From Actinomycetota bacterium (GTDB lineage: Bacteria; Actinomycetota; Rubrobacteria; Rubrobacterales; Rubrobacteraceae), in assembly GCA_902810695.1 (NCBI GenBank), contig CADDYV010000019.1:1-56122 (forward strand): DNA of 56,122 nucleotides, in the 5' to 3' direction. Below the pieces are notes generated by a model. That model worked only from the letters and a program-made list of their open reading frames with translations. It made no database searches and had not been told where the DNA came from. Of this stretch, positions 1 to 56,122 are shown piece by piece. The position numbers and the translations under genes were made by a program. Position 1 is the stretch's first letter. Every line of letters begins with the position of its first letter.

Positions 1-1011
1 GTGGACCGCTTCGGCAAGAAGCGGCTACTTGTAGCCGGGTGGGTTGTCGGGGTGCCGGTGCCGTTCATGATAATGCTCGCTCCCTCGTGGGCTTGGATCG
101 TCGCGGCCAACGTCCTTTTGGGCATAAACCAGGGGTTTGCCTGGTCCATGACCGTCAACATGAAGATAGACCTGGTAGGCCCGCGCTTTCGCGGCCTCGC
201 CACGGGCATGAACGAGTTCGCCGGATACGCTTCTTTAGGGATCACGGCGTTCATAACTGGCTACATCGCCTCGGCCTACGCCCTGCGGCCACAACCCTTC
301 TACCTCGGGATAGCGTACGTGGCCTCAGGACTGTTGCTCTCGGTGTTTTGGGTGCGCGACACGCGGGAGCATGTCGAGCTAGAGGCGCAGCAGAGTCAGC
401 CCGGACCAGAGGAGGATGAGAAACCAACCTTCCGAGAAGTCTTCGCGACGACCTCCTGCAAGAACCGTAACCTGTTCGCCTGCTCGCAGGCGGGGCTGAT
501 CAACAACCTCAACGACGGGATGAGCTGGGGGGTGTTCCCGCTGTTCTTCTCGGCGTTCGGGCTGGGGGTGGAGCGCATAGGCATCCTCAAAGCCGTCTAT
601 CCGTTTATCTGGGGCGTGTTGCAGGTAGCCACAGGCCCCTTGAGCGACCGCATCGGACGCAAAAGGCTCATCGTGAGCGGACTGTGGGTGCAGGCGGTGG
701 GGATGTTCCTGATCCTGGCTACCAGGAGCTTCGGGTGGTGGTTTTTGGGGAGTGTGATCATGGGTCTGGGGACGGCGATGGTCTACCCTACCCTCATCGC
801 CGCCGTCTCGGATTTCTCGCAGCCTGCTTGGCGCGCGCGTTCTCTGAGCGTCTATCGTTTCTGGCGCGACCTCGGATACGCGGTCGGCGCTCTCCTTGCG
901 GGGGTCATCGCCGATACTTTAGGGTTCTCCTGGGCGATAGGGCTGGTCGCGGCGCTGACCTTCTTCTCGGGAGCGGTCGTGGCCATCTCGATGCGGGAGA
1001 AGTCCGGATGA
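1..1011 (+). CDS. MFS transporter, 5' end cut by the window
   Basis: This is the C-terminal part of a major facilitator superfamily permease, 336 residues visible. The first visible residues (DRFGKKR) match the cytoplasmic loop between helices 2 and 3, so about 60-70 residues including two helices lie off the left edge. The equivalent loop of the second half (GPLSDRIGRKRL, near residue 205) is also present, as expected of a two-fold 12-helix carrier. A charged Glu/Gln-rich linker near residues 120-145 is the central cytoplasmic loop. Substrate cannot be inferred. It converges on metG with a 65 bp gap. The initial GTG at base 1 is simply the first codon of the window and should not be taken as the start. 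Confidence 0.85.
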   Translation: MDRFGKKRLLVAGWVVGVPVPFMIMLAPSWAWIVAANVLLGINQGFAWSMTVNMKIDLVGPRFRGLATGMNEFAGYASLGITAFITGYIASAYALRPQPFYLGIAYVASGLLLSVFWVRDTREHVELEAQQSQPGPEEDEKPTFREVFATTSCKNRNLFACSQAGLINNLNDGMSWGVFPLFFSAFGLGVERIGILKAVYPFIWGVLQVATGPLSDRIGRKRLIVSGLWVQAVGMFLILATRSFGWWFLGSVIMGLGTAMVYPTLIAAVSDFSQPAWRARSLSVYRFWRDLGYAVGALLAGVIADTLGFSWAIGLVAALTFFSGAVVAISMREKSG

Positions 1012-1076
1012 GCCCAGGAACTGCGCAGCTTCTCCGAGCTTGCTTCGCCCCGGCTCTGCGGCTAAAAAGCCTATCT

Positions 1077-2804
1077 CTAGCCTTCCGGCTCTCCGCGCAG
1101 CGCCCGCAGGAGTTGCTCCTCGGCGGCGGCGACTTCTTTGTCCTCGATCCTGGCAAACAGCGGCCTGGCTCCCGTTACCCGGTACTCCTCGGGCAGCTTG
1201 AGGTCCGATATCCGCTCTATCGGCCCGGTGAAGAACTCTTGCAGCCGCTCGATGGCCTCCGGGACGTACGGCGCGGCGTGGTAGGCGATGGAGCCCAACA
1301 GCGCCGAGCAGGCATAAAGCGTCGTCTTTGTCTTCTCTGGGTCCTCCTTGCGGCTCTTCCAGGGTGCCGAGGCGTCGAAGAATTGGTTCGCCCGCCGCCC
1401 CAGCGCCAGAAGCTCTGAGAAAGCCTCGCGCGGACGCCGGGCGAGCATCCGCTTCTCGTAGCGGCCTTCGATCTCCTTGAAGTCCTCGAAGACTTCGCGG
1501 ACCTCTTCCGGCAGCTCTTGCGGTCGAGGGGCTTCGCCGCCGAAATAACGCTCGGTGAACGAGAGCGTGCGGTTGATGTAGTTGCCGAGGTTCCCGATGA
1601 GATCCGAGTTCACCCGCGCCTGGAACTCCCGCCAGGAGAACACCACGTCCGCCGTCTCCGGCAGGATGGAGGCGAGGTAGAACCGCAGCGGGTCCGCCGG
1701 AAAGCGGTCGAGGGCTTCGTGCACCCACACGGCGAGGTTGCGGCTCGTGGACATCTGGACCGCTCTCCGCTCGCCGTCCACGACCACTTCGAGGTTCATG
1801 AATTCGTTGGCGGGCACATCGTAGGGCAGGATGTAGGGTTCGTCCCCATCCTCGGCGACACCCATCAGCATCGCGGGCCACACCACCGTGTGAAAAACGG
1901 TGTTGTCCTTGCCGACGAAGTGGACGAGCTTCGCATTCGGCTCCTGCCAGTACTCGCGCCAGAGATCCGGCTCGCCGACCATCTCCGCCCACTCCTGGGT
2001 GGAGGAGACGTAGCCTATGGGGGCGTCGAACCAGACGTAGAAGCGCTTGTCCTCGAAGCTCGGCTCCGGCACGGGCACGCCCCAGAGGATGTCGCGCGTT
2101 ATGGGACGCTTCTCCAGGCCGCCCTCGATCATGCCCAGGGCGAAGTTCTTTACCGAGTTGCGCCAGTGCTCCTGGCCCGAGATCCAGTTTCTCAACCGCT
2201 CGCTGAACTTCGGGAGGTCCAGGTAGAGGTGGGTCGTCTCGCGGACCTCGACGGGGCCGCCGGTGATCTTGGAGTGCGGCTCTATCAGCTCGTAAGCTTC
2301 GTACCAGCTTCCGCAGTTGTCGCACTGGTCGCCGCGGGCCTCCTTGTAGCCGCACACCGGGCAGGTCCCCTCGACGTAACGGTCGGGTAGGAAGCGTCCC
2401 TCGGTCGGGCTGTACATCTGCTTGCTCTCGGCCTCGGAGATGTAGCCGCCTTCCTTGAGCTTCTGGTAGAAGAGCTGGGTGTTCTTCGCATGAAGCTCTG
2501 TTGACGTACGCGAGAAGTTGTCGAAGCTGATCCCGAGCCGCCCGAAGGTATTTTTTATGTGAGCGTACCAGTAGTCCACGACCTCGCGCGGCGACTTGCC
2601 CTCGCGCTCGGCAGTCAGCGTGATCGGAACTCCGTGCTCATCGGTCCCGCAGATATAGACCACGTCTTCCCCGCGGGCGCGCAGATACCGCACGAAGATG
2701 TCCGCGGGCAGATAAGCTCCGACTATCTGTCCGACGTGCAGCGCCCCGTTCGCGTAGGGGAGCGCCGAGGTAACCAGGTAGCGCTCTCTCTTGGCTTCGT
2801 TCAT
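1077..2804 (-). CDS. metG: methionyl-tRNA synthetase
   Basis: Charges tRNA-Met with methionine in the cytoplasm. The 575-residue class I synthetase has its HIGH-type motif as HVGQ at residues 23-26, a single zinc knuckle (Cys148, Cys151, Cys161, Cys164) in the connective domain, and the KMSKS loop as QMSTS at about 350-354. The STSRN form of this loop occurs in other MetRS lineages, so it need not mean loss of function. The protein ends soon after the anticodon-binding helical domain and has no C-terminal tRNA-binding (Trbp111-like) domain. The ATG is preceded by TATTCT with a 7-nt gap and no Shine-Dalgarno sequence, so the mRNA is probably leaderless. It is divergent from dut. Confidence 0.97.
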   Translation of the reverse strand: MNEAKRERYLVTSALPYANGALHVGQIVGAYLPADIFVRYLRARGEDVVYICGTDEHGVPITLTAEREGKSPREVVDYWYAHIKNTFGRLGISFDNFSRTSTELHAKNTQLFYQKLKEGGYISEAESKQMYSPTEGRFLPDRYVEGTCPVCGYKEARGDQCDNCGSWYEAYELIEPHSKITGGPVEVRETTHLYLDLPKFSERLRNWISGQEHWRNSVKNFALGMIEGGLEKRPITRDILWGVPVPEPSFEDKRFYVWFDAPIGYVSSTQEWAEMVGEPDLWREYWQEPNAKLVHFVGKDNTVFHTVVWPAMLMGVAEDGDEPYILPYDVPANEFMNLEVVVDGERRAVQMSTSRNLAVWVHEALDRFPADPLRFYLASILPETADVVFSWREFQARVNSDLIGNLGNYINRTLSFTERYFGGEAPRPQELPEEVREVFEDFKEIEGRYEKRMLARRPREAFSELLALGRRANQFFDASAPWKSRKEDPEKTKTTLYACSALLGSIAYHAAPYVPEAIERLQEFFTGPIERISDLKLPEEYRVTGARPLFARIEDKEVAAAEEQLLRALRGEPEG

Positions 2805-2811
2805 GGCGCTT

Positions 2812-2817
2812 AGAATA
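2812..2817 (-). promoter_or_regulatory. -10 box of leaderless metG promoter
   Basis: TATTCT on the minus strand ends 7 nt before the metG ATG, which places the expected transcription start at or next to the start codon. No convincing -35 hexamer is visible. The same arrangement recurs at several other genes in this window. Confidence 0.55.
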
Positions 2818-2881
2818 GCATCTTGGGACGCCCGAAGGCCATCTCCGGCTCCGGTGTGGCCGTGCTAAGATAGCTCTCCGT

Positions 2882-2959
2882 ATGAACCCTGTTTTCGAGG
2901 CTCATCTTTTGGCACGGTTTTGCCGCAGACAATCCGGATCGCTCACGGCTCAGGAGTGA
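2882..2959 (+). CDS. possible 25-codon leader ORF translationally coupled to dut
   Basis: An ATG at 2882 opens 25 codons that close with a TGA overlapping the dut ATG (TGATG at 2957-2961). A TAAGAT box at 2866-2871 lies 10 nt before this ATG, so the leader could be read from an almost leaderless mRNA. The only Shine-Dalgarno-like bases for dut (AGGAG, 2952-2956) are just two nucleotides from the dut ATG, too close to work well alone, which makes re-initiation after the leader plausible. The peptide, starting MNPVFEAHLL, matches nothing I recognise. It may be only a by-product of frame. Confidence 0.35.
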   Translation: MNPVFEAHLLARFCRRQSGSLTAQE

Positions 2960-3399
2960 TGCAGATTCCCTTCAGGCGTCTGGTTTCGGAAGCTCAGCGG
3001 CCTTCCAGGGCGCACGCGGGCGATGCGGGCTATGACCTGCGCTCGGTAGAGGATGCGATCCTCTCGCCCGGCGGGCGCGCGCTGGTCGGGACCGGTATCT
3101 CCATCGCCATCCCCCAGGGATATGCGGGGCTGGTGTTGCCGCGCAGCGGGCTGGCGGTGAAGCACGGCATCTCGCTGGTCAACACACCGGGGCTCATAGA
3201 CTCGGGCTACCGGGGTGAGATAAAAGTCCCCCTCATAAACCACGACCTCGAGGAGACCTTCGAGATCAAAGCGGGGATGAGGATCGCGCAGCTAGTCTTC
3301 GTTAAGGTTGCCGATGCCGGTTTCGCGGAGGTGGAGCTTCTCGAGGCCGGAGAGGATGGTCGGGGGGAAGGAGGATTCGGCTCATCGGGAGCGAGATAA
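2959..3399 (+). CDS. dut: dUTP diphosphatase
   Basis: Hydrolyses dUTP to dUMP and pyrophosphate, keeping uracil out of DNA and feeding thymidylate synthesis. The 146-residue trimeric-type dUTPase carries the five family motifs: AGDAGYDL near residue 24, PRSGLAVKHG near 60, the GLIDSGYRGEI catalytic-Asp motif near 77, an AQL motif near 105, and the C-terminal RGEGGFGSSG. I chose the ATG at 2959 because dUTPases normally begin a few residues before the first beta strand, as here (MQIPFRRL). An in-frame TTG at 2920 or GTG at 2956 would lengthen it without matching the family. It heads a tightly packed plus-strand run. Confidence 0.93.
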   Translation: MQIPFRRLVSEAQRPSRAHAGDAGYDLRSVEDAILSPGGRALVGTGISIAIPQGYAGLVLPRSGLAVKHGISLVNTPGLIDSGYRGEIKVPLINHDLEETFEIKAGMRIAQLVFVKVADAGFAEVELLEAGEDGRGEGGFGSSGAR

Positions 3400-3416
3400 A
3401 GTTCCTCTGCGACGCG

Positions 3417-3860
3417 ATGCTGGGGGCTCTGGCGAAGTGGCTCAGGGCAGCCGGCTACGATACCTACTACGCGCGCGAGGGAACCGACACCTCGGACCGG
3501 TTCCTTACCGCGAAAGCCCTTGAAGAGGAGCGCGTGCTCCTGACGAGCGACGGCGACTTTCTGGAGCGCAAGCCGGTGAGAGATGGGACGGTGAAATTTC
3601 TCATCGTTCCGCACCTGCCTTTGGAGGAACAGCTCAAGCTGGTCGTCGAGACCTTTGATCTCGAGTTGCGTACTCCCAGGTGTATGGAGTGCAACGGGGA
3701 GTTGCAGACCGTGCGACCAAGCGATGTGGCGTCACGGGTTCCGCCGGGTCCGCTCCGGGAGCAGGAGGAGTTCTTCCGGTGCCGGGGGTGCGGGCGCGTC
3801 TTCTGGTACGGTTCGCACTGGCGGCGGATCGGAGGCCGCCTGGAGAGGGTCTTCGGGTGA
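3417..3860 (+). CDS. Mut7-C RNAse-domain protein with C-terminal zinc ribbon
   Basis: A PIN-like nuclease-family protein (Mut7-C, formerly DUF82); the target is not known for bacterial members. The visible protein has the conserved MLGALAKWLR helix, an LTSDGDF acidic motif, and a C-terminal zinc ribbon with CxxC pairs (CMEC and CRGC), 147 residues from the ATG. The family normally begins a few residues earlier with KFLCDAMLG, whose Asp is a likely metal ligand. Those residues are encoded in frame just upstream of this ATG, but no ATG, GTG or TTG precedes them. The true start may therefore be a rare codon, best ATC at 3384, which lies 9 nt after AAGGAGG (3368-3374). The 3' end overlaps the next gene in GTGA. 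Confidence 0.82.
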   Translation: MLGALAKWLRAAGYDTYYAREGTDTSDRFLTAKALEEERVLLTSDGDFLERKPVRDGTVKFLIVPHLPLEEQLKLVVETFDLELRTPRCMECNGELQTVRPSDVASRVPPGPLREQEEFFRCRGCGRVFWYGSHWRRIGGRLERVFG

Positions 3861-5011
3861 AGGTCTGCCTCGTCTCGCCGTACTCGTGGTCGTTTCCCGG
3901 AGGTGTTCTGGAGCACGTGGATGCTCTGGCCAACTACCTGGAGCGCCGGGGACACGAGGTCCAGGTCCTCGCGCCGAACGACCCCCTGGATCTCCGCACC
4001 CACCTCCTGCATCCGAAGCTCGGACGCCATGGACCTCTACCCGCCCGCGTTACGCCTGTCGGGAGATCCGTGCCCCTACCCTCGAACGGTTCGCTGGCGA
4101 ATGTGGCCTTCTCCCCGAGCGTCTGGGGAGCGGTCCGCAGGGCGGTGAGGCGGCAGATGCCCGACGTCATACACATCCACGAACCGCTCACGCCGCTGGT
4201 CTGCTGGGCTGCGCTGGGCGCGGCGGAGGCTTCGAGGATACCGGTGGTCGGGACCTTCCACGCCAACTATCCCCAGGGCTCGGCGTACTACAGGCTCTTC
4301 AACCTTGTCGGGAACATCGTAGACCCGGCCAACCGGCGCGGACGCATCATGAAGGCCAGGGTGGCCGTCTCGCCAGCGGCGGCGGAGACAGCCGTCCACT
4401 ACTCCCCCGGTGACTTCCGGATAATCCCCAACGGGGTAGACATAAACCGCTTCAAGCCGCCTACTTCCAATGTCCGCGATCCACACGAGGTTCTCTTCGT
4501 GGGAAGACCCGTCGCACGCAAGGGTCTTCCGGTACTCCTGAAGGCTTTTCCGAAGGTCCTCAGGGCGGTGCCGGAAGCACGGCTCGTGATAGCGGGCAGC
4601 CGTCCCGAGAACGTGAAGATGCCGAAGAAGCTGCTCTCCAGCGTCGAGGTGCGCGGGATGCTGGACGATACAGAGCTGGTCAGGGCGATGCACTCCGCGA
4701 GCGTCCTGTGCGCTCCTTCTACCAGATCGGAGTCCTTCGGGATGGTGCTCATAGAGGCGCTCGCCGCAGGGCTTCCGGTGCTCGCGAGCGACATCCCCGG
4801 CTACAACGCGGTCATCTCCTCTGGAAAAGATGGAGTGCTCGTCCCACCCACAAACCCGGATGCGCTGGCAGACGCCCTCATCAGCCTTCTGCGAAACCCC
4901 ACGCTCCGCGAAAACCTCTCCGGGTCCGGCCTCATCACCGCCCGGCGCTACGACTGGTCGCGGGTAGCCGCCGATGTAGAGAAGGTCTATCTGGACGTTT
5001 GCCGCAACTAA
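3857..5011 (+). CDS. GT4 glycosyltransferase, PimA-like phosphatidylinositol mannosyltransferase
   Basis: A 384-residue GT-B retaining glycosyltransferase. Its N-terminal CLVSPYSWSFPGGV...H motif, the PSNGS segment, the IPNGVD acceptor-domain motif near residue 195 and the donor-binding ESFGMVLIEALAAGLPV segment near 295 closely resemble mycobacterial PimA, which transfers mannose from GDP-mannose to phosphatidyl-myo-inositol at the inner leaflet of the membrane. The GTG start overlaps the stop of the Mut7-C gene (GTGA), implying translational coupling. No PimB, PimC or inositol gene is adjacent, but a sugar-nucleotide transferase lies at 53.5 kb. Another lipid or trehalose-type acceptor cannot be excluded. 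Confidence 0.85.
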   Translation: MKVCLVSPYSWSFPGGVLEHVDALANYLERRGHEVQVLAPNDPLDLRTHLLHPKLGRHGPLPARVTPVGRSVPLPSNGSLANVAFSPSVWGAVRRAVRRQMPDVIHIHEPLTPLVCWAALGAAEASRIPVVGTFHANYPQGSAYYRLFNLVGNIVDPANRRGRIMKARVAVSPAAAETAVHYSPGDFRIIPNGVDINRFKPPTSNVRDPHEVLFVGRPVARKGLPVLLKAFPKVLRAVPEARLVIAGSRPENVKMPKKLLSSVEVRGMLDDTELVRAMHSASVLCAPSTRSESFGMVLIEALAAGLPVLASDIPGYNAVISSGKDGVLVPPTNPDALADALISLLRNPTLRENLSGSGLITARRYDWSRVAADVEKVYLDVCRN

Positions 5012-5604
5012 CCTTGTTCACCTTGCAGGAGCCCTGGGAAGAGGAGCTTGAACGGTTCCTGCGCTCTCAGCAGGATTCCCACTTCTCCTACCCGGAAGTC
5101 GGGGCCTCGAAACGCGGCGCGCCGCCGGGCTACACCGCCGATCACAACCGGGTCCGGCTCGGCGAAGGCGAAGAGGTGTTCGAGCGGGCGGTAGAGTCTC
5201 TGCGCGGCTGGAGGATGTTCGATATCGGGTGGCTCCGCATCTTCCCTGCAAGAGCCTCTATCGAGCCCGGAACTACAATTGGGCTGCTGGCCCGTCACCT
5301 CGGGTTCTGGTCGCTCGGCGCCTGCCGCATCGTGTATCTGGTCCAAGAGAGTGCTGATGTGAGGCGTTACGGATTCGCCTACGGCACGCTGCCCGAGCAC
5401 GCCGAGCGGGGTGAGGAGCGCTTCACCGTCGAATTGCGTCGGGACGGTTCGGTGTGGTACGACCTGTACGCTTTCTCCCGGCCCAACCATCCTCTGGTAC
5501 GGGCCGGATATCCGCTGGGCCGCCTGGTGCAGAGGCGCTTCGCGAGGGACTCGTTGCGGGCGATGGTCCACTCTGTGGCGCAGAATACTTGCGCCGGTTG
5601 CTAA
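4999..5604 (+). CDS. DUF1990 family protein
   Basis: A roughly 200-residue member of the DUF1990 family, of unknown biochemical function. The family hallmarks are clear: HFSYPEVGAS near the N-terminus, GYTADHNRVRLGEG, LRGWRMFDIGW, and the late FSRPNHPLVRAGYPLGRLVQ segment. There is no ATG or GTG in the N-terminal part. TTG codons at 4999, 5014 and 5023 are the only options, and I took 4999, which overlaps the preceding gene by 13 bp. The position therefore carries a real uncertainty of up to eight codons. It lies in the same co-directional run as the PimA-like gene and the membrane protein downstream. Confidence 0.8.
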   Translation: MPQLTLFTLQEPWEEELERFLRSQQDSHFSYPEVGASKRGAPPGYTADHNRVRLGEGEEVFERAVESLRGWRMFDIGWLRIFPARASIEPGTTIGLLARHLGFWSLGACRIVYLVQESADVRRYGFAYGTLPEHAERGEERFTVELRRDGSVWYDLYAFSRPNHPLVRAGYPLGRLVQRRFARDSLRAMVHSVAQNTCAGC

Positions 5605-5618
5605 ACTGCTCTTCTGGA

Positions 5619-6173
5619 TTGAACGCTACGACACACGCCATATTCGGGGTCGCGGCTCTGACGGGGGCTGCGCTCGTTACCGGAACAGAGCCGACGCTGT
5701 ACGCCTACCCGGCGGCGGTCGTTGCTGCCTGGCTGCCCGACGTGGACAACCCGCGCAGCCGCCTCGGCAACGGCCTGAGCCGGCTGGAGAGCCCGCTCCT
5801 GAACATCCTGACCCGTCCGGTTAGCTGGGTTCTGCGCGGCAGCTCTTTCGTGCTCGTCCGCACGGTGGGCCACCGGACGCTGACCCACTCGCTTTTAGGG
5901 GTCTTGCTCTTCGCGCTGCTTGCCCGGCTGATATCGGGATATATCCCCGGCCTTTTCCTGGGTCTGGTGGCGGGTTACGCCTCGCACATCCTCGCCGACG
6001 CGCTGAACACGCGGGGCGTGCCGCTGCTGTGGCCGCTGGGCAAACCGTTCCGGCTCCTGCCGGGTGGGATACGCTCCGGTGGGGCGGCGGAGTTCGTCGT
6101 CGCGCTCGCGGTGCTGCTTTTGGCGGGGTACGGGCTCTCCCTACTCCATCCGGCGCTCGGAGGACTCTTCTAG
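5619..6173 (+). CDS. YdjM/DUF457-type membrane-bound metal-dependent hydrolase
   Basis: A 184-residue integral membrane protein of the YdjM family, annotated as metal-dependent hydrolases and of unknown substrate. Diagnostic motifs are the N-terminal THAIFG, LPDVDNPRSRLG near residue 45, GHRTLTHSLLG near 87, and the GYASHILADALNTRGVPLLW segment near 118-137. Their His and Asp residues presumably bind metal at the membrane face. Four to five hydrophobic helices surround them. Translation starts at TTG 5619, the only sensible codon before the conserved N-terminus. The last 33 bp overlap the 3' end of yqeK on the other strand. Confidence 0.83.
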   Translation: MNATTHAIFGVAALTGAALVTGTEPTLYAYPAAVVAAWLPDVDNPRSRLGNGLSRLESPLLNILTRPVSWVLRGSSFVLVRTVGHRTLTHSLLGVLLFALLARLISGYIPGLFLGLVAGYASHILADALNTRGVPLLWPLGKPFRLLPGGIRSGGAAEFVVALAVLLLAGYGLSLLHPALGGLF

Positions 6174-6731
6174 CCACGCCAGGGTCTTGAGGCTCGCAGG
6201 ATGCGTCCTGCGGCCACGCTGTTCGTTGTAGGCGACGGCGGTACGCAGGGCTTCGGCGGCGGCTTCTTCGAGGCTTTCACTGGCGAGCCTGCGCAGCCTG
6301 TCCACGCTCGGGTAGTCGCGGGCGGGCTCTATCTTGTCCGCGACGTAGAGTGCCAGCGCGAGCGGCCCCATCCCCGGCTCCCCGGTGGTATGGAACCGGA
6401 TGGCGTCCAGGACCTCCTCATCCTCGATGCCCAGCTCCCGCCGCGCCATCTCCGCGGCTACGGGACCGTGCAGCAGCTTGGGGTTCTCGCGTTCGAACTC
6501 GTCTGCGGGTAGCTCCCACGTCCCGGCGAGTCTCAGAAGTTCTTCCGGCTCCGTTCCCCGTGCCGCGTCGTGCAAGAGGGCGGCCAGGCGCACTTTATCC
6601 GTGTCTAGATCGTGAATGGCGGCCAGATGCTCTGCGGTATCGGCGACCCTCAAGGTGTGCCCATAACGCTTCTCGGAGAGTCGGGCGCGGGCGAAGTCCT
6701 GGGCTTTGTTCAACAATGCGGTCTCTGACAT
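6141..6731 (-). CDS. yqeK: HD-domain nucleotide hydrolase, YqeK family
   Basis: A 196-residue HD-superfamily phosphohydrolase of the YqeK type; characterised members split diadenosine tetraphosphate symmetrically to ADP. The metal-binding HD signature ([11 protein letters not shown]) lies near residue 50, preceded by [17 protein letters not shown] and followed by [10 protein letters not shown] and the [28 protein letters not shown] region. It usually sits beside nadD and rsfS, but here it is divergent from cinA. The ATG at 6731 is preceded by TACAAT and a 7-nt gap, so I prefer it to an ATG ten codons further upstream, which would overlap the cinA start. Confidence 0.9.
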
Positions 6732-6738
6732 GCGGCGA

Positions 6739-6748
6739 ATTGTAAAAT
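6739..6748. promoter_or_regulatory. overlapping divergent -10 boxes of yqeK and cinA
   Basis: Only 24 bp separate the two start codons. TAAAAT (6743-6748, plus) is 7 nt before the cinA ATG, and TACAAT (6744-6739, minus) is 7 nt before the yqeK ATG. The two hexamers share two base pairs, so the promoters probably compete. Each -35 region would lie inside the other gene's 5' coding end. Confidence 0.55.
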
Positions 6749-6755
6749 ACAGGCC

Positions 6756-8033
6756 ATGCAAAACAGGAAGAATATTAACAGCGCAGAGATTTTAGCCATC
6801 GGGACCGAGATGTTGCTTGGAGACTTAGTGGACACCAACACGGCCTGGCTGAGCCGGAAGCTCGCTGCTTTAGGCACCGGTATCTACCGCCACACCACCG
6901 TCGGTGACAACCGGGAGCGGATCGTAGCCGCCCTGCAGGAGGCCGCTTCGCGCGCGGACCTGGTGATAACGACCGGTGGCCTGGGACCTACCTCGGATGA
7001 CCTCACCAACGAGTGCCTGGCGCTCGCGACGGGCCGGAAGATGGTCGAGTATCCCGAGGCCCGCGAGCACGTGGACGAGATGTTCCGGCGCTTCGGGCGC
7101 AAGCCGACGCCCTCGAACTACAAGCAGGCGCTCTTCCCGGAAGGCACGCAGCTCATCCCGAATCCTCTGGGAACGGCGATGGGAGCGCTGCTCGAATCCG
7201 GGGATACGCTCTTCGCGACGCTGCCCGGGGTGCCGCCGGAGATGATGGGGATGTTCGAGGAGACGGTGGAGCCTTTGATCCGGTCGCGCAGCGAGGGGGC
7301 CATCGTCTCGAAGACGCTGTGGTTCGCCGGGATGGGCGAGTCTGCTCTGGCCGAGCGGGTCCAGGACTTTCTGGACGCCACCGACCCGACGGTCGCGCCG
7401 CTGGCCGGACAGGGCAAGGTGCGGCTGCGCATCACCACGCGTGCCGCCACCCCGGAAGAAGCCGAGGAGAAGATAAAGCCGGTGGCCGAGGAGATCCTCT
7501 CCCGCCTGGGAGACTACTACTTCGGTGAGGATGAGGAGACGCTGGAGAGCGCCGTCGGGCGCCTGCTGAAAGAGAGGGGGGCCACCCTCGCCCTGGCCGA
7601 GAGCTGTACCGGAGGGCTCCTGGCCAAGCGGCTCACGGACGTGGCGGGCTCGTCGGCTTACTTCAAGGAGGGCTTAATCACCTACTCGAACGAGTCGAAG
7701 GAGCGGCTGCTTAAGGTGCCGCACGAGATGCTGGTGGAGCACGGAGCCGTGAGCGAGCCTGTAGCGGAGGCCATGGCCGAGGGAGCCCGGAAGGTGGCCG
7801 AAACCGACTACGGGCTCTCGGTTACGGGTATCGCAGGGCCGGATGGCGGGACCGAGGAGAAGCCGGTGGGGCTGGTCTGGATCGGGATCTCAGATTCCGA
7901 AGAGACTTTTGCGAAGAAGCTCAACCTCTCCGCCTGGAGCCGTTCGCGGGAGGCCATCCGGGAGCGGAGCGCCAACGCGGCCTTCGACCTCTTGAGGCAG
8001 CACCTGGTGGAGGTCCGAAGCGGAGCGCGGTAG
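6756..8033 (+). CDS. cinA: CinA, competence/damage-inducible protein with NMN amidohydrolase domain
   Basis: A 425-residue two-domain protein. The N-terminal MoeA/MogA-like domain ([19 protein letters not shown], then [13 protein letters not shown] near residue 75) corresponds to the COG1058 ADP-ribose pyrophosphatase-type domain. The C-terminal domain ([17 protein letters not shown] near 280, [29 protein letters not shown] near 365) is the PncC nicotinamide-mononucleotide deamidase. Both serve pyridine nucleotide recycling and nucleotide housekeeping. The gene appears leaderless (TAAAAT 7 nt before ATG). It does not have recA next to it, unlike in many bacteria. Confidence 0.95.
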
Positions 8034-8060
8034 CGCCCCTGCCCGGAATCTTGATCCGCT

Positions 8061-9521
8061 TTAGGCCGGAGCCGCGCTGCTCCTTGCGCCCGGCTTTATG
8101 TTCTGGTTGAGACGGAACATGTTCGTGGGATCATACCTGTCCTTCAGGGCGACGAGCTTCCGGTACTTCTCCGGCTCGTAGGCCGTGCGTACGCGCTCCT
8201 CGCCTTCATCTCCGATGAAGTTGAGGTAGGTGCGCTCGCTCGTCCACGGCTGCATCGCCTCCGTCAGCCCTTTCGCCCATCTTATGTGCCTCTCGGGGTC
8301 CATCATGGGGTCGGCCCACATCGATATCGCGTGGAAGTTGAAGACCGCCTCGCGCAGTCCGAGCGGCGTCGCTTCGTCCGCCACCCGCCTTATTGCCCCT
8401 CCCATCGGGAGCAGAAGCACGCTCGTCAGGGGCGAGGTAACCTTCATCGCGTGCTCCACGAAGACGTCTATCGCCTCGTCGGGAAGCTCGTCGAGGAATC
8501 CGGCCTTCCAGTAGTTCTGCATGCCGGAGGGGTTGCCGGCGTCTATCATGCTCTGCAGCGCGGTGTAGGGTATCGGCTGAACCATGTCCAGCGCCGGAGG
8601 CAGGGATTCTTTGAGAGGCTGAATCGCCTTCTCTCCCTCCTCGATGGGCCCCGCGTAGCTGACCACGACGGCGAGAACCTGGGTTCCCTGCACGGGGTCG
8701 GGCACGAACGGCTCGGGGGGAGCGGTGACGAAGGCGCAGCCGCCGCCGAGTTCGTCGGGAGCAGTTTCTATGAAGTCGCGGTAGAAGCGGATAACGTCGC
8801 GTGCCTGCTCAGCAGGGTACATGAGCATGCCGCCGAGTATGATCGGGCCTACAGGATGCAGCCTGTACTCGAAGGAGGTAACGATCCCGAAGTTGCCTCC
8901 GCCGCCTTTGAGACCCCAGAAGAGGTCCTCGTTCTCCTCTTCACTCGCCCTCACGAAACGCCCGTCGGCGGTAACCACATCCGCCGAGAGGAGGTTGTCC
9001 ACGGCGAAGCCCAGCTTGCGCTCCAGCCAACCCGAGCCGCCGCCCAGGGTGAGACCGGCGATCCCCGTGTTGGAGACGCGCCCGCCGGTAACGGCGAGCC
9101 CGAACATCTGCGTCTCGCGGTCGAGCTCGCCCTGGAGGAGCCCGGCCTGGGCGCGGACGGTGCGGGCTTCGGGATCAACCCACACGCCCTTCATCGGGAA
9201 GAGGTCAATGACGATGCCACCGTCCACCACCGCGTAGCCCGGGACCGAGTGACCGCCCCCGCGCACCGCAACGTTCATATCGTTCTCGCGCGCGAAAGTC
9301 ACCGCGGCAACAACGTCGGCTACGCCGGAGCAGCGGGCGATCAGGGCCGGGCGGCGGTCGATCATGGCGTTGAAGACGGCGCGGGCCGCATCATAGCCAT
9401 CGTCGCGGGAGCGTATCAGCTCGCCGCGGAAATTCGTCCTGAGCTTCTGGAAAATAGCTTCATCGAGACCATCTCCTGAAGATGCGCCGATGGGGCCCCG
9501 CGGGTCCGCAGTGTCCATCAT
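8061..9521 (-). CDS. FAD-dependent BBE-type oxidoreductase
   Basis: A 486-residue VAO/PCMH-fold flavoprotein of the berberine-bridge-enzyme group. FAD-binding features are AVRGGGHSVPGY (the His usually bonded to the flavin 8-alpha position), TGGRVSNTGIAGLTLGGGSGW, and GLKGGGGNFGIVTSFEYRLHPV. The C-terminal BBE motif is YDPTNMFRLNQNI. In bicovalent members a Cys occurs in the segment read here as GGRVSNTG; its absence predicts single covalent attachment. Substrates of such enzymes are usually sugars or secondary metabolites, and none can be chosen here. The ATG at 9521 has an upstream GAGGAGA. A longer reading to 9614 would lack family similarity. Confidence 0.88.
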   Translation of the reverse strand: MMDTADPRGPIGASSGDGLDEAIFQKLRTNFRGELIRSRDDGYDAARAVFNAMIDRRPALIARCSGVADVVAAVTFARENDMNVAVRGGGHSVPGYAVVDGGIVIDLFPMKGVWVDPEARTVRAQAGLLQGELDRETQMFGLAVTGGRVSNTGIAGLTLGGGSGWLERKLGFAVDNLLSADVVTADGRFVRASEEENEDLFWGLKGGGGNFGIVTSFEYRLHPVGPIILGGMLMYPAEQARDVIRFYRDFIETAPDELGGGCAFVTAPPEPFVPDPVQGTQVLAVVVSYAGPIEEGEKAIQPLKESLPPALDMVQPIPYTALQSMIDAGNPSGMQNYWKAGFLDELPDEAIDVFVEHAMKVTSPLTSVLLLPMGGAIRRVADEATPLGLREAVFNFHAISMWADPMMDPERHIRWAKGLTEAMQPWTSERTYLNFIGDEGEERVRTAYEPEKYRKLVALKDRYDPTNMFRLNQNIKPGARSSAAPA

Positions 9522-9659
9522 ATTTTCTCCTCTACCAGAGATTTTTTGTATGCATCCCAAACGATAGTAGACCCACCCAACCCGCACATCCCCCAAACGT
9601 ACCATTTTCGGCAAATCGGATAGCTGGTTCTTCGGAATCTACGGGATCGAAAGTTGCCC

Positions 9660-9688
9660 TTGCTGTATGGGTTAGCGGGTAGTACACT
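9660..9688 (+). promoter_or_regulatory. predicted sigma-70-type promoter
   Basis: TTGCTG (9660-9665) and TACACT (9683-9688) are separated by 17 bp, predicting a start near 9695. It would drive the short transcript that ends at the terminator near 9913; both neighbouring genes are on the other strand. Confidence 0.45.
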
Positions 9689-9694
9689 TCCCCT

Positions 9695-9913
9695 CAGTTG
9701 ACGGCACGGAAAGGAGGTGATCCAGATAGACGCATCGAGTAGTAGTCGCGGGTATCTTCTGGGAGAGGTGGCACTGATCTAGCTCCCCGAAACCCCGCGG
9801 GTTCTGGGTCACACCGCCTCTTCGGTAGTTGCAGGCGGCGTGCTGACAACAGGATACCTGCGATGACTCAAAGGGTACGGCCCCCGGAACCTCGCTTTCG
9901 GGGGTTGTTTTTT
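9695..9913 (+). ncRNA. candidate small RNA or peptide mRNA with a perfect 16S rRNA 3'-end complement
   Basis: About 215 nt bounded by a promoter and an intrinsic terminator. Near its 5' end is AAAGGAGGTGATCCAG (9710-9725), a 16-nt perfect reverse complement of the conserved bacterial 16S 3' tail, far longer than an ordinary Shine-Dalgarno sequence. A frame opening inside it (GTG 9717) runs 21 codons to TAG at 9780-9782 and would continue another 27 codons to TGA at 9864. No ATG is in place, so translation is doubtful. Stem-loops are visible at ACCCCGCGGGT (about 9792-9802) and CCGCC/GGCGG (about 9814-9840). It is not a tRNA, tmRNA, SRP RNA or RNase P RNA that I recognise. Whether it is regulatory RNA or coding is open. 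Confidence 0.4.
9881..9913 (+). terminator. intrinsic terminator of the small transcript
   Basis: CCCCCG (9881-9886) pairs with CGGGGG (9899-9904) and is followed by TTGTTTTTT (9905-9913). The run of U is on the plus strand, so it serves the plus-strand transcript; it lies just beyond the stop of the minus-strand citrate synthase gene. Confidence 0.75.
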
Positions 9914-9920
9914 GCCCTGA

Positions 9921-11066
9921 TTACCGCTGTTCTGGTGGAATCCAGCGTCTATTCCTTGCGCCGATGTAAGCCGACTGGGGCCGGATGATACGCCCCGACT
10001 CCTGTTGCTCGAAGCAGTGCGCGAGCCAGCCGGCAACCCGGCTTACGGCAAAAGTGGGGGCGAAAAGCTCCGCCGGCAACCCCAGCCCGTGCAGCAGGAG
10101 CGCCGTGTAGAACTCGACGTTGGTCTGCAACCTGCGCCCCGGCTTGTACTCCTCTAGCAACTTGAGTGCTGTTTTCTCCACGTGGAGCGCCAGTTCGTAG
10201 AGTTTTCTGTCCGCTTCGGTGGCGTACAGCCTCTCGGCAGCGGCGGCGAGCACATCAGCGCGCGGGTCGCGGACCTTGTAGACGCGGTGTCCGAAACCCA
10301 TCAGCCGCTCGCCGCGTTCCAGCTTCTCGCGCAGGTAGCCCTCGGCCCGCACCTTTTTGCCGATCTCGAATACCGTATCCAGCGCCGGTCCGGGCGCGCC
10401 GCCGTGCAGGGGACCCTTCAAAGCTCCGATGGCGCCGGTGATCGCGGATACGAGGTCGGATCTGGTGGAGACGATCACGCGCGCCGCGAAGGTGGAGGCG
10501 TTGAGGCCGTGGTCCACGACGGTGTTGAGATACGTCTCCAGGGCACGTGCTGAATTATCACCGGGCTTCTCACCGGAGAGCATGTACAGGTAGTTGGCGG
10601 CGTGCTCCAACTCCGGGGCGGGATCAACCGGCTCCTCGCCGCGCAGAAGCCGCCAGTAGGCCGCGACAATCGCAGGAAAACGGGCCACCAGCGCAAGGGC
10701 CTGTTCGTGAGCGTCATCTTCCGGGATGCCGAGGCTCAACGTTCCCGCCGCCATCCGCAGCGCATCCATCACGGAGACCTTCTCCGAGGCAGCAGCCCGC
10801 AGCAGGCCCATCGTCGCACCCGGCAGCGAACGCTTGGCGGCGAGCGCCTCGCGGAACTCCGCCAGTTGCTCCACACTAGGTAGAGCATCATGCCACAATA
10901 GGTAGACGATCTCCTCAAAAGACGCGCGGCTCGCGATATCCTCTACCGGAAACCCCGCGACGATCAACTCGCCAGCCTCGCCGTCCACGCTGCTCAACCG
11001 CGTCTCCGCAGCAACTATGCCCTCTAGCCCCGGCTCGAAAGCCCCGGATATCATCTCACCACTCAT
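9921..11066 (-). CDS. citrate synthase
   Basis: Condenses acetyl-CoA and oxaloacetate to citrate (TCA cycle entry). The 381-residue short, dimeric-type enzyme shows the substrate-binding and catalytic regions GPLHGGAPG near residue 218, MGFGHRVYKVRDPRA near 258, and NVEFYTALLLHGLGLP near 318, with the C-terminal RIIRPQSAYIG. The third catalytic acid, usually Asp in an NVDFY motif, reads Glu here. A 2-methylcitrate synthase role is possible from sequence alone. ATG 11066 has GAAGGAG ten bases upstream. It is divergent from a second citrate-synthase-fold gene that carries a DNA-binding domain, which suggests the latter may control it. Confidence 0.92.
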   Translation of the reverse strand: MSGEMISGAFEPGLEGIVAAETRLSSVDGEAGELIVAGFPVEDIASRASFEEIVYLLWHDALPSVEQLAEFREALAAKRSLPGATMGLLRAAASEKVSVMDALRMAAGTLSLGIPEDDAHEQALALVARFPAIVAAYWRLLRGEEPVDPAPELEHAANYLYMLSGEKPGDNSARALETYLNTVVDHGLNASTFAARVIVSTRSDLVSAITGAIGALKGPLHGGAPGPALDTVFEIGKKVRAEGYLREKLERGERLMGFGHRVYKVRDPRADVLAAAAERLYATEADRKLYELALHVEKTALKLLEEYKPGRRLQTNVEFYTALLLHGLGLPAELFAPTFAVSRVAGWLAHCFEQQESGRIIRPQSAYIGARNRRWIPPEQR

Positions 11067-11098
11067 GATGTCTGTACTCCTTCGCTGTCTGCAAGTTG

Positions 11099-11153
11099 AC
11101 CTAAATGTATTAGGTTGATAGTATTTAGTCAATATTGATCTAATTATCAATAT
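11099..11153. promoter_or_regulatory. two palindromes between divergent citrate synthase genes
   Basis: An AT-rich intergenic stretch holds ACCTAA-N5-TTAGGT (11099-11115) and ATATTGAT-N6-ATCAATAT (11132-11153), both perfect inverted repeats. Each has arm spacing suited to a dimeric regulator, and the second ends 13 bp before the start of the HTH-citrate synthase gene. They are plausible operators for that protein or another regulator. Confidence 0.5.
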
Positions 11154-11165
11154 AAGGTGGGATGT

Positions 11166-12398
11166 ATGAGAGAGGAGCGTTATCTGAGTGCGCGGGAGGC
11201 GGCGGGGGAGTTAGGGGTCAGCCTGCCGACGTTGTATGCGTACGTGAGCCGGGGCCTGGTGAGGTCCGAGGCCGCCGGGGGGAAGAGGCGCAGCCGGCGG
11301 TATCGGGCGGAGGATGTATGGAGGCTCAAGGAGCGAAAGGAGATGCGGCGGGACCCCTCGCGTGCTTCGGCGGGGGCATTGAGTTGGGGGATGCCGGTGA
11401 TGGAGTCTTCTATCACTTTGATCTCGGGGGGACGGCTGTACTACCGCGGTTGGGATGCGGTGGAGCTTGCCAGAACCAGATCAGTGGAGGAGGTGGCCGC
11501 CCTGATCTGGACCGGGGATGCGGACAATTCATCAGAGATTTTCCCTTCCGGGCCTGTGGCCCTCTCCAACCGGCTGAGCGCCCTTCACGAGAGCGTGGCC
11601 GGTCTCGCACCGCTGGAAACCATACAAACGCTCTTGCCGCTTGCTGCCTCCGAGGACCTCGCGGCCTACGAGCTGCGCCCGCAGGCGGTTAGACGAACCG
11701 GAGCCCGCATCCTGAGCCTGATGGCGGCCTTCGTCGCCGGAGGCTCGGAGCAGGGAGGTAGTATCGCGGAGGTTCTGCGGCGGGGCTGGAGTCTCGAAGG
11801 TACAAGATCCGCCGAGCTAATCAACGCCGCGCTCGTCCTCTGTGCGGACCACGAGTTACCCGTCTCGACCTTCGCCGCTCGCTGCGTGGCTTCTTCCGGG
11901 GCTACGCCTTACGCAGCGGTTCTGGCGGGACTTGCGGCGATGCAGGGGAGGAAGCACGGGGGAGTCCTGGATCTCGTCGAGGCGTTCTTGCGCGAGGTCG
12001 AGGCTTCGGATGACGCGCGAAAGGTCATTGCCGGGCGTCTGAGAAGAGGGGACGGGATGCCGGGCTTCGGCCACTCCCTGTATCCTGAAGGCGACCCGCG
12101 GGGGGCGGAGTTGATGCGAATGGTCGCGGCGTCCTATCCAGAGAGCCCCGATGTGGCGCTCTCTGAGGAAGTCGCAGGAGCCGTCCTGGAGCTTATCGAG
12201 GAGCGACCGACCGTGGATATCGGTCTTGCGACGCTTGCCAGAGCGTTGGGGTTGCCGCCGGGCGGGGCGATAACGCTGTTCGCGGTGGGGAGGACGATAG
12301 GTTGGATCGGGCACGCCATCGAGCAGTATGCGGAAGGCTCGCTCATACGCCCCAGGACGAAATACGTCGGGGAACCGCCTAGACCGGAATATGGATAA
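11166..12398 (+). CDS. citrate synthase-fold protein with N-terminal helix-turn-helix
   Basis: A 410-residue fusion. Residues 1-55 form a MerR/excisionase-type winged helix (LSAREAAGELGVSLPTLYAYVSRGLV, then RRYRAEDVWRLKER). The rest is a divergent citrate synthase domain (SWGMPVMESSIT, RLYYRGWDAVELA, MQGRKHGGVLDL, MPGFGHSLYPEGDPRG, PTVDIGLATLARALGLPPGG, RPRTKYVG). His and Asp positions corresponding to catalytic residues are kept, so it may be active, or may use the fold to sense acetyl-CoA, oxaloacetate or citrate. ATG 11166 follows AAGGTGG by five bases. Head-to-head placement with the citrate synthase gene supports a regulatory role. The last 20 bp overlap the CPBP gene tail to tail. Confidence 0.88.
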   Translation: MREERYLSAREAAGELGVSLPTLYAYVSRGLVRSEAAGGKRRSRRYRAEDVWRLKERKEMRRDPSRASAGALSWGMPVMESSITLISGGRLYYRGWDAVELARTRSVEEVAALIWTGDADNSSEIFPSGPVALSNRLSALHESVAGLAPLETIQTLLPLAASEDLAAYELRPQAVRRTGARILSLMAAFVAGGSEQGGSIAEVLRRGWSLEGTRSAELINAALVLCADHELPVSTFAARCVASSGATPYAAVLAGLAAMQGRKHGGVLDLVEAFLREVEASDDARKVIAGRLRRGDGMPGFGHSLYPEGDPRGAELMRMVAASYPESPDVALSEEVAGAVLELIEERPTVDIGLATLARALGLPPGGAITLFAVGRTIGWIGHAIEQYAEGSLIRPRTKYVGEPPRPEYG

Positions 12399-13062
12399 CG
12401 TTGAGCCCGTCGAGAATGATGACCACCGTGGGTAGCGTGTTGAACGTCGCGTGTGCCACAAACGACGGTAGAAGACTGCCGCTGCGCGAGAAGAGTACGC
12501 ACAGCGCGATCGCGAGCACGAAAATCGTCAGAAACAGCACCGGCTCCAGATGCACCAGCGCGAAGAGAACCGAGGAGATGAGCGCCGCCAGCACGAAAGG
12601 AATCCTGCCGGCTACCCTGCCCGAACCTTTAGCTGCGAGTCTGGTGGAGACGAGGAGCCCCAGCCGGTAGAGGCCGTTGAAGATGGCGCCGCGGAAGACC
12701 AGTTCCTCGACGGCGGGTCCGAAGAGCACGACAACCAGTATCATGGTTGGTATCGCGAGATCCGGCCTCTGCTGAACCCAGCCCTCCAGCCCGTGCATGA
12801 AGGGCTGCTGTATCTTGGACCGCGCCGAGTAGCCGAAGTGTCTGAGGACCTTTGCGCTCAAAGGGTTGGTTATTGCCTCCACGACTATCGCGCCGATGCC
12901 GACGAGGAACCCGGTTACCGCCCCGGTGAGTGCCCCGCCTCTGGGCTCCCTGAAGCCCAGAGAACTCAAGGAGTACCCTACCATCCTCCCGAACCGCCGC
13001 ATGACGAAGACCCCGGCGAGGAAAAGCCCGATCGTGAGCGCGGCGAAGATGGCGTCCTGCAA
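12379..13062 (-). CDS. CPBP family intramembrane glutamic endopeptidase
   Basis: A 227-residue polytopic membrane protein of the CPBP (Abi/CAAX-processing-like) family. Motif 1 is EELVFRG near residue 122, motif 2 is FALVHLEP near 171, and a third His lies in FVAHATFNTLPT near 203. These Glu and His residues are the predicted catalytic site within the membrane. Cellular substrates of bacterial members are mostly unknown. The start is uncertain: TTG 13062 is the only standard initiation codon near the first helix and has no clear ribosome-binding site. It is downstream of and co-directional with a Nudix gene, 31 bp apart. Confidence 0.85.
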   Translation of the reverse strand: MQDAIFAALTIGLFLAGVFVMRRFGRMVGYSLSSLGFREPRGGALTGAVTGFLVGIGAIVVEAITNPLSAKVLRHFGYSARSKIQQPFMHGLEGWVQQRPDLAIPTMILVVVLFGPAVEELVFRGAIFNGLYRLGLLVSTRLAAKGSGRVAGRIPFVLAALISSVLFALVHLEPVLFLTIFVLAIALCVLFSRSGSLLPSFVAHATFNTLPTVVIILDGLNVIHIPV

Positions 13063-13093
13063 GACTACCAGAGTCAGGGCTTGCTGGGAATTG

Positions 13094-13585
13094 CTAATTT
13101 CCTCCGCCTCCCAGATAAATCCCGCGTGTGGTTATGCCGCTTTCGGCATCCCCGGCCAGGCGGTCCCGGATCCAGGTCGGAAGCAGCTCTATCTCGCGCA
13201 GCTTTGCCAGCTCTACCCAGCGCAGTTCCTTGAGCGTTGGTTCCTCACCCGGCGCAACCTCCGGATCGCTCCCCAGCCGCGCCTCGGAGTTCCGATCCAC
13301 ATTAACCCGCACGGTGATGTCAACGGTGTGCCTGCCCTCTCGCAGGAACTCGCTCACGTAGAGCACTCCGGAAAACTCCGCTTCGAGCCCGGTCTCTTCT
13401 GCGACCTCGCGCACGGCGCACTCCGGGATGGTCTCGCCCGGCTCCAGTCGTCCGCCCGGCAGGACCCAGTAGGATTCTCGTCCGGGCTTCTCGTGACGGA
13501 CGAGTAGAATCTCGCCGTCCCGCTCCGCCACGACCCCGACTCGTATCCCGAAATCTATCCCCGAAAAGTTACGCTCTTTACCCAT
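13094..13585 (-). CDS. Nudix hydrolase
   Basis: A 163-residue single-domain Nudix enzyme. The Nudix box GGRLEPGETIPECAVREV continuing to AEETGL (about residues 44-67) has all the metal-binding Glu residues (REVAEE). The domain lies between an N-terminal IRVGVVAERDGEILLVRHEK strand region and a C-terminal helix with WVELAKLREIELLP. Substrate class cannot be told; the length and termini resemble general NTP or NDP-X pyrophosphatases. TATACT lies 9 nt before the ATG, suggesting a leaderless or nearly leaderless mRNA. CPBP follows in the same direction. Confidence 0.9.
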   Translation of the reverse strand: MGKERNFSGIDFGIRVGVVAERDGEILLVRHEKPGRESYWVLPGGRLEPGETIPECAVREVAEETGLEAEFSGVLYVSEFLREGRHTVDITVRVNVDRNSEARLGSDPEVAPGEEPTLKELRWVELAKLREIELLPTWIRDRLAGDAESGITTRGIYLGGGGN

Positions 13586-13653
13586 TCATGATCGAGTATA
13601 CATCCGGCGGCTAGAGTACCCGTATCTCCTTTGACAATATGGGTGAGCTTCGC

Positions 13654-15360
13654 TTACTTTCCGGCCCTCAGGTACTCCTCGAACTGCGGCCAGGGGAGGC
13701 AGTTGATAACGGACTCCTTCTCAACCCACGCCCGCCGGGCTTGCGACACGCCGAACTTGATGAAACTCAGGGCGCTCTCGTCGTGGGCGTCGGTGTCTAT
13801 GGTGATGCGGACCCCGGCCTCGACCGCCTCGCGGACGTAGGGGACCGAGAGATCCAGGCGGTCAACATAGGAGTTAAGCTCCAGTGCGGTGTTCGTGGCC
13901 TTCGCCTCTTTTATGAGGCGGGAGACGTCCACGGCGTAGGGCTCCCGACGGTTCAGGAGGCGCCCCGTCGGGTGGCCGATGGTGCGGACGTGAGGGTTGT
14001 TCATGGCCCGCACGATGCGCTCTGTCATCTCCTTCTCGGGCAGCTTGAACGAGGTGTGGACGCTCGCGACCACGAAGTCCAGTTCTGCGAGAAGGACGTC
14101 CTCGTAGTCGAGGTCTCCGTTCTTGAGGATGTCCACCTCCGTGCCGCAGAGGAGCTGGATCTCCCGGTACTTCTCGTTGGCCTTGCGCACGACTTTCATC
14201 TTCTCCTTGAGGCGTTCGGGCGAGAGGCCGTTCGCGACCCGCAGGCTCTGGGAGTGATCGCAGAAGACGAGATAATCGTAGCCTAACTCGATGGCGGCCT
14301 CGGCCATGCTCTCGATGGTGCCCTTGCCGTCGGAGTAGTTGGTGTGGACGTGCAAATCTCCCCGGATGTCGCTGGCCTCGATCAGGGTCGGCAGCTCGCC
14401 CCGCTCTGCGGCTCTGATCTCACCCGTATCCTCGCGCAACTCCGGCGGGATGTAGGAGAGGCCCAGCCTGGAATAGAGATCCTCTTCGGTCGGAACGGGT
14501 TTGTAGTCACCGCTTCCGGCTTTGGCTATGCCGTACTCGGAGATGTTCAGGCCCCTCTTGACGGCCCGCTCGCGCAGCGCGATGTTGTGGGCCTGCCCGC
14601 CGGTGAAGTGGTGCAGCAGGGAGCCGAACGCCTCCGGCTCGACGATCCGCAGATCCACATCCACCCCGCCGCACTTGATGGAGACCTTCGTTGGGCCGTG
14701 GGCCACGATCTCATCCACGAACGGGGCCTCGGCGAAGGCATCTGCCAGGCTCTTCATGTCCTTGCTCGCCGCCACGATGTCGAGGTCGCCGATGGTCTCC
14801 TTCTGGCGCCGCAGGGAGCCCGCGACTTCCGCCCACTCGCAGGCGGGATGCGAACGGACGAACTCCAGCAAGTGATCCACGAGGGCGGTCGCCTCGTCGA
14901 GGAGCATCCGGCGTTCGGTGGAGCTGTAGGTACGGGCGGCCCGCAAGATTCGCTCCTCGCTCTTCTTGCCGAAGCCCTTGAGGGAAGCCAGCCGGCCCTC
15001 TTCGAGCTCGCTCACATCCTCGACGCTCGTCACTCCCAGCTCGCGCCAGAGCTTGCCGGCGGTGCGCGGTCCCACGTTCGGCAGGCGCGTAACCTCGACG
15101 AGGCCCGAAGGTATCTCCTCCGAGAGTTCCAGAAGTATCTCTGGGGTGCGGTCCTCGGCGAGATCTTTGATCACACCCGCCGTCGTCTTCCCGACGTGGG
15201 GGAGATCTTCGGGGTCCTCGACCCCCGCCACCGGGTGCCCCAGTGCCGCGACGGATTCTGCGGCCCGCTGGTATGCCAGGACGCGGTAGTAATCATCGCC
15301 CCTGATCTCCATGAGCGTCGCGATAGTCTCCAGGACGCGGGCTATCTCCCGGTTGTCCAC
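13654..15360 (-). CDS. polX: DNA polymerase/3'-5' exonuclease PolX
   Basis: A 568-residue family X polymerase fused to a PHP exonuclease, acting in base-excision or gap-filling repair. The N-terminal 8-kDa-like region and helix-hairpin-helix motifs (LPNVGPRTAGKLWRELGV near residue 93 and LKGFGKKSEERIL near 127) precede the nucleotidyltransferase palm (GSLRRQKETIGDLDIV near 190; GGVDVDLRIV near 230). The PHP domain starts at DLHVHTNYSDGKGT near 338, with FCDHSQS, GTEVDIL, ASVHTSF and later IGHPTGR and DTDAHD metal-binding motifs. GAAGGAGGT precedes the GTG start. PolX-PHP proteins are common in Actinobacteria, Firmicutes and Deinococcus. Confidence 0.96.
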   Translation of the reverse strand: MDNREIARVLETIATLMEIRGDDYYRVLAYQRAAESVAALGHPVAGVEDPEDLPHVGKTTAGVIKDLAEDRTPEILLELSEEIPSGLVEVTRLPNVGPRTAGKLWRELGVTSVEDVSELEEGRLASLKGFGKKSEERILRAARTYSSTERRMLLDEATALVDHLLEFVRSHPACEWAEVAGSLRRQKETIGDLDIVAASKDMKSLADAFAEAPFVDEIVAHGPTKVSIKCGGVDVDLRIVEPEAFGSLLHHFTGGQAHNIALRERAVKRGLNISEYGIAKAGSGDYKPVPTEEDLYSRLGLSYIPPELREDTGEIRAAERGELPTLIEASDIRGDLHVHTNYSDGKGTIESMAEAAIELGYDYLVFCDHSQSLRVANGLSPERLKEKMKVVRKANEKYREIQLLCGTEVDILKNGDLDYEDVLLAELDFVVASVHTSFKLPEKEMTERIVRAMNNPHVRTIGHPTGRLLNRREPYAVDVSRLIKEAKATNTALELNSYVDRLDLSVPYVREAVEAGVRITIDTDAHDESALSFIKFGVSQARRAWVEKESVINCLPWPQFEEYLRAGK

Positions 15361-15427
15361 AGCGAGGACCTCCTTCGTGATGCGGCAGCCAGAACGATTA
15401 TACGCGCGAGGGAGTCCCGGTCCGGGA

Positions 15428-16798
15428 TCATCGCAGCTCTGATGGGGCGTGGCTGGAGTCGGGGATTTCTCTGGCGGAGATTATGCGCGGTTTGGCGCCT
15501 ATGGCGGGTTGATGAGGCATTCGGCCACAGATCGCCAGCTTCTCCATGCGGGTCAGCCGATCGCTGCTGCGCTTGGGGTGCTCCCAGAGCTCCACCCGCA
15601 GCCTGGAACCCTGCAGAAACACCCTTACGTGGGTGAGCACGAACCGCGAGGCGAAAACGGGAGGGCCTTTGAACCGGGCACGCACGGGCAAAAGTTGCCT
15701 CAGCCAGCAACCACAGTTGGCTACCACCGCCTGCCCGCCGTCTGCCTGTTCCAGCTTCGCCAGGTAGGGAGTGTGGGTGTGCCCCGAGACGAACACGTCT
15801 ATCGAACAGGATTCCTCGTCTTGCAACATCGGCGGCCGCTTTCTCTTCCTCACGGTGGCTTCGATCCTCTCTTGAGCCGTCGTGCCTGTTTGCTCTCCAG
15901 GGCTCACGGCGATCACGGATGCGATCCTCTGGAGCGAATATTTCAGTAACAGGAACAAAGCGCCAAACAAGAGTAGGGTAATGAAAACGAAGAAAGAGGT
16001 CTCCTGAATGGCGTCATTGACTTTAGGTATAAGAAGGTAGCCTTTGTAGAAGATCCGGGGCATGTCATCGGAGGTTACGGAGAAGAAAGCGAGGGTTCGG
16101 TAGGCCAGGTAGCAGAGAATGAAGGGGAGCATCAGGTAGGTTGTCGTCCGTCCCAGCGCGCTATAGAAGTACCTGCTGGTGATCCAGCGAGGGATGTTTC
16201 CCAGCGGCCGGATGTGTTTCATCTCGGCGAAGTCCACTTCCCACGCGATCTTGCCCAGAGGCACGAGCCGGCGCTCGAAGTCGGTAACTATGTGCTGCCC
16301 GAGCGGGGTGCTCAGAGGAGAGGAGTAGTCCTCGATCCGGTTGGCAGGGTCGAACTGGTCGCCATGCTCCGAGTAGATGGTGAACCCCCCAACAGATGCC
16401 AAATACGAAAGCGAAAACTCCTCAACCAGCCCCTCTCTCCTTAACGTCTCTCTCACCTGGGGGTTCCACCACACTTCCGCATCGTGGTTTCCTGGCAGGT
16501 AGATCACCCGATGATTCTCTCTTGAGGCAAAGCGTCTCAAGGAGTCAAACATCTTCTTATACTCTTTGCGCTCTATGGTGAGCCTGGCCCGGTTGGTTTG
16601 GGGTGGGGGTTCTCCGATCAGGAGTAAGTTGAAGAAGTCACCGGCGAGTACCAGTTCGACAGGGTTCTCGTAAGCGGCAAGCTCTTCAAAGAGGGACTCT
16701 AGTTCTTCTGGGGATTCGAAGCCGTCGCAGCCTGGATCCCCCCCGATATGGCAATCCGAGACAAACACGATCATCGTTGCACCCGGTAACTCTTTCAC
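15428..16798 (-). CDS. membrane-anchored metallophosphoesterase
   Basis: A 456-residue calcineurin-like phosphoesterase. Metal-site motifs appear in the expected order: SDCHIGG near residue 14, GDFFNLL near 53, GNHDAEVWW near 100, EHGDQFDP near 143 and SGHTHTP near 344. Two hydrophobic segments (about residues 215-240 and 268-290) lie between the fourth and fifth motifs, so the catalytic domain is interrupted by a membrane hairpin. Related soluble enzymes include UDP-2,3-diacylglucosamine hydrolase, but the substrate is unknown. I chose GTG 16798 because TAAAAT stands 7 nt before it, the leaderless pattern of this window. ATG 16774 is the alternative. Confidence 0.87.
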   Translation of the reverse strand: MKELPGATMIVFVSDCHIGGDPGCDGFESPEELESLFEELAAYENPVELVLAGDFFNLLLIGEPPPQTNRARLTIERKEYKKMFDSLRRFASRENHRVIYLPGNHDAEVWWNPQVRETLRREGLVEEFSLSYLASVGGFTIYSEHGDQFDPANRIEDYSSPLSTPLGQHIVTDFERRLVPLGKIAWEVDFAEMKHIRPLGNIPRWITSRYFYSALGRTTTYLMLPFILCYLAYRTLAFFSVTSDDMPRIFYKGYLLIPKVNDAIQETSFFVFITLLLFGALFLLLKYSLQRIASVIAVSPGEQTGTTAQERIEATVRKRKRPPMLQDEESCSIDVFVSGHTHTPYLAKLEQADGGQAVVANCGCWLRQLLPVRARFKGPPVFASRFVLTHVRVFLQGSRLRVELWEHPKRSSDRLTRMEKLAICGRMPHQPAIGAKPRIISAREIPDSSHAPSELR

Positions 16799-16805
16799 AC
16801 CATGT

Positions 16806-16811
16806 ATTTTA
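16806..16811 (-). promoter_or_regulatory. -10 box of leaderless phosphoesterase promoter
   Basis: TAAAAT on the minus strand, separated by 7 nt from the GTG start at 16798. No strong -35 is visible. Confidence 0.5.
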
Positions 16812-16925
16812 GACTTCCTGGCTGGAGGTCGTCTGGGTATCTAGTATGATATGCAAGCTCTATCCCCGGTAGACCGGCATCGGCCAGCAGCTCGGGAGCG
16901 GAAGATCGAACATCCAGAAAAATCC

Positions 16926-18020
16926 ATGTCTCCTACCAAAGTTCTTATCCTCACGGCTCCCATAGGGAGCGGGCACGTAGCGGCGGCGCACGCCCTGCGG
17001 GCTGAGCTGGAGCAATACGGCCATGAGGCGACGGTTATAGACGGTTTGCAGGAGATGAGTCCGGTTCCGGTCGGGGCGTTGAACTGGATATATATAAGCC
17101 AGCTCAGGCATCTACCGCAACCTCTGGCGGCGCTTCTCGCCATAACCGCGCTGAGGCCGGTCTCGGATATCGTGAGGTTCCTGGTGGGAGTCCTTTTTGC
17201 CGGACGGCTGCTGAGAGTTATCGAGGAAGGGCGGCCAGATGTCATAGTGTCCACCTATCCGCTGGTTACCGCCGCCCTGGGATACCTGCGCGGCAGGGGA
17301 AAGATAACCGTGCCGGTAGTGGCCCTCGTCACGGACTATGGCGTCCACCCTTTATGGACATCTCCCGGCGTGGATATGCACCTTGTAGCCTCTGATTTCT
17401 CCGCGGATATGGTCCGGCGCGCCGGAGGAAGGGTCTCTGTAGCCCGGCTTCCGGTGGCACCGGGTTTCGCAGACGCACCTGCGCGGGCTTCTTCCCGCGC
17501 CGCCCTGGGGGTGCCTGGAGGTGCTTTCGTGGTGCTCATCGTGGGAGGCGGATGGGGGCTCGGCGATACGGAAGGTGCTACCAGGCGCGCAATTAACGCG
17601 GGCGCGTACACGGTAGTCGTGGCGGGACACAACCGCGACCTCGAGTTACGGCTCGAAAAGCGGTACGGGACCGAAAGGAACGTGCGGGTGATAGGCTGGA
17701 CGGACAAGATGCCGGACCTGATGGCGGCATCTGATTGCCTGATCCAGAACGCCGGAGGCGTAACCTGCCTGGAGGCTATAGAGATGGATCTCCCGATAAT
17801 TATCTTCGATCCCATTCCGGGCCACGGGAGGTTGAACGCCCGCGCCATGGAAACGTCTGGCGTGGCTTGCTGGGCGCGTACCGCGGATGATCTCGAAAGG
17901 CTTTTGAAGTCCGCCGCCGGAGGCAAAGCTCTACCGCAGGCCTCGCAAGAGTTCCGAAACGCTCCGAAAGTCTCCACAGCGATCGAACCCCTGCTTCGAC
18001 AAAATTTATCGGACTGCTGA
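16926..18020 (+). CDS. GT28-type glycosyltransferase, MGDG synthase-like
   Basis: A 364-residue GT-B transferase with an N-terminal MGDG-synthase-like domain (VLILTAPIGSGHVAAAHAL at the start) and a GT28/MurG-like C-terminal half (IVGGGWGLGD near residue 212, DKMPDLMAASDCLIQNAGG near 262, CLEAIEMDLPIIIFDPIPGH near 283). By family it should move a sugar from a nucleotide donor to a membrane lipid such as diacylglycerol. Donor and acceptor are not decidable. ATG 16926 fits the family N-terminus. An in-frame ATG at 16851 would add 25 hydrophilic residues. TATGAT at 16845-16850 could be a -10 giving a roughly 70-nt leader. It converges on the DMT gene 6 bp away. Confidence 0.83.
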   Translation: MSPTKVLILTAPIGSGHVAAAHALRAELEQYGHEATVIDGLQEMSPVPVGALNWIYISQLRHLPQPLAALLAITALRPVSDIVRFLVGVLFAGRLLRVIEEGRPDVIVSTYPLVTAALGYLRGRGKITVPVVALVTDYGVHPLWTSPGVDMHLVASDFSADMVRRAGGRVSVARLPVAPGFADAPARASSRAALGVPGGAFVVLIVGGGWGLGDTEGATRRAINAGAYTVVVAGHNRDLELRLEKRYGTERNVRVIGWTDKMPDLMAASDCLIQNAGGVTCLEAIEMDLPIIIFDPIPGHGRLNARAMETSGVACWARTADDLERLLKSAAGGKALPQASQEFRNAPKVSTAIEPLLRQNLSDC

Positions 18021-18026
18021 ATCGGC

Positions 18027-18878
18027 TTACGGCGATATCTTCTCCGAAGAGTTGGCGGAGAGTACGAGCGTTCCGATGAGGGTGAGTAAAATCCCTCCAG
18101 CGAGCAGAATGCGTAAACCCGGAGAGGCGGGCCATGCCTCATCGAACAGGAATGGTGCTGCGGCTATGGGTACTACGGTGTGCAGGGCGAGCACTACCGG
18201 TGCCACAACCGAGGCCTGTACATGGTGCAGAGCTTTCAACTGGGCGTCGAACGCCAGAAAACCGCTCCCTGCGATCCCCAGACCAAGCAGTGCGAGCGGC
18301 AGGAATACCGCTCCGTCGTTCAGAATGGCGGAGATCCCGGCGTGCAGGTAGTCGGCGGCGTCCTTGGTGAAGATGCCGCTCAGCGCGTAGGCCATACCCG
18401 AGGCTACCGCCCCGAAAGCGAAGCCGCCAGAAACACGTGCGGCGCGCAGCGCGTATGGCAGCGCCACCACTGGACCTGTGATAGCCAGGAGCACAACCCA
18501 CTCCCAGGTAGTCGGCGAAGCGCCGCCGAACCGCGGGGGAGCGAGCCCCACTGCCACCACCCCCAATGCTATGAGCACCACGCCGAGGATCTTCCCGCGC
18601 CCCACCGGCTCTTTGAGCGCCCAACTGGTTAGCAGGAGCAGAACACCCAGGCCCGCGACGCTCAGCACGCGGGCCAGCGTCAGCGGGATGAGGGCGAGCG
18701 CGACGATCTCCAGAACCCAGCCCGCCACGTCCAGCGCGATGCCGAGGATTCCTGAGCCTTGCTTGCCGACGGACAACGAAGAGACCCCCGGATGCCGGCG
18801 CGCGGCGACCGCGAGGAGCACCACGGAGCCGTTGTAGGCAACCGACGATGCCAGAATCAAGATGATCCCCAGCAACAC
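18027..18878 (-). CDS. DMT/EamA-like membrane transporter
   Basis: A 283-residue protein with about nine to ten hydrophobic helices in the two-fold repeated pattern of drug/metabolite transporters, related to EamA and DMT-superfamily proteins. It starts with an N-terminal helix (LLGIILILASSVAYNG) and ends with VLSANSSEKISP. Substrate is unknown. I took GTG 18878 because AAGGAGGT lies 12 nt upstream and the first helix begins immediately. Longer readings are Arg/Lys-rich and would overlap the divergent PAP2 gene. The gene shares a 109 bp divergent region with PAP2. Confidence 0.8.
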   Translation of the reverse strand: MLLGIILILASSVAYNGSVVLLAVAARRHPGVSSLSVGKQGSGILGIALDVAGWVLEIVALALIPLTLARVLSVAGLGVLLLLTSWALKEPVGRGKILGVVLIALGVVAVGLAPPRFGGASPTTWEWVVLLAITGPVVALPYALRAARVSGGFAFGAVASGMAYALSGIFTKDAADYLHAGISAILNDGAVFLPLALLGLGIAGSGFLAFDAQLKALHHVQASVVAPVVLALHTVVPIAAAPFLFDEAWPASPGLRILLAGGILLTLIGTLVLSANSSEKISP

Positions 18879-18974
18879 TTTTAGGGGCTGACCTCCTTGC
18901 GGAACGAGCTGCCAGTAACGGTAGTCGCTATATGCTCTCCGCTTCCGTTTTCGATGCCTAGAGAGTTTACAGGC

Positions 18975-18980
18975 TAAAAT
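18975..18980 (+). promoter_or_regulatory. -10 box of leaderless PAP2 gene
   Basis: TAAAAT with a 7-nt gap to the GTG at 18988; no Shine-Dalgarno sequence. Confidence 0.5.
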
Positions 18981-18987
18981 CTTTTGC

Positions 18988-19662
18988 GTGGATCGCGAGA
19001 GATCCGAAGAGAACCGCCGGTTGCGCCGAATCGCCTTCCTGGGAGCGTTGCTCGCCCTGAGCGCGTTCGCGGCTTTCCTGGGGCTCGCATACGAAGTAAG
19101 CGATGGAGCCACCAGACGCCTCGACGTCGCCCTGCTTCTGCGCGTGCACTCTACCTTTCCCGGATGGTTAGAACCCTTTCTGATAGCCGTAACCACCCTC
19201 GGCTATTACTGGGTGGTTACCGTGCTCCTCGCCATCGTCGCCTTCCTCTTCTACCGCCGGGATTTCAGATCCTACGCCCTCTACCTGCCGGTCTGCGCTT
19301 TCGGCGGCATGAGCCTCGCCACGATCGTCAAGGATTCCGTAGACAGGGTGCGTCCCCACCTCTTCCACTTTGCGAATTACCCCATACCTTCTTCCTACTC
19401 GTTTACCAGCGGCCACGCGACCATGGCGGTTGCCTTCTACGGCGTTCTCTCCTTGCTCATCGCCAGGCGACTGAGGGGCTGGCGCAGGTGGAGCCTCGTG
19501 GGGCTCGGTGGGATCCTCGTCCTTCTGATAGGCTTCAGCCGGTTGTATCTGGGCGTTCACTACCCGAGCGATGTACTGGGCGGATACCTGCTCGGCACGT
19601 TCTGGTCCGCCGCGGTCGGGAGTGCCTTCACACTCTGGCGCTTACACCTCAGAAAATCCTGA
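18988..19662 (+). CDS. PAP2 family phosphatase
   Basis: A 224-residue polytopic membrane phosphatase. The three-part acid phosphatase signature is complete: KDSVDRVRP near residue 115, SFTSGHAT near 137 and SRLYLGVHYPSDVLGG near 183. The His and Arg residues form the catalytic centre facing outside the membrane. Family members dephosphorylate undecaprenyl pyrophosphate, phosphatidic acid or phosphatidylglycerol phosphate. The adjacent DedA gene, also linked to undecaprenyl-phosphate or phospholipid recycling in the family, makes a lipid-carrier role plausible. A short basic N-terminal tail precedes helix 1. The gene is apparently leaderless. Confidence 0.92.
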   Translation: MDRERSEENRRLRRIAFLGALLALSAFAAFLGLAYEVSDGATRRLDVALLLRVHSTFPGWLEPFLIAVTTLGYYWVVTVLLAIVAFLFYRRDFRSYALYLPVCAFGGMSLATIVKDSVDRVRPHLFHFANYPIPSSYSFTSGHATMAVAFYGVLSLLIARRLRGWRRWSLVGLGGILVLLIGFSRLYLGVHYPSDVLGGYLLGTFWSAAVGSAFTLWRLHLRKS

Positions 19663-19706
19663 AAAGGAAGCTGGAAATCTTCACCTGGAGGTGGTAGCGT
19701 TCCTGA

Positions 19707-20333
19707 GTGCTCGCCAGTATCTTGCAACCTTTCATCGAGTGGGTAACCGGGACCATCGGGAGCCACGGGCTCTTCGCGGTCTTCGGGCTGATGGTGCTTG
19801 AGAGCACGGGAGTTTTGATCCCCTCGGAGGCGATAGCGCCCTTCGCCGGATATCTCGTCTCCATCGGCAAGATGAGCCTGTTCGGGGCGGTGGCGGCGGG
19901 TGTTATGGGAAACCTGATCGGGTCATGGATCGCCTACACCATCGGGATCACGGGCGGGCGCGAGCTGTGGCTGCGTTACGGGAAGTTCGTGGGCGTGCGG
20001 GCACATCACCTCGCCACAGCCGAGAAGTGGTTCGATCGCTACGGCGAGTTCACGGTCTTTATCTCCCGCTGTCTGCCGGTGGTCCGCACATTCATCTCCT
20101 TCCCGGCTGGTGCTGCCCGGATGAACTTTGTCAAGTTCACCTTCTACACCCTGCTCGGCTGCGTGCCCTGGGTCTTCGCCCTGACCTACGTGGGATACCT
20201 GCTCGGCAAGAACTGGGAAGAGGTAGGCTCGTTTATCCACTACCTGGACTTCGCGGTCGCACTCGGCATCGTGGTCGGGATCGCATACCTTCTCTGGCGC
20301 TGGCTCTCCGCCCGCTCCTCCAAGGCCGGATAA
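19707..20333 (+). CDS. DedA family membrane protein
   Basis: A 208-residue DedA/VTT-domain protein. Recognisable parts are FGLMVLESTGVLIPSEAIAP near residue 27, the GNLIGSWIAYTIG re-entrant segment near 68, the GRELWLRYGKF motif near 84, and ISRCLPVVRTFISFPAGAARM near 118. DedA proteins are implicated in lipid flipping, including undecaprenyl phosphate recycling, and in proton-dependent membrane homeostasis. The start is GTG 19707, 44 bp after the PAP2 stop, so the two are probably co-transcribed. Confidence 0.92.
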   Translation: MLASILQPFIEWVTGTIGSHGLFAVFGLMVLESTGVLIPSEAIAPFAGYLVSIGKMSLFGAVAAGVMGNLIGSWIAYTIGITGGRELWLRYGKFVGVRAHHLATAEKWFDRYGEFTVFISRCLPVVRTFISFPAGAARMNFVKFTFYTLLGCVPWVFALTYVGYLLGKNWEEVGSFIHYLDFAVALGIVVGIAYLLWRWLSARSSKAG

Positions 20334-20345
20334 TTTACCCTTCGC

Positions 20346-20351
20346 TACAAT
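20346..20351 (+). promoter_or_regulatory. -10 box of leaderless tauE-like gene
   Basis: TACAAT followed by 7 nt and the ATG at 20359. It may give the TauE-like gene a start independent of the DedA transcript. Confidence 0.5.
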
Positions 20352-20358
20352 AGGTCGG

Positions 20359-21117
20359 ATGGACTGGCTGCACCTTTTGCTCCTAGGCGGGATAGGCGTC
20401 GTCGGCGGGATACTGTCCGGGCTGGTCGGTGTGGGTGGTGGAATTATCTTCGTGCCGGGACTCACCCTGGCAGGTGGCTGGAATGTCAAGGAAGCCGTGG
20501 CCGCGAGCCTGATAATCATCATCTTCAGTTCTCTTTCGGGTACGATCCGCAACGCCCACAGCGAGAACCCGGCGCGGTGGCGGGAAGCGGGCTTGCTCTC
20601 CCTGACGGTCGCGCCGGCGTCCCTGATCGGGGTTTACATCAGCCGCATCTCTCCCGAGCAGGTGGTGGAGATCTGCTTCGCCGCGCTCCTTCTCCTCCTG
20701 GCCTATCCGACATCGCGAAAGCGCCCGGACTACGGCGGAGACAGGAAGATTCCGCTGCCCCTGGCGCTCGCGATCGGGGTGCTAATCGGGGCTCTCTCCG
20801 GGCTCGTGGGGGTCGGCGGCGGAGTCGTGCTGGTCCCCCTGCTGTCGCTTGGTTTCGGACTGGATATAAAGACGGCCATCTCGACCAGCCTGGTAGTCGT
20901 GATGGCCACAGCCCTCGTGGGCGGCGCGGGCTACGTGGCGACCGGGTTCGGAAACCTCCTCAGCCTGCCACCCCTGATCGTGGGCTCCATGATCGGGGCC
21001 TGGGTCGGCGTGCGCATCCGCGACCCGCTGCCAGAGGGTGTGATCCGGACCGGCTTCGCTTTCCTTATGGTCTTGACCGCGCTCAAGATCCTCTCCGACA
21101 CCCTGAATGTCTTTTAG
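20359..21117 (+). CDS. sulfite exporter TauE/SafE family protein
   Basis: A 252-residue membrane protein with the two-fold TauE/SafE repeat. Each half begins with a Gly-rich re-entrant motif, SGLVGVGGGIIFVPGL near residue 20 and SGLVGVGGGVVLVPLL near 148, and about eight helices are predicted. Members export or import sulfite, sulfoacetate or other small organic sulfur anions. No sulfur metabolism gene is adjacent, so the substrate is open. The ATG is 25 bp after the DedA stop. Confidence 0.9.
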   Translation: MDWLHLLLLGGIGVVGGILSGLVGVGGGIIFVPGLTLAGGWNVKEAVAASLIIIIFSSLSGTIRNAHSENPARWREAGLLSLTVAPASLIGVYISRISPEQVVEICFAALLLLLAYPTSRKRPDYGGDRKIPLPLALAIGVLIGALSGLVGVGGGVVLVPLLSLGFGLDIKTAISTSLVVVMATALVGGAGYVATGFGNLLSLPPLIVGSMIGAWVGVRIRDPLPEGVIRTGFAFLMVLTALKILSDTLNVF

Positions 21118-21182
21118 CCTAGCCTAAAAATACCTGCAAACGTCGTGATTTTTGGCCGGAACCCGCATGATAAACTTGCAAG

Positions 21183-22619
21183 ATGGGTAGCGAAGAGCGC
21201 GCAGACAAAGAGGAGCGCCGGGAGAAAAATCGGGTAACCGTCGTTTCGGTGGTTGCGGCGGTGGCGCTGACGTGCGCGAAGCTGGCGGCAGGATTGCTCA
21301 CCGGGAGCCTCGGGCTTCTGGCGGAGGCGGCGCACTCCGGGCTGGACACGGTCTCCACTGTAGTTACCTTCTTCTCCGTGCGGATCGCCGGTCGCCCCGC
21401 TGACGAGGAGCACCCTTACGGGCACGGGCGTTTCGAGAACCTCTCGGCGATCATAGAGGGCGTGCTGCTCATCATTACGGCGGCCTGGATCCTCTACGAG
21501 TCCGTACACCGGATCTTCTTCGCCTACGTCGCAGTCGAGCCCTCGGCGTGGGCCTTTGCAATTATGCTGGTGAGTATAGCGGTAGATTCCGCACGCTCGA
21601 CCATGCTCTCCAGGGCGGCCCGCAAGTACGACAGCCGCGCGCTGGAGGCCGATGCCTTGAACTTCCGGGCGGACATGCTCTCCTCGGCGGTGGTGATCGC
21701 AGGTCTCGCGCTCGTCGCCTACGCCAATGCTACCGGGAACGGAAACTTCTTCCTCAACCGGGCCGACGCCTTCGCGGCGCTCTTCGTCGGGCTGTTCATA
21801 ATCTTCAAGAGTGCGCAGCTCGCCGTAAGGTCGGTCAACGTGCTCCTGGACCTGGCTCCCGTAGACCTGCAGGAGAAGATCACGCGCAGCGCCGACTCCG
21901 TGCCCGGCGTGGTCGAGACCCGGATGGTCCGGATACGCGAGTCCGGGCAGAGGAAGTTCGCCGACATCGTGGTAACCGTCCCGCGTACCGTCAGCGCCTC
22001 TGAAGCCCACGAAATATCCGAGAAAGTAGAGGAAGCGGTGCGCGGCGTGGACCGCCGCACCGAGAGCGTGGTGCACGTGGAGCCGGTGATGACCGACACG
22101 GAAACCCTGGCCGAGTCCATCCATGCCACGGCGTTGCAGATGGGCTTGAGGACGCATCACGAGCGGGTGCAGCGTTCGGGCGAAAACTTCGAAGCATCGC
22201 TGCATCTGGAGGTGGACGCCGGTCTCACGCTCGAAGAAGCCCACGCGCTTGCAAACCGGCTGGGGCGGGAGATCCGGGAGCAGTATCCGGAGCTGGGCCG
22301 GGTGAACACGCACATAGAGGTGGCGGAGCCCGAGTCGGGCGAACGGCGCGAGATAACCGGGGAGCATGCCGATCTCGTGAGGGAAATAAAGCGGGCCGTG
22401 GAAGAATCCGGCGTGGGAGCGAGATGCCACGAGGTTCGCCTGTACCGCGCCGGAGAGGATCTTGACGCGGTTTTGCACTGCGACTTCCCCGGCTCGACGA
22501 ACATCGGCGCGGTGCACGTCTGGACCGAGCAGATGGAGCAGACGCTGCGGGAGCGCTTCCCCCGGCTCGAGCACGTCGTCATCCACGCCGAACCGCGGGA
22601 AACACAGCCCGACTCTTGA
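21183..22619 (+). CDS. cation diffusion facilitator with three C-terminal domains
   Basis: A 478-residue CDF metal exporter. The transmembrane part (about 1-210) has AEAAHSGLDTVST in helix 2, HPYGHGRFENLSAIIEG after it, and DALNFRADMLSS in helix 5. In helix 5 the usual His or Asp of the transport site is Asn (NFRAD), while helix 2 keeps HSGLD. Residues about 215-295 are the normal ferredoxin-like cytoplasmic domain. Two further repeats of similar design follow, ending at about 385 (VNTHIEVAEPE) and 470 (EHVVIHAEP). CDF proteins normally have one. TAAACT lies 6 nt before the ATG, suggesting a leaderless start. Confidence 0.9.
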   Translation: MGSEERADKEERREKNRVTVVSVVAAVALTCAKLAAGLLTGSLGLLAEAAHSGLDTVSTVVTFFSVRIAGRPADEEHPYGHGRFENLSAIIEGVLLIITAAWILYESVHRIFFAYVAVEPSAWAFAIMLVSIAVDSARSTMLSRAARKYDSRALEADALNFRADMLSSAVVIAGLALVAYANATGNGNFFLNRADAFAALFVGLFIIFKSAQLAVRSVNVLLDLAPVDLQEKITRSADSVPGVVETRMVRIRESGQRKFADIVVTVPRTVSASEAHEISEKVEEAVRGVDRRTESVVHVEPVMTDTETLAESIHATALQMGLRTHHERVQRSGENFEASLHLEVDAGLTLEEAHALANRLGREIREQYPELGRVNTHIEVAEPESGERREITGEHADLVREIKRAVEESGVGARCHEVRLYRAGEDLDAVLHCDFPGSTNIGAVHVWTEQMEQTLRERFPRLEHVVIHAEPRETQPDS

Positions 22620-22622
22620 GCC

Positions 22623-22639
22623 CGCTCCGTTTCGGAGCG
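22623..22639. terminator. hairpin between the CDF gene and the first signal peptidase gene
   Basis: CGCTCCG and CGGAGCG form a 7-bp stem with a TTT loop, starting 4 bp after the CDF stop. There is no T-run after it, so termination may be weak. It is followed at once by TATTCT (22643-22648), a likely -10 box for lepB. Confidence 0.4.
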
Positions 22640-22658
22640 TGGTATTCTAAGCGTCCGT

Positions 22659-23240
22659 ATGACCGAGAAGCGACCCTACGACCGGTACTTCCAGACCTCC
22701 CGGAAAAAGGCCCGTTCACAGAGGAAGAGCGGCGGCTGGCTGGAATTTTTTATCATCCTCGCTGCCGCGTTCGTCCTGGTCTTCGGCATCGTCCGGCCCT
22801 TCGTTTTTGAGGCTTTCTATATCCCCTCGAAAAGCATGGTCCCGACGCTCGAAGTAGGGGATAGGGTGCTGGTCAACAAGTTTATCTACGATTTCACGCA
22901 GCCGAAAAGGGGCCAGGTGGTAGTCTTCAAAAACCCCGAAAACCCCAATGCCGACCCCCTGATAAAGCGCATAGTAGGGCTTCCGGGAGATACGATCAGA
23001 CTCAGAGACGGCAAGCTCTACGTCAACGGTGTTCTCCAGAGAGAGCCCTACGTGAACAAGGCCACCCCAGACCCCATCCCCTACGGCCCGAAGAAAGTGC
23101 CGCCCGGACACGTCTTCGTGATGGGCGACAATCGCGGGGACTCCGAGGACTCGCGGTATTTCGGGGCGATCCCGGAGTCCAGCATCGAGGGCGAGGCTTT
23201 CCTGCGCTTCTGGCCGCCGGGCCGGGTGGGAGATATCTAA
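22659..23240 (+). CDS. lepB: signal peptidase I, first copy
   Basis: Removes signal peptides from exported proteins on the outer face of the membrane. The 193-residue protein has one N-terminal membrane anchor (about 28-48), the catalytic Ser59 in IPSKSMVPTL, the general-base Lys103 in LIKRIVGLPGD, and the C-terminal box FVMGDNRGDSEDSRYFG. An N-terminal basic cytosolic tail precedes the anchor. TATTCT is 10 nt before the ATG. A second signal peptidase gene follows 42 bp later, in the same direction and of the same length class. Confidence 0.95.
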   Translation: MTEKRPYDRYFQTSRKKARSQRKSGGWLEFFIILAAAFVLVFGIVRPFVFEAFYIPSKSMVPTLEVGDRVLVNKFIYDFTQPKRGQVVVFKNPENPNADPLIKRIVGLPGDTIRLRDGKLYVNGVLQREPYVNKATPDPIPYGPKKVPPGHVFVMGDNRGDSEDSRYFGAIPESSIEGEAFLRFWPPGRVGDI

Positions 23241-23282
23241 CATACATGTAAACCTTTCCGTAAAGGAGTATTCTTAAATCCT

Positions 23283-23873
23283 ATGAGCGAAGAATTGCCG
23301 CGCGAGCAGAGTTCCCCCAAGCGCCAGGGCCGCCGGAGCAGGTTGGGCGGGCCGGTAGGCGAGTTTGTTATTACACTGGTCATCGCCTTTGTTCTCGTCT
23401 TCGGTTTCGTCCGGCCCTTCGTCGTCGAGGCGTATCGCATCCCCTCGGCGAGCATGGAACCGACGCTCGACATACACGACCGGGTACTTGCCAACAAGTT
23501 TATCTACGACTTCACGGACCCCCAGCGGGGCCAGATCGTGATCTTCAAGAACCCCGAAGACCCGAACTCGGACCCCCTGATAAAGCGTGTGGTGGGGCTG
23601 CCCGGCGATACCCTCAGGATCCAGCACGGCAAGCTCTACGTCAACGGCGTCCCCCAGAACGAACCCTACATCCATAAAAATCCCTGCCTCCAGTTCCGGC
23701 CCAAAACCTGTAGTTTCGGTCCGACAGAGGTTCCACCGGGCCACGTCTTCGTGATGGGCGATAACCGGGCCAACTCCTACGACTCGCGCTTTTTTGGCCC
23801 GGTCCCGGAGTCCAGCATAGAAGGCGAGGCTTTCCTGCGCTTCTGGCCGCCGGGCCGCCTCGCCTGGCTCTAG
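23283..23873 (+). CDS. lepB: signal peptidase I, second copy
   Basis: A 196-residue paralogue of the preceding gene. Catalytic Ser57 is in IPSASMEPTL, Lys101 is in LIKRVVGLPGD, and the C-terminal box reads FVMGDNRANSYDSRFFG. It differs from its neighbour in the N-terminal tail and in an insertion with two Cys residues (NPCLQFRPKTCSFG, near residue 137) between the catalytic Lys region and the final box. Extracytoplasmic position suggests these could form a disulfide. TAAAGGAG lies about 14 nt upstream of the ATG. The pair probably arose by tandem duplication. Confidence 0.95.
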   Translation: MSEELPREQSSPKRQGRRSRLGGPVGEFVITLVIAFVLVFGFVRPFVVEAYRIPSASMEPTLDIHDRVLANKFIYDFTDPQRGQIVIFKNPEDPNSDPLIKRVVGLPGDTLRIQHGKLYVNGVPQNEPYIHKNPCLQFRPKTCSFGPTEVPPGHVFVMGDNRANSYDSRFFGPVPESSIEGEAFLRFWPPGRLAWL

Positions 23874-24212
23874 CACGCCCGGCTCCATCGCCGGGGATTC
23901 ACGTCATCCCCTTATTTATGAGCGCCCAAACGTTGCGCTATTGCTATTGACATCACAATAACTTTTCGTGATAATGCGGGCACTACTCAGAATAGGGTGA
24001 TAGGGCTCTCTGTTCGTTGAACAACTTATATAGGAAGGAGAGGATAGGGGAAGAGGGGTTTCGCATGCTGCCGCATAAGCATGGCGGCTACATTCCGGGC
24101 GTCCAGGCATAGTAAGGATTGCGGGTAGCGGACGGTTCTTAGCGCGTTTGCGACCCGCCATCGAAGCAAGCCGCCGGGGGTAGGGAGGGGCGGGGAAAGG
24201 AGTCAGTTGAGT
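23874..24212 (+). other. 339 bp intergenic region with strong promoter and long leader
   Basis: No gene is visible. It is AT-richer than its surroundings up to about 24030, contains a near-consensus promoter, and then gives about 230 nt of untranslated leader before the secreted-protein gene. The leader is purine-rich (23,900-24,200) with a possible small stem around the GCATG repeats at 24064-24090. I recognise no known riboswitch in it. Confidence 0.5.
23947..23975 (+). promoter_or_regulatory. near-consensus sigma-70-type promoter
   Basis: TTGACA (23947-23952) and GATAAT (23970-23975) are 17 bp apart, the best promoter in the window. ATCAC (23952-23956) and GTGAT (23968-23972) form an inverted repeat spanning the spacer, so a repressor could occlude RNA polymerase. 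It drives the gene for the secreted propeller protein. Confidence 0.7.
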
Positions 24213-25880
24213 ATGTTAGGGAGATCTTTCCGGCGCTTCAGATGGCTGATCTTCATGATCGCAGCGGCGAGCATTCTTTCGCTCCCGGCAGCGCAAGCAC
24301 AGAATGCAAACGTTTTGCCTGCCAGGATGGTCAACCAGCTATCCCAGGGACCGCTCATCCGCTACTACAAGACGCACCCTCAGCAGGCACCACCGCAGTT
24401 TACCCGGCGCCTGCAGGCTGCTGAGCAGGCTGCCAGAGGGCTCCAGGCGAAGTCGGTGACGCCATCCTCCGCGATACAGGCTCCGCCTGGCGCGGGCACG
24501 AGGTTCAACCATGACAACTTCGGGCTGCCGCAGAATGAGGAATCGATCACGGCGTGCGGCTCCAACTCCGGCGTGGTGCTCGGCGGGACCAACGACTATC
24601 GCGGCCTGTTCGACCCGCAGCAGAACTTCACGGGGTGGCACTTCTCCACCGATGGTGGCGCCACCCTCCGCAACGAGGGACTCTTGCCTGCGGTCAAGGT
24701 CGGGGCACAGGCCGTTCCTTCCGGTGGAGACCCGGTGGACATAGCTGGTGCGGGCTGCGCCCTCTACGCAGGCAGTCTCAACTACGACCCCAATACCCTC
24801 AACCCCAGCGCCATCGGCGTCTACCGCACGACACCGAAGATACTCGCCTCCTGTCCCGGCGGGAACTCTCCCTCGTGCTGGCCGGACCGCAGGGCCGTGG
24901 TATCGAGCACCAATCCCAACGAGTTTCTGGATAAGGATTGGATCTACGCCGGAGGCGGGGGGAAGGCCGGCACGGACGTATGGGCCGTGTACACGGACTT
25001 CCTGTCTACGCAAACCTCGTTTACCGCGAGCCTCAAAGCGGTGCGATGCAACGCGAGCCTGAGCAAATGCTCTTCCCCGATAAACATCAGCGGGAACGAA
25101 CAAGACGTGCAGTTCGGGGACGTAACCATCGGACCGGATGGCCGGACTTACATAAGCTGGACGGAAGTCCGGGGCGAACTCACGGGGCAGCCGCAGACGT
25201 TTATACCGCACCTGCGGGTCGCCGCTCCCGGAAGCACCCGCTTCGGACCCATACGCACGGTTGCGGTGGAGACCAACGCGATACCCTTCTCCGGGGACTT
25301 CGGGATACTCAACGCTACCGACTTCCGGGTTGCCACCTACCCGAAGAGCGATGTGCGGATCGTGAACGGCAAACCGAAAGTATTTATGGTCTGGGATGCG
25401 TGCAGGACGAGAGTTCCCACCGGTGGCACCTCGCGCCCCATCACTTGCGAGAAGCCAGTCATCAAGCTCAAGACTTCCACCGACTTCGGCGCTTCCTGGA
25501 GCGGGGTGAAGATTCTCTCGAAGGGCGGGAGCAACTACTTCCCGACCATATCCAGCGATAAAGGAGGTTCGGGCCTGGCGGTAGCCTACTACACGAATCG
25601 CTTCGATCCCAGATTCGATAACCGCCAGGACGTGGAACTGCTGACGCTCAGCCCGCAAACGGACCAGGTGCTGGGGCGCCAGCGTCTCACCCCGATCTCC
25701 AACGAGCCGGAGGCCGATCCCTTGCTGGGCGGGTTCTTTATCGGCGACTACTTCGAGGTGTTCGCCTCGAAAGACAGGGCATTGGTCCACTACAACGCGA
25801 ACTATCGTCAGACGCGGTTGCTGGAAAGCGGTCTGCCCGTCGCGCAGCAGGACAACTACCTGAAGAGAGCCGGTCTGTAG
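24213..25880 (+). CDS. secreted sialidase-like beta-propeller protein
   Basis: A 555-residue exported protein. The N-terminus has the basic RSFRRFRW stretch, a hydrophobic core and a likely cleavage after LPAAQAQ. The mature part contains Asp-box-like repeats (STDGGATLR near residue 150 and STDFGASWSG near 430) and other GPDGRTYISW and FPTISSD blade-like segments, typical of the sialidase/BNR propeller superfamily. I see no clear sialidase Arg triad, so enzymatic activity should not be assumed. About eight Cys residues suggest disulfides. There is no LPXTG signal or C-terminal anchor. AAAGGAG is 10 nt before the ATG; TTG 24207 is an alternative start. Confidence 0.75.
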   Translation: MLGRSFRRFRWLIFMIAAASILSLPAAQAQNANVLPARMVNQLSQGPLIRYYKTHPQQAPPQFTRRLQAAEQAARGLQAKSVTPSSAIQAPPGAGTRFNHDNFGLPQNEESITACGSNSGVVLGGTNDYRGLFDPQQNFTGWHFSTDGGATLRNEGLLPAVKVGAQAVPSGGDPVDIAGAGCALYAGSLNYDPNTLNPSAIGVYRTTPKILASCPGGNSPSCWPDRRAVVSSTNPNEFLDKDWIYAGGGGKAGTDVWAVYTDFLSTQTSFTASLKAVRCNASLSKCSSPINISGNEQDVQFGDVTIGPDGRTYISWTEVRGELTGQPQTFIPHLRVAAPGSTRFGPIRTVAVETNAIPFSGDFGILNATDFRVATYPKSDVRIVNGKPKVFMVWDACRTRVPTGGTSRPITCEKPVIKLKTSTDFGASWSGVKILSKGGSNYFPTISSDKGGSGLAVAYYTNRFDPRFDNRQDVELLTLSPQTDQVLGRQRLTPISNEPEADPLLGGFFIGDYFEVFASKDRALVHYNANYRQTRLLESGLPVAQQDNYLKRAGL

Positions 25881-25907
25881 GCCAGTTAGAGATCAGATAC
25901 TTCAAAG

Positions 25908-25933
25908 GGCCGCTCACCGAGCGGCCTCTTTTT
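25908..25933. terminator. intrinsic terminator, possibly bidirectional
   Basis: GGCCGCTC (25908-25915) pairs perfectly with GAGCGGCC (25919-25926) around a 3-nt loop and is followed by CTCTTTTT on the plus strand. On the other strand it stands just beyond the malQ stop and is preceded by A-rich sequence, so it could also end malQ transcripts. Confidence 0.85.
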
Positions 25934-25938
25934 CTGAA

Positions 25939-27417
25939 TTAGCGGCCGTAGGTTTCAGCCAGGTGCCGCAGCTTCGCGGCGAGCCCCGGACTTGGAGCAG
26001 ACTCTGGCATACGCCAGGACCAGTTTCCTTTCGTGGTGCCGGGGAGGTTCATCCTGGCCTCCGAACCCAAAGACAGCACATCCTGCATCGGCACCACCGC
26101 GCGCGAGGCAACCGAGGAATAAGCGAGCCGTATGAAATCCCACGTCGAGACGTACTCCCGGCCCAGGTAGCGACGGGCGAAGGCCCTCTCTTCGATGGGG
26201 GCGGAGGCCCACCATCCCTTTGTCGTGTCGTTGTCGTGGGTGCCGGTATAGACGACCCAGTTCTCGTGCTCGTAGTTGTGGGGCAGATGCGGATTGTCGG
26301 GACTGGAGAACGCGAACTGCAAGACCTTCATCCCCGGCAAACCCAGGTTATCCCGGAGAGACTCTACCTCCGCGGTGATGTTGCCCAGGTCCTCCGCGAT
26401 GACCGGAAGCTCACCCAGGGCGTCTTCAAGGGCCCTGAACAGCTTCTCTCCCGGTCCCTTGACCCACCGGCCACCGCGGGCCGTTTTCTCGCCCGCCGGG
26501 ACTTCCCAGGAGGACTCGAAGCCTCGGAAGTGGTCTATACGCACCGCGTCGTACAGGGTGAGGGCCTGGCGCATGCGTTCGACCCACCAGCGATAGCCGT
26601 TCCGCTGCATCTCTTCCCAGTCGTAGAGGGGGTTGCCCCAGAGCTGGCCCGTCTCGCTGAAGTAGTCCGGCGGTACGCCCGCGACGACCGAGGGCTCGCC
26701 GGAGCCGTCCAGGCGGAAAAGCTCCTGGTTCGCCCACACATCCGCTGAGTCGTGGGAGACGAAGATCGGGAGGTCCCCGATGATCTCTATTCCCGCCTCG
26801 TTTGCTGCCTGTTTTACGGCTCGCCAGTCCTCGAAGAAGAGGTACTGGACGAACTTGTGGAACCGCACCTCGCGCCCAAGCTCCCGGCGTGCCCGCGAGA
26901 GGGTTTCCGGGTTTCGATCCGAGATTCCACGGTCCCACCCGGTCCACGCCGCGCCGCCGGATTTTTCCTTGAGCGCCGCGTAGAGCGCGTAGTCTTCGAG
27001 CCAGACGCGGTTCTCCGCGCAGAATCTCTCGAACCCCTCGCCAGGCTCCGCGTTCTCGTACGCTTCCCGCAGGGTTCCTTGCTTGGATGCGATGACCGCC
27101 GGGTAATCCACCGGTCCGGCTGCAACGCACGGAGGAGTTGAATCGAGAAGACCGTGCTCTGCAAGGTGCTGCGTGCTGATGAGCAGTGGGTTGCCGGCAA
27201 AAGCCGAATAAGAAGAGTACGGAGAGCCCCCCGAACCTGTTGGGCCCAGGGGCAACACCTGCCACACCTCCTGCCCGCTATCTTTCAGGAACTCGACGAA
27301 GCTTACCGCTTCTGCACCAAGCTCCCCGATGCCGAACTCTCCCGGCAGCGATGTCGGGTGCAACAGGATACCGGCGGAGCGCCCGGAGACGGTATTTCCT
27401 CCCCTACGATCTCTCAC
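25939..27417 (-). CDS. malQ: 4-alpha-glucanotransferase
   Basis: Amylomaltase of family GH77, which transfers alpha-1,4-glucan chains in maltodextrin and glycogen use. Typical motifs are AGILLHPTSLPGEFGIGELG at the start, PLGPTGSGGSPYSSYSAFAG near residue 57, VRIDHFRGFESSWEVPAG with the nucleophile Asp near 290, the acid/base Glu in LPVIAEDLGNIT near 335, and YTGTHDNDTTKGWW near 387. No standard start codon lies close to the conserved N-terminus. I chose GTG 27417, which has TAGAAT 7 nt upstream, over TTG 27423. No other maltodextrin gene is nearby. Confidence 0.95.
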   Translation of the reverse strand: MRDRRGGNTVSGRSAGILLHPTSLPGEFGIGELGAEAVSFVEFLKDSGQEVWQVLPLGPTGSGGSPYSSYSAFAGNPLLISTQHLAEHGLLDSTPPCVAAGPVDYPAVIASKQGTLREAYENAEPGEGFERFCAENRVWLEDYALYAALKEKSGGAAWTGWDRGISDRNPETLSRARRELGREVRFHKFVQYLFFEDWRAVKQAANEAGIEIIGDLPIFVSHDSADVWANQELFRLDGSGEPSVVAGVPPDYFSETGQLWGNPLYDWEEMQRNGYRWWVERMRQALTLYDAVRIDHFRGFESSWEVPAGEKTARGGRWVKGPGEKLFRALEDALGELPVIAEDLGNITAEVESLRDNLGLPGMKVLQFAFSSPDNPHLPHNYEHENWVVYTGTHDNDTTKGWWASAPIEERAFARRYLGREYVSTWDFIRLAYSSVASRAVVPMQDVLSLGSEARMNLPGTTKGNWSWRMPESAPSPGLAAKLRHLAETYGR

Positions 27418-27424
27418 GCACAAG

Positions 27425-27430
27425 ATTCTA
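27425..27430 (-). promoter_or_regulatory. -10 box of leaderless malQ promoter
   Basis: TAGAAT on the minus strand, 7 nt before the GTG at 27417. A second candidate, TATAAA, lies a few bases further upstream. Confidence 0.45.
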
Positions 27431-27494
27431 GCGGTTTTATATCTGGCGGACAGGTTCGGTTATGATTTGGCGCGAAAGCGAAACGGAGGTTTCT

Positions 27495-28130
27495 ATGAGC
27501 CTTGCGAAAACTCTCTGGCACGAAAACAGCGACCTGGCGCAAACGGCGCTCGAACATCCTTTCGTCCGCGGGATCGCCGACGGCACGCTGTCGCTAGAAA
27601 ACTTCCAGAGCTACATCGGACAGGACGCGTACTTCCTGCGGGCCTTCGCGAAAGCCTACGCCCTCGCCCTGGCCCGCTGTCCGGATCCGGGCGGGATGAA
27701 GCTGTTTGCGGACCTGCTTTCGGGGGTGATGGAGGAGCTGGAGATGCACGCCGGTTACGCCGGACGCTGGGGGGTGGACCTCTCCGAAGTCGCTCCCAAC
27801 GCTGCCACCCTCCACTACACGGATTTCCTGCTCTCGACGGCCGCCTTTCAGGGGACCGGGGATATCTGCGCCGCCATGACGCCCTGCATGAGGCTCTACG
27901 CTTTCCTCGGATCTTCGCTCGCGAAGGAGAACCGTGCAGACAACCCTTACGGCGAGTGGATCGAGACCTACGCCGCCTCCGACATGCAGGATCTCGCGGA
28001 AACCCTCGAAAACGCGCTGGATCGCTACGCTCACGACGCATCCACCGCGCGCACCCTCTACCGGCGGGCGATGCGCCTGGAACTCGAATTCTTCGAGGCA
28101 AACACCGGAGCCGGTTCTCAAGGACATTAA
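27495..28130 (+). CDS. tenA: TenA family thiaminase II
   Basis: A 211-residue all-helical TenA protein, which hydrolyses degraded thiamin products such as aminomethyl-HMP to recover HMP for thiamin synthesis. The N-terminal LWHENSDLAQTALEHPFVRGI, the FQSYIGQDAYFLRAFAKAY region near residue 40, the Cys of MTPCMRLYAFLG near 129 (matching the catalytic Cys of TenA_C), and the YGEWIETYAA motif near 152 are all present. GGAGG stands 5-6 nt before the ATG. It is divergent from malQ. Further thiamin genes begin 800 bp downstream on the opposite strand. Confidence 0.92.
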   Translation: MSLAKTLWHENSDLAQTALEHPFVRGIADGTLSLENFQSYIGQDAYFLRAFAKAYALALARCPDPGGMKLFADLLSGVMEELEMHAGYAGRWGVDLSEVAPNAATLHYTDFLLSTAAFQGTGDICAAMTPCMRLYAFLGSSLAKENRADNPYGEWIETYAASDMQDLAETLENALDRYAHDASTARTLYRRAMRLELEFFEANTGAGSQGH

Positions 28131-28315
28131 GAGGTCGTTTCAAAACCCGTCAAGCAATCCCTATTCAAAGCGAACCGGCTACCGCCTCATGCTGAACTAC
28201 GCCTGCGCTATGATGCCTTGTGTGTGTGGAACTCCTGGCCCTAAAAGCACGGACGTTAGGAGATAGCTGCATGACCGCCGATATCCATAGAAGGCCATAG
28301 AGAGGAGCGAGAGAA

Positions 28316-28915
28316 ATGAGCAAGGTCGTGGCGATCGAGCACCTGACGCTCGACGGCGTGATGCAGGGGCCGGCGCGGCCCGAGGAGGACACCCGTGATG
28401 GCTTCGAGTACGGCGGGTGGGCAGCATCCCGCAACGATCCCGCCATGATGGAGGTGCTGGGAGCGCGCATGGGCAACTCGTGGTCCCTGTTGGTCGGGCG
28501 CACCACCTATGAGGACTTCGCGAAGGTCTGGCCCAACCAGCCCCAGCCCAACCCCTTCACCGAAGCGCTTAACAAGGTGGAGAAGTTTGTGGCCTCCACC
28601 ACCCTGGCCGAACCGCTGCCCTGGCAGAACTCCACGCTGCTGAAGGGCGACGCCGCTGAGACGGTCGCCAAACTCAAGAAGGAGCATGATAAGACCCTGG
28701 TGATCTTCGGTAGCGGCGTGCTGGTCCAGTCGCTGATGCGGCGCGATTTGATCGACGAGTACGTACTGCAGATCCACCCGCTGGTGCTCGGCAAAGGACG
28801 CCGCCTGTTCCCCGAGGGCAGTCCGCTCACGAACTTTAGCCTGCTCGACTCGCTGACCACAGCTACCGGCGTCATCATCGCGACATATCGGTCGGCTTCG
28901 CGGTGGACGGCATGA
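28316..28915 (+). CDS. dihydrofolate reductase family protein (RibD C-terminal domain-like)
   Basis: A 199-residue protein of the DHFR/RibD-C superfamily. It begins with a central strand and LTLDGVMQGPARPEEDTRDG, continues with LLVGRTTYEDFAKVWP near residue 60, has the NADPH-binding IFGSGVLVQSLMRRDLIDEY near 123, and LVLGKGRRLFPEG near 155. These are the usual features of the many uncharacterised reductases of this group; a folate role is not implied. GAGAGGAGCGAG precedes the ATG. The 185 bp before it holds nothing I recognise. Confidence 0.88.
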   Translation: MSKVVAIEHLTLDGVMQGPARPEEDTRDGFEYGGWAASRNDPAMMEVLGARMGNSWSLLVGRTTYEDFAKVWPNQPQPNPFTEALNKVEKFVASTTLAEPLPWQNSTLLKGDAAETVAKLKKEHDKTLVIFGSGVLVQSLMRRDLIDEYVLQIHPLVLGKGRRLFPEGSPLTNFSLLDSLTTATGVIIATYRSASRWTA

Positions 28916-28931
28916 AGGAACCTTTCTTCAC

Positions 28932-29870
28932 TCAGGAGCGCCTAAAATGATCCCAGCCGGAGAGTTCTTCGGCGTACTCGCCGTTTCTGAGGAAAGTTAC
29001 ACCCTCCTCGACGACCTCCCCGATCACGGTGACCGGCACGTCCGATTCAGTGTCCAGAGCGTCTACGAGGTGCTCCGGAGCGGAGATCAGCAACTCGTAG
29101 TCCTCGCCGCCGGTGGCCGCCAGAACTTCCGGGTCTTTGCCGAGCGAACGGACGAACTCCCGCACGTCTTCCGAGACTGGTAGGGAGCCGATATCCAGAC
29201 GGCACCCGACGCCGCTCCTCTCGCAGATGTGCCGTACGTCCGATGCGAGCCCGTCGGAGAGGTCTATCATCGCGTGGACGCCGAGCCGGGCTGCGAGCCT
29301 CCCCGCTGCCACCCGCGGCTCCGGGCGCAGATGCTTTCTCACGAGACGCTCCGGCGAGCGCCTCCCGTCCTCCAGGGCGAGGAAACCCGCAGCCGATGCT
29401 CCCAACTCCCCCGTAACAGCCAGAACATCACCGACCCTGGCCCCGGAGCGCAGCACGGGAGTTTCTTCCAGCTCGCCGAGAATGGACACGTCAACCGTGA
29501 GCGCGTCGGCACTCGTAGTATCGCCCCCGAGCGGGTAGATGCCGAACTCCTCGCAGGCTTCGAGCACCCCCTCCATGCAGCGCAGCGTCGTCTCGGCTTC
29601 CCGTCCGCCACCGGATGCCAGCACAAAGCGCGGCAGAGCGCCCATCGCCGCGACATCCGAGGCGTTCACCGCCACCGCCTTGTAGCCCACGTCCTCTGGA
29701 GAGGCCCACTTCTTGAAATGGTGCCCGTAGACGAGCATGTCCGCGGCAATGACCCAGTCCTTCTCTCCCAGGCGCACCACGGCGCAGTCATCCCCGATGG
29801 GGACCACCACCTCCCGCGGCCTCTCTCCGAGCCTGCCAGAAATCCTCGCTATAACCTCGAACTCGTTCAA
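28932..29870 (-). CDS. thiL: thiamine-monophosphate kinase
   Basis: Phosphorylates thiamin monophosphate to the active cofactor TPP. The 312-residue PurM/SelD-like protein has NEFEVIARISGR at the N-terminus, VPIGDDCAV near residue 25, the DMLVYGHHFKKW motif near 45, AVNASDVAAMGA near 69, the GGDTTSADALTV segment near 117, and the C-terminal GGEDYELL near 255. The TTG start at 29870 matches the family N-terminus but has no Shine-Dalgarno sequence. It is last in a minus-strand run of DUF2071, thiE, double Nudix and thiL, 41 bp after the Nudix gene. Confidence 0.95.
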   Translation of the reverse strand: MNEFEVIARISGRLGERPREVVVPIGDDCAVVRLGEKDWVIAADMLVYGHHFKKWASPEDVGYKAVAVNASDVAAMGALPRFVLASGGGREAETTLRCMEGVLEACEEFGIYPLGGDTTSADALTVDVSILGELEETPVLRSGARVGDVLAVTGELGASAAGFLALEDGRRSPERLVRKHLRPEPRVAAGRLAARLGVHAMIDLSDGLASDVRHICERSGVGCRLDIGSLPVSEDVREFVRSLGKDPEVLAATGGEDYELLISAPEHLVDALDTESDVPVTVIGEVVEEGVTFLRNGEYAEELSGWDHFRRS

Positions 29871-29911
29871 AATTGTTCTATTGACGCATATTTACGATAC
29901 ATAGAGATTTA

Positions 29912-30784
29912 CTAACCCATCTGCCTTATGGTCTCCCAGAGGGTGTCTGACTCTTCCGGTGTATACCAGGTTCGAAGGGAGCGCCACTCTTCTTCGGTTG
30001 CCCAGAGGTGGGTGTCGTGGGCGTCCTGGTCGCGCCGTATGCCGCCTCCCGGATGGCGGGCCAGGAAGCCTACCCCGGCGTAGAGTTCGGGGTCTTCAGG
30101 GTATCTCCAGGGCTCTACTCTGGCCCACCAGGGGTTTCCGGGCTCGGCGGCGACGCCGGTCTCCTCCAGGGTCTCGCGCCGGGCGCAGGAGACGAAGTCC
30201 TCGCCGGATTCCAGCATTCCTCCGGGGTTCTCCCAGAGCCCGGCCGGGGGTTTCTTCCGCCGCAGGAGGAGTGCGCGGGGTTCTGGATCTTGCAGGTCCA
30301 CCAGCACCACCCCTGCTCCCAGGTTGGCGGTTGCCACCTCGTCGCCGGTCCGGGATGGCGCTGCTGGCTCCGGGAGGGGTTCATCGGGCAAAGCCGCGAC
30401 TATGCTCCGGGCGTTCTTGATATTCTCGTTGCTCCACCAGCTCGGCAGCTTTAGCCACTCCTCGAAGGTAAACCACCCGTGGTCGAGGTGCTCGGCTGTG
30501 ATCCTGACCTCCTTCCGGTTTGTCCGGGCGGCGTACGTTACGCTCGCCAGGGGTTCCCCGTTGGAGCGTTCGCCGACCCAGGTGGCGAGCATCCGCTGCG
30601 GCGCTACGAGCAGTCCGGTCTCTTCATAGAGCTCGCGTACGGCCCCGGACTCGAAGCTCTCGCCCGGAAGCAGGCGCCCGGCCGGGGGCTCCCAGGTTCC
30701 GGTAGAGGGACGCTGCAGTAGAAGCAGACGGCCATCCTCGCGGACGGGCAAGATGCCGGAGACCAGGTGTGCCTTGACCGTCAC
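29912..30784 (-). CDS. tandem double Nudix hydrolase in the thiamin operon
   Basis: A 290-residue protein with two complete Nudix domains. Box 1 is AGRLLPGESFESGAVREL continuing YEETGL (about 35-58). Box 2 is GGMLESGEDFVSCARRET continuing LEETGV (about 188-211). Each keeps its metal-binding Glu residues, so both could be active. A Pro/Glu-rich linker at about 132-150 joins them. The ATG overlaps the thiE stop by 4 bp (ATGA), so translation is coupled to thiE, and thiL follows. Nudix enzymes acting on HMP-PP, TPP or oxidised thiamin diphosphates are known, so a thiamin-related clean-up or dephosphorylation role is inferred, not shown. Confidence 0.9.
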   Translation of the reverse strand: MTVKAHLVSGILPVREDGRLLLLQRPSTGTWEPPAGRLLPGESFESGAVRELYEETGLLVAPQRMLATWVGERSNGEPLASVTYAARTNRKEVRITAEHLDHGWFTFEEWLKLPSWWSNENIKNARSIVAALPDEPLPEPAAPSRTGDEVATANLGAGVVLVDLQDPEPRALLLRRKKPPAGLWENPGGMLESGEDFVSCARRETLEETGVAAEPGNPWWARVEPWRYPEDPELYAGVGFLARHPGGGIRRDQDAHDTHLWATEEEWRSLRTWYTPEESDTLWETIRQMG

Positions 30785-31407
30785 TCCGGCAGGTAGGAGC
30801 GCAGCTTTCGCGCCGCGGCCTCGGGGTCTTCTGCGTCTATGATGGCCCGGACAACGGCGAAGCCCGGCGCACCCGCCTCGGCCACCTCCCGAGCCGTCTC
30901 CAGCGTTACACCGCCGATGGCGAACCAGGGCACGGGCGGATTTTCCCGGGCCAGCTCGCGGATTAGTGCGAGACCCGCCACCTCTCCCTCCGGCTTGGTC
31001 GGGGTCGCGTAGACGGCTCCGACGCCGAGGTAGTCGGCACCTTCTCTTACGGCTTCGAGGGCCTCATCCAGATTTCCGGCGGAGCGCCCGATAATGGCAT
31101 CCGGCCCAAGGGCGCCTCTGGCTTCGGCGGTCGAGGCGTCATCCTGGCCGAGGTGGACTCCCACCGCACCGCTGAGACGGGCGAGCTCGATATCGTCGTT
31201 TACGGTGAAGATCACACCTGCGCCTGCGCAGATGTCCTTGAGCTTCTCCGCGAGGGGCAGAAGCTTATCCCTGGAAGCGTGTTTGTCCCTGAGCTGCACC
31301 ACGTCCACCCCGCCCCGAACGGCGGCTGCGACTCTGTCTACGAGGTCCGGGCGCGGGTCGGTGACGAGCAGCAGGCGCGCCCGGCGCAGGGTGTCTCTTG
31401 TGCTCAT
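30781..31407 (-). CDS. thiE: thiamine phosphate synthase
   Basis: Joins HMP-PP with thiazole phosphate to make thiamin phosphate. The 208-residue TIM-barrel protein shows VTDPRPDLVDRVAAAVRGGV near the N-terminus, VVQLRDKHASRDKLL near residue 38, FTVNDDIELA near 69, VGVHLGQDDAS near 83, IGRSAGNLDEA near 106 and DYLGVGAVYATPTKPE near 123. I chose ATG 31407 because it overlaps the preceding stop in ATGA, a coupling repeated at the 3' end with the Nudix gene. Longer starts would lie inside the DUF2071 gene. Confidence 0.95.
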   Translation of the reverse strand: MSTRDTLRRARLLLVTDPRPDLVDRVAAAVRGGVDVVQLRDKHASRDKLLPLAEKLKDICAGAGVIFTVNDDIELARLSGAVGVHLGQDDASTAEARGALGPDAIIGRSAGNLDEALEAVREGADYLGVGAVYATPTKPEGEVAGLALIRELARENPPVPWFAIGGVTLETAREVAEAGAPGFAVVRAIIDAEDPEAAARKLRSYLPE

Positions 31408-32168
31408 GTGATGCGTTTCGGCAGCCATGCAACCACCTCCAGGTACCTGGCGAAGTGCAGTACGGGTTCTACTTCCGGCAGGGAGAGCCCGATCTGCCCG
31501 GTCATGTTGAGAACTTCGATCTCCGCTTCGGCGTGCTGCAGCGGCCATATCTGGTGGTGGATCTCACCGCGCACAACACGCCCGCTCCTGTCCGCCGCGT
31601 ACAGGCAGTAACGTTCGGTAAGGAAATCCTCCAGGGTGCCAGGTTCGCTGCGGACCACCTCTCCCGAGGGGCGGTAGCGCCCGGCAAACTTCGCTTCTGG
31701 AGCTCTCCGGTGGGTACGTACGCTCTCGTAGTGCACCTCGTCGCTGGAGGTGCGGCAGGACATCCGCGCGTCGAAGTAGGGCAGCCTGTACGTTGCTCGC
31801 GCGACGCGGACGGCAACCGGGTTGTGGGCGTCCAGGCTGAAGAACCATATGCCGGGTTTGCCCTGCGCGGTTACGTAGGTGCGAAGGTTTATCTCCGGGA
31901 AATTCGAGAGCGGTGATATCGCCGGTAAAAAGTGCGGCCTGACGTCTGTCATGCGGAAAGGGACGACCCCCAGCCACGCGCTTCCGTCGAAGCTGTCCAG
32001 TTCGAGAGCGGGTGGGATCAGGGGTCGCAAAGCGCCTTCGGGCATGGGCCAGTGCATAAACAGAAGGTCATGCCAGCGCATCGAGATCGCCCACGGCCCA
32101 TTCGGGGGCGGGCAGGGCCGGTGTTTCACTTGGCCGAGGAGCTTATCAGGTTGGGAGATTGTCTCCAT
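31404..32168 (-). CDS. DUF2071 (YqjF family) protein at head of thiamin operon
   Basis: A 254-residue YqjF/DUF2071 protein; the family is distantly related to acetoacetate decarboxylase-like folds, and its function is unknown. Matching segments are MRWHDLLFMHWPMPEGALRP near residue 30, DGSAWLGVVPFRMTDVRP near 62, FPEINLRTYV near 90 and GIWFFSLDA near 107. It shares an ATGA overlap with thiE and is thus first in a four-gene coupled run. TAGGAT lies 6 nt before the ATG, suggesting a leaderless transcript and no TPP riboswitch on this operon. Confidence 0.82.
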   Translation of the reverse strand: METISQPDKLLGQVKHRPCPPPNGPWAISMRWHDLLFMHWPMPEGALRPLIPPALELDSFDGSAWLGVVPFRMTDVRPHFLPAISPLSNFPEINLRTYVTAQGKPGIWFFSLDAHNPVAVRVARATYRLPYFDARMSCRTSSDEVHYESVRTHRRAPEAKFAGRYRPSGEVVRSEPGTLEDFLTERYCLYAADRSGRVVRGEIHHQIWPLQHAEAEIEVLNMTGQIGLSLPEVEPVLHFARYLEVVAWLPKRIT

Positions 32169-32356
32169 ACCTCTATCCTAGCACCCCTGCCCCGAATTCC
32201 CGTCAGGGACTCGCCTATGGCCATCTTCACTACCTGCGAACCTGCCGAGGGATTTGCCAGCAGAGACCGTTCGTCCCAAACGGCGTCGTTCGTACTTGGC
32301 CTATCCGCGAATGGGATGAAGCCTTCGCCAAGTCCTCCCTCATAGACAGAGTTTGC

Positions 32357-32382
32357 GAGGTGCAAAGGGTACGCTGCACCTC
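32357..32382. terminator. stem-loop at the glycosyltransferase 3' end
   Basis: GAGGTGCA (32357-32364) and TGCACCTC (32375-32382) form a perfect 8-bp stem with a 10-nt loop that includes the stop codon of the minus-strand gene. No T-run follows on either strand, so this could be a processing or attenuation structure as well as a terminator. Confidence 0.35.
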
Positions 32383-33862
32383 AGTCGTAGTGCTTGGCCT
32401 GCGGCCAAATCTCCCGCAGCGGCTCCTTCGGCCCCGTGGCAACGTAGACGGGCAGGTCGTTCTCGTATGGCACGCAGTAGCGGCACCTTATGGTGGCTCT
32501 CCGCTTCACCCTAGAGTAGCCCTTCTCTATGTCTTTCCTGGCGATTCCTACGGTTATCATCGTTTTCCCGTTGCAACTGCCGGGACCCCACAGGTAGTAG
32601 TTGTTGTGTCCGCTTATGGTGGGGGGAAGCGCATACTTCTTACCCAGGAAGTTCAGGGCGCTGGCCTCCCCGTAGTTCGACGTGAAGATGCAGGCTTCCG
32701 AACGTTCCCGGGCCGGGAGGGTCTTGTAGACGCCTGCGACGGTTCTGGTCATGCGCTCCCAGCCGAACCGGTCACCGAGGTTCTGGGGAAAGGCGCCCGA
32801 CGCCGTCTGTCCCGCCGAGACGTTGCCGCTACCGGAGAGGAGACCATAGGTCCTCACGAAGGTGGCTGGGGGCAGAATCGGCATGGCAAGCGGCGCAAGC
32901 AGCAGGCCACTCAGGAAGAGTAACGCCGTGTAGGTTGGCTTGAAGAATCCCCACGCGCGTCCGCCGAACCGTTCGATGGCGACCGCTCCTCCAGCGTAGA
33001 GGAGGGGATATGCGGGGGAGAGGAAGTAGGGCTTGGCTCCCAGCAGCGTCAAGAGCGTCAGCAGGACGATGAAGGTCCATCCCAGCGCTCTGTAGAGACG
33101 TCCGGATGGTGTACGCAGGTAGAAGTAGAGCCCGGTGAGGGTCAGCGGCAGCGTGAGGGGGTTCATGCCCAAAAGCTGGCCGGAGAGGAACGCGAGCGGG
33201 CCGCCGGACTCTCCTGCGTAGCTGGCCCAGAACTGGAAAGTCGGCCAGCCGTTGGCCAGGTTCCAGAACGCGTAGGGCACCAGGAAGGCGAAGGAGATGG
33301 CGCCTCCCAGCCAGATCCAACCACTCTTGAAGTTGCGGCGGGCGGGGGTAAGCAGCATACCTACCACCAACGCAAGGCCGAAGAAGAGCATGGTGAGCTT
33401 GGTGGCAAGGCCGATGCCTGCAACCAGGCCGAAAAGTGGCCACAGCCACGGACGCTCCTGCTTGAGGATCAGGACCACCACGTACGCCCCGAGGGTCCAC
33501 CACAGCTCGTCCAGAGAGTCCATCGAGAAGATCGAGCCGGTGGCCAGGAAGGTTATTGCCACGAGGCTTGCAGTCGCAGCAAGGATCTGGGCGAAGCGTT
33601 TCCCACCAAGCTGGCGGGCCATCAGGCCCGTTAGTAGCACTATGAGTGAGGAGGCGATGGCCGGGACGAGGTGGATGGCAACAAGGGAGTCTCCCGCGAG
33701 AACTCTCAAAAGCGCGGCAAATACAGCGATGGCGGGTGGGAAGTCCACATATCCTGCCGCCAGGTGGTGGCCGGCTTCTATGTAATAGAGTTCGTCTCTG
33801 AAGTAACCGTAGTTTGCCGCGAAGAGCATATGTCCAAGGAAATCCAGGAACATCAGGCTCAC
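32381..33862 (-). CDS. GT39/GT83-like polytopic membrane glycosyltransferase
   Basis: A roughly 493-residue GT-C type transferase (ArnT/PMT-like) using a lipid-linked sugar at the outer membrane face. The first loop has the catalytic Asp-Glu in FRDELYYIEAGHHLAAGYVDFPP (about residues 22-44), followed by about ten helices and a C-terminal extracytoplasmic domain rich in aromatic residues. LATKLTMLFFG near 148 and FLVPYAFWNLANGWPTF near 190 are characteristic. The start is unsure: the frame is open upstream to 33971 without ATG, GTG or TTG, so GTG 33862, in the middle of helix 1, may be too short. Acceptor unknown; a role in cell-envelope glycosylation is expected. Confidence 0.85.
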   Translation of the reverse strand: MSLMFLDFLGHMLFAANYGYFRDELYYIEAGHHLAAGYVDFPPAIAVFAALLRVLAGDSLVAIHLVPAIASSLIVLLTGLMARQLGGKRFAQILAATASLVAITFLATGSIFSMDSLDELWWTLGAYVVVLILKQERPWLWPLFGLVAGIGLATKLTMLFFGLALVVGMLLTPARRNFKSGWIWLGGAISFAFLVPYAFWNLANGWPTFQFWASYAGESGGPLAFLSGQLLGMNPLTLPLTLTGLYFYLRTPSGRLYRALGWTFIVLLTLLTLLGAKPYFLSPAYPLLYAGGAVAIERFGGRAWGFFKPTYTALLFLSGLLLAPLAMPILPPATFVRTYGLLSGSGNVSAGQTASGAFPQNLGDRFGWERMTRTVAGVYKTLPARERSEACIFTSNYGEASALNFLGKKYALPPTISGHNNYYLWGPGSCNGKTMITVGIARKDIEKGYSRVKRRATIRCRYCVPYENDLPVYVATGPKEPLREIWPQAKHYD

Positions 33863-34311
33863 CAGCAGAGTGGTGGTGCCTACTCGTAATCGGTCTGGAG
33901 CGGTACCTTCGAAGGGGGCGGCGGTCGGAGAGTCTCTGATCTCGCTCCCCTTACTAAAGTGCTCGGCCCTCTACGAGCAGATGATTGACAACGCTAAAGC
34001 ACAAGCCCTTCAGGCGATCATAAGACCTGGTCCCGTGGGTCATCTTGAGTGCCGGCCCCTTTCGGCAATGATATCCAAGCTTATTTTACTCTGTTCGCTC
34101 TTGGAGCACGTTGCAGAATTAGCCACAAGCAAGGCGCATATGATCCCAGCGAGGCTGTTGGTGAGGGTGTCCAGTTCCGGCCAGGCACCGGCTACATTGA
34201 GATTGCTTGTACTACCAGCTTGGACGCTAGGCTTTGCTCTGCTCTCGTTGCTCGCCTGGCTGACTTTCAGAGAGCCTCAACGTTGCGGCGCTCGCCAGGT
34301 TCCGGACAGCA
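33863..34311. other. 449 bp region without a recognisable gene
   Basis: Between the glycosyltransferase start and the thiM stop. Composition is visibly less GC-rich around 34060-34160. The longest plus-strand frame (GTG 34049 to 34315) has no ribosome-binding site, matches nothing I know, and overlaps thiM. A minus-strand frame over 34080-34280 reads like protein but contains stops. It may be decayed coding DNA or a regulatory region for the glycosyltransferase. No terminal repeats or transposase remnants are evident. Confidence 0.4.
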
Positions 34312-35112
34312 TTAGTCAAGGGAAACTTCGCGGATTCGGAGACCGCTTCCCAGGCTTGCGGGTTCGTCGGAGAGGGCGGCTATGGCATCGAGCAGGAGCG
34401 GCTCGAAGGTTCCCGGACCTGACGCCTTTTCCGCAGCCACCTCGCCTGCCCGTCCGAAGAAGGCCAGAGCACCTGCGACAGTCTCCGGGCTTCCTCCTCC
34501 GGCGGCGGCGAAGCACCCGATGACGGCCGTGGAGGCGCACCCGCTCCCGACGACGCGACCCAGCAGGGGATGCCCGTTCTCCACGGCCAGAATTGTCTCG
34601 CCGTCGCTAACGTAGTCGGTGGGGCCGGTGGCGGCGACCGTGGTGCCCAGGGCGCGGGCTGCCTTGAGGGCGGCGCTTCGGGCATCTCCGGCCAGACTTT
34701 CGACTCCGCGTACCTCGGCCTCCAGACCGGCCAGGGTCGCTATCTCCCCGGCGTTGCCGCAGACGGCGGAGACTTCGACCTCCGAGAGTATCTTCTCGGG
34801 CATCCGGGTGCGGAAGTTCGTGGCGCCGGCCCCGACGGGATCGAAGACCACCGGTATGCCGCGCCGGTTGGCCTCTTTTCCGGCCCGGATCATGGCTTCT
34901 ATCCACGGCGGGTCCAGGGTTCCCATGTTGATAACCAGGGCTCCCGCAGCGGCGACCATCTCCTCGACCTCCTCGATGGCGTGCGCCATCACCGGTAGCG
35001 CCCCGGTGCACAGGGTTACGTTGGCTACCAGGTTGACCGTTACGTAGTTGGTGAGGTGGTGGACGAGCGGTTTTTCCGCGCCGATCTTTCGCAGCGTTTC
35101 TACGGCTCTCAT
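34312..35112 (-). CDS. thiM: hydroxyethylthiazole kinase
   Basis: Phosphorylates the thiazole alcohol salvaged from thiamin breakdown, giving the ThiE co-substrate. The 266-residue ribokinase-fold trimeric enzyme has PLVHHLTNYVTVNLVANVTL near residue 15, INMGTLDPPWIEAM near 64, VFDPVGAGAT near 91, and the catalytic VGSGCASTAVIGCF near 192 with the Cys seen in ThiM proteins. The ATG overlaps the thiD stop in ATGA, so it is translationally coupled. It is last in the riboswitch-controlled operon thiT-thiD-thiM. Confidence 0.96.
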   Translation of the reverse strand: MRAVETLRKIGAEKPLVHHLTNYVTVNLVANVTLCTGALPVMAHAIEEVEEMVAAAGALVINMGTLDPPWIEAMIRAGKEANRRGIPVVFDPVGAGATNFRTRMPEKILSEVEVSAVCGNAGEIATLAGLEAEVRGVESLAGDARSAALKAARALGTTVAATGPTDYVSDGETILAVENGHPLLGRVVGSGCASTAVIGCFAAAGGGSPETVAGALAFFGRAGEVAAEKASGPGTFEPLLLDAIAALSDEPASLGSGLRIREVSLD

Positions 35113-35903
35113 GGTGTCTCTCCTTCCAGAACCGGGCCGAGGACGTGGACCGGTCCGGCTCCCTTGCCTATCTCGGATAGCCCATACTCGACGGCTTCTG
35201 CAGCTACATAGCGCGCCCGGCGGGCCGCCTCTTCGAGTCCGAAACCCAGAGCCAGGAAGCTCGCCAGCGCCGCCGAGTGGGTACAACCCGCCCCGTGGGT
35301 GTTCTCTGAAGTGTGGGTGGGACCTTTTATCTGCACGAAGTTTTCCCCGTCGTAGAGCAGGTCGGCACCGGTTGTGGTGTGCCCGCCGGTGATTATCACG
35401 GCTCCGGGACCGAAGTCTTTTATGGCGCGGGCGCACTCCTCGATGCGGCTCTCGTCTACTTCTTCCTCGATGAGGGCGAACGCTTCGTTCAGGTTCGGGG
35501 TTACGACGTCGGCCAGCGGAAAGAGCTCGTCTTTGTACGTCTCCACCGCGTCGGGCTCCAGCAGCGCGGCCCCGCTTTCCGCGACCATGACCGGGTCCAC
35601 GACCACGTTCCGCAGGCCCAGACGGCGGATGGTTTCCGCGACGGCGGAGATGATCCCGGCGTTGAAGAGCATCCCGGTCTTCACCGCGTCGGCGCCGATG
35701 TCCGAGACGACAGCCTCTATCTGGTTCACGGCGACCTGCGGGGGGAACGGGAAGATGTCGTTCACTGCGACGGTGTTCTGGGCGGTCGTGGCGACGATGG
35801 CGGTAGTTCCGTGTACGCCGCAGCGGGCGAAGGCTTTGATGTCGGCCTGGATGCCAGCTCCTCCGCCGGAGTCGCTGGTGGCGATGCTCATGGCAGTTTT
35901 CAT
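35109..35903 (-). CDS. thiD: hydroxymethylpyrimidine/phosphomethylpyrimidine kinase
   Basis: Phosphorylates HMP and HMP-P to HMP-PP for thiamin assembly. The 264-residue ribokinase-family protein begins with ATSDSGGGAGIQADIKAFA (about 8-26), includes VKTGMLFNA near 73, VVDPVMVAESGA near 99, TPNLNEAFAL near 133, and the anion-hole ENTHGAGCTHSAALA near 205 with its catalytic Cys-Thr-His variant. ATG 35903 follows GAGGAAAC at good spacing. It lies 14 bp after thiT and overlaps thiM. Confidence 0.96.
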   Translation of the reverse strand: MKTAMSIATSDSGGGAGIQADIKAFARCGVHGTTAIVATTAQNTVAVNDIFPFPPQVAVNQIEAVVSDIGADAVKTGMLFNAGIISAVAETIRRLGLRNVVVDPVMVAESGAALLEPDAVETYKDELFPLADVVTPNLNEAFALIEEEVDESRIEECARAIKDFGPGAVIITGGHTTTGADLLYDGENFVQIKGPTHTSENTHGAGCTHSAALASFLALGFGLEEAARRARYVAAEAVEYGLSEIGKGAGPVHVLGPVLEGETP

Positions 35904-35917
35904 GGCGTGTTTCCTCC

Positions 35918-36472
35918 TCAAGATGCAGGTCTTGCTTGTTCGCGCTGGCGCCGCGAGGGTCTCGCCCCTTCGAGCGCCTTGAGTAGCGCCACCACGACCA
36001 CCAGGGCGATAACCAGGCTCGGGACCAGGTACGCCGCGTTGTAGGCAGCCGAGTAGACGTATGGGTTCCATCCCTTCGGGGCGTAGCTGGCGAAGAAGGC
36101 GACCCCGGAGATGAAGTGGCAGATAAAGCGCCCCGCCACGGCCACGATGCATCCCAGGACCGCGCCGCGCGCGCTCGGGCGGAACAACCCGGCGAGTCCC
36201 ATCGCGGCGAAGGGCAGCGGGTAGTCGAAGAGAACCTGGACGGGGTTGAGGATGTAGGGATCCAGGATCAAATCCAGAATCCCGTAGGCTGCTCCCGCGA
36301 CCATTCCTATGCGCCAGCCCTGGCGCAACGCCAGGAGTATCAGCGGGATCATCTCCAGGGAAATAGAGCCTCCCTCGGGCATCTTGAAGAACTTTATGAG
36401 CCCCAGCACGAACGCCAGAGCTATGGCGAGGGCAGCCTCGGTCAGCACCCTCACGTCCCTGAACTCGCTCAT
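35918..36472 (-). CDS. thiT: ThiT, thiamin-specific S component of an ECF transporter
   Basis: A 184-residue membrane protein that captures thiamin for the energy-coupling module (EcfAAT), whose genes are not in this window. The family signature is clear: LGLIKFFKMPEGGSISLEMI near residue 24, PLILLALRQGWRIGMVAGA near 45, GILDLILDPYILNPVQVLFD near 64 and YPLPFAAMGLAGLF near 84. About six helices are predicted, with a basic C-terminal tail. GGAGGG precedes the ATG, and the gene lies about 50 nt after a TPP riboswitch. Confidence 0.93.
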   Translation of the reverse strand: MSEFRDVRVLTEAALAIALAFVLGLIKFFKMPEGGSISLEMIPLILLALRQGWRIGMVAGAAYGILDLILDPYILNPVQVLFDYPLPFAAMGLAGLFRPSARGAVLGCIVAVAGRFICHFISGVAFFASYAPKGWNPYVYSAAYNAAYLVPSLVIALVVVVALLKALEGARPSRRQREQARPAS

Positions 36473-36522
36473 TGCACGCCCTCCATCCTTCTCTCTGGGG
36501 ACGCGCGAGACTTTTTCTCTTA

Positions 36523-36616
36523 CTCTCCCTGCGCCGGTATTACCCGGATCAGGTTCTGCGGGTCGGTGCTTAGAGCTATGAGCCTCGCACCCTCTCAGCC
36601 TCGCGGCTCCCCGGTC
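36523..36616 (-). promoter_or_regulatory. TPP (THI-box) riboswitch
   Basis: Read on the minus strand, the conserved CTGAGAGGGTGC segment lies at 36597-36586 and ACCTGATCCGGGTAATACCG at about 36555-36535, with the closing GCAGGGAGAG at the 3' end pairing towards the 5' side to form P1. This is the canonical thiamin pyrophosphate aptamer. No intrinsic terminator is seen in the roughly 50 nt before the thiT start, so TPP probably blocks translation initiation. It controls thiT-thiD-thiM. Confidence 0.96.
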
Positions 36617-36631
36617 GCTTATATCTTTGTA

Positions 36632-37207
36632 TTAATTTACTCTATCTTTGCTACCTTTGCCGGGCATGTAGCCGCCCGAGCAGGCAACCCACATCAGGCC
36701 GAGCACGGTCGAGGCATCCGATATCTCACCTCCCCGAACCTTCTCCATGGCCTCCGAAAACGGTATCTCGAAGGGACGCACGAACTCCGTGGGCTCGGGT
36801 TGCGGTCCCTCCTTATCGGGGATGGCCCGGCAGCGGAACAGGTGGCAGACCTCGTTGGTGCGGCCCGTGCTGGTGTTGATGGATGCCAGATGCTCCAGCC
36901 CTTCTGCCCGGTATCCGGCCTCTTCCAGAAGCTCCCGCCGGGCCGCCGTCTCGGGACTCTCGCCCGCGTCGACGCCCCCGCTCGGCAGCTCCAGGGTGAA
37001 CCTGCCGAGCGGCTGCCGCCACTGGCGCACGAGCACGACGTTGCCTTCCTGCGTGATGGGAACCGTCGCCGCGAACCCCCCGCCTTCGAGAACGCCGTAG
37101 TCCAGGGTATTCCCGTCGGGCAGCATCACCTCGTCCACCCGGAAGGCGCACCACGGGTTGCGGTAGAGATACTTCTGCCCCAAGGTCTGCCACCGGTCGT
37201 CACTCAT
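36632..37207 (-). CDS. Nudix hydrolase, ADP-ribose pyrophosphatase type
   Basis: A 191-residue Nudix protein of the ADP-ribose/NDP-sugar diphosphatase group. It has the N-terminal dimerisation strands (KYLYRNPWCAFRVDEVMLPD), VVLVRQWRQPLGRFTLELP near residue 57, and the Nudix box SGGVDAGESPETAARREL continuing LEEAGY at about 76-99. An E-type C-terminal catalytic region (EFVRPFEIPFSEAM) follows. TATACT is 7 nt before the ATG, so the mRNA is probably leaderless. It ends 15 bp before the riboswitch, so the thiamin operon promoter would lie in or near its 3' end. Confidence 0.92.
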   Translation of the reverse strand: MSDDRWQTLGQKYLYRNPWCAFRVDEVMLPDGNTLDYGVLEGGGFAATVPITQEGNVVLVRQWRQPLGRFTLELPSGGVDAGESPETAARRELLEEAGYRAEGLEHLASINTSTGRTNEVCHLFRCRAIPDKEGPQPEPTEFVRPFEIPFSEAMEKVRGGEISDASTVLGLMWVACSGGYMPGKGSKDRVN

Positions 37208-37214
37208 GCGCGAA

Positions 37215-37220
37215 AGTATA
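37215..37220 (-). promoter_or_regulatory. -10 box of leaderless ADP-ribose pyrophosphatase gene
   Basis: TATACT on the minus strand, separated by 7 nt from the ATG at 37207. Confidence 0.55.
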
Positions 37221-37267
37221 GAGGTTTGCGGATGAGATGTACGGAGCGGGTGTAGAAGCTCCGGTTG

Positions 37268-38050
37268 TTATTGTCCGGTGCGGGCGCGCAGTTCGGCGGG
37301 TTTGAGGATGGTTATGGTTTTGCTTTCGAGGTCGAGGATGCCTTCCTGGGCGAGGCGGGAGAGGGCGCGGGAGAGCGCCTCGCGCGAGATGCCGGTGGCT
37401 TCAGCCATCTCCTGGCGCGAGAGGGAAGGCTCGAAGACGACGCCCCGCCTGGTTACGCGGCCCTCCTCGGTGGCGAGGGCGAGGAGCATTCGCGCTACCC
37501 TTTGAGGCGCGCTGTGGAAGACGAGATCGCTGACCAGATCTTCCAGTTCGCGGTTGCGGGCGGCCAGGGTCTGGGCGATCCGGACCGAAGCCTCTGGGAA
37601 GCGCTCCATGATCTCCAGCAGGTCGTCGCGGAAGACCGCGTAGAGCGTGCAGTCGGTCAGGGCCGTCGCACCCTGGCTCTGGGGACGCCTCTCCAGCGCC
37701 GAGGCGAGCCCCAGGATCGAACCGTCTCCGACCACGCCCAGGATCTGGTCCCGATCCTTGGGTCCGCCCGAGGAGCGGTAGAGCTTCACCCTCCCCTCGC
37801 GCATGAAGTAGACCGCCCCGGAAGGCTCACCCTCGCGGTACAGGGCGGTTCCGGCCCCTATCTCCAGGACCGCAGCGGCGATAGCAAGGGCCTGGAAGAA
37901 GCCTTCATCGAGACCGGACAGGGTCTCGAAGTCCTGCAGACCTTCGAGTTTGGCCAGGTGCTCTACGGCCCGGCAGCGTGCTCCCGGCAACCTCGCCCAC
38001 GATGGCGGGGCGTTTTCACCGTACATCGGTTGGGCCTTTTCTCTGCTCAT
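37268..38050 (-). CDS. Crp/Fnr family transcriptional regulator
   Basis: A 260-residue cyclic-nucleotide-binding-fold regulator. The N-terminal effector domain (about 50-165) has the beta-roll motif YREGEPSGAVYFMREGRVKLY. The dimerisation helix and a winged helix follow, with LSRQEMAEATGISREALSRAL as the recognition helix at about residues 212-232. No CxxxC cluster for an Fe-S Fnr type is present, and the Arg-Ser-Ala ligand motif of true cAMP receptors is not obvious, so the ligand is unknown. It is divergent from the SDR gene, 168 bp apart. Confidence 0.9.
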   Translation of the reverse strand: MSREKAQPMYGENAPPSWARLPGARCRAVEHLAKLEGLQDFETLSGLDEGFFQALAIAAAVLEIGAGTALYREGEPSGAVYFMREGRVKLYRSSGGPKDRDQILGVVGDGSILGLASALERRPQSQGATALTDCTLYAVFRDDLLEIMERFPEASVRIAQTLAARNRELEDLVSDLVFHSAPQRVARMLLALATEEGRVTRRGVVFEPSLSRQEMAEATGISREALSRALSRLAQEGILDLESKTITILKPAELRARTGQ

Positions 38051-38218
38051 CTTTTCCCACGAGTCCTTTATACGCTAATAAACGAAGATTTGCAGGGAAG
38101 TAGGTTATCAATTTCCGCCTCACCGGAAATGCGTCTTCGGATAGCCGCTCAACATCCCGGTCATGAAAGGTATAAGCTAAACGCCGAAGGTCGAGAGCTA
38201 CCAGTCAGGAGGGATTTT

Positions 38219-38929
38219 ATGCTCGAAGGCAAGACCGCGGTAATCACCGGCGCGAGCCAGGGGCTCGGTAAGGCTCTTGCGCTCGCTTTTGCCAGGGAGG
38301 GGGCTTCGCTCGTAATAAACTCCCGCCGCGAGGAGAGCATACGTCCGGTGGCGGAGGAAGCGGAGAAGCTGGGTGCGGAGGTCCTGGCGGTCCCGGCGGA
38401 CGTCTCGAAGGCGGCGGATGTCGAGAAGCTGGTTGAGGCAGCGGTAGACCGCTTCGGAGGGATAGACGTGCTCGTCAACAACGCCGGTCTCCTGGGGCCT
38501 CGCGTGCAGATACTGGACTATCCCGAGGACGAGTGGCGTAGCGTGCTGGAGGCCAACCTCACCGGCCCCTACCTGGTCTCGAAGGCTGCGATCCCTCACA
38601 TGCCCGAGGGAGCTTCGATCATCAACGTCGTGAGCGGCGTCAGCATCCAGGGGCGGGCCGAGTGGGGAGCCTATTCGGTCAGCAAGTTTGGCCTGGAGGG
38701 TTTGACCCAGATCCTGGCCGCCGAGCTGAAGGAGCGCGGCATCCGGGTTAACGCCGTGGACCCCGGAGGGATGCGCACCGATATGCGCGCCGCCGCCTAC
38801 CCGCAGGAGGACCCCATGACCCTCATAACCCCGGAAGAGAACACCGACGTCTTCCTCTACCTCGCCTCTGATGATTCAAAGGACGTAACCGGAGAACGCT
38901 TCAAGGCACAGGAATTTCAGAAAGCGTAG
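38219..38929 (+). CDS. short-chain dehydrogenase/reductase
   Basis: A 236-residue classical SDR oxidoreductase. The cofactor motif is ITGASQGLGKALALAFA near residue 9, NNAGLLGP marks residues near 85, and the catalytic tetrad is represented by Ser in NVVSGVSIQG near 140 and YSVSK near 154. The RRE after the second strand suggests NADPH binding. Substrate unknown. AGGAGGG stands upstream of ATG 38219. A sugar-alcohol cluster begins just after it on the opposite strand, so a polyol dehydrogenase activity is possible but not supported by sequence. Confidence 0.9.
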   Translation: MLEGKTAVITGASQGLGKALALAFAREGASLVINSRREESIRPVAEEAEKLGAEVLAVPADVSKAADVEKLVEAAVDRFGGIDVLVNNAGLLGPRVQILDYPEDEWRSVLEANLTGPYLVSKAAIPHMPEGASIINVVSGVSIQGRAEWGAYSVSKFGLEGLTQILAAELKERGIRVNAVDPGGMRTDMRAAAYPQEDPMTLITPEENTDVFLYLASDDSKDVTGERFKAQEFQKA

Positions 38930-38951
38930 AGCAAAAACCAAGCCCTCTACT

Positions 38952-40283
38952 TTACTGGATCGCCGCCTTTTGCTTGGAGACGCCCGCCTCGCCGGGGTCG
39001 CTCTCATCCCTGATGAACCAGGTCAGTACCGCGCACACCACATACAGCGCGGCGTAGGTTATGACCACGCCCCCGTAGCCGATGAGGGGAGCGAGTATGC
39101 GGGCGATGAACACCCCGACGAAGGCGGCACCCCCCGCCCCGAAGTTGAGGATGGCAAGGGCCGCTCCCTTGTCTTTCGTGGGGACCATTGAGGGCATCAG
39201 CGCCGAGAGCGGCACGAACCCCGCGAGCAGAACTCCGTAGATAACTCCGGTTATGACCGCAACGACGTAGCTGCCGGAGGCCAGCGCCCCGAAATACCAG
39301 AGCGGCGTGGCTATCGCGCAGCCGATGCAGCCGAAAATACTGACCGTGCGCCGCCAGCCGAAGTAGTCGCCGAATATCCCGAAGAACAGGTTGGCGAGGA
39401 TGTTGGCCGCGTAGACTATGGCGGTGAGCGTGGAGAACTGCACCGCACTCATGAATCCGCCCGAGGGGTTGTTGGCCGTTACGAAGACGAAGGGAAGGAA
39501 GAAGAAAAACCCGTACTCCGGCGAGGTGTTCACCACACGCACTACGCCGCCCAGGATCGTTCTGGGATCGCGCCAGAGGATGTCCACGCCCTCGAAGAGC
39601 CGCCTGTAGCTCGTAGGGTCCTCGACGCTCTCGTCGGCAATGGGATGGACACCGCGGGCCTCCCGCACAGCGAAAGAGCCTATGGCGCCGCCTACAGCCA
39701 CCATCGCGAGCGACAACCAAAACGTGTTGTAGACACCGATGATTGGCGCTGAGATGGCGGCTATGACCGAACCCAGAGTCGGCAGCCCGCCGGTGAAGGC
39801 GAACCAGAACCACCCGGCCGCCGACCCCCTCAACTCTTCCCGCGTGACCGTCTGGACCCAGACCAGAAACCCGAAGGCGAAAAGCGGATAGGCAAACCCA
39901 CGTATCCCGTAGATAAGTCCTATGAGAAAAAGGCTCTTCGCGGGGAGGGCGATGACGAGAAACAGTATCTCGAAGATAACCCAGATCGCCGCTCCGAGTT
40001 GCATCACCCTCTTTGGACCCCAGATCGCCGAGAGCGTGCCGGAGAACCACGAGGCGACCAGCACGGCAAGACCGTAGATGGTACCCGTCGTCAACGACGC
40101 GGTGGCCCCATTGAGCCCTCCCGGTCCGGCCAGATACCCCGAGAGTCGGCTTATCTCGATACCGTCCCCGATCATGAAGATGAATACCGCGACGAACCCC
40201 CAGAAAAGCGGCCTGGGGATGCCGATGCGTTCGACGAAAGAACCGAATGCTCCGTACTCGCGCGCTGGGTTTTGAGTGCTCAC
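38952..40283 (-). CDS. MFS polyol permease, RbtT/CsbX type
   Basis: A 443-residue 12-helix permease of the polyol permease family, whose known members import ribitol, D-arabitol and similar sugar alcohols. Family features are PRPLFWGFVAVFIFMIGDGIE near residue 24, LSGYLAGPGGLNG near 47, GPKRVMQLGAAIWVIFEILF near 88, and RGFAYPLFAFGFLVWVQ near 129. GAGGAGGG precedes its GTG start. It is downstream of, and in the same direction as, a dehydrogenase-phosphatase-kinase set but separated by 327 bp with repeats, so it may have its own promoter. Confidence 0.88.
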   Translation of the reverse strand: MSTQNPAREYGAFGSFVERIGIPRPLFWGFVAVFIFMIGDGIEISRLSGYLAGPGGLNGATASLTTGTIYGLAVLVASWFSGTLSAIWGPKRVMQLGAAIWVIFEILFLVIALPAKSLFLIGLIYGIRGFAYPLFAFGFLVWVQTVTREELRGSAAGWFWFAFTGGLPTLGSVIAAISAPIIGVYNTFWLSLAMVAVGGAIGSFAVREARGVHPIADESVEDPTSYRRLFEGVDILWRDPRTILGGVVRVVNTSPEYGFFFFLPFVFVTANNPSGGFMSAVQFSTLTAIVYAANILANLFFGIFGDYFGWRRTVSIFGCIGCAIATPLWYFGALASGSYVVAVITGVIYGVLLAGFVPLSALMPSMVPTKDKGAALAILNFGAGGAAFVGVFIARILAPLIGYGGVVITYAALYVVCAVLTWFIRDESDPGEAGVSKQKAAIQ

Positions 40284-40610
40284 TTACATCCCTCCTCTTG
40301 CAAGTTGAATTTTTCGCGACAAATGAAACGAGTGAACCGTGAATCTCTCGAAAGCCAGTGAAGAAAATCCTGCGTCAGTACGGCACAGGCCAGTCCAGGA
40401 CTCTTCCCAGAGTCATCGGATACGTTCTCCAGCTTCGAATCGAGAGAGCCCGTACGCTCCCCAATAATCTTCGATAACCCTTTCCGCCTTCCACGAGTTC
40501 TCCCTTCCCTCTGCTTCCTCCCCCATCATTATCACAGTATTTATGTTAATTTATAATTTATCATGTTAATTACAGCGTCGCAGTACCTTAACTGATCGAG
40601 TCCTATGTCC
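40284..40610. other. 327 bp intergenic region before the polyol permease
   Basis: No gene is visible. The half nearest the dehydrogenase gene (40525-40580) is strongly AT-rich and holds a direct repeat listed separately; the other half is ordinary sequence. This is the likely promoter and control region of the permease, with a long leader of more than 200 nt. Confidence 0.5.
40543..40570. repeat. direct repeat ATGTTAAT, 20-bp period
   Basis: ATGTTAAT occurs at 40543-40550 and 40563-40570, exactly two helical turns apart, in an AT-rich patch between the permease and the dehydrogenase. The same-face spacing is typical of cooperative regulator binding. It lies upstream of the permease on the minus strand. 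Confidence 0.45.
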
Positions 40611-41957
40611 TCACGCGCGGGCCCAGAAACCGTCGGGGGCGAATAGCTCCTCGACGCACTCTTCGAGGATGTCGGTTTCTCTGGCGAGGTCGAGGATGGT
40701 GTAGCGGCGCCGGATCATCTGCGCTCTGGAGTAGGTTGCTTTGAATTCCGGCAGGCTCAGCCCGATATCGGAGGGGCTGGTGGGACATCCGGCTGCCTGC
40801 AGCATCGTCCGCAGCTTATCAGCCGCTATCAGTTGCGTGGACAACCGCTCGCGCAACTCCGGCCAGCGTTCCTTGAGGAGCGCGAGCCTTTGCCGGAGTT
40901 GATCCGCGTCTGTGTATTTGGCAAGGCTCTCTTTGACGGCGTTCTCGACCACCGGGGGTCTGTGCGCTTTTCGCACCGCCTGCTCTACTTCTTTCTGCTC
41001 GGGCCAATTCTGGCATATCGCTTCGATGTTCAGCTTCGAGAGGTCGCGCTGCAGTATCCGCTCGTAGAGGGCGGCGATAGAGATCGAACCTACCCCGACC
41101 TTGAATCCGTGGGAGAGCGGGGGATCATCGTCGTGGCCCAGGCCCTCCATCTCCCAGAGATGGCTGAACTGGTGCTCGCTGCCAGAGGCGGGGCGCGATG
41201 ACTGGTGGACCTGCATCGCCAGCCCCGACATGATCAGACCCTCTATGAGACTGTCCATCGCTGACTGATCCCCGGCTTGCAGCTCGGCGGGTTTGCCGGT
41301 CCACTCGCGCAAGGGGTCCTGCACCAGCGACCAGACCTTCGGGGAGATTTTTTCAACTTCCAGGGCATCGGCGATTATCCAGTCCGCGCCCGCGGTAATC
41401 TTGCCCAGGAGATCCGCGTAGCCGGAGGCCGTCATCCGCCGGGGAGCATTTACCAGGACATCCAGATCGGCCAGCACCGCGCGCGGCGCCGGGCAGGTCA
41501 TCGTCCGCTTGAATCCATCCTTGGTTATGGCCGCACCAAACGCCGTGTATCCGTCCATCGAGGCGGCGGTGGAGACGTTCATATACGGCCTCTCACACTC
41601 GAAAGAAGCGCGTTTTACTATGTCGTTGAGCGTCCCCGAGCCGACGGCTACCGGGATGGCATGGTGGGCCTCGAGTGATTCCCTGAGCTTCTCGATATTG
41701 AGGTACTCGGCGTAGAGCGTGGGATGTCCCGGGAAGATGTAGGGCTCGATGAGCTTGCGTCCGGACCCTTCGAGTTGCCGCTGGACCTCCTCTCCCGCGA
41801 CCTCCCAGGTGTTCTCGTCGGCGACGACGACCGCGGGTTGATCACCGAAGTTCTGCTCGAATATTTCGGCGACAGAGGCGAGTGCTCCCGCACCGATCTT
41901 GACGCTCCGGGTATCCGTCGCGTCGCGCAGTGCAGCCTCGATACGTTCGTAGCTCAT
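40611..41957 (-). CDS. sn-glycerol-1-phosphate dehydrogenase-like enzyme (AraM family)
   Basis: A 448-residue member of the iron/zinc alcohol dehydrogenase and dehydroquinate-synthase superfamily, closest to AraM/EgsA glycerol-1-phosphate dehydrogenases. The nucleotide-binding PVAVGSGTLNDIVK near residue 101, STAASMDGYTAFGAAI near 127, and the metal ligands Asp in ASGYADLLGKITAGADW near 178 and His in SGSEHQFSHLWEM near 266 and LSHGFKVGVGSI near 287 are present. AGGAGG precedes the ATG. Its place between a polyol permease and a sugar kinase suggests a phosphorylated sugar alcohol as substrate rather than archaeal-type lipid synthesis. That is an inference. Confidence 0.87.
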   Translation of the reverse strand: MSYERIEAALRDATDTRSVKIGAGALASVAEIFEQNFGDQPAVVVADENTWEVAGEEVQRQLEGSGRKLIEPYIFPGHPTLYAEYLNIEKLRESLEAHHAIPVAVGSGTLNDIVKRASFECERPYMNVSTAASMDGYTAFGAAITKDGFKRTMTCPAPRAVLADLDVLVNAPRRMTASGYADLLGKITAGADWIIADALEVEKISPKVWSLVQDPLREWTGKPAELQAGDQSAMDSLIEGLIMSGLAMQVHQSSRPASGSEHQFSHLWEMEGLGHDDDPPLSHGFKVGVGSISIAALYERILQRDLSKLNIEAICQNWPEQKEVEQAVRKAHRPPVVENAVKESLAKYTDADQLRQRLALLKERWPELRERLSTQLIAADKLRTMLQAAGCPTSPSDIGLSLPEFKATYSRAQMIRRRYTILDLARETDILEECVEELFAPDGFWARA

Positions 41958-42006
41958 ACGCTAACCTCCTGCTCTCTCAGTAGATCTGTGTTCTGCCGGA
42001 AGGCTC

Positions 42007-42873
42007 TCACGCATCCGCCCAGCCGAACTCTTCCCGCAGATGTGCAGGGACGAGTTGATCCACCCTCTCAAGAACGTAGTCCGGGTGGTTCTCTTCGGGT
42101 TCATTCTCCAAATCCGCGACCGTGGTCTCGCCGGTAAGAACAACGGCTGAGGGCATCCCGGCTCCTTTTGCCATCTTGATCTCGGTGTAGAGCCTATCGC
42201 CGGTCATCACGCACTCTCTGGCTTCGAGCCCGAGCATGTCCATGATGGTCTTGAGCATGACCGGGTCCGGCTTGCCCACGTTGACCTCGCACTTTGCGCC
42301 GGTACACGCCTCTATTGCCGCAACGATCGCCGCGGCATCGGGCTCTCCCCGGCCACCGGGAAACGGGCAGTAGCGGTCAGGGTTGGTGGTTACCAGACGT
42401 GCCCTTTTGTAGTACCAGATGGCATCAAAAGCGATTTGGAGCTTCTTGTACTCGAAGGTGCGGTCGTAGCTGGCGATCACTATGTCTATCTCTTCGGGGT
42501 CCTCAGAGATTCTGATGCCGGCTTCTCGCAAGGACTTCTTGAGCGGCTCCTCGCTGATGGGAAAGACCACTGCATCCGGGTGGTTCTCGAGCAGCCACCT
42601 CGTCATGGTGACAACCGTGTTTACTATCTCCTCTGGTGGCGTCGGGAGCCCCAGCCCACTCAGCTTCTGGGCGTACATTTCTGGATCTTTGGTGGGGTTG
42701 TTGGAGAGGAAGATGACTCTCTTGCCAAGCTCGCGCAGCTTGAGGATGAGGCGCTTCGCTCCGGGCAACAACTCCTCTCCCAGATATATGGTCCCGTCGA
42801 GGTCGAAGACGTAGCCTTCGTAGAGTTCCTCCGGAGATCGCGGGATGCTGCGGGAGCAGGCGCGTTCAGCCAT
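42007..42873 (-). CDS. HAD-IIA sugar phosphatase (NagD-like)
   Basis: A 288-residue HAD hydrolase of subfamily IIA. Motif I is FDLDGTIYLGEELLPGA near residue 23, motif II is FLSNNPTKDPEMYAQKLSGLG near 55, a Lys motif lies in VGKPDPVML near 205, and motif IV is MTGDRLYTEIKMAKGAG near 227. NagD-like enzymes dephosphorylate sugar or nucleoside monophosphates. The ATG directly follows the kinase stop with no gap, and the dehydrogenase follows 49 bp later, so the three are one operon. A phosphatase beside a kinase may prevent sugar-phosphate build-up. Confidence 0.9.
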   Translation of the reverse strand: MAERACSRSIPRSPEELYEGYVFDLDGTIYLGEELLPGAKRLILKLRELGKRVIFLSNNPTKDPEMYAQKLSGLGLPTPPEEIVNTVVTMTRWLLENHPDAVVFPISEEPLKKSLREAGIRISEDPEEIDIVIASYDRTFEYKKLQIAFDAIWYYKRARLVTTNPDRYCPFPGGRGEPDAAAIVAAIEACTGAKCEVNVGKPDPVMLKTIMDMLGLEARECVMTGDRLYTEIKMAKGAGMPSAVVLTGETTVADLENEPEENHPDYVLERVDQLVPAHLREEFGWADA

Positions 42874-44448
42874 CTACGCCCCGGCTTTCTCGCCGAGGCC
42901 GCGGCTCGCTACATGATGGGAGACGCTGTGCATCAGGTCTTTCATCCGGGGATAGGTTTCGATGTATTTGTCTACGTAGAACGTGTACTCCTCGTGTCGC
43001 CGGAAGTCGGGCTCTATGGTGTGCTCGGTGTGCACCATGTTGCTCGCCGCCGTCTGGACGTCCGGGTAGATCCCCGCTCCCACCGCGGCCAGGATCGCCG
43101 ATCCGAGCGTCGGTGCGTCACTGACGCGGGTAAAGGAGATGGGCAGGTTCGAGACGTCGGCGTGCATCTGCATCCACAACTCGCTTTTTGACGGCCCGCC
43201 GCACGCCACACCTTCCTTCGGCTCGAAGCCGTTCTCGCGCAGCGTGCGCAAGATGTGCTCGGTGCCGTAGCAGATGCCCTCCAGGATGGCCCGGTAGACG
43301 TGCGCCTCCGTGTGCTTTAGAGAGAGCCCCCATATCATTCCTCGTGCCGCCGGGTCTGTGTAGGGGGTGCGGTTGCCCTGCCAGTAGTCGAGGACCACGA
43401 GTCCTTCAGAACCGGGGGCTATCTGCGCCGCCTGCTCGTTCAGGATGTCGTAGACGTCCACCCCGCGTCGCGCGGCCTCCGCGCTCGCTCCCTTGGCGAA
43501 ATTGTCCTTGAACCACTTGACGACGGAGCCGGTCGAGGCCTGGCCTCCCTCGACGGTGTACTGGCCGGGAACCACGGCGTCGGTGTAGGCTCCAAAGAAC
43601 CCCGCGCCGTGGATGGGATCCGCGGCCTGCCCGGCCATCACGTGCGAAGACCCGGTTATGAAGGCCATCTTGCCGGGGGTCAGCACGTTGAGGCCCACCA
43701 TCGCCACGAAAGCGTCTCCGCCGCCCTCCGCCACGGGGATGCCTTCCGGCAGCCCGAGCTCCTCCGCCGCCTCCTTCCTCAACCCCCCAACAACGTCTCC
43801 CATGTCGAGCACCTTCTGGGGGAACTTCTCCAGCAAGTCGTCCAGCCCTACGGCCCCGTAGAGGCTCTCCGGGAAACCGCCGGAGCCCCTATCGTAGTAC
43901 CAGCGGATGCTCGCGGTGTTGATGGAGGCGCTCCACTCACCGGTGAGGCGGTGGGTCATCCAATCTACGTACTCGCAGACGCGCTCCGCATTTGCATATG
44001 TCTCGGGCTCGTTCTCCTTGAGCCAGAGAGCCTTGCAGGGCATCCACTCCGCCGAGACGTTGGCGAAGCCGTTGTACTTGAGCGCGGGGTCTTTCGTCTC
44101 CTGTACCCGCCGCGCCTGTTCCGAAGCCCGCACGTCCATCCACAGGATAGCCGGTCTCAATACCCGGTCCCGCTCGTCGAGGGCTACCACCGTGCAGGTC
44201 GTGGCGTCCACGGAGACGCCCGCTATCTCCTCCGGCGAAATACCTCCCTCGCTCACAGCCTTCCTAACCGCAGCTACGAGACAACTCCACCACTCGCCGG
44301 GGTCCTGCTCGGCCCAGCCGGGATGCGGGTGCTTGAGAGAGTAAATTTCGCTGGCAAAGACGATCGGCGTGCCTTCCAGATCGAAGATGCCAACCCGGAT
44401 ACTCTCGGTCCCCCCGTCTATTCCCATCAAGTACGGACCTTCGCTCAT
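42874..44448 (-). CDS. FGGY family carbohydrate kinase
   Basis: A 524-residue ATP-dependent sugar or sugar-alcohol kinase. It starts with LMGIDGGTESIRVGIFDLEG (phosphate 1 motif), has GWAEQDPGEWW near residue 48, SVDATTCTVVALDERD near 82, AILWMDVRASEQARR near 103, the adenosine-binding FITGSSHVMAGQAADP near 274, and GVACGGPSKSELWMQMHADV near 430. Family alignment by eye places it among pentulose, erythritol and ribulose kinases; the substrate is not fixed. ATG 44448 follows CAGGAGGG. It heads the minus-strand operon and is divergent from deoR. Confidence 0.88.
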   Translation of the reverse strand: MSEGPYLMGIDGGTESIRVGIFDLEGTPIVFASEIYSLKHPHPGWAEQDPGEWWSCLVAAVRKAVSEGGISPEEIAGVSVDATTCTVVALDERDRVLRPAILWMDVRASEQARRVQETKDPALKYNGFANVSAEWMPCKALWLKENEPETYANAERVCEYVDWMTHRLTGEWSASINTASIRWYYDRGSGGFPESLYGAVGLDDLLEKFPQKVLDMGDVVGGLRKEAAEELGLPEGIPVAEGGGDAFVAMVGLNVLTPGKMAFITGSSHVMAGQAADPIHGAGFFGAYTDAVVPGQYTVEGGQASTGSVVKWFKDNFAKGASAEAARRGVDVYDILNEQAAQIAPGSEGLVVLDYWQGNRTPYTDPAARGMIWGLSLKHTEAHVYRAILEGICYGTEHILRTLRENGFEPKEGVACGGPSKSELWMQMHADVSNLPISFTRVSDAPTLGSAILAAVGAGIYPDVQTAASNMVHTEHTIEPDFRRHEEYTFYVDKYIETYPRMKDLMHSVSHHVASRGLGEKAGA

Positions 44449-44580
44449 CGCTCCCTCCTGTTTAGAGGATGTCCGCCATCGAGCAGACCCCTCCAGCTCG
44501 TTTCCCATCTGGTCTGGTCGGTGTAAGCCAGGAACTACCACCCCTCAGCGTAATGACCAACCCCTCCATATTTCTCACAC

Positions 44581-44613
44581 TTAACAATGTGATTCGCACA
44601 TGCTATCATGTGC
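44581..44613. promoter_or_regulatory. deoR promoter with overlapping operator repeats
   Basis: TTAACA (44581-44586) and TATCAT (44604-44609) with 17 bp between them form a plus-strand promoter. A perfect inverted repeat GCACAT-N6-ATGTGC (44596-44613) covers its -10, and TGTG-N5-CACA (44589-44600) adds a third half-site. The layout fits autorepression by the DeoR protein and control of the divergent kinase operon. Confidence 0.6.
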
Positions 44614-44683
44614 AAAATATGGTCGCAAGGGTTGTCTGATGAACTTCCGCTGACGACATGGGGAGTGGATAGGGGTAGCTGTC

Positions 44684-45481
44684 ATGGATTTTCCGCAGGC
44701 GGGTGTCAAGAGCTTTGGTCCTTCCGAGCGGCAGGAGTGGATCGCGGAGTACGTGATCCGGGAGGGATCGGTCTCTGCCAGCCGGCTGGCCTCGATCTTC
44801 GGTGTCAGCATGATGACGATCTACCGGGATCTGGACGAGCTTGAGGAGCGGCGCATAGTCAGGCGGGAGCGGGGGGGAGCAACCGCGCAGCCCTCAAGCC
44901 TCTTCGAGAGCGATGTGCGCTACCGGGTGCTGAGGCACAGCGCCGAAAAGGAGGCGTTGTGCGGGCGGGCGTTCGAGGAGATCGAACCAGGCCAGGCGGT
45001 AATGCTCGACGACTCGACGACCCTCCTGCCGCTCGTGGGCAGGCTCCCATCGCTCGCCCCGCTGACCGTGATCACGAACTTTCGAAAGGCTGTAGACGAG
45101 TTGATCGGGAAGAAGGGGATTCAGATCGTCTGCCTGGGCGGGGAGTATCTTCCCACCCACGACGCCTACGTTGGGGTGGTCTGTGAGGCGGCGATCTCCG
45201 CTGTCAGACCGGATGTGCTTTTTATGTCTATGTCCGCGGCCTCCAGGGGCGTCGCTTTTCACCAGGAACCCGAGATCGTCAGGAACAAAAAGGCGATGCT
45301 CGCGGTCGCGAGGCGCAAGATCCTGCTCCTGGACCACAGCAAGTTCGGAAAGAGCGCACTGCACCGTCTGGCGCCCCTGAGCGAATTTGATCTGGTGTTG
45401 GTTGACGACGGTACCCCGCAGGATGCTCTTTTGGATCTGGAGGACCACGGCGTCTCTTACGAGGTGGTGAGCGTGAGTTAG
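44684..45481 (+). CDS. DeoR/GlpR family transcriptional regulator
   Basis: A 265-residue sugar-phosphate-sensing repressor. The N-terminal winged helix (about 14-70) contains SVSASRLASIFGVSMMTIYR and DLDELEERRIVRRERGGA. The DeoRC sensor domain follows, with MLDDSTTLLPLVGRL near residue 107, TVITNFRKAVDELI near 128, GGEYLPTHDAYVG near 150 and LLLDHSKFGKSAL near 225. It probably releases its operators when a phosphorylated catabolic intermediate binds. Divergence from the FGGY kinase and co-direction with rpiB make it the local regulator of the sugar-alcohol cluster. Confidence 0.92.
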   Translation: MDFPQAGVKSFGPSERQEWIAEYVIREGSVSASRLASIFGVSMMTIYRDLDELEERRIVRRERGGATAQPSSLFESDVRYRVLRHSAEKEALCGRAFEEIEPGQAVMLDDSTTLLPLVGRLPSLAPLTVITNFRKAVDELIGKKGIQIVCLGGEYLPTHDAYVGVVCEAAISAVRPDVLFMSMSAASRGVAFHQEPEIVRNKKAMLAVARRKILLLDHSKFGKSALHRLAPLSEFDLVLVDDGTPQDALLDLEDHGVSYEVVSVS

Positions 45482-45540
45482 ACCTTCTCTGAGTTGGGAT
45501 GTCGGGACAAGGGTTGAGCTACGAATGGAGGTTGAACAGG

Positions 45541-46005
45541 ATGAAGAAGATCGGCGTCGGGGCGGATGAGGCGGCCTTCGAGCTCAAGAAGGCGCTGGTG
45601 GAGCACCTCGAAGAAAAAGGCTACGAAGTCGAGGACTACGGTGTTCACTCAAAGCAACCCGTAGATTATCCCGATGTGGCCCTCGAAGTCGCGGAGGCGG
45701 TGGCAAGAGGGGAGCACGACAGGGCGATACTCTGCTGCGGGACGGGGCTCGGGATGTGCATAACGGCGAACAAGGTTCCAGGAGTGAGGGCGGCGCAGTG
45801 CCACGATGTCTACTCGGCGCAGCGGGCGAGGAAGTCAAATAATGCGCAGGTGTTGACGATGGGGCAGAGGGTTATAGGGGTGGAACTGGCGAAGGTGATA
45901 GTAGATGCGTGGCTGGAGTCAGAGTTCGGCGGCGGAAGCTCGGCGCGTAAAGTCGAGAAAATAGAGGAAATAGACCGCCGTTACCACGCTGCTCCAGCTT
46001 CTTAG
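45541..46005 (+). CDS. rpiB: RpiB/LacAB family sugar-phosphate isomerase
   Basis: A 154-residue isomerase converting aldose and ketose phosphates (ribose-5-P/ribulose-5-P in classical RpiB; erythrose-4-P or tetrulose phosphates in related catabolic types). The N-terminal IGVGADEAAFELKKAL replaces the common GSDHAG start, the active-site Cys is in LCCGTGLGMCITANK near residue 69, and VRAAQCHDVYSAQRARKSNNAQVLTMGQR near 84-112 matches the family in two adjoining blocks. GGAGG upstream supports ATG 45541. It stands 60 bp after deoR, same strand, as in several polyol clusters where RpiB-type enzymes end the pathway. Confidence 0.9.
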   Translation: MKKIGVGADEAAFELKKALVEHLEEKGYEVEDYGVHSKQPVDYPDVALEVAEAVARGEHDRAILCCGTGLGMCITANKVPGVRAAQCHDVYSAQRARKSNNAQVLTMGQRVIGVELAKVIVDAWLESEFGGGSSARKVEKIEEIDRRYHAAPAS

Positions 46006-46036
46006 GGAGCGGGCAGGGCGCGCCGTTGCGGGTGTC

Positions 46037-46810
46037 TTACGGTATGAGCTCTGCGACTGATTCCAGGATGCGAGAGGGACCGTAAGAATATTTCCTGATG
46101 TCTTCCTTGCGCGTTACGCCCGAGAGAACCAGTATCGTCTCCAGGCCGCTCTCGAGGCCCATGATGATGTCGGTATCCATATTGTCCCCGATTATCACGG
46201 AGTCCTCGGAGTGTGCGCCGATCTCGTTGAGTGCGGATCTCATCATCAGCGGATTTGGTTTGCCCACGAAATAGGGCTTCACTCCCGTGGTTGTGGAGAT
46301 GAGCGCCGCGACCGCTCCGGTAGCTGGCTCTATCCCGGCTTCTCCGGGGTCTACCACGTCGGGGTTGGTCGCCACGAAACGGGCTCCCGCGGCTACCAGG
46401 CGCGTTGCCCGGACGATGTGCTGGGAGGAGTAGGATCTCGTCTCACCCAGCACGACGTACTTGGGGTCCGTATCCGTGAGTGTGTAGCCTACCTCGTGCA
46501 GCGCCGTAGTCAGCCCCGATTCGCCGACTGCGTAGGCGGTGCCGTCCGGGTCCTGGGACTGGAGGAAGCTCGCGGTAGCCATCGCTGAGGTGTAGATGGA
46601 CTCGGTCGGCACCTTGAGCCCGCTGCGCTCGAGCCGCAGCCGCAGGTCGCGAGGGGTGAACATGGAGTTGTTGGTGAGCAGCAGAAAATTCGCGCCGATC
46701 TCCACGAGGCGCTCGATGAAGTCCGCCGCGCCGGGGATGGGTGCAGCGCCGCGCATCAAAACACCGTCCATGTCTATGAAGTAGTTTTTTGGCTTTGAGC
46801 GTTCTTCCAC
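46037..46810 (-). CDS. HAD-IIA sugar phosphatase, second copy
   Basis: A 257-residue HAD hydrolase of the NagD type. [18 protein letters not shown] near residue 12 carries the nucleophile Asp, [21 protein letters not shown] near 39 is motif [12 protein letters not shown] near 178 supplies the Lys, and [21 protein letters not shown] near 200 is motif IV. It differs from the other HAD-IIA protein in the cluster by its shorter cap region and DMDGV motif. The GTG start follows AGGAGG. It converges on rpiB and may act on an intermediate of the same pathway. Confidence 0.9.
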
Positions 46811-46967
46811 CGCTGTTTCCTCCTACGTTCTAGGGCGTCATCTGCACGACATCCCCGAGCCAATTTGCGAACCGGCTGAAGGGGTCTATGTAGACTCTGT
46901 GAACAAACAGGACCGGGACAAGCTAGAGAGATTCCTTTCGAGTAGCCCGTCGCTCGAAGGACACCTT

Positions 46968-47627
46968 CTAGGTCTTCTTGGTCTTCTTGACGAGCTTGGC
47001 CTGAACTATGAGCCGGTGGGAATAATCGGGTAGGGTACACGTCTGCAGGGTAACGATGTTCTCGCCCGGTTTGGGCCTGGTGACGGAGAGGTTCCCCGGG
47101 TTGACGGTGAACTCTTTGAAGACCTTGTAAGTGTACTTCGTGCCGTTGGCGTCGGTTATGTACACCTTGTCTCCGTCTTTGAGGACGTTGAGGTCGTAGA
47201 ATGCCAGAAGGCTCTTGGTGCCCACGTAACCGAGGCGGTGTCCGGCGATGTAGACGTTGGCGGTCCTCTGCCAGGGAAAGCCGGTGCCCTTGAGGTGGAT
47301 CGCCACGTGAGAGTTGAGGGCTTTTTCGTCGCTTCCCGACACGTCGGGCACGCTCGCGTTCTTTACCCGGTTCATCGCTGGAATCGTCATCTTCAAGGTC
47401 TTGTCTTTGGGGCCTTTTACGGCCTGCTGCGGGTGGCGCGGGTTCTCCAGCCTCGGGACGTTGAAACCACCAGGGTGATCGCTGTTGGTAGCCGTGCTGT
47501 CAGATCTACCCGCCAGGAAGGAGAATGCGATGAGCGTGATCCCGGCCCCTATCATGGCGACGCTCAAGAACAGAGATATTACGCTCTTTATCCTCCACCT
47601 TGATCGGCTCTTCCGTCCTCCGAACAC
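46968..47627 (-). CDS. sortase, class E/D-like
   Basis: A 219-residue membrane-anchored transpeptidase that attaches proteins to the cell wall after a C-terminal sorting signal. There is an N-terminal basic stretch (RKSRSRWRIK), one membrane helix (about 14-38), then the sortase beta barrel with the catalytic His in VYIAGHRLGY near 128, Cys in LQTCTLPDYSHRLIVQ near 196, and Arg in that same stretch. The gene begins at GTG 47627 after GGGGAGACAG; there is no methionine codon in the right place. Neighbours are the rhodanese and a LamG protein, and neither has an obvious LPXTG-type signal. Confidence 0.85.
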   Translation of the reverse strand: MFGGRKSRSRWRIKSVISLFLSVAMIGAGITLIAFSFLAGRSDSTATNSDHPGGFNVPRLENPRHPQQAVKGPKDKTLKMTIPAMNRVKNASVPDVSGSDEKALNSHVAIHLKGTGFPWQRTANVYIAGHRLGYVGTKSLLAFYDLNVLKDGDKVYITDANGTKYTYKVFKEFTVNPGNLSVTRPKPGENIVTLQTCTLPDYSHRLIVQAKLVKKTKKT

Positions 47628-47781
47628 CTGTCTCCCCTGTCTCCTGGACCAAAGCCTATGCTCGGCTGGTCCTCTTGTATTTCTCCAGCAGGCTTGCGAT
47701 AGGATAAAAGTGTAGCACCAAGCTCGCCTGTCTACCTCTTGCGGTTCATTCGCAACGTTCCGGACGAGATGGAAGGCGAGC

Positions 47782-48660
47782 TTACTCTTCGGTGGGAAGA
47801 TCCTCGCGTTCGCCCCATTCGTTCCAGGAACCGTCGTAGTTGGCGAGGTTTCTGTAACCGAGGCGGTAGAGGGTGAAGAGCGGGACCGTTGCCGCGACCC
47901 CGCCGTTGCAGTAGGCAACGACCGGAGCCTCCCTGTCCTCCGGCACTCCGGCCTCGTGAACCTTTCGGGAGAGCTCCTCTCCGGAGAGGAACGTCCCGCT
48001 CTCCGGGTCGAAGAGGCTTTCGGAGTGAAGGTGTTGTGCGCCGGGGATGTGCCCTCCGCGAGAGCCGCGACGGAGAGCGTTCGTGTACTGGGCCGCGTCG
48101 CGGGCATCGAGGATCAACGCCCTTCCGTCCCGGCTTGCGGCGAGCACCTCTTCCGCCGTCTTGCGCCAGGCGGAGCGAGGTTTCGGAGTGAACGTTGCTG
48201 GCTCTGGTGTAGGGACCTCATCGGTTGTCGGACGCCCCTCGGAGATCCACTTCTTCCACCCGCCGTCGAGGACGGAGGCTTTGTCGTAACCGTAGAGGAG
48301 GAGCGCCCACCACAGCCTGGTTGCGAACTGGCCACCTGTGTGGTCGTAGATGACGGCGAGGGTTTCATCGCCTATCCCGATAGAGCCCATAAAAGAGGCG
48401 AAGCGTTCGGGCGGCGCGACCTGGACGGGCACAGGGTCGTCGGGGTCTATAACGTCGCGGGTCCAGTCCACGTAGACGGCGCCGGGGATGTGGGCCTCAT
48501 CGTACTCCTCGCGGGCGGCGAGGTACTCGGCCTTCTGCAACCCGCCGCCGAGGTCCGCTTTCCTGACATAGCCCCGGATGTCCACGATGCGGATATCCGG
48601 GTCATCCAGGTGCTCCGCGAGCCAGCCGGTCTGGACGAGCGGGTCTGCTTTTCCTGCCAT
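47782..48660 (-). CDS. thiosulfate/3-mercaptopyruvate sulfurtransferase
   Basis: A 292-residue tandem rhodanese. Domain 1 (about 10-140) is inactive: the loop reads VIYDHTGGQFATRLWW, without Cys. Domain 2 carries the persulfide-forming Cys in VVAYCNGGVAATVPLF near residue 246, preceded by LILDARDAAQYTN near 175 and GHIPGAQHLHSESLF near 203. Such enzymes move sulfane sulfur to thiophilic acceptors; thiosulfate versus 3-mercaptopyruvate preference is not settled by the loop. An AGGAG precedes the ATG. Confidence 0.93.
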   Translation of the reverse strand: MAGKADPLVQTGWLAEHLDDPDIRIVDIRGYVRKADLGGGLQKAEYLAAREEYDEAHIPGAVYVDWTRDVIDPDDPVPVQVAPPERFASFMGSIGIGDETLAVIYDHTGGQFATRLWWALLLYGYDKASVLDGGWKKWISEGRPTTDEVPTPEPATFTPKPRSAWRKTAEEVLAASRDGRALILDARDAAQYTNALRRGSRGGHIPGAQHLHSESLFDPESGTFLSGEELSRKVHEAGVPEDREAPVVAYCNGGVAATVPLFTLYRLGYRNLANYDGSWNEWGEREDLPTEE

Positions 48661-48720
48661 CGTGATCTCCTAGAGTCTCTCAGTATTGATGACGAAGCAG
48701 TCCGAGAACTTTGTAGGGAA

Positions 48721-48764
48721 GTCCGTTCCTGCCACAGAGAGTCTACTATGTAGCAGGAACGGAC
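48721..48764. terminator. long perfect inverted repeat between LamG gene and rhodanese
   Basis: GTCCGTTCCTGC (48721-48732) and GCAGGAACGGAC (48753-48764) are a perfect 12-bp pair with a 20-nt loop. It lies after the LamG stop and before the rhodanese start on the minus strand, so it can end LamG transcription, though only TTCCC follows rather than a T-run. Confidence 0.55.
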
Positions 48765-48784
48765 GAAAATAGCGGTAAGTGGTG

Positions 48785-49468
48785 CTAGAAAGTTCCGATC
48801 GAGACCTCGTCCATATCACCAGAGTACCAGTCTCCACCCCCAGACTTGGCTCCAATCGTCAAAGGCTGGGTGTTAGAGATCAAACCAACTACCACCTGGT
48901 TTGTGAAAGTCTGACCATCCACCGTGAGTTGTACACTCGTTGCAGTCTTGGTGCAGCTTACGGTGTGCCAGCGGCCATCTGCGAGGTTAGGACCATCAAC
49001 GATCTTGCCTACCTTTCCCGATGATCCCTTGAACAAACAGAAGGCCTTGGCTTTCTTATGGTTGTTTCTCGGCAGGACCTCTATCTTGTAGTCCCCACCT
49101 GGGGAGTTGGAGAGCCCCTTGCGGATGACGTCGTAATCACCCACAGCCTTGCTGGGTGGCTTGGTGAACCTGAGATGGGTGGTTATCTGGATGTTTGCCA
49201 GCTCCGGATTTAGAGAATCAGAGGATGGGACTGTTGCCATGGAGCTGGAGCCGTTGAAGTGATAGCCCTTATTCGCAAAGCCAGTGGTGCTGGTGATATT
49301 TTTCGTGGTGCCGTTATTGCCGTTGCCCGAGCTATCCACCAGTTTCGTTGGATCCTCCATGTGCCAGAGGGCGCTTTGGGCAGCAGCAAGGGCGATGCCT
49401 GAGAAGAGGATCAATGATCCCGCAACCGTGACCAACAGCAGCAGTGGATTTCTGAGTTTAGCAATCAA
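48785..49468 (-). CDS. secreted LamG/concanavalin A-like jelly-roll protein
   Basis: A 227-residue exported protein. A signal peptide (LLLLVTVAGSLILFSGIALAAA) occupies the first 30 residues; the mature part is one LamG-like jelly-roll domain with LWHMEDPTKLVDSSGNGNNG near residue 35, GYHFNGSSS near 67, HLRFTKPPSK near 97, RWHTVSCTKTATSVQLTVDG near 174 and the final GDMDEVSIG. Such domains bind carbohydrate or protein. There is no catalytic module, no LPXTG and no C-terminal helix, so it is probably released. The TTG start has AAAGGAG at six bases. Two Cys residues could pair outside the cell. Confidence 0.8.
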   Translation of the reverse strand: MIAKLRNPLLLLVTVAGSLILFSGIALAAAQSALWHMEDPTKLVDSSGNGNNGTTKNITSTTGFANKGYHFNGSSSMATVPSSDSLNPELANIQITTHLRFTKPPSKAVGDYDVIRKGLSNSPGGDYKIEVLPRNNHKKAKAFCLFKGSSGKVGKIVDGPNLADGRWHTVSCTKTATSVQLTVDGQTFTNQVVVGLISNTQPLTIGAKSGGGDWYSGDMDEVSIGTF

Positions 49469-49870
49469 ATAAAACTCCTTTACAAGGTTTTAATGGGCTT
49501 CATGACACTTTTGGCTCGTGAGCTGCCCGCCTGCTAACACGAACTCTAAATCTCCATTTCCTTGCTCCCTTCTCCTCTTTTTGCGGGGGTAAGGAACCGT
49601 ATAGCGATTCCTTGTAGCGAACCCCCTTTCGTCAGAAGCGGGGCCGGATATCACCCGATGAACTCCAGCAGCCCCCGCCGATAGCGCACCGTGTAACCTG
49701 CGCCTTCACCCTAACAGTCGAGAAACCTTGATTGCATCGCTCGAAAGAACTAATTTTGCACGATCCGAATGGACTATATTTCCAGGGCTAAACGAACTAT
49801 CTTTATATAGTCCAGGAGTTACGTGCACTGGTGCCCGGCGGACTCCGCTAGCTGGCGTGCTGCCGGGGGA
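49469..49870. other. 402 bp intergenic region with nested hairpins upstream of the LamG gene
   Basis: No gene is visible. Two structured elements stand out. At 49585-49626, GGGGGT and ACCCCC enclose AAGGAACCG/CGATTCCTT. At 49771-49813, GGACTATAT and ATATAGTCC are perfect 9-bp arms around 25 nt. Both would be in the leader or promoter of the LamG gene on the minus strand. The second also follows the cca stop by about 60 bp and may end its transcript. I recognise no known riboswitch. Confidence 0.45.
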
Positions 49871-51418
49871 CTATTTGTCCGACTGGCGGGAGTGGGTCTG
49901 GGAAAACAGGGCCTTGTCCCTGACGTACTCTTCGGCGAGTTGCCAGGCGCGCTCCTTGTCGTCCTGGGCGAGACGTCCCTCTATAACCTCGCCTTCGAGG
50001 TAGTTTTTTATCGGTTTGATCCAGGGTCCCGGCCCGCGCCCGAAGTGCTCCATCAACTCGTTGCCGTCTAGCGGGCTCTTGAGCTTCTCTATCTCTTCCT
50101 TTGCGCGGACTTCGTCCACCCTGGCACGCAGGGACTTCCAGGACTCCTCGGCGATGTGCCGGCGCCTCGGGGCGCTGCCGGTGATGTCTGCGCGGGCCAG
50201 CTTGAGCAAAAGATCCACGTTCGCAAGCTCCCGCTCTCCACGCACCAGATGCGTGTCGCGGATGAAGCGGCGCACCGCGGAGTCGCTCCACGGGTCGCGT
50301 CCGGCGGCGTAGCTCATCGGGCGCATGTGGTTGGCGACGAGGTGGGCGACGGCCTCGATGTCGTCGTTGGAGTATGCGAGCCGCCGCATGGCTTTGCGGG
50401 CTATCTTCGCCCCCACGTTCTCGTGGCCGTAGAAGTGGACCTTCTTCGCGATCGTCCTTCCGCCGCACCGCTCGCACTCGCCCTCTTCGGCGCTCTTCCT
50501 GACGGACTTGGCCCCGCAGTAGGTGCAGCGGTGCTCGTAGATGAGGGTGCGGGGCTTTCCGATGTCGTGGAAGAAGGCGGCCTTGCGCAGTATAGGGTCA
50601 GCCTCGACGCTTGAGACCACGATCAGGGTGTGCTCGAAGACGTCCTTGTGGTGGAACTCCGACTCCTGCTCCACGTTCACCGTCTCCAGGAATTCAGGCA
50701 CGATGTAGCGCATCAGCCCCAGGCGCACCAGCGCCCGCAAACCCTCCGCCACGTTCTCGGAGAGGAGTATCTTCTCAAACTCCTCCCGGATGCGCTCAGC
50801 GGAGATGCTCTCTAGCCAGTGGGCGTTCTCCTGGATGGCTGCTTCCAGATCCGGCGTCATCGCAAACGGCTTCTCGGGTTTCGACAGCGTGGTCTGGAAG
50901 CGAACCGCCCTGAGCATCCGCAGAGGGTCGTCGCGCATCCGCTCCAGCGGATCTCCCACAGCCCGGATGATACCCAGCTCCAGGTCCTTCCTACCGTCGG
51001 TGGGGTCGGAGATTTTACCTGTCAAAGCATCGGCGGCGATCGCGTTGATCGTGAAGTCGCGCCGGGAGAGGTCGTCTTCGAGGCTCTCGCCGAAGCGGAC
51101 CTCCGGGTGCCTGTCTCCCTTGGTGTAGAAGTCGCTGCGGTACGTGGTGATCTCGACCGCGTACCCGTCAACCTGCGCCCCGACGGTCCCGAACCGCTCC
51201 CCGACGGTCCACAGGTGGTCCGCCGCAGGTCTCAGGAGGGCTTTGATCTCCTTCGGGCGCGCCCCGGTCGTGGCGTCGGCGTCCTTGCCCGCGCTGCCGA
51301 GCAGCGAGTCGCGCACGAACCCGCCGACCAGGTACAGCTCGTGCTCGGAAGCTCGGAACGCCCCGCCGAGCCGCCCCAGAGGCTCCGGTATCTCCAGCTT
51401 TTTTACGTCCGCCATCAT
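49871..51418 (-). CDS. CCA tRNA nucleotidyltransferase-type protein with zinc-ribbon insertion
   Basis: A 515-residue class II nucleotidyltransferase that builds or repairs tRNA CCA ends (poly(A) polymerase activity is the alternative). The head has LYLVGGFVRDSLLG near residue 27, DADATTGARP near 45, SRRDFTINAIA near 118 and RAVGDPLERMRDDPLRMLRAVR near 152-173. An HD domain follows (FEHTL, FFHDIGKPRT near 283). Inserted in the HD domain, after IYEHR, are Cys298, Cys301, Cys315 and Cys318, a likely zinc ribbon. YGHENVGAKIARKAMRRL resumes the HD fold. The ATG at 51418 has no Shine-Dalgarno; TAGAAT lies 12 nt before. tRNA-Arg at 56 kb ends without an encoded CCA, consistent with need for this enzyme. 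Confidence 0.9.
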   Translation of the reverse strand: MMADVKKLEIPEPLGRLGGAFRASEHELYLVGGFVRDSLLGSAGKDADATTGARPKEIKALLRPAADHLWTVGERFGTVGAQVDGYAVEITTYRSDFYTKGDRHPEVRFGESLEDDLSRRDFTINAIAADALTGKISDPTDGRKDLELGIIRAVGDPLERMRDDPLRMLRAVRFQTTLSKPEKPFAMTPDLEAAIQENAHWLESISAERIREEFEKILLSENVAEGLRALVRLGLMRYIVPEFLETVNVEQESEFHHKDVFEHTLIVVSSVEADPILRKAAFFHDIGKPRTLIYEHRCTYCGAKSVRKSAEEGECERCGGRTIAKKVHFYGHENVGAKIARKAMRRLAYSNDDIEAVAHLVANHMRPMSYAAGRDPWSDSAVRRFIRDTHLVRGERELANVDLLLKLARADITGSAPRRRHIAEESWKSLRARVDEVRAKEEIEKLKSPLDGNELMEHFGRGPGPWIKPIKNYLEGEVIEGRLAQDDKERAWQLAEEYVRDKALFSQTHSRQSDK

Positions 51419-51466
51419 ATAGAACAACTGATTCTAGTATGCGGGCGCGGTTCAGGGAATCTGGGG

Positions 51467-51811
51467 TTAGTTTTGATCCCCGGAAACCGCGGCCTCGCGC
51501 GAAGGATAAACGTCGAAGTAGTCGCCGAACCCCGTTACGTTGAAGATGCGCTCGACCGCCTTCGACGGGGTGGCGAGGCGCAGGAGGATCCCGCGTTCTT
51601 TGAGCGCGTCATGCACCCGCATGAACGTCGAGAGCGCGGTCGAGTCCATAAACGCCACGCCGCTTATGTCTACGACGATGGCCCGAACACCGTTAGCGCC
51701 GCGTTCTATGGCGTACTGGACCCTGGGAGCCGTGTGGAGGTCCACCTCCCCCCGCACCGAAATGACGGAGTAGGTTTTGGCGTGCTCGTCTACACTTACC
51801 TCGAAGTTCAT
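51467..51811 (-). CDS. STAS-domain anti-sigma factor antagonist
   Basis: A 114-residue single STAS domain of the SpoIIAA/RsbV type. It has VISVRGEVDLHTAPRVQYAI near residue 16, VVDISGVAFMDSTALSTFMR near 46 with the phosphorylatable Ser of DST at about 57, and LRLATPSKAVERIFNVTGFG near 77. Such proteins bind an anti-sigma kinase and free an alternative sigma factor; phosphorylation switches them off. No RsbW-type kinase or sigma factor is adjacent, so the partner must lie elsewhere. It is divergent from the NYN gene. Confidence 0.92.
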   Translation of the reverse strand: MNFEVSVDEHAKTYSVISVRGEVDLHTAPRVQYAIERGANGVRAIVVDISGVAFMDSTALSTFMRVHDALKERGILLRLATPSKAVERIFNVTGFGDYFDVYPSREAAVSGDQN

Positions 51812-51937
51812 ATCAAAGATCCGGCCCCTCTAACTCGATGATACGGCTAAAACTTCAAGATATTATATTAGCTCTCACGCCTGACAAAGCTTTATTTCCA
51901 CTGGAGGTACAGCGTTTTCTGGTAACATGAGAGGTCA

Positions 51938-52501
51938 ATGGATGTAGTAGACCCAACAGAACGTGTAGCGGTCTTCGTAGACGGGGCGAACCTCTACCAC
52001 TCGATCAAGAACTACTACAGCGGTGTCCTCGACTACGAGCGGCTGCTGCAGGTAGCCACCGACGGGCGCAAGCTACTCAGGGCGACCTTCTACATCGTCG
52101 AGAAGCAGGAGTCGGATGAGCCGGGGGCATCTTCGGCCCGCTCTTTCGTCTACAACCTGAACAACTTCGGCTATAAGGTGCGCTCGAAACCCCTCATCAT
52201 GCACGAGACATTCTCTGCTAGCGGGGAACGGATAGTCTCTCACAAGGGCGACTGGGATGTGGGGATCGTCGTGGACATGATGCGTCTTGCCGACTACGCC
52301 GATGCCTACGTGCTCGTCTCCGGCGACGGCGACTACGTGGAGGCGGTCGAGTACCTCCAGAGTGAGAAGGGCCTGCGCATAGAGGTCATAAGCGCAAGTC
52401 AGTGTACTTCCCAGGCCCTCCTCGACGTTTGCGACCGGCACACCGACCTCGCCGACATCCCGGATCTCTTCCGCGGCCAGAGGCTGAGGGCCGAGGGCTA
52501 G
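51938..52501 (+). CDS. NYN domain (LabA/DUF88-like) putative nuclease
   Basis: A 187-residue NYN-domain protein of the PIN-like nuclease superfamily, predicted to cut RNA in the cytoplasm. The acidic residues expected at the metal site are in VAVFVDGANLYHSIK near residue 10, KGDWDVGIVVDMM near 103-115 and YVLVSGDGDYVEAVEYLQ near 125. Family members include LabA-like regulators and RNA-processing enzymes, but no target can be assigned. TAACAT lies 9 nt before the ATG, suggesting a nearly leaderless mRNA. It converges on murB, 5 bp away. Confidence 0.88.
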   Translation: MDVVDPTERVAVFVDGANLYHSIKNYYSGVLDYERLLQVATDGRKLLRATFYIVEKQESDEPGASSARSFVYNLNNFGYKVRSKPLIMHETFSASGERIVSHKGDWDVGIVVDMMRLADYADAYVLVSGDGDYVEAVEYLQSEKGLRIEVISASQCTSQALLDVCDRHTDLADIPDLFRGQRLRAEG

Positions 52502-52506
52502 AGCCC

Positions 52507-53400
52507 TTACGGCTCTCCCACAACCCGCACTTCCTGCTCCAGCTCTATCCCGAGTTTTTCGCGAACCGTCTCTCTGACGAGCTCTATGAGCTTGAGGGCG
52601 TCATCCGCCGCGCCGCCGCCGTGGTTGACCAGGTAGTTGGCGTGAACGGGGGAGACTTCTATCTGCCCGATCCTCGTCCCCTTGAGGCCTGCGGCTTCGA
52701 TCACGCGACCGGGAAAGTCTCCGGGGGGACGCTTGAAGGTCGAGCCGCAACTGGGTTTGCTCGGAGAGCCGTTCATCCGCTGCATCCTGAACTTCCGGAT
52801 CCGGGCCTTCAACTCCTCGGCGTCTCCGGGCTTGAGAACGTACCCCGCCCGCAGAACGGTCCAGTCGGGGTGCTCGTGCAGGATGCTGTGGCGGTAGGAG
52901 AGGTCCAACTCCGCGTTTGCCATCCGCTCTACCCGTCCGTCCCGGTAGATGTCGGCCCACGCCAGCACGTCTACCGTCTCCCCCCCGTAGGCTCCGGCGT
53001 TCATGTAGACGGCGCCGCCGACGGTTCCGGGGATACCTGTTGCGAACTCCAGGCCCGCGAGCCCGCGTCCTGCGGTTGCGTTGGCGAGCGCCGGGTAGAG
53101 CACCCCGGCGTCGGCGACCACGCGGTTTTCGGAGATCTCGACGTTGTTCAAAACCTTGGCGAGCCGGATGGTGAGCCCCCGGATGCCGCCGTCCCTGACG
53201 AGCACGTTCGTCCCTCCGCCCAGAACGGTTGTCGGGATGCCGTTGGCGCGGGCGGTCTCAAGGGCTGCGACGAGCTCCTCGATGCTTCTCGGTTCGAGCA
53301 GGGCGTCGGCGGGGCCGCCGATCTTCCAGGCCGTGTAGCGCCTCAGAGGTTCGTCGAACTTGGCCGTGGGGAAGAGCCGTTGTAAAGTTCCGTTGTGCAT
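52507..53400 (-). CDS. murB: UDP-N-acetylmuramate dehydrogenase
   Basis: Reduces UDP-GlcNAc-enolpyruvate to UDP-MurNAc with NADPH in peptidoglycan precursor synthesis. The 297-residue flavoprotein has RYTAWKIGGPADALLEP near residue 21, VLGGGTNVLVRDGGIRGL near 59, GLEFATGIPGTVGGAVYMNAG near 102-122 in two touching blocks, YRHSIL near 156, and the catalytic Ser in PSCGSTFKRPPGDFPG near 213, with the late Glu in LELEQEVRVVGEP region. TATATT is 7 nt before the ATG, so the gene is probably leaderless. It stands alone, away from the usual mur/fts cluster. Confidence 0.96.
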   Translation of the reverse strand: MHNGTLQRLFPTAKFDEPLRRYTAWKIGGPADALLEPRSIEELVAALETARANGIPTTVLGGGTNVLVRDGGIRGLTIRLAKVLNNVEISENRVVADAGVLYPALANATAGRGLAGLEFATGIPGTVGGAVYMNAGAYGGETVDVLAWADIYRDGRVERMANAELDLSYRHSILHEHPDWTVLRAGYVLKPGDAEELKARIRKFRMQRMNGSPSKPSCGSTFKRPPGDFPGRVIEAAGLKGTRIGQIEVSPVHANYLVNHGGGAADDALKLIELVRETVREKLGIELEQEVRVVGEP

Positions 53401-53407
53401 GCAGGAA

Positions 53408-53413
53408 AATATA
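53408..53413 (-). promoter_or_regulatory. -10 box of leaderless murB promoter
   Basis: TATATT on the minus strand with a 7-nt gap to the ATG at 53400. No clear -35. Confidence 0.5.
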
Positions 53414-53524
53414 GAGTACCGGGTGTCGGTTTGCACGAGGCCTCAGGAAGATTCAATTCTTCGACGAAGATAGAGAGGCGTTTCTTGGGACTGGCACTTT
53501 GGATCTGGAGAAGGAGTTTAGAGA

Positions 53525-54565
53525 ATGAAGGCTATGGCTCTGGCGGCGGGTAAAGGGACCCGCCTCTTCCCGCTCACCGGAGAGATCCCGAAGCCCATGG
53601 CGCCGGTTGTGGACAGGCCGATTATCGAGCACATCTTCGATCTTCTGGCTACCCACGGCATCGAGGAGGTCCATGTCAACGTCTACTATCTGGCCGACGC
53701 CCTCCTCAAGACTTACGGAGAGACTTCGCGCGTAAATGGCATGAAAGTGCACATGAGCCGCGAGAAGGAGCTGCTCGGCACAGCCGGAGGGGTGAAGCGC
53801 CTGGCGGAGAACTTCGACGATACTTTCGTCATCGTCTCCGGTGATGCCCTCACCGACATAAACCTCCGGGAACTTGTAGACTTCCACCGCGAAAAGGGTG
53901 CGATGGCTACGATAGCCTTGCGGAGGGTCTACGACACTTCGGAGTTCGGGGTCGTTGATGTGGATGATGAGGGGAACATCAGGGGATTTCAGGAGAAGCC
54001 AGACCCGAAGAATGCCATAAGCACGCTCGCCAACAGCGGCATCTACGTCCTGGAGCCGCGCGCCCTGGACTACATTCCCGAAGATACCTTCTACGACTTC
54101 GCCCAGGATGTTTTCCCGAAGTTTCTTAAGGCCGGGGAGAAGTTCGTCGGGTATCAGGGAGATTTCTACTGGTCGGACATCGGAACGCTTCAGGCCTACC
54201 GCGAGGCGCAGTACGACGTGCTCTCCGGGCGGGTGCAGGTGAAGATCCCCGGCGAGAGGCGCGGAGAGAACCTGTGGGTCGGGGAGAACGCCCAGATCCA
54301 CCCTTCCGCCAGAATCGAAGGGGATGTGGTCGTGGGCCGCGACGCCGTGATCGGGCGCAACGTGGTTCTGGCTGGAGACGTAACGGTCGGCAGCGACTGC
54401 TGGATCAGGCCCGGCGCGACCATCAAGAGCAGCATCCTGCTTCCCGGCGCGAGTGTGGGGGACGGGGCGTACCTCGAAGACTGCATCGTGGGGCACGGCT
54501 ACGACGTGAGGCCCGGAGAGACTATCCGGGGTGGCGCGCTTATCCGACGGGTGGCGGGTACTTAG
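53525..54565 (+). CDS. NDP-sugar pyrophosphorylase, mannose-1-phosphate guanylyltransferase type
   Basis: A 346-residue nucleotidyltransferase. The N-terminal Rossmann-like domain has ALAAGKGTRLFPLTGEIPKPM at about 5-25, LLGTAGGVKRLAENF near 83, IVSGDALTDINL near 101 and FQEKP near 152. The C-terminal part (about 245-335) is a left-handed beta helix made of hexapeptide repeats (IHPSARIEGDVVVGRDAVIG, SSILLPGASVGDGAYLEDCI). Such proteins make GDP-mannose or other NDP-sugars for glycans. A GDP-mannose product would feed the PimA-like enzyme at 3.9 kb, but this is inferred. AGAAGGAG supports ATG 53525. Confidence 0.88.
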   Translation: MKAMALAAGKGTRLFPLTGEIPKPMAPVVDRPIIEHIFDLLATHGIEEVHVNVYYLADALLKTYGETSRVNGMKVHMSREKELLGTAGGVKRLAENFDDTFVIVSGDALTDINLRELVDFHREKGAMATIALRRVYDTSEFGVVDVDDEGNIRGFQEKPDPKNAISTLANSGIYVLEPRALDYIPEDTFYDFAQDVFPKFLKAGEKFVGYQGDFYWSDIGTLQAYREAQYDVLSGRVQVKIPGERRGENLWVGENAQIHPSARIEGDVVVGRDAVIGRNVVLAGDVTVGSDCWIRPGATIKSSILLPGASVGDGAYLEDCIVGHGYDVRPGETIRGGALIRRVAGT

Positions 54566-55200
54566 GCTCCGCCCAGAAGCCGGATTACTTCCTCGTCGGT
54601 TACGGGGTCGAACTTTTCGTAGTAGAAACCTACCGCCCCCATGTCCTCGGCGACGTGGGGGCACACCACCTCGTCTACTTTGTCCCGGATCCTGCCGTAT
54701 CCCTGCACGCTCGCTACGGGCACGGCGAAAACCATCCGCGAAGGCCCCTGGCGCTCGACGGAAGCTATCGCGGCCTCTGCCGTGCTGCCGGTGGCGAGCC
54801 CGTCATCGGCCAGGATGCACGTTTTGCCTTCGAGGGGAGGGCGCAATCCATCCCGCCGGTAGAGGCTCGTGCGCTGTTCCAGGGTCTCTCTCTGGCGGGA
54901 AATCTCCCGCTCCAGATAATCTTCCGGCACCTTGAGGTGCTCCACCAGAGCTTTATCCACCAGCGCCACACCGTCTTCCGCTATGGCTCCCAGGGCCAAC
55001 TCGGGTTGCATCGGCGCGCCGATCTTGCGCACCACGACTACATCCAGCGGGGCCCCCAGTTTCTTGGCTATCTCCGCTGCCACCACGACGCCGCCCCGTG
55101 GCAACCCCAGGACGACGACATCTTCGCGAGCGGAGTAGGCAGCCTCTAGCTCCTCCGCCAATTTGTTGCCGGCTTCTATGCGGTCGCGGAGTCTGAACAT
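54562..55200 (-). CDS. phosphoribosyltransferase-fold protein
   Basis: A 212-residue type I PRTase-domain protein. The PRPP-binding loop is CILADDGLATGSTAEAAIAS near residue 129-148, and VVVLGLPRGGVVVAAEIAKKLG near 27-48 is the first conserved region. A long central insertion (about 70-125) with LEREISRQRETLEQR is typical of the group of uncharacterised PRTases often found beside alpha/beta hydrolases or regulators. No nucleobase substrate can be named. The last 4 bp overlap the sugar nucleotidyltransferase stop. It is co-directional with the response regulator gene, 16 bp downstream of its own start. Confidence 0.87.
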   Translation of the reverse strand: MFRLRDRIEAGNKLAEELEAAYSAREDVVVLGLPRGGVVVAAEIAKKLGAPLDVVVVRKIGAPMQPELALGAIAEDGVALVDKALVEHLKVPEDYLEREISRQRETLEQRTSLYRRDGLRPPLEGKTCILADDGLATGSTAEAAIASVERQGPSRMVFAVPVASVQGYGRIRDKVDEVVCPHVAEDMGAVGFYYEKFDPVTDEEVIRLLGGA

Positions 55201-55216
55201 CGCCAAAGAATCCGGG

Positions 55217-55909
55217 TCAGCCGGGCCTTATGAAGCGATAGCCGAAGCCCCGGACGGTCTCTATCAGCTTGGGATCGTTGGGGTTGTCGCCGAGCTTGGT
55301 ACGCAGGCGCTGGACGTAGACGTTGACGGTGCGCTCGTCTATAAACTCGTCTTCGCCCCAGACCTGCCTCAGAAGCGCGTCGCGGGGAAAGACCCTTCCC
55401 GGATTCTGGGCCAGGGTGTGCAACAGCTTGAACTCCCTCGGAGAGAGCAGAATTTCTTTGCCCCCCTTGCGCACCTCTACCTGATCTGGGTCTATCTCCA
55501 GATCCCCGATCTGGACCTTCCCGGAGACTCCGGAGAGGCTGTTGGCGAATTCTCTCTTGCGGAAGATCTGCTTGACGCGCGCCACCAGCTCTCGCGGGTT
55601 GACCGGAGAGCGCATGTAATAGTCTGCGCCAAGCTCTATGCCGACGATCCGCTCCATCGTATCCTCATCCCGCAGGAGCGCGACCGTCGAGACGCCGGGT
55701 TTCTGGACGGCGGAGATCACCCGGAACCCCCTCTCGTCGGGCAGCCGGTTGTCTACGACTGCGATCTCGAAGCTCTGGTTTTCAGCCATCTGCCGCGCCT
55801 GGGCACCCGTCCCCGCGGGCAACACCCTCCATCCCTCGCTGGAGAGCGCCCGCCGCAAGCGCAGCCTCTCCTCGTCATCCCCGATTACGAGCAAAACCGA
55901 TGCGTCCAA
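55217..55909 (-). CDS. OmpR/PhoB family response regulator with atypical receiver
   Basis: A 230-residue DNA-binding response regulator. The receiver domain (1-115) keeps Asp11, Asp12 and the phospho-acceptor Asp53 (VVDNRLPDERGF). The Thr/Ser switch position reads Leu79, and the near-invariant Lys of the KPF motif reads Ser101 (MRSPV), so phosphorylation signalling may be altered or absent. The C-terminal winged helix (about 130-228) is typical: SPREFKLLHTLAQNPGRVF, RDALLRQVWG, RTVNVYVQRLRTKLGD and VRGFGYRF. No histidine kinase lies next to it on this side. The TTG start at 55909 has no ribosome-binding site. Confidence 0.92.
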   Translation of the reverse strand: MDASVLLVIGDDEERLRLRRALSSEGWRVLPAGTGAQARQMAENQSFEIAVVDNRLPDERGFRVISAVQKPGVSTVALLRDEDTMERIVGIELGADYYMRSPVNPRELVARVKQIFRKREFANSLSGVSGKVQIGDLEIDPDQVEVRKGGKEILLSPREFKLLHTLAQNPGRVFPRDALLRQVWGEDEFIDERTVNVYVQRLRTKLGDNPNDPKLIETVRGFGYRFIRPG

Positions 55910-56007
55910 AAGTTATAACTACCTTATACTCTCCGACCATCCTCCAGAATTCTCTCAAAGTATACCCGGAAAAACATCCCCGAATAACCGCCTCGGAGAT
56001 CGTACCC

Positions 56008-56038
56008 TTGAGCAATTCCCCTCCTACGATATTATAAT
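56008..56038 (+). promoter_or_regulatory. tRNA promoter
   Basis: A perfect TATAAT at 56033-56038 and TTGAGC at 56008-56013 with a 19-bp spacer. The predicted start falls at the first base of the tRNA or one or two bases before it. Confidence 0.65.
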
Positions 56039-56046
56039 CGGTACAC

Positions 56047-56120
<74 letters not shown>

Positions 56121-56122
56121 CT

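Follow-up and report, generated by a model that had tools for sequence, protein, structure and literature searches.

The window analysed here is a 56,122-nucleotide stretch of DNA from a member of the Rubrobacteraceae (contig CADDYV010000019.1 of assembly GCA_902810695.1). It contains a structured RNA gene of about 217 nt on the forward strand. The promoter of this gene consists of a -35 hexamer TTGCTG (9660-9665, +) and a -10 hexamer TACACT (9683-9688, +), and the transcript is predicted to start at about 9695-9697. In all 27 relatives with enough upstream sequence, TTGNNN lies exactly 17 nt from TANANT while the spacer between them is variable. The -10 hexamer of the relatives reads TAAAAT, TAGAAT or TAAACT, and their promoter lies 18-22 nt ahead of a 17-nt block that is described below. 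A generic consensus promoter scan misses this conserved TTGNNN-17-TANANT arrangement. The gene ends in a confirmed intrinsic terminator with a 13-pair stem and a T run (9877-9913, +). The next gene downstream encodes citrate synthase and is convergent, as it is in 13 loci including that of the window. The next downstream ORF of the relatives lies mostly on the opposite strand, and cinA is found upstream, about 240 nt away, in 19 of them. In the window, a FAD-binding oxidase of the berberine-bridge type (8061-9614, -) is located between cinA and the RNA, whereas cinA adjoins the RNA in these 19 relatives. A leader for citrate synthase was considered and rejected because that gene is on the opposite strand. 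A co-directional gene directly downstream, as expected for a cis-acting leader, is absent in the window and mostly absent in the relatives, and the RNA is not a leader since the downstream gene is usually convergent. The conserved promoter, the terminator and the convergent next gene together make this a stand-alone RNA gene. The preliminary description of this DNA had proposed such a unit, and comparison with relatives now supports it through the promoter (27/27), the terminator at 9877-9913 and the conserved structure. The only Rfam matches in the window are a TPP riboswitch (36510-36623, -) and a tRNA (56047-56120, +).

A DNA search gave strong matches to the element in nearly all genomes of the same family. 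A covariance model built for it, R1, detects the element in 37 of 39 Rubrobacteraceae genomes, including that of the window, with E values from 1e-58 to 1e-40. Of the two genomes missed, one (G014) gives DNA-search matches at the ends of two contigs, and the completeness of the other (G017) is 60%. The RNA is thus conserved in the relatives of its host. No convincing match was obtained with R1 in the phylum outside this family (about 357 genomes searched), where the best hit scored 22 bits, and a phylum-wide family was therefore rejected. The RNA gene is mostly single-copy per genome. Genome G034 carries two full-length copies with equal scores (contigs C334 and C584), which may reflect a duplication or a mixed assembly.

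The RNA folds into a conserved structure. It comprises seven helices with 42 pairs, which are 97.9% paired across a model-fitted alignment of 38 copies. Nine pairs show changes on both sides, and 29 such cells are found against 9.1 in shuffles, with none of 500 shuffles reaching 29; these counts are biased towards the structure, whose nested part guided the fitting of the alignment. The pseudoknot was left out of the model, yet it contains three pairs with double changes. Its strand a, CGGCACG (9702-9708, +), pairs with strand a', CGTGCTG (9839-9845, +), and three of the seven pairs are changed on both sides, as in the exchange of GGCACG:CGTGCC for TAGCACG:CGTGCTG and GGCACA:TGTGCC. Covariation across homologues is thus supported, that of the pseudoknot included. 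The terminal helix joins ATC and GAGT (9734-9740, +) to ACTC...GGGT (9866-9876, +), and its last pair exchanges between U-A, C-G and U-G. Helix e is formed by CGCGGGTATC (9747-9756, +) and GATACCTGCG (9853-9862, +); all of its cells are paired (100%) and three of its pairs carry double changes. Helix f, with two double-change pairs, is formed by GGAGAGGTGG (9762-9771, +) and CCGCCTCTTC (9814-9823, +). Its 3' strand resembles the anti-Shine-Dalgarno sequence of 16S rRNA, and it is this anti-SD-like CCGCCTC that pairs with GGAGAGGTGG. Helix g pairs TGATCTAG (9775-9782, +), which includes a stop codon, with CTGGGTCA (9804-9811, +); 99% of its cells are paired and its changes are on single sides only. 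The CCGCCT of the 9814-9823 strand could instead pair with AGGCGG at 9833-9838; this possible switch shows no double change and is therefore raised as a possibility only. Because the pseudoknot ties the 5' end of the RNA to its interior, the 17-nt block sits between the pseudoknot and the terminal helix.

The preliminary description reported a 16-nt perfect complement of the 16S rRNA 3' end in this element. The complement is indeed there, and it is one base longer. The block GAAAGGAGGTGATCCAG (9709-9725, +) complements the free 3' tail of 16S rRNA over 17 nt. The antisense strand of the host's 16S gene (L002, on contig C26 of the genome) reads CTAGAAAGGAGGTGATCCAGCCGC, so all 17 nt pair with the host's own tail, a point that had been left to be checked. 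The match to the host 16S gene stops on both sides of the 17 nt. A 13-mer core of the block occurs four times in the 3.59 Mb genome, namely in the element, in the 16S gene and in two coding-like places, and by our own arithmetic a genome of this size would contain any one 16-mer about 0.002 times by chance. Within the window, the block has one exact match and one match with two mismatches. The identity to the host's own 16S gene and the scarcity of the core in the genome show that the match is real, exact for this host and beyond chance. The block is kept in 38 of 38 family copies except for A-to-G changes, which retain wobble pairing, and one GGGGG. Within the group the 16S tail does not vary, which leaves no natural compensatory change between the tail and the block to look for. 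The computed energy of the duplex between block and tail is -32 kcal/mol. The mean cost of opening the block is 4.3 kcal/mol, below that of about 90% of other 17-nt windows, in a calculation that leaves the pseudoknot out, and the GGAGG bases are predicted to be unpaired at a mean of only 44%. By these predictions the block appears fairly accessible.

Since an exposed segment matches the whole free 16S tail, the RNA probably binds or senses ribosomes. The reading that we lean towards, by a modest degree, is that this stand-alone structured RNA captures the 30S subunit through the block, and that its effect is the capture itself, the sensing or buffering of free 30S subunits, perhaps with initiation on a mini-ORF whose peptide is probably not the product. 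In such a mechanism, the pseudoknot between the 5' end and the interior would hold a 17-nt segment complementary to the complete single-stranded 16S 3' tail. Pairing of the block with the tail would capture a 30S subunit, and the capture would read or buffer the supply of free 30S. Brief initiation on a mini-ORF of 18-19 codons, from an AUA or AUC start, would open helices. The preliminary description had offered binding or titration of 30S subunits and an extreme initiation site as two readings, and these are not mutually exclusive. In support of 30S capture, the 17-nt block recurs independently in small RNAs of Alphaproteobacteria. Against it, the block may be conserved for the sake of a different partner.

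The candidate mini-ORF runs from ATA to TAG over 18 codons (9726-9782, +), and its ATA lies 8 nt after GGAGG. From ATA 9726 the frame is open in each of the 38 copies and meets its stop at codon 19 or codon 20. The start codon is ATA in 34 copies and ATC in four. IF3 discriminates against near-cognate starts, which include ATA and ATC, and because of this discrimination an AUA or AUC start would suit a sensor of initiation. Translation of the mini-ORF in this family is possible. It may even be that the RNA is a true gene of very small size, a mini-mRNA equipped with a maximal ribosome-binding site, in which the peptide of 18-19 residues made from the AUA/AUC start is what matters. The stop at an equivalent codon in every copy, once as TAA in place of TAG, fits such a gene. 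So does the pattern of length changes, in which the ORF strand of a junction loop gains 3 nt only (seven copies, apparently three lineages), whereas the opposite strand of the same loop varies by single nucleotides, and the sole 1-nt insertion in the stretch (L034) lies just ahead of the start. The alphaproteobacterial analogues, with GTG 7 nt after GGAGG, point the same way. However, none of the 38 family copies has a suitably spaced ATG, GTG or TTG, and ATA and ATC are poor starts. Codon positions carry no coding signature: entropy is spread over all of them, replacement changes are common, and the residues of the mini-ORF follow the RNA helices. We therefore regard a gene that exists for its peptide as unlikely. 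The preliminary description had also noted a frame from GTG 9717, which exists, and had raised recoding of its TAG, which is the one at 9780-9782. The stop is conserved at this place, reading TAG in 37 of 38 copies and TAA in one, and length changes downstream of it are not multiples of three. Recoding is rejected because the TAG is conserved and is once replaced by TAA, and because the frame beyond it is not conserved.

The extent of the block allows a different action on the ribosome. The match covers the free 16S tail, which we take to start at the base of helix 45, up to approximately the mature 3' end and then stops, and it exceeds what initiation needs. The RNA might therefore act on 16S rRNA itself, as an aid or a checkpoint during maturation of the 3' end or during quality control, and not in initiation. 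However, there is no complementarity to the precursor past the mature end and no rRNA-processing gene among the neighbours, which makes this role quite unlikely. An ordinary trans-acting small RNA that targets mRNAs, with a block that is Shine-Dalgarno-like for other reasons such as the binding of CU-rich mRNA segments, would agree with a stand-alone intergenic gene that has a terminator, and G-rich seeds are used by other small RNAs. Targeting of mRNAs, however, does not need identity to the full 17-nt 16S complement, an identity that recurs in unrelated RNAs, and we consider this explanation improbable. A chance match, or a piece of 16S that entered the locus, has nothing in its favour beyond the match itself and has practically no probability left, since only 17 nt match, the flanks of the block are without 16S similarity and the element is conserved over its whole length, with covariation, in 37 of 39 family genomes.

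The recurrence of the block, which favours 30S capture, was traced by scanning species genomes for copies of the block whose next base is not C, a condition that removes most 16S genes. At least 119 stretches were found. Among the matches listed, most are small RNAs of Alphaproteobacteria, some are 16S genes with a variant neighbour, and a few come from Phycisphaerales, Nitrosomonadales and one deltaproteobacterium. At least 101 matches have GTG after the block, and nearly all of these have a frame of 11-33 codons; an exception (L121) looks like an ordinary 57-codon gene. Within lineages, among the matches listed, the position of the stop is kept and TAG, TGA and TAA interchange, while the peptide is not kept. 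The exact 19-mer is found in 13 of 289 sampled Alphaproteobacteria genomes, which means that within the class the exact block is frequent in certain orders but not universal. In the class of Phycisphaerales it is found in 3 of 120 genomes. The differing tail of Gammaproteobacteria allowed natural covariation to be looked for: 5 of 274 genomes gave a match, all in the CAG form and none in the CAA form, close to the approximately three expected by chance. The planctomycete occurrences, from Phycisphaerales or their class, are L104, L165, L240 and L241; L104 has a 12-codon and L165 an 11-codon frame, each followed by a terminator-like hairpin. The Bradyrhizobium form (L122, L131, L136, L137, L149, L159 and L160) has a frame of 14 codons, MSxxKRCHLAGIAR, and codons within that frame (GUCACCUCG) are predicted to form pairs with the Shine-Dalgarno block. 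A viral contig, IMGVR_UViG_3300012943_000018 (L067, region 2700), contains the block and then, almost at once, a strong terminator, so a very short transcript that ends just past the 16S complement is possible there.

Among the matches listed, 36 of 36 Rhodobacterales elements lie just 3' of a yhhQ-like gene for a queuosine precursor transporter, and 30 of the 36 have arfB downstream and co-directional, mostly 176-316 nt past the block (yhhQ and arfB were identified with NCBIfam and Pfam). In these loci (L096, L097, L099, L101, L103 and 31 others) the RNA is co-directional with yhhQ and arfB. The Rhodobacterales frame has 18 codons and, in 34 distinct sequences among the matches listed, ends in TAG (18), TGA (8) or TAA (8). 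TGG is never found at the stop position, against about four expected by our own arithmetic if the two positions were independent and relatedness is ignored. Analysis by codon position gave no coding signature for this frame. Folding predictions pair the Shine-Dalgarno block of this form with an internal CACCUCC. It is an attractive idea that the Rhodobacterales RNA is a candidate arfB leader, one that would report the state of ribosomes to a ribosome-rescue gene.

A broader proposal may be made tentatively, and we hold it to be possible but doubtful. It is that these RNAs form a recurrent class of ribosome-sensing mini-mRNAs, which would expose a complete complement of the 16S tail and carry a frame of 11-33 codons that is read for the sake of reading and not for its peptide. 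Such an RNA would govern arfB in Rhodobacterales, and with its obligate AUA/AUC start the Rubrobacteraceae RNA would gauge the fidelity of initiation. Should pairing of the block with 30S subunits take place in the cell, bacteria would devote RNA genes to reading or buffering the pool of free small subunits. For the open question of how spare translation capacity is sensed, a single-copy RNA that has a 17-nt handle on the 16S tail offers a testable case. Such pairing would also provide a candidate function for the Rfam family CC2171 (RF01867) and would suggest a regulator for arfB in Rhodobacterales.

CC2171, a Caulobacter small RNA, is the close analogue of the element among known families. 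In Rfam 15 scans with gathering thresholds and E values, covering all families including 6S and raiA, the element reached no threshold, and membership in a known RNA family was rejected. The CC2171 model scores 12.6 bits in the window, no more than 19.4 bits in relatives and 18.4 in the alignment. With the alignment at 18.4 bits against a threshold of 75, the element is not a CC2171 member. At threshold, this model finds no match in the element's own genome and detects the Caulobacter control; it detects 8 of 18 alphaproteobacterial and other loci scanned. Among the loci scanned, the Rhodobacterales and Bradyrhizobium forms lie outside Rfam, and the one Bradyrhizobium locus run against the CC2171 model gave no match. 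Searches of the literature on CC2171, anti-anti-SD small RNAs, the block sequence and the arfB leader returned nothing relevant, and no function for CC2171 was found in the literature searched. Two of the ncRNAs that Landt et al. predicted in Caulobacter are reported in PMC4117421 to be translated.

The Rhodobacterales RNAs share with the element the block, a short 18-codon frame, AAGGG ahead of the terminator and a G-rich segment opposite the anti-SD-like CACCUCC. They differ from it in their GTG start, in a Shine-Dalgarno sequence that is predicted to be paired with this CACCUCC, and in having co-directional arfB next. R1 scores them at no more than about 17 bits, against about 13 for RNAs that share only the block, and common descent with the alphaproteobacterial RNAs is unsupported because this is so little above the block-only score. 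The infC gene of E. coli, which encodes IF3, starts at AUU, a codon other than AUG, GUG or UUG, behind a strong Shine-Dalgarno sequence. The likeness lies in an AU-N start after a strong Shine-Dalgarno sequence; infC, however, codes for a protein, whereas the Rubrobacteraceae RNA is without a following protein gene and its translation is putative. The weak recurrent match to CC2171 is explained by the identical 17-nt block, the closing helix and the terminator of that RNA. In both, the GAAAGGAGGUGAUCCAG block lies near the 5' end, a helix closes the body after the block, a terminator follows and the gene is present as a single copy. The order of parts is equal and the sequence is different, with no similarity beyond block and terminator, and a counterpart of the pseudoknot is not established in CC2171. 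CC2171-type RNAs have GTG 7 nt after GGAGG, whereas the Rubrobacteraceae RNA has ATA or ATC; likewise, the alphaproteobacterial RNAs read CAGTG where all 38 family copies read CAGAT or CAGTAT. A GTG directly after the CA of the block is not a stated Rfam criterion for CC2171. Judged by its sequence and fold, the element is built like CC2171 but is not a member of it, and it lies outside every Rfam family.
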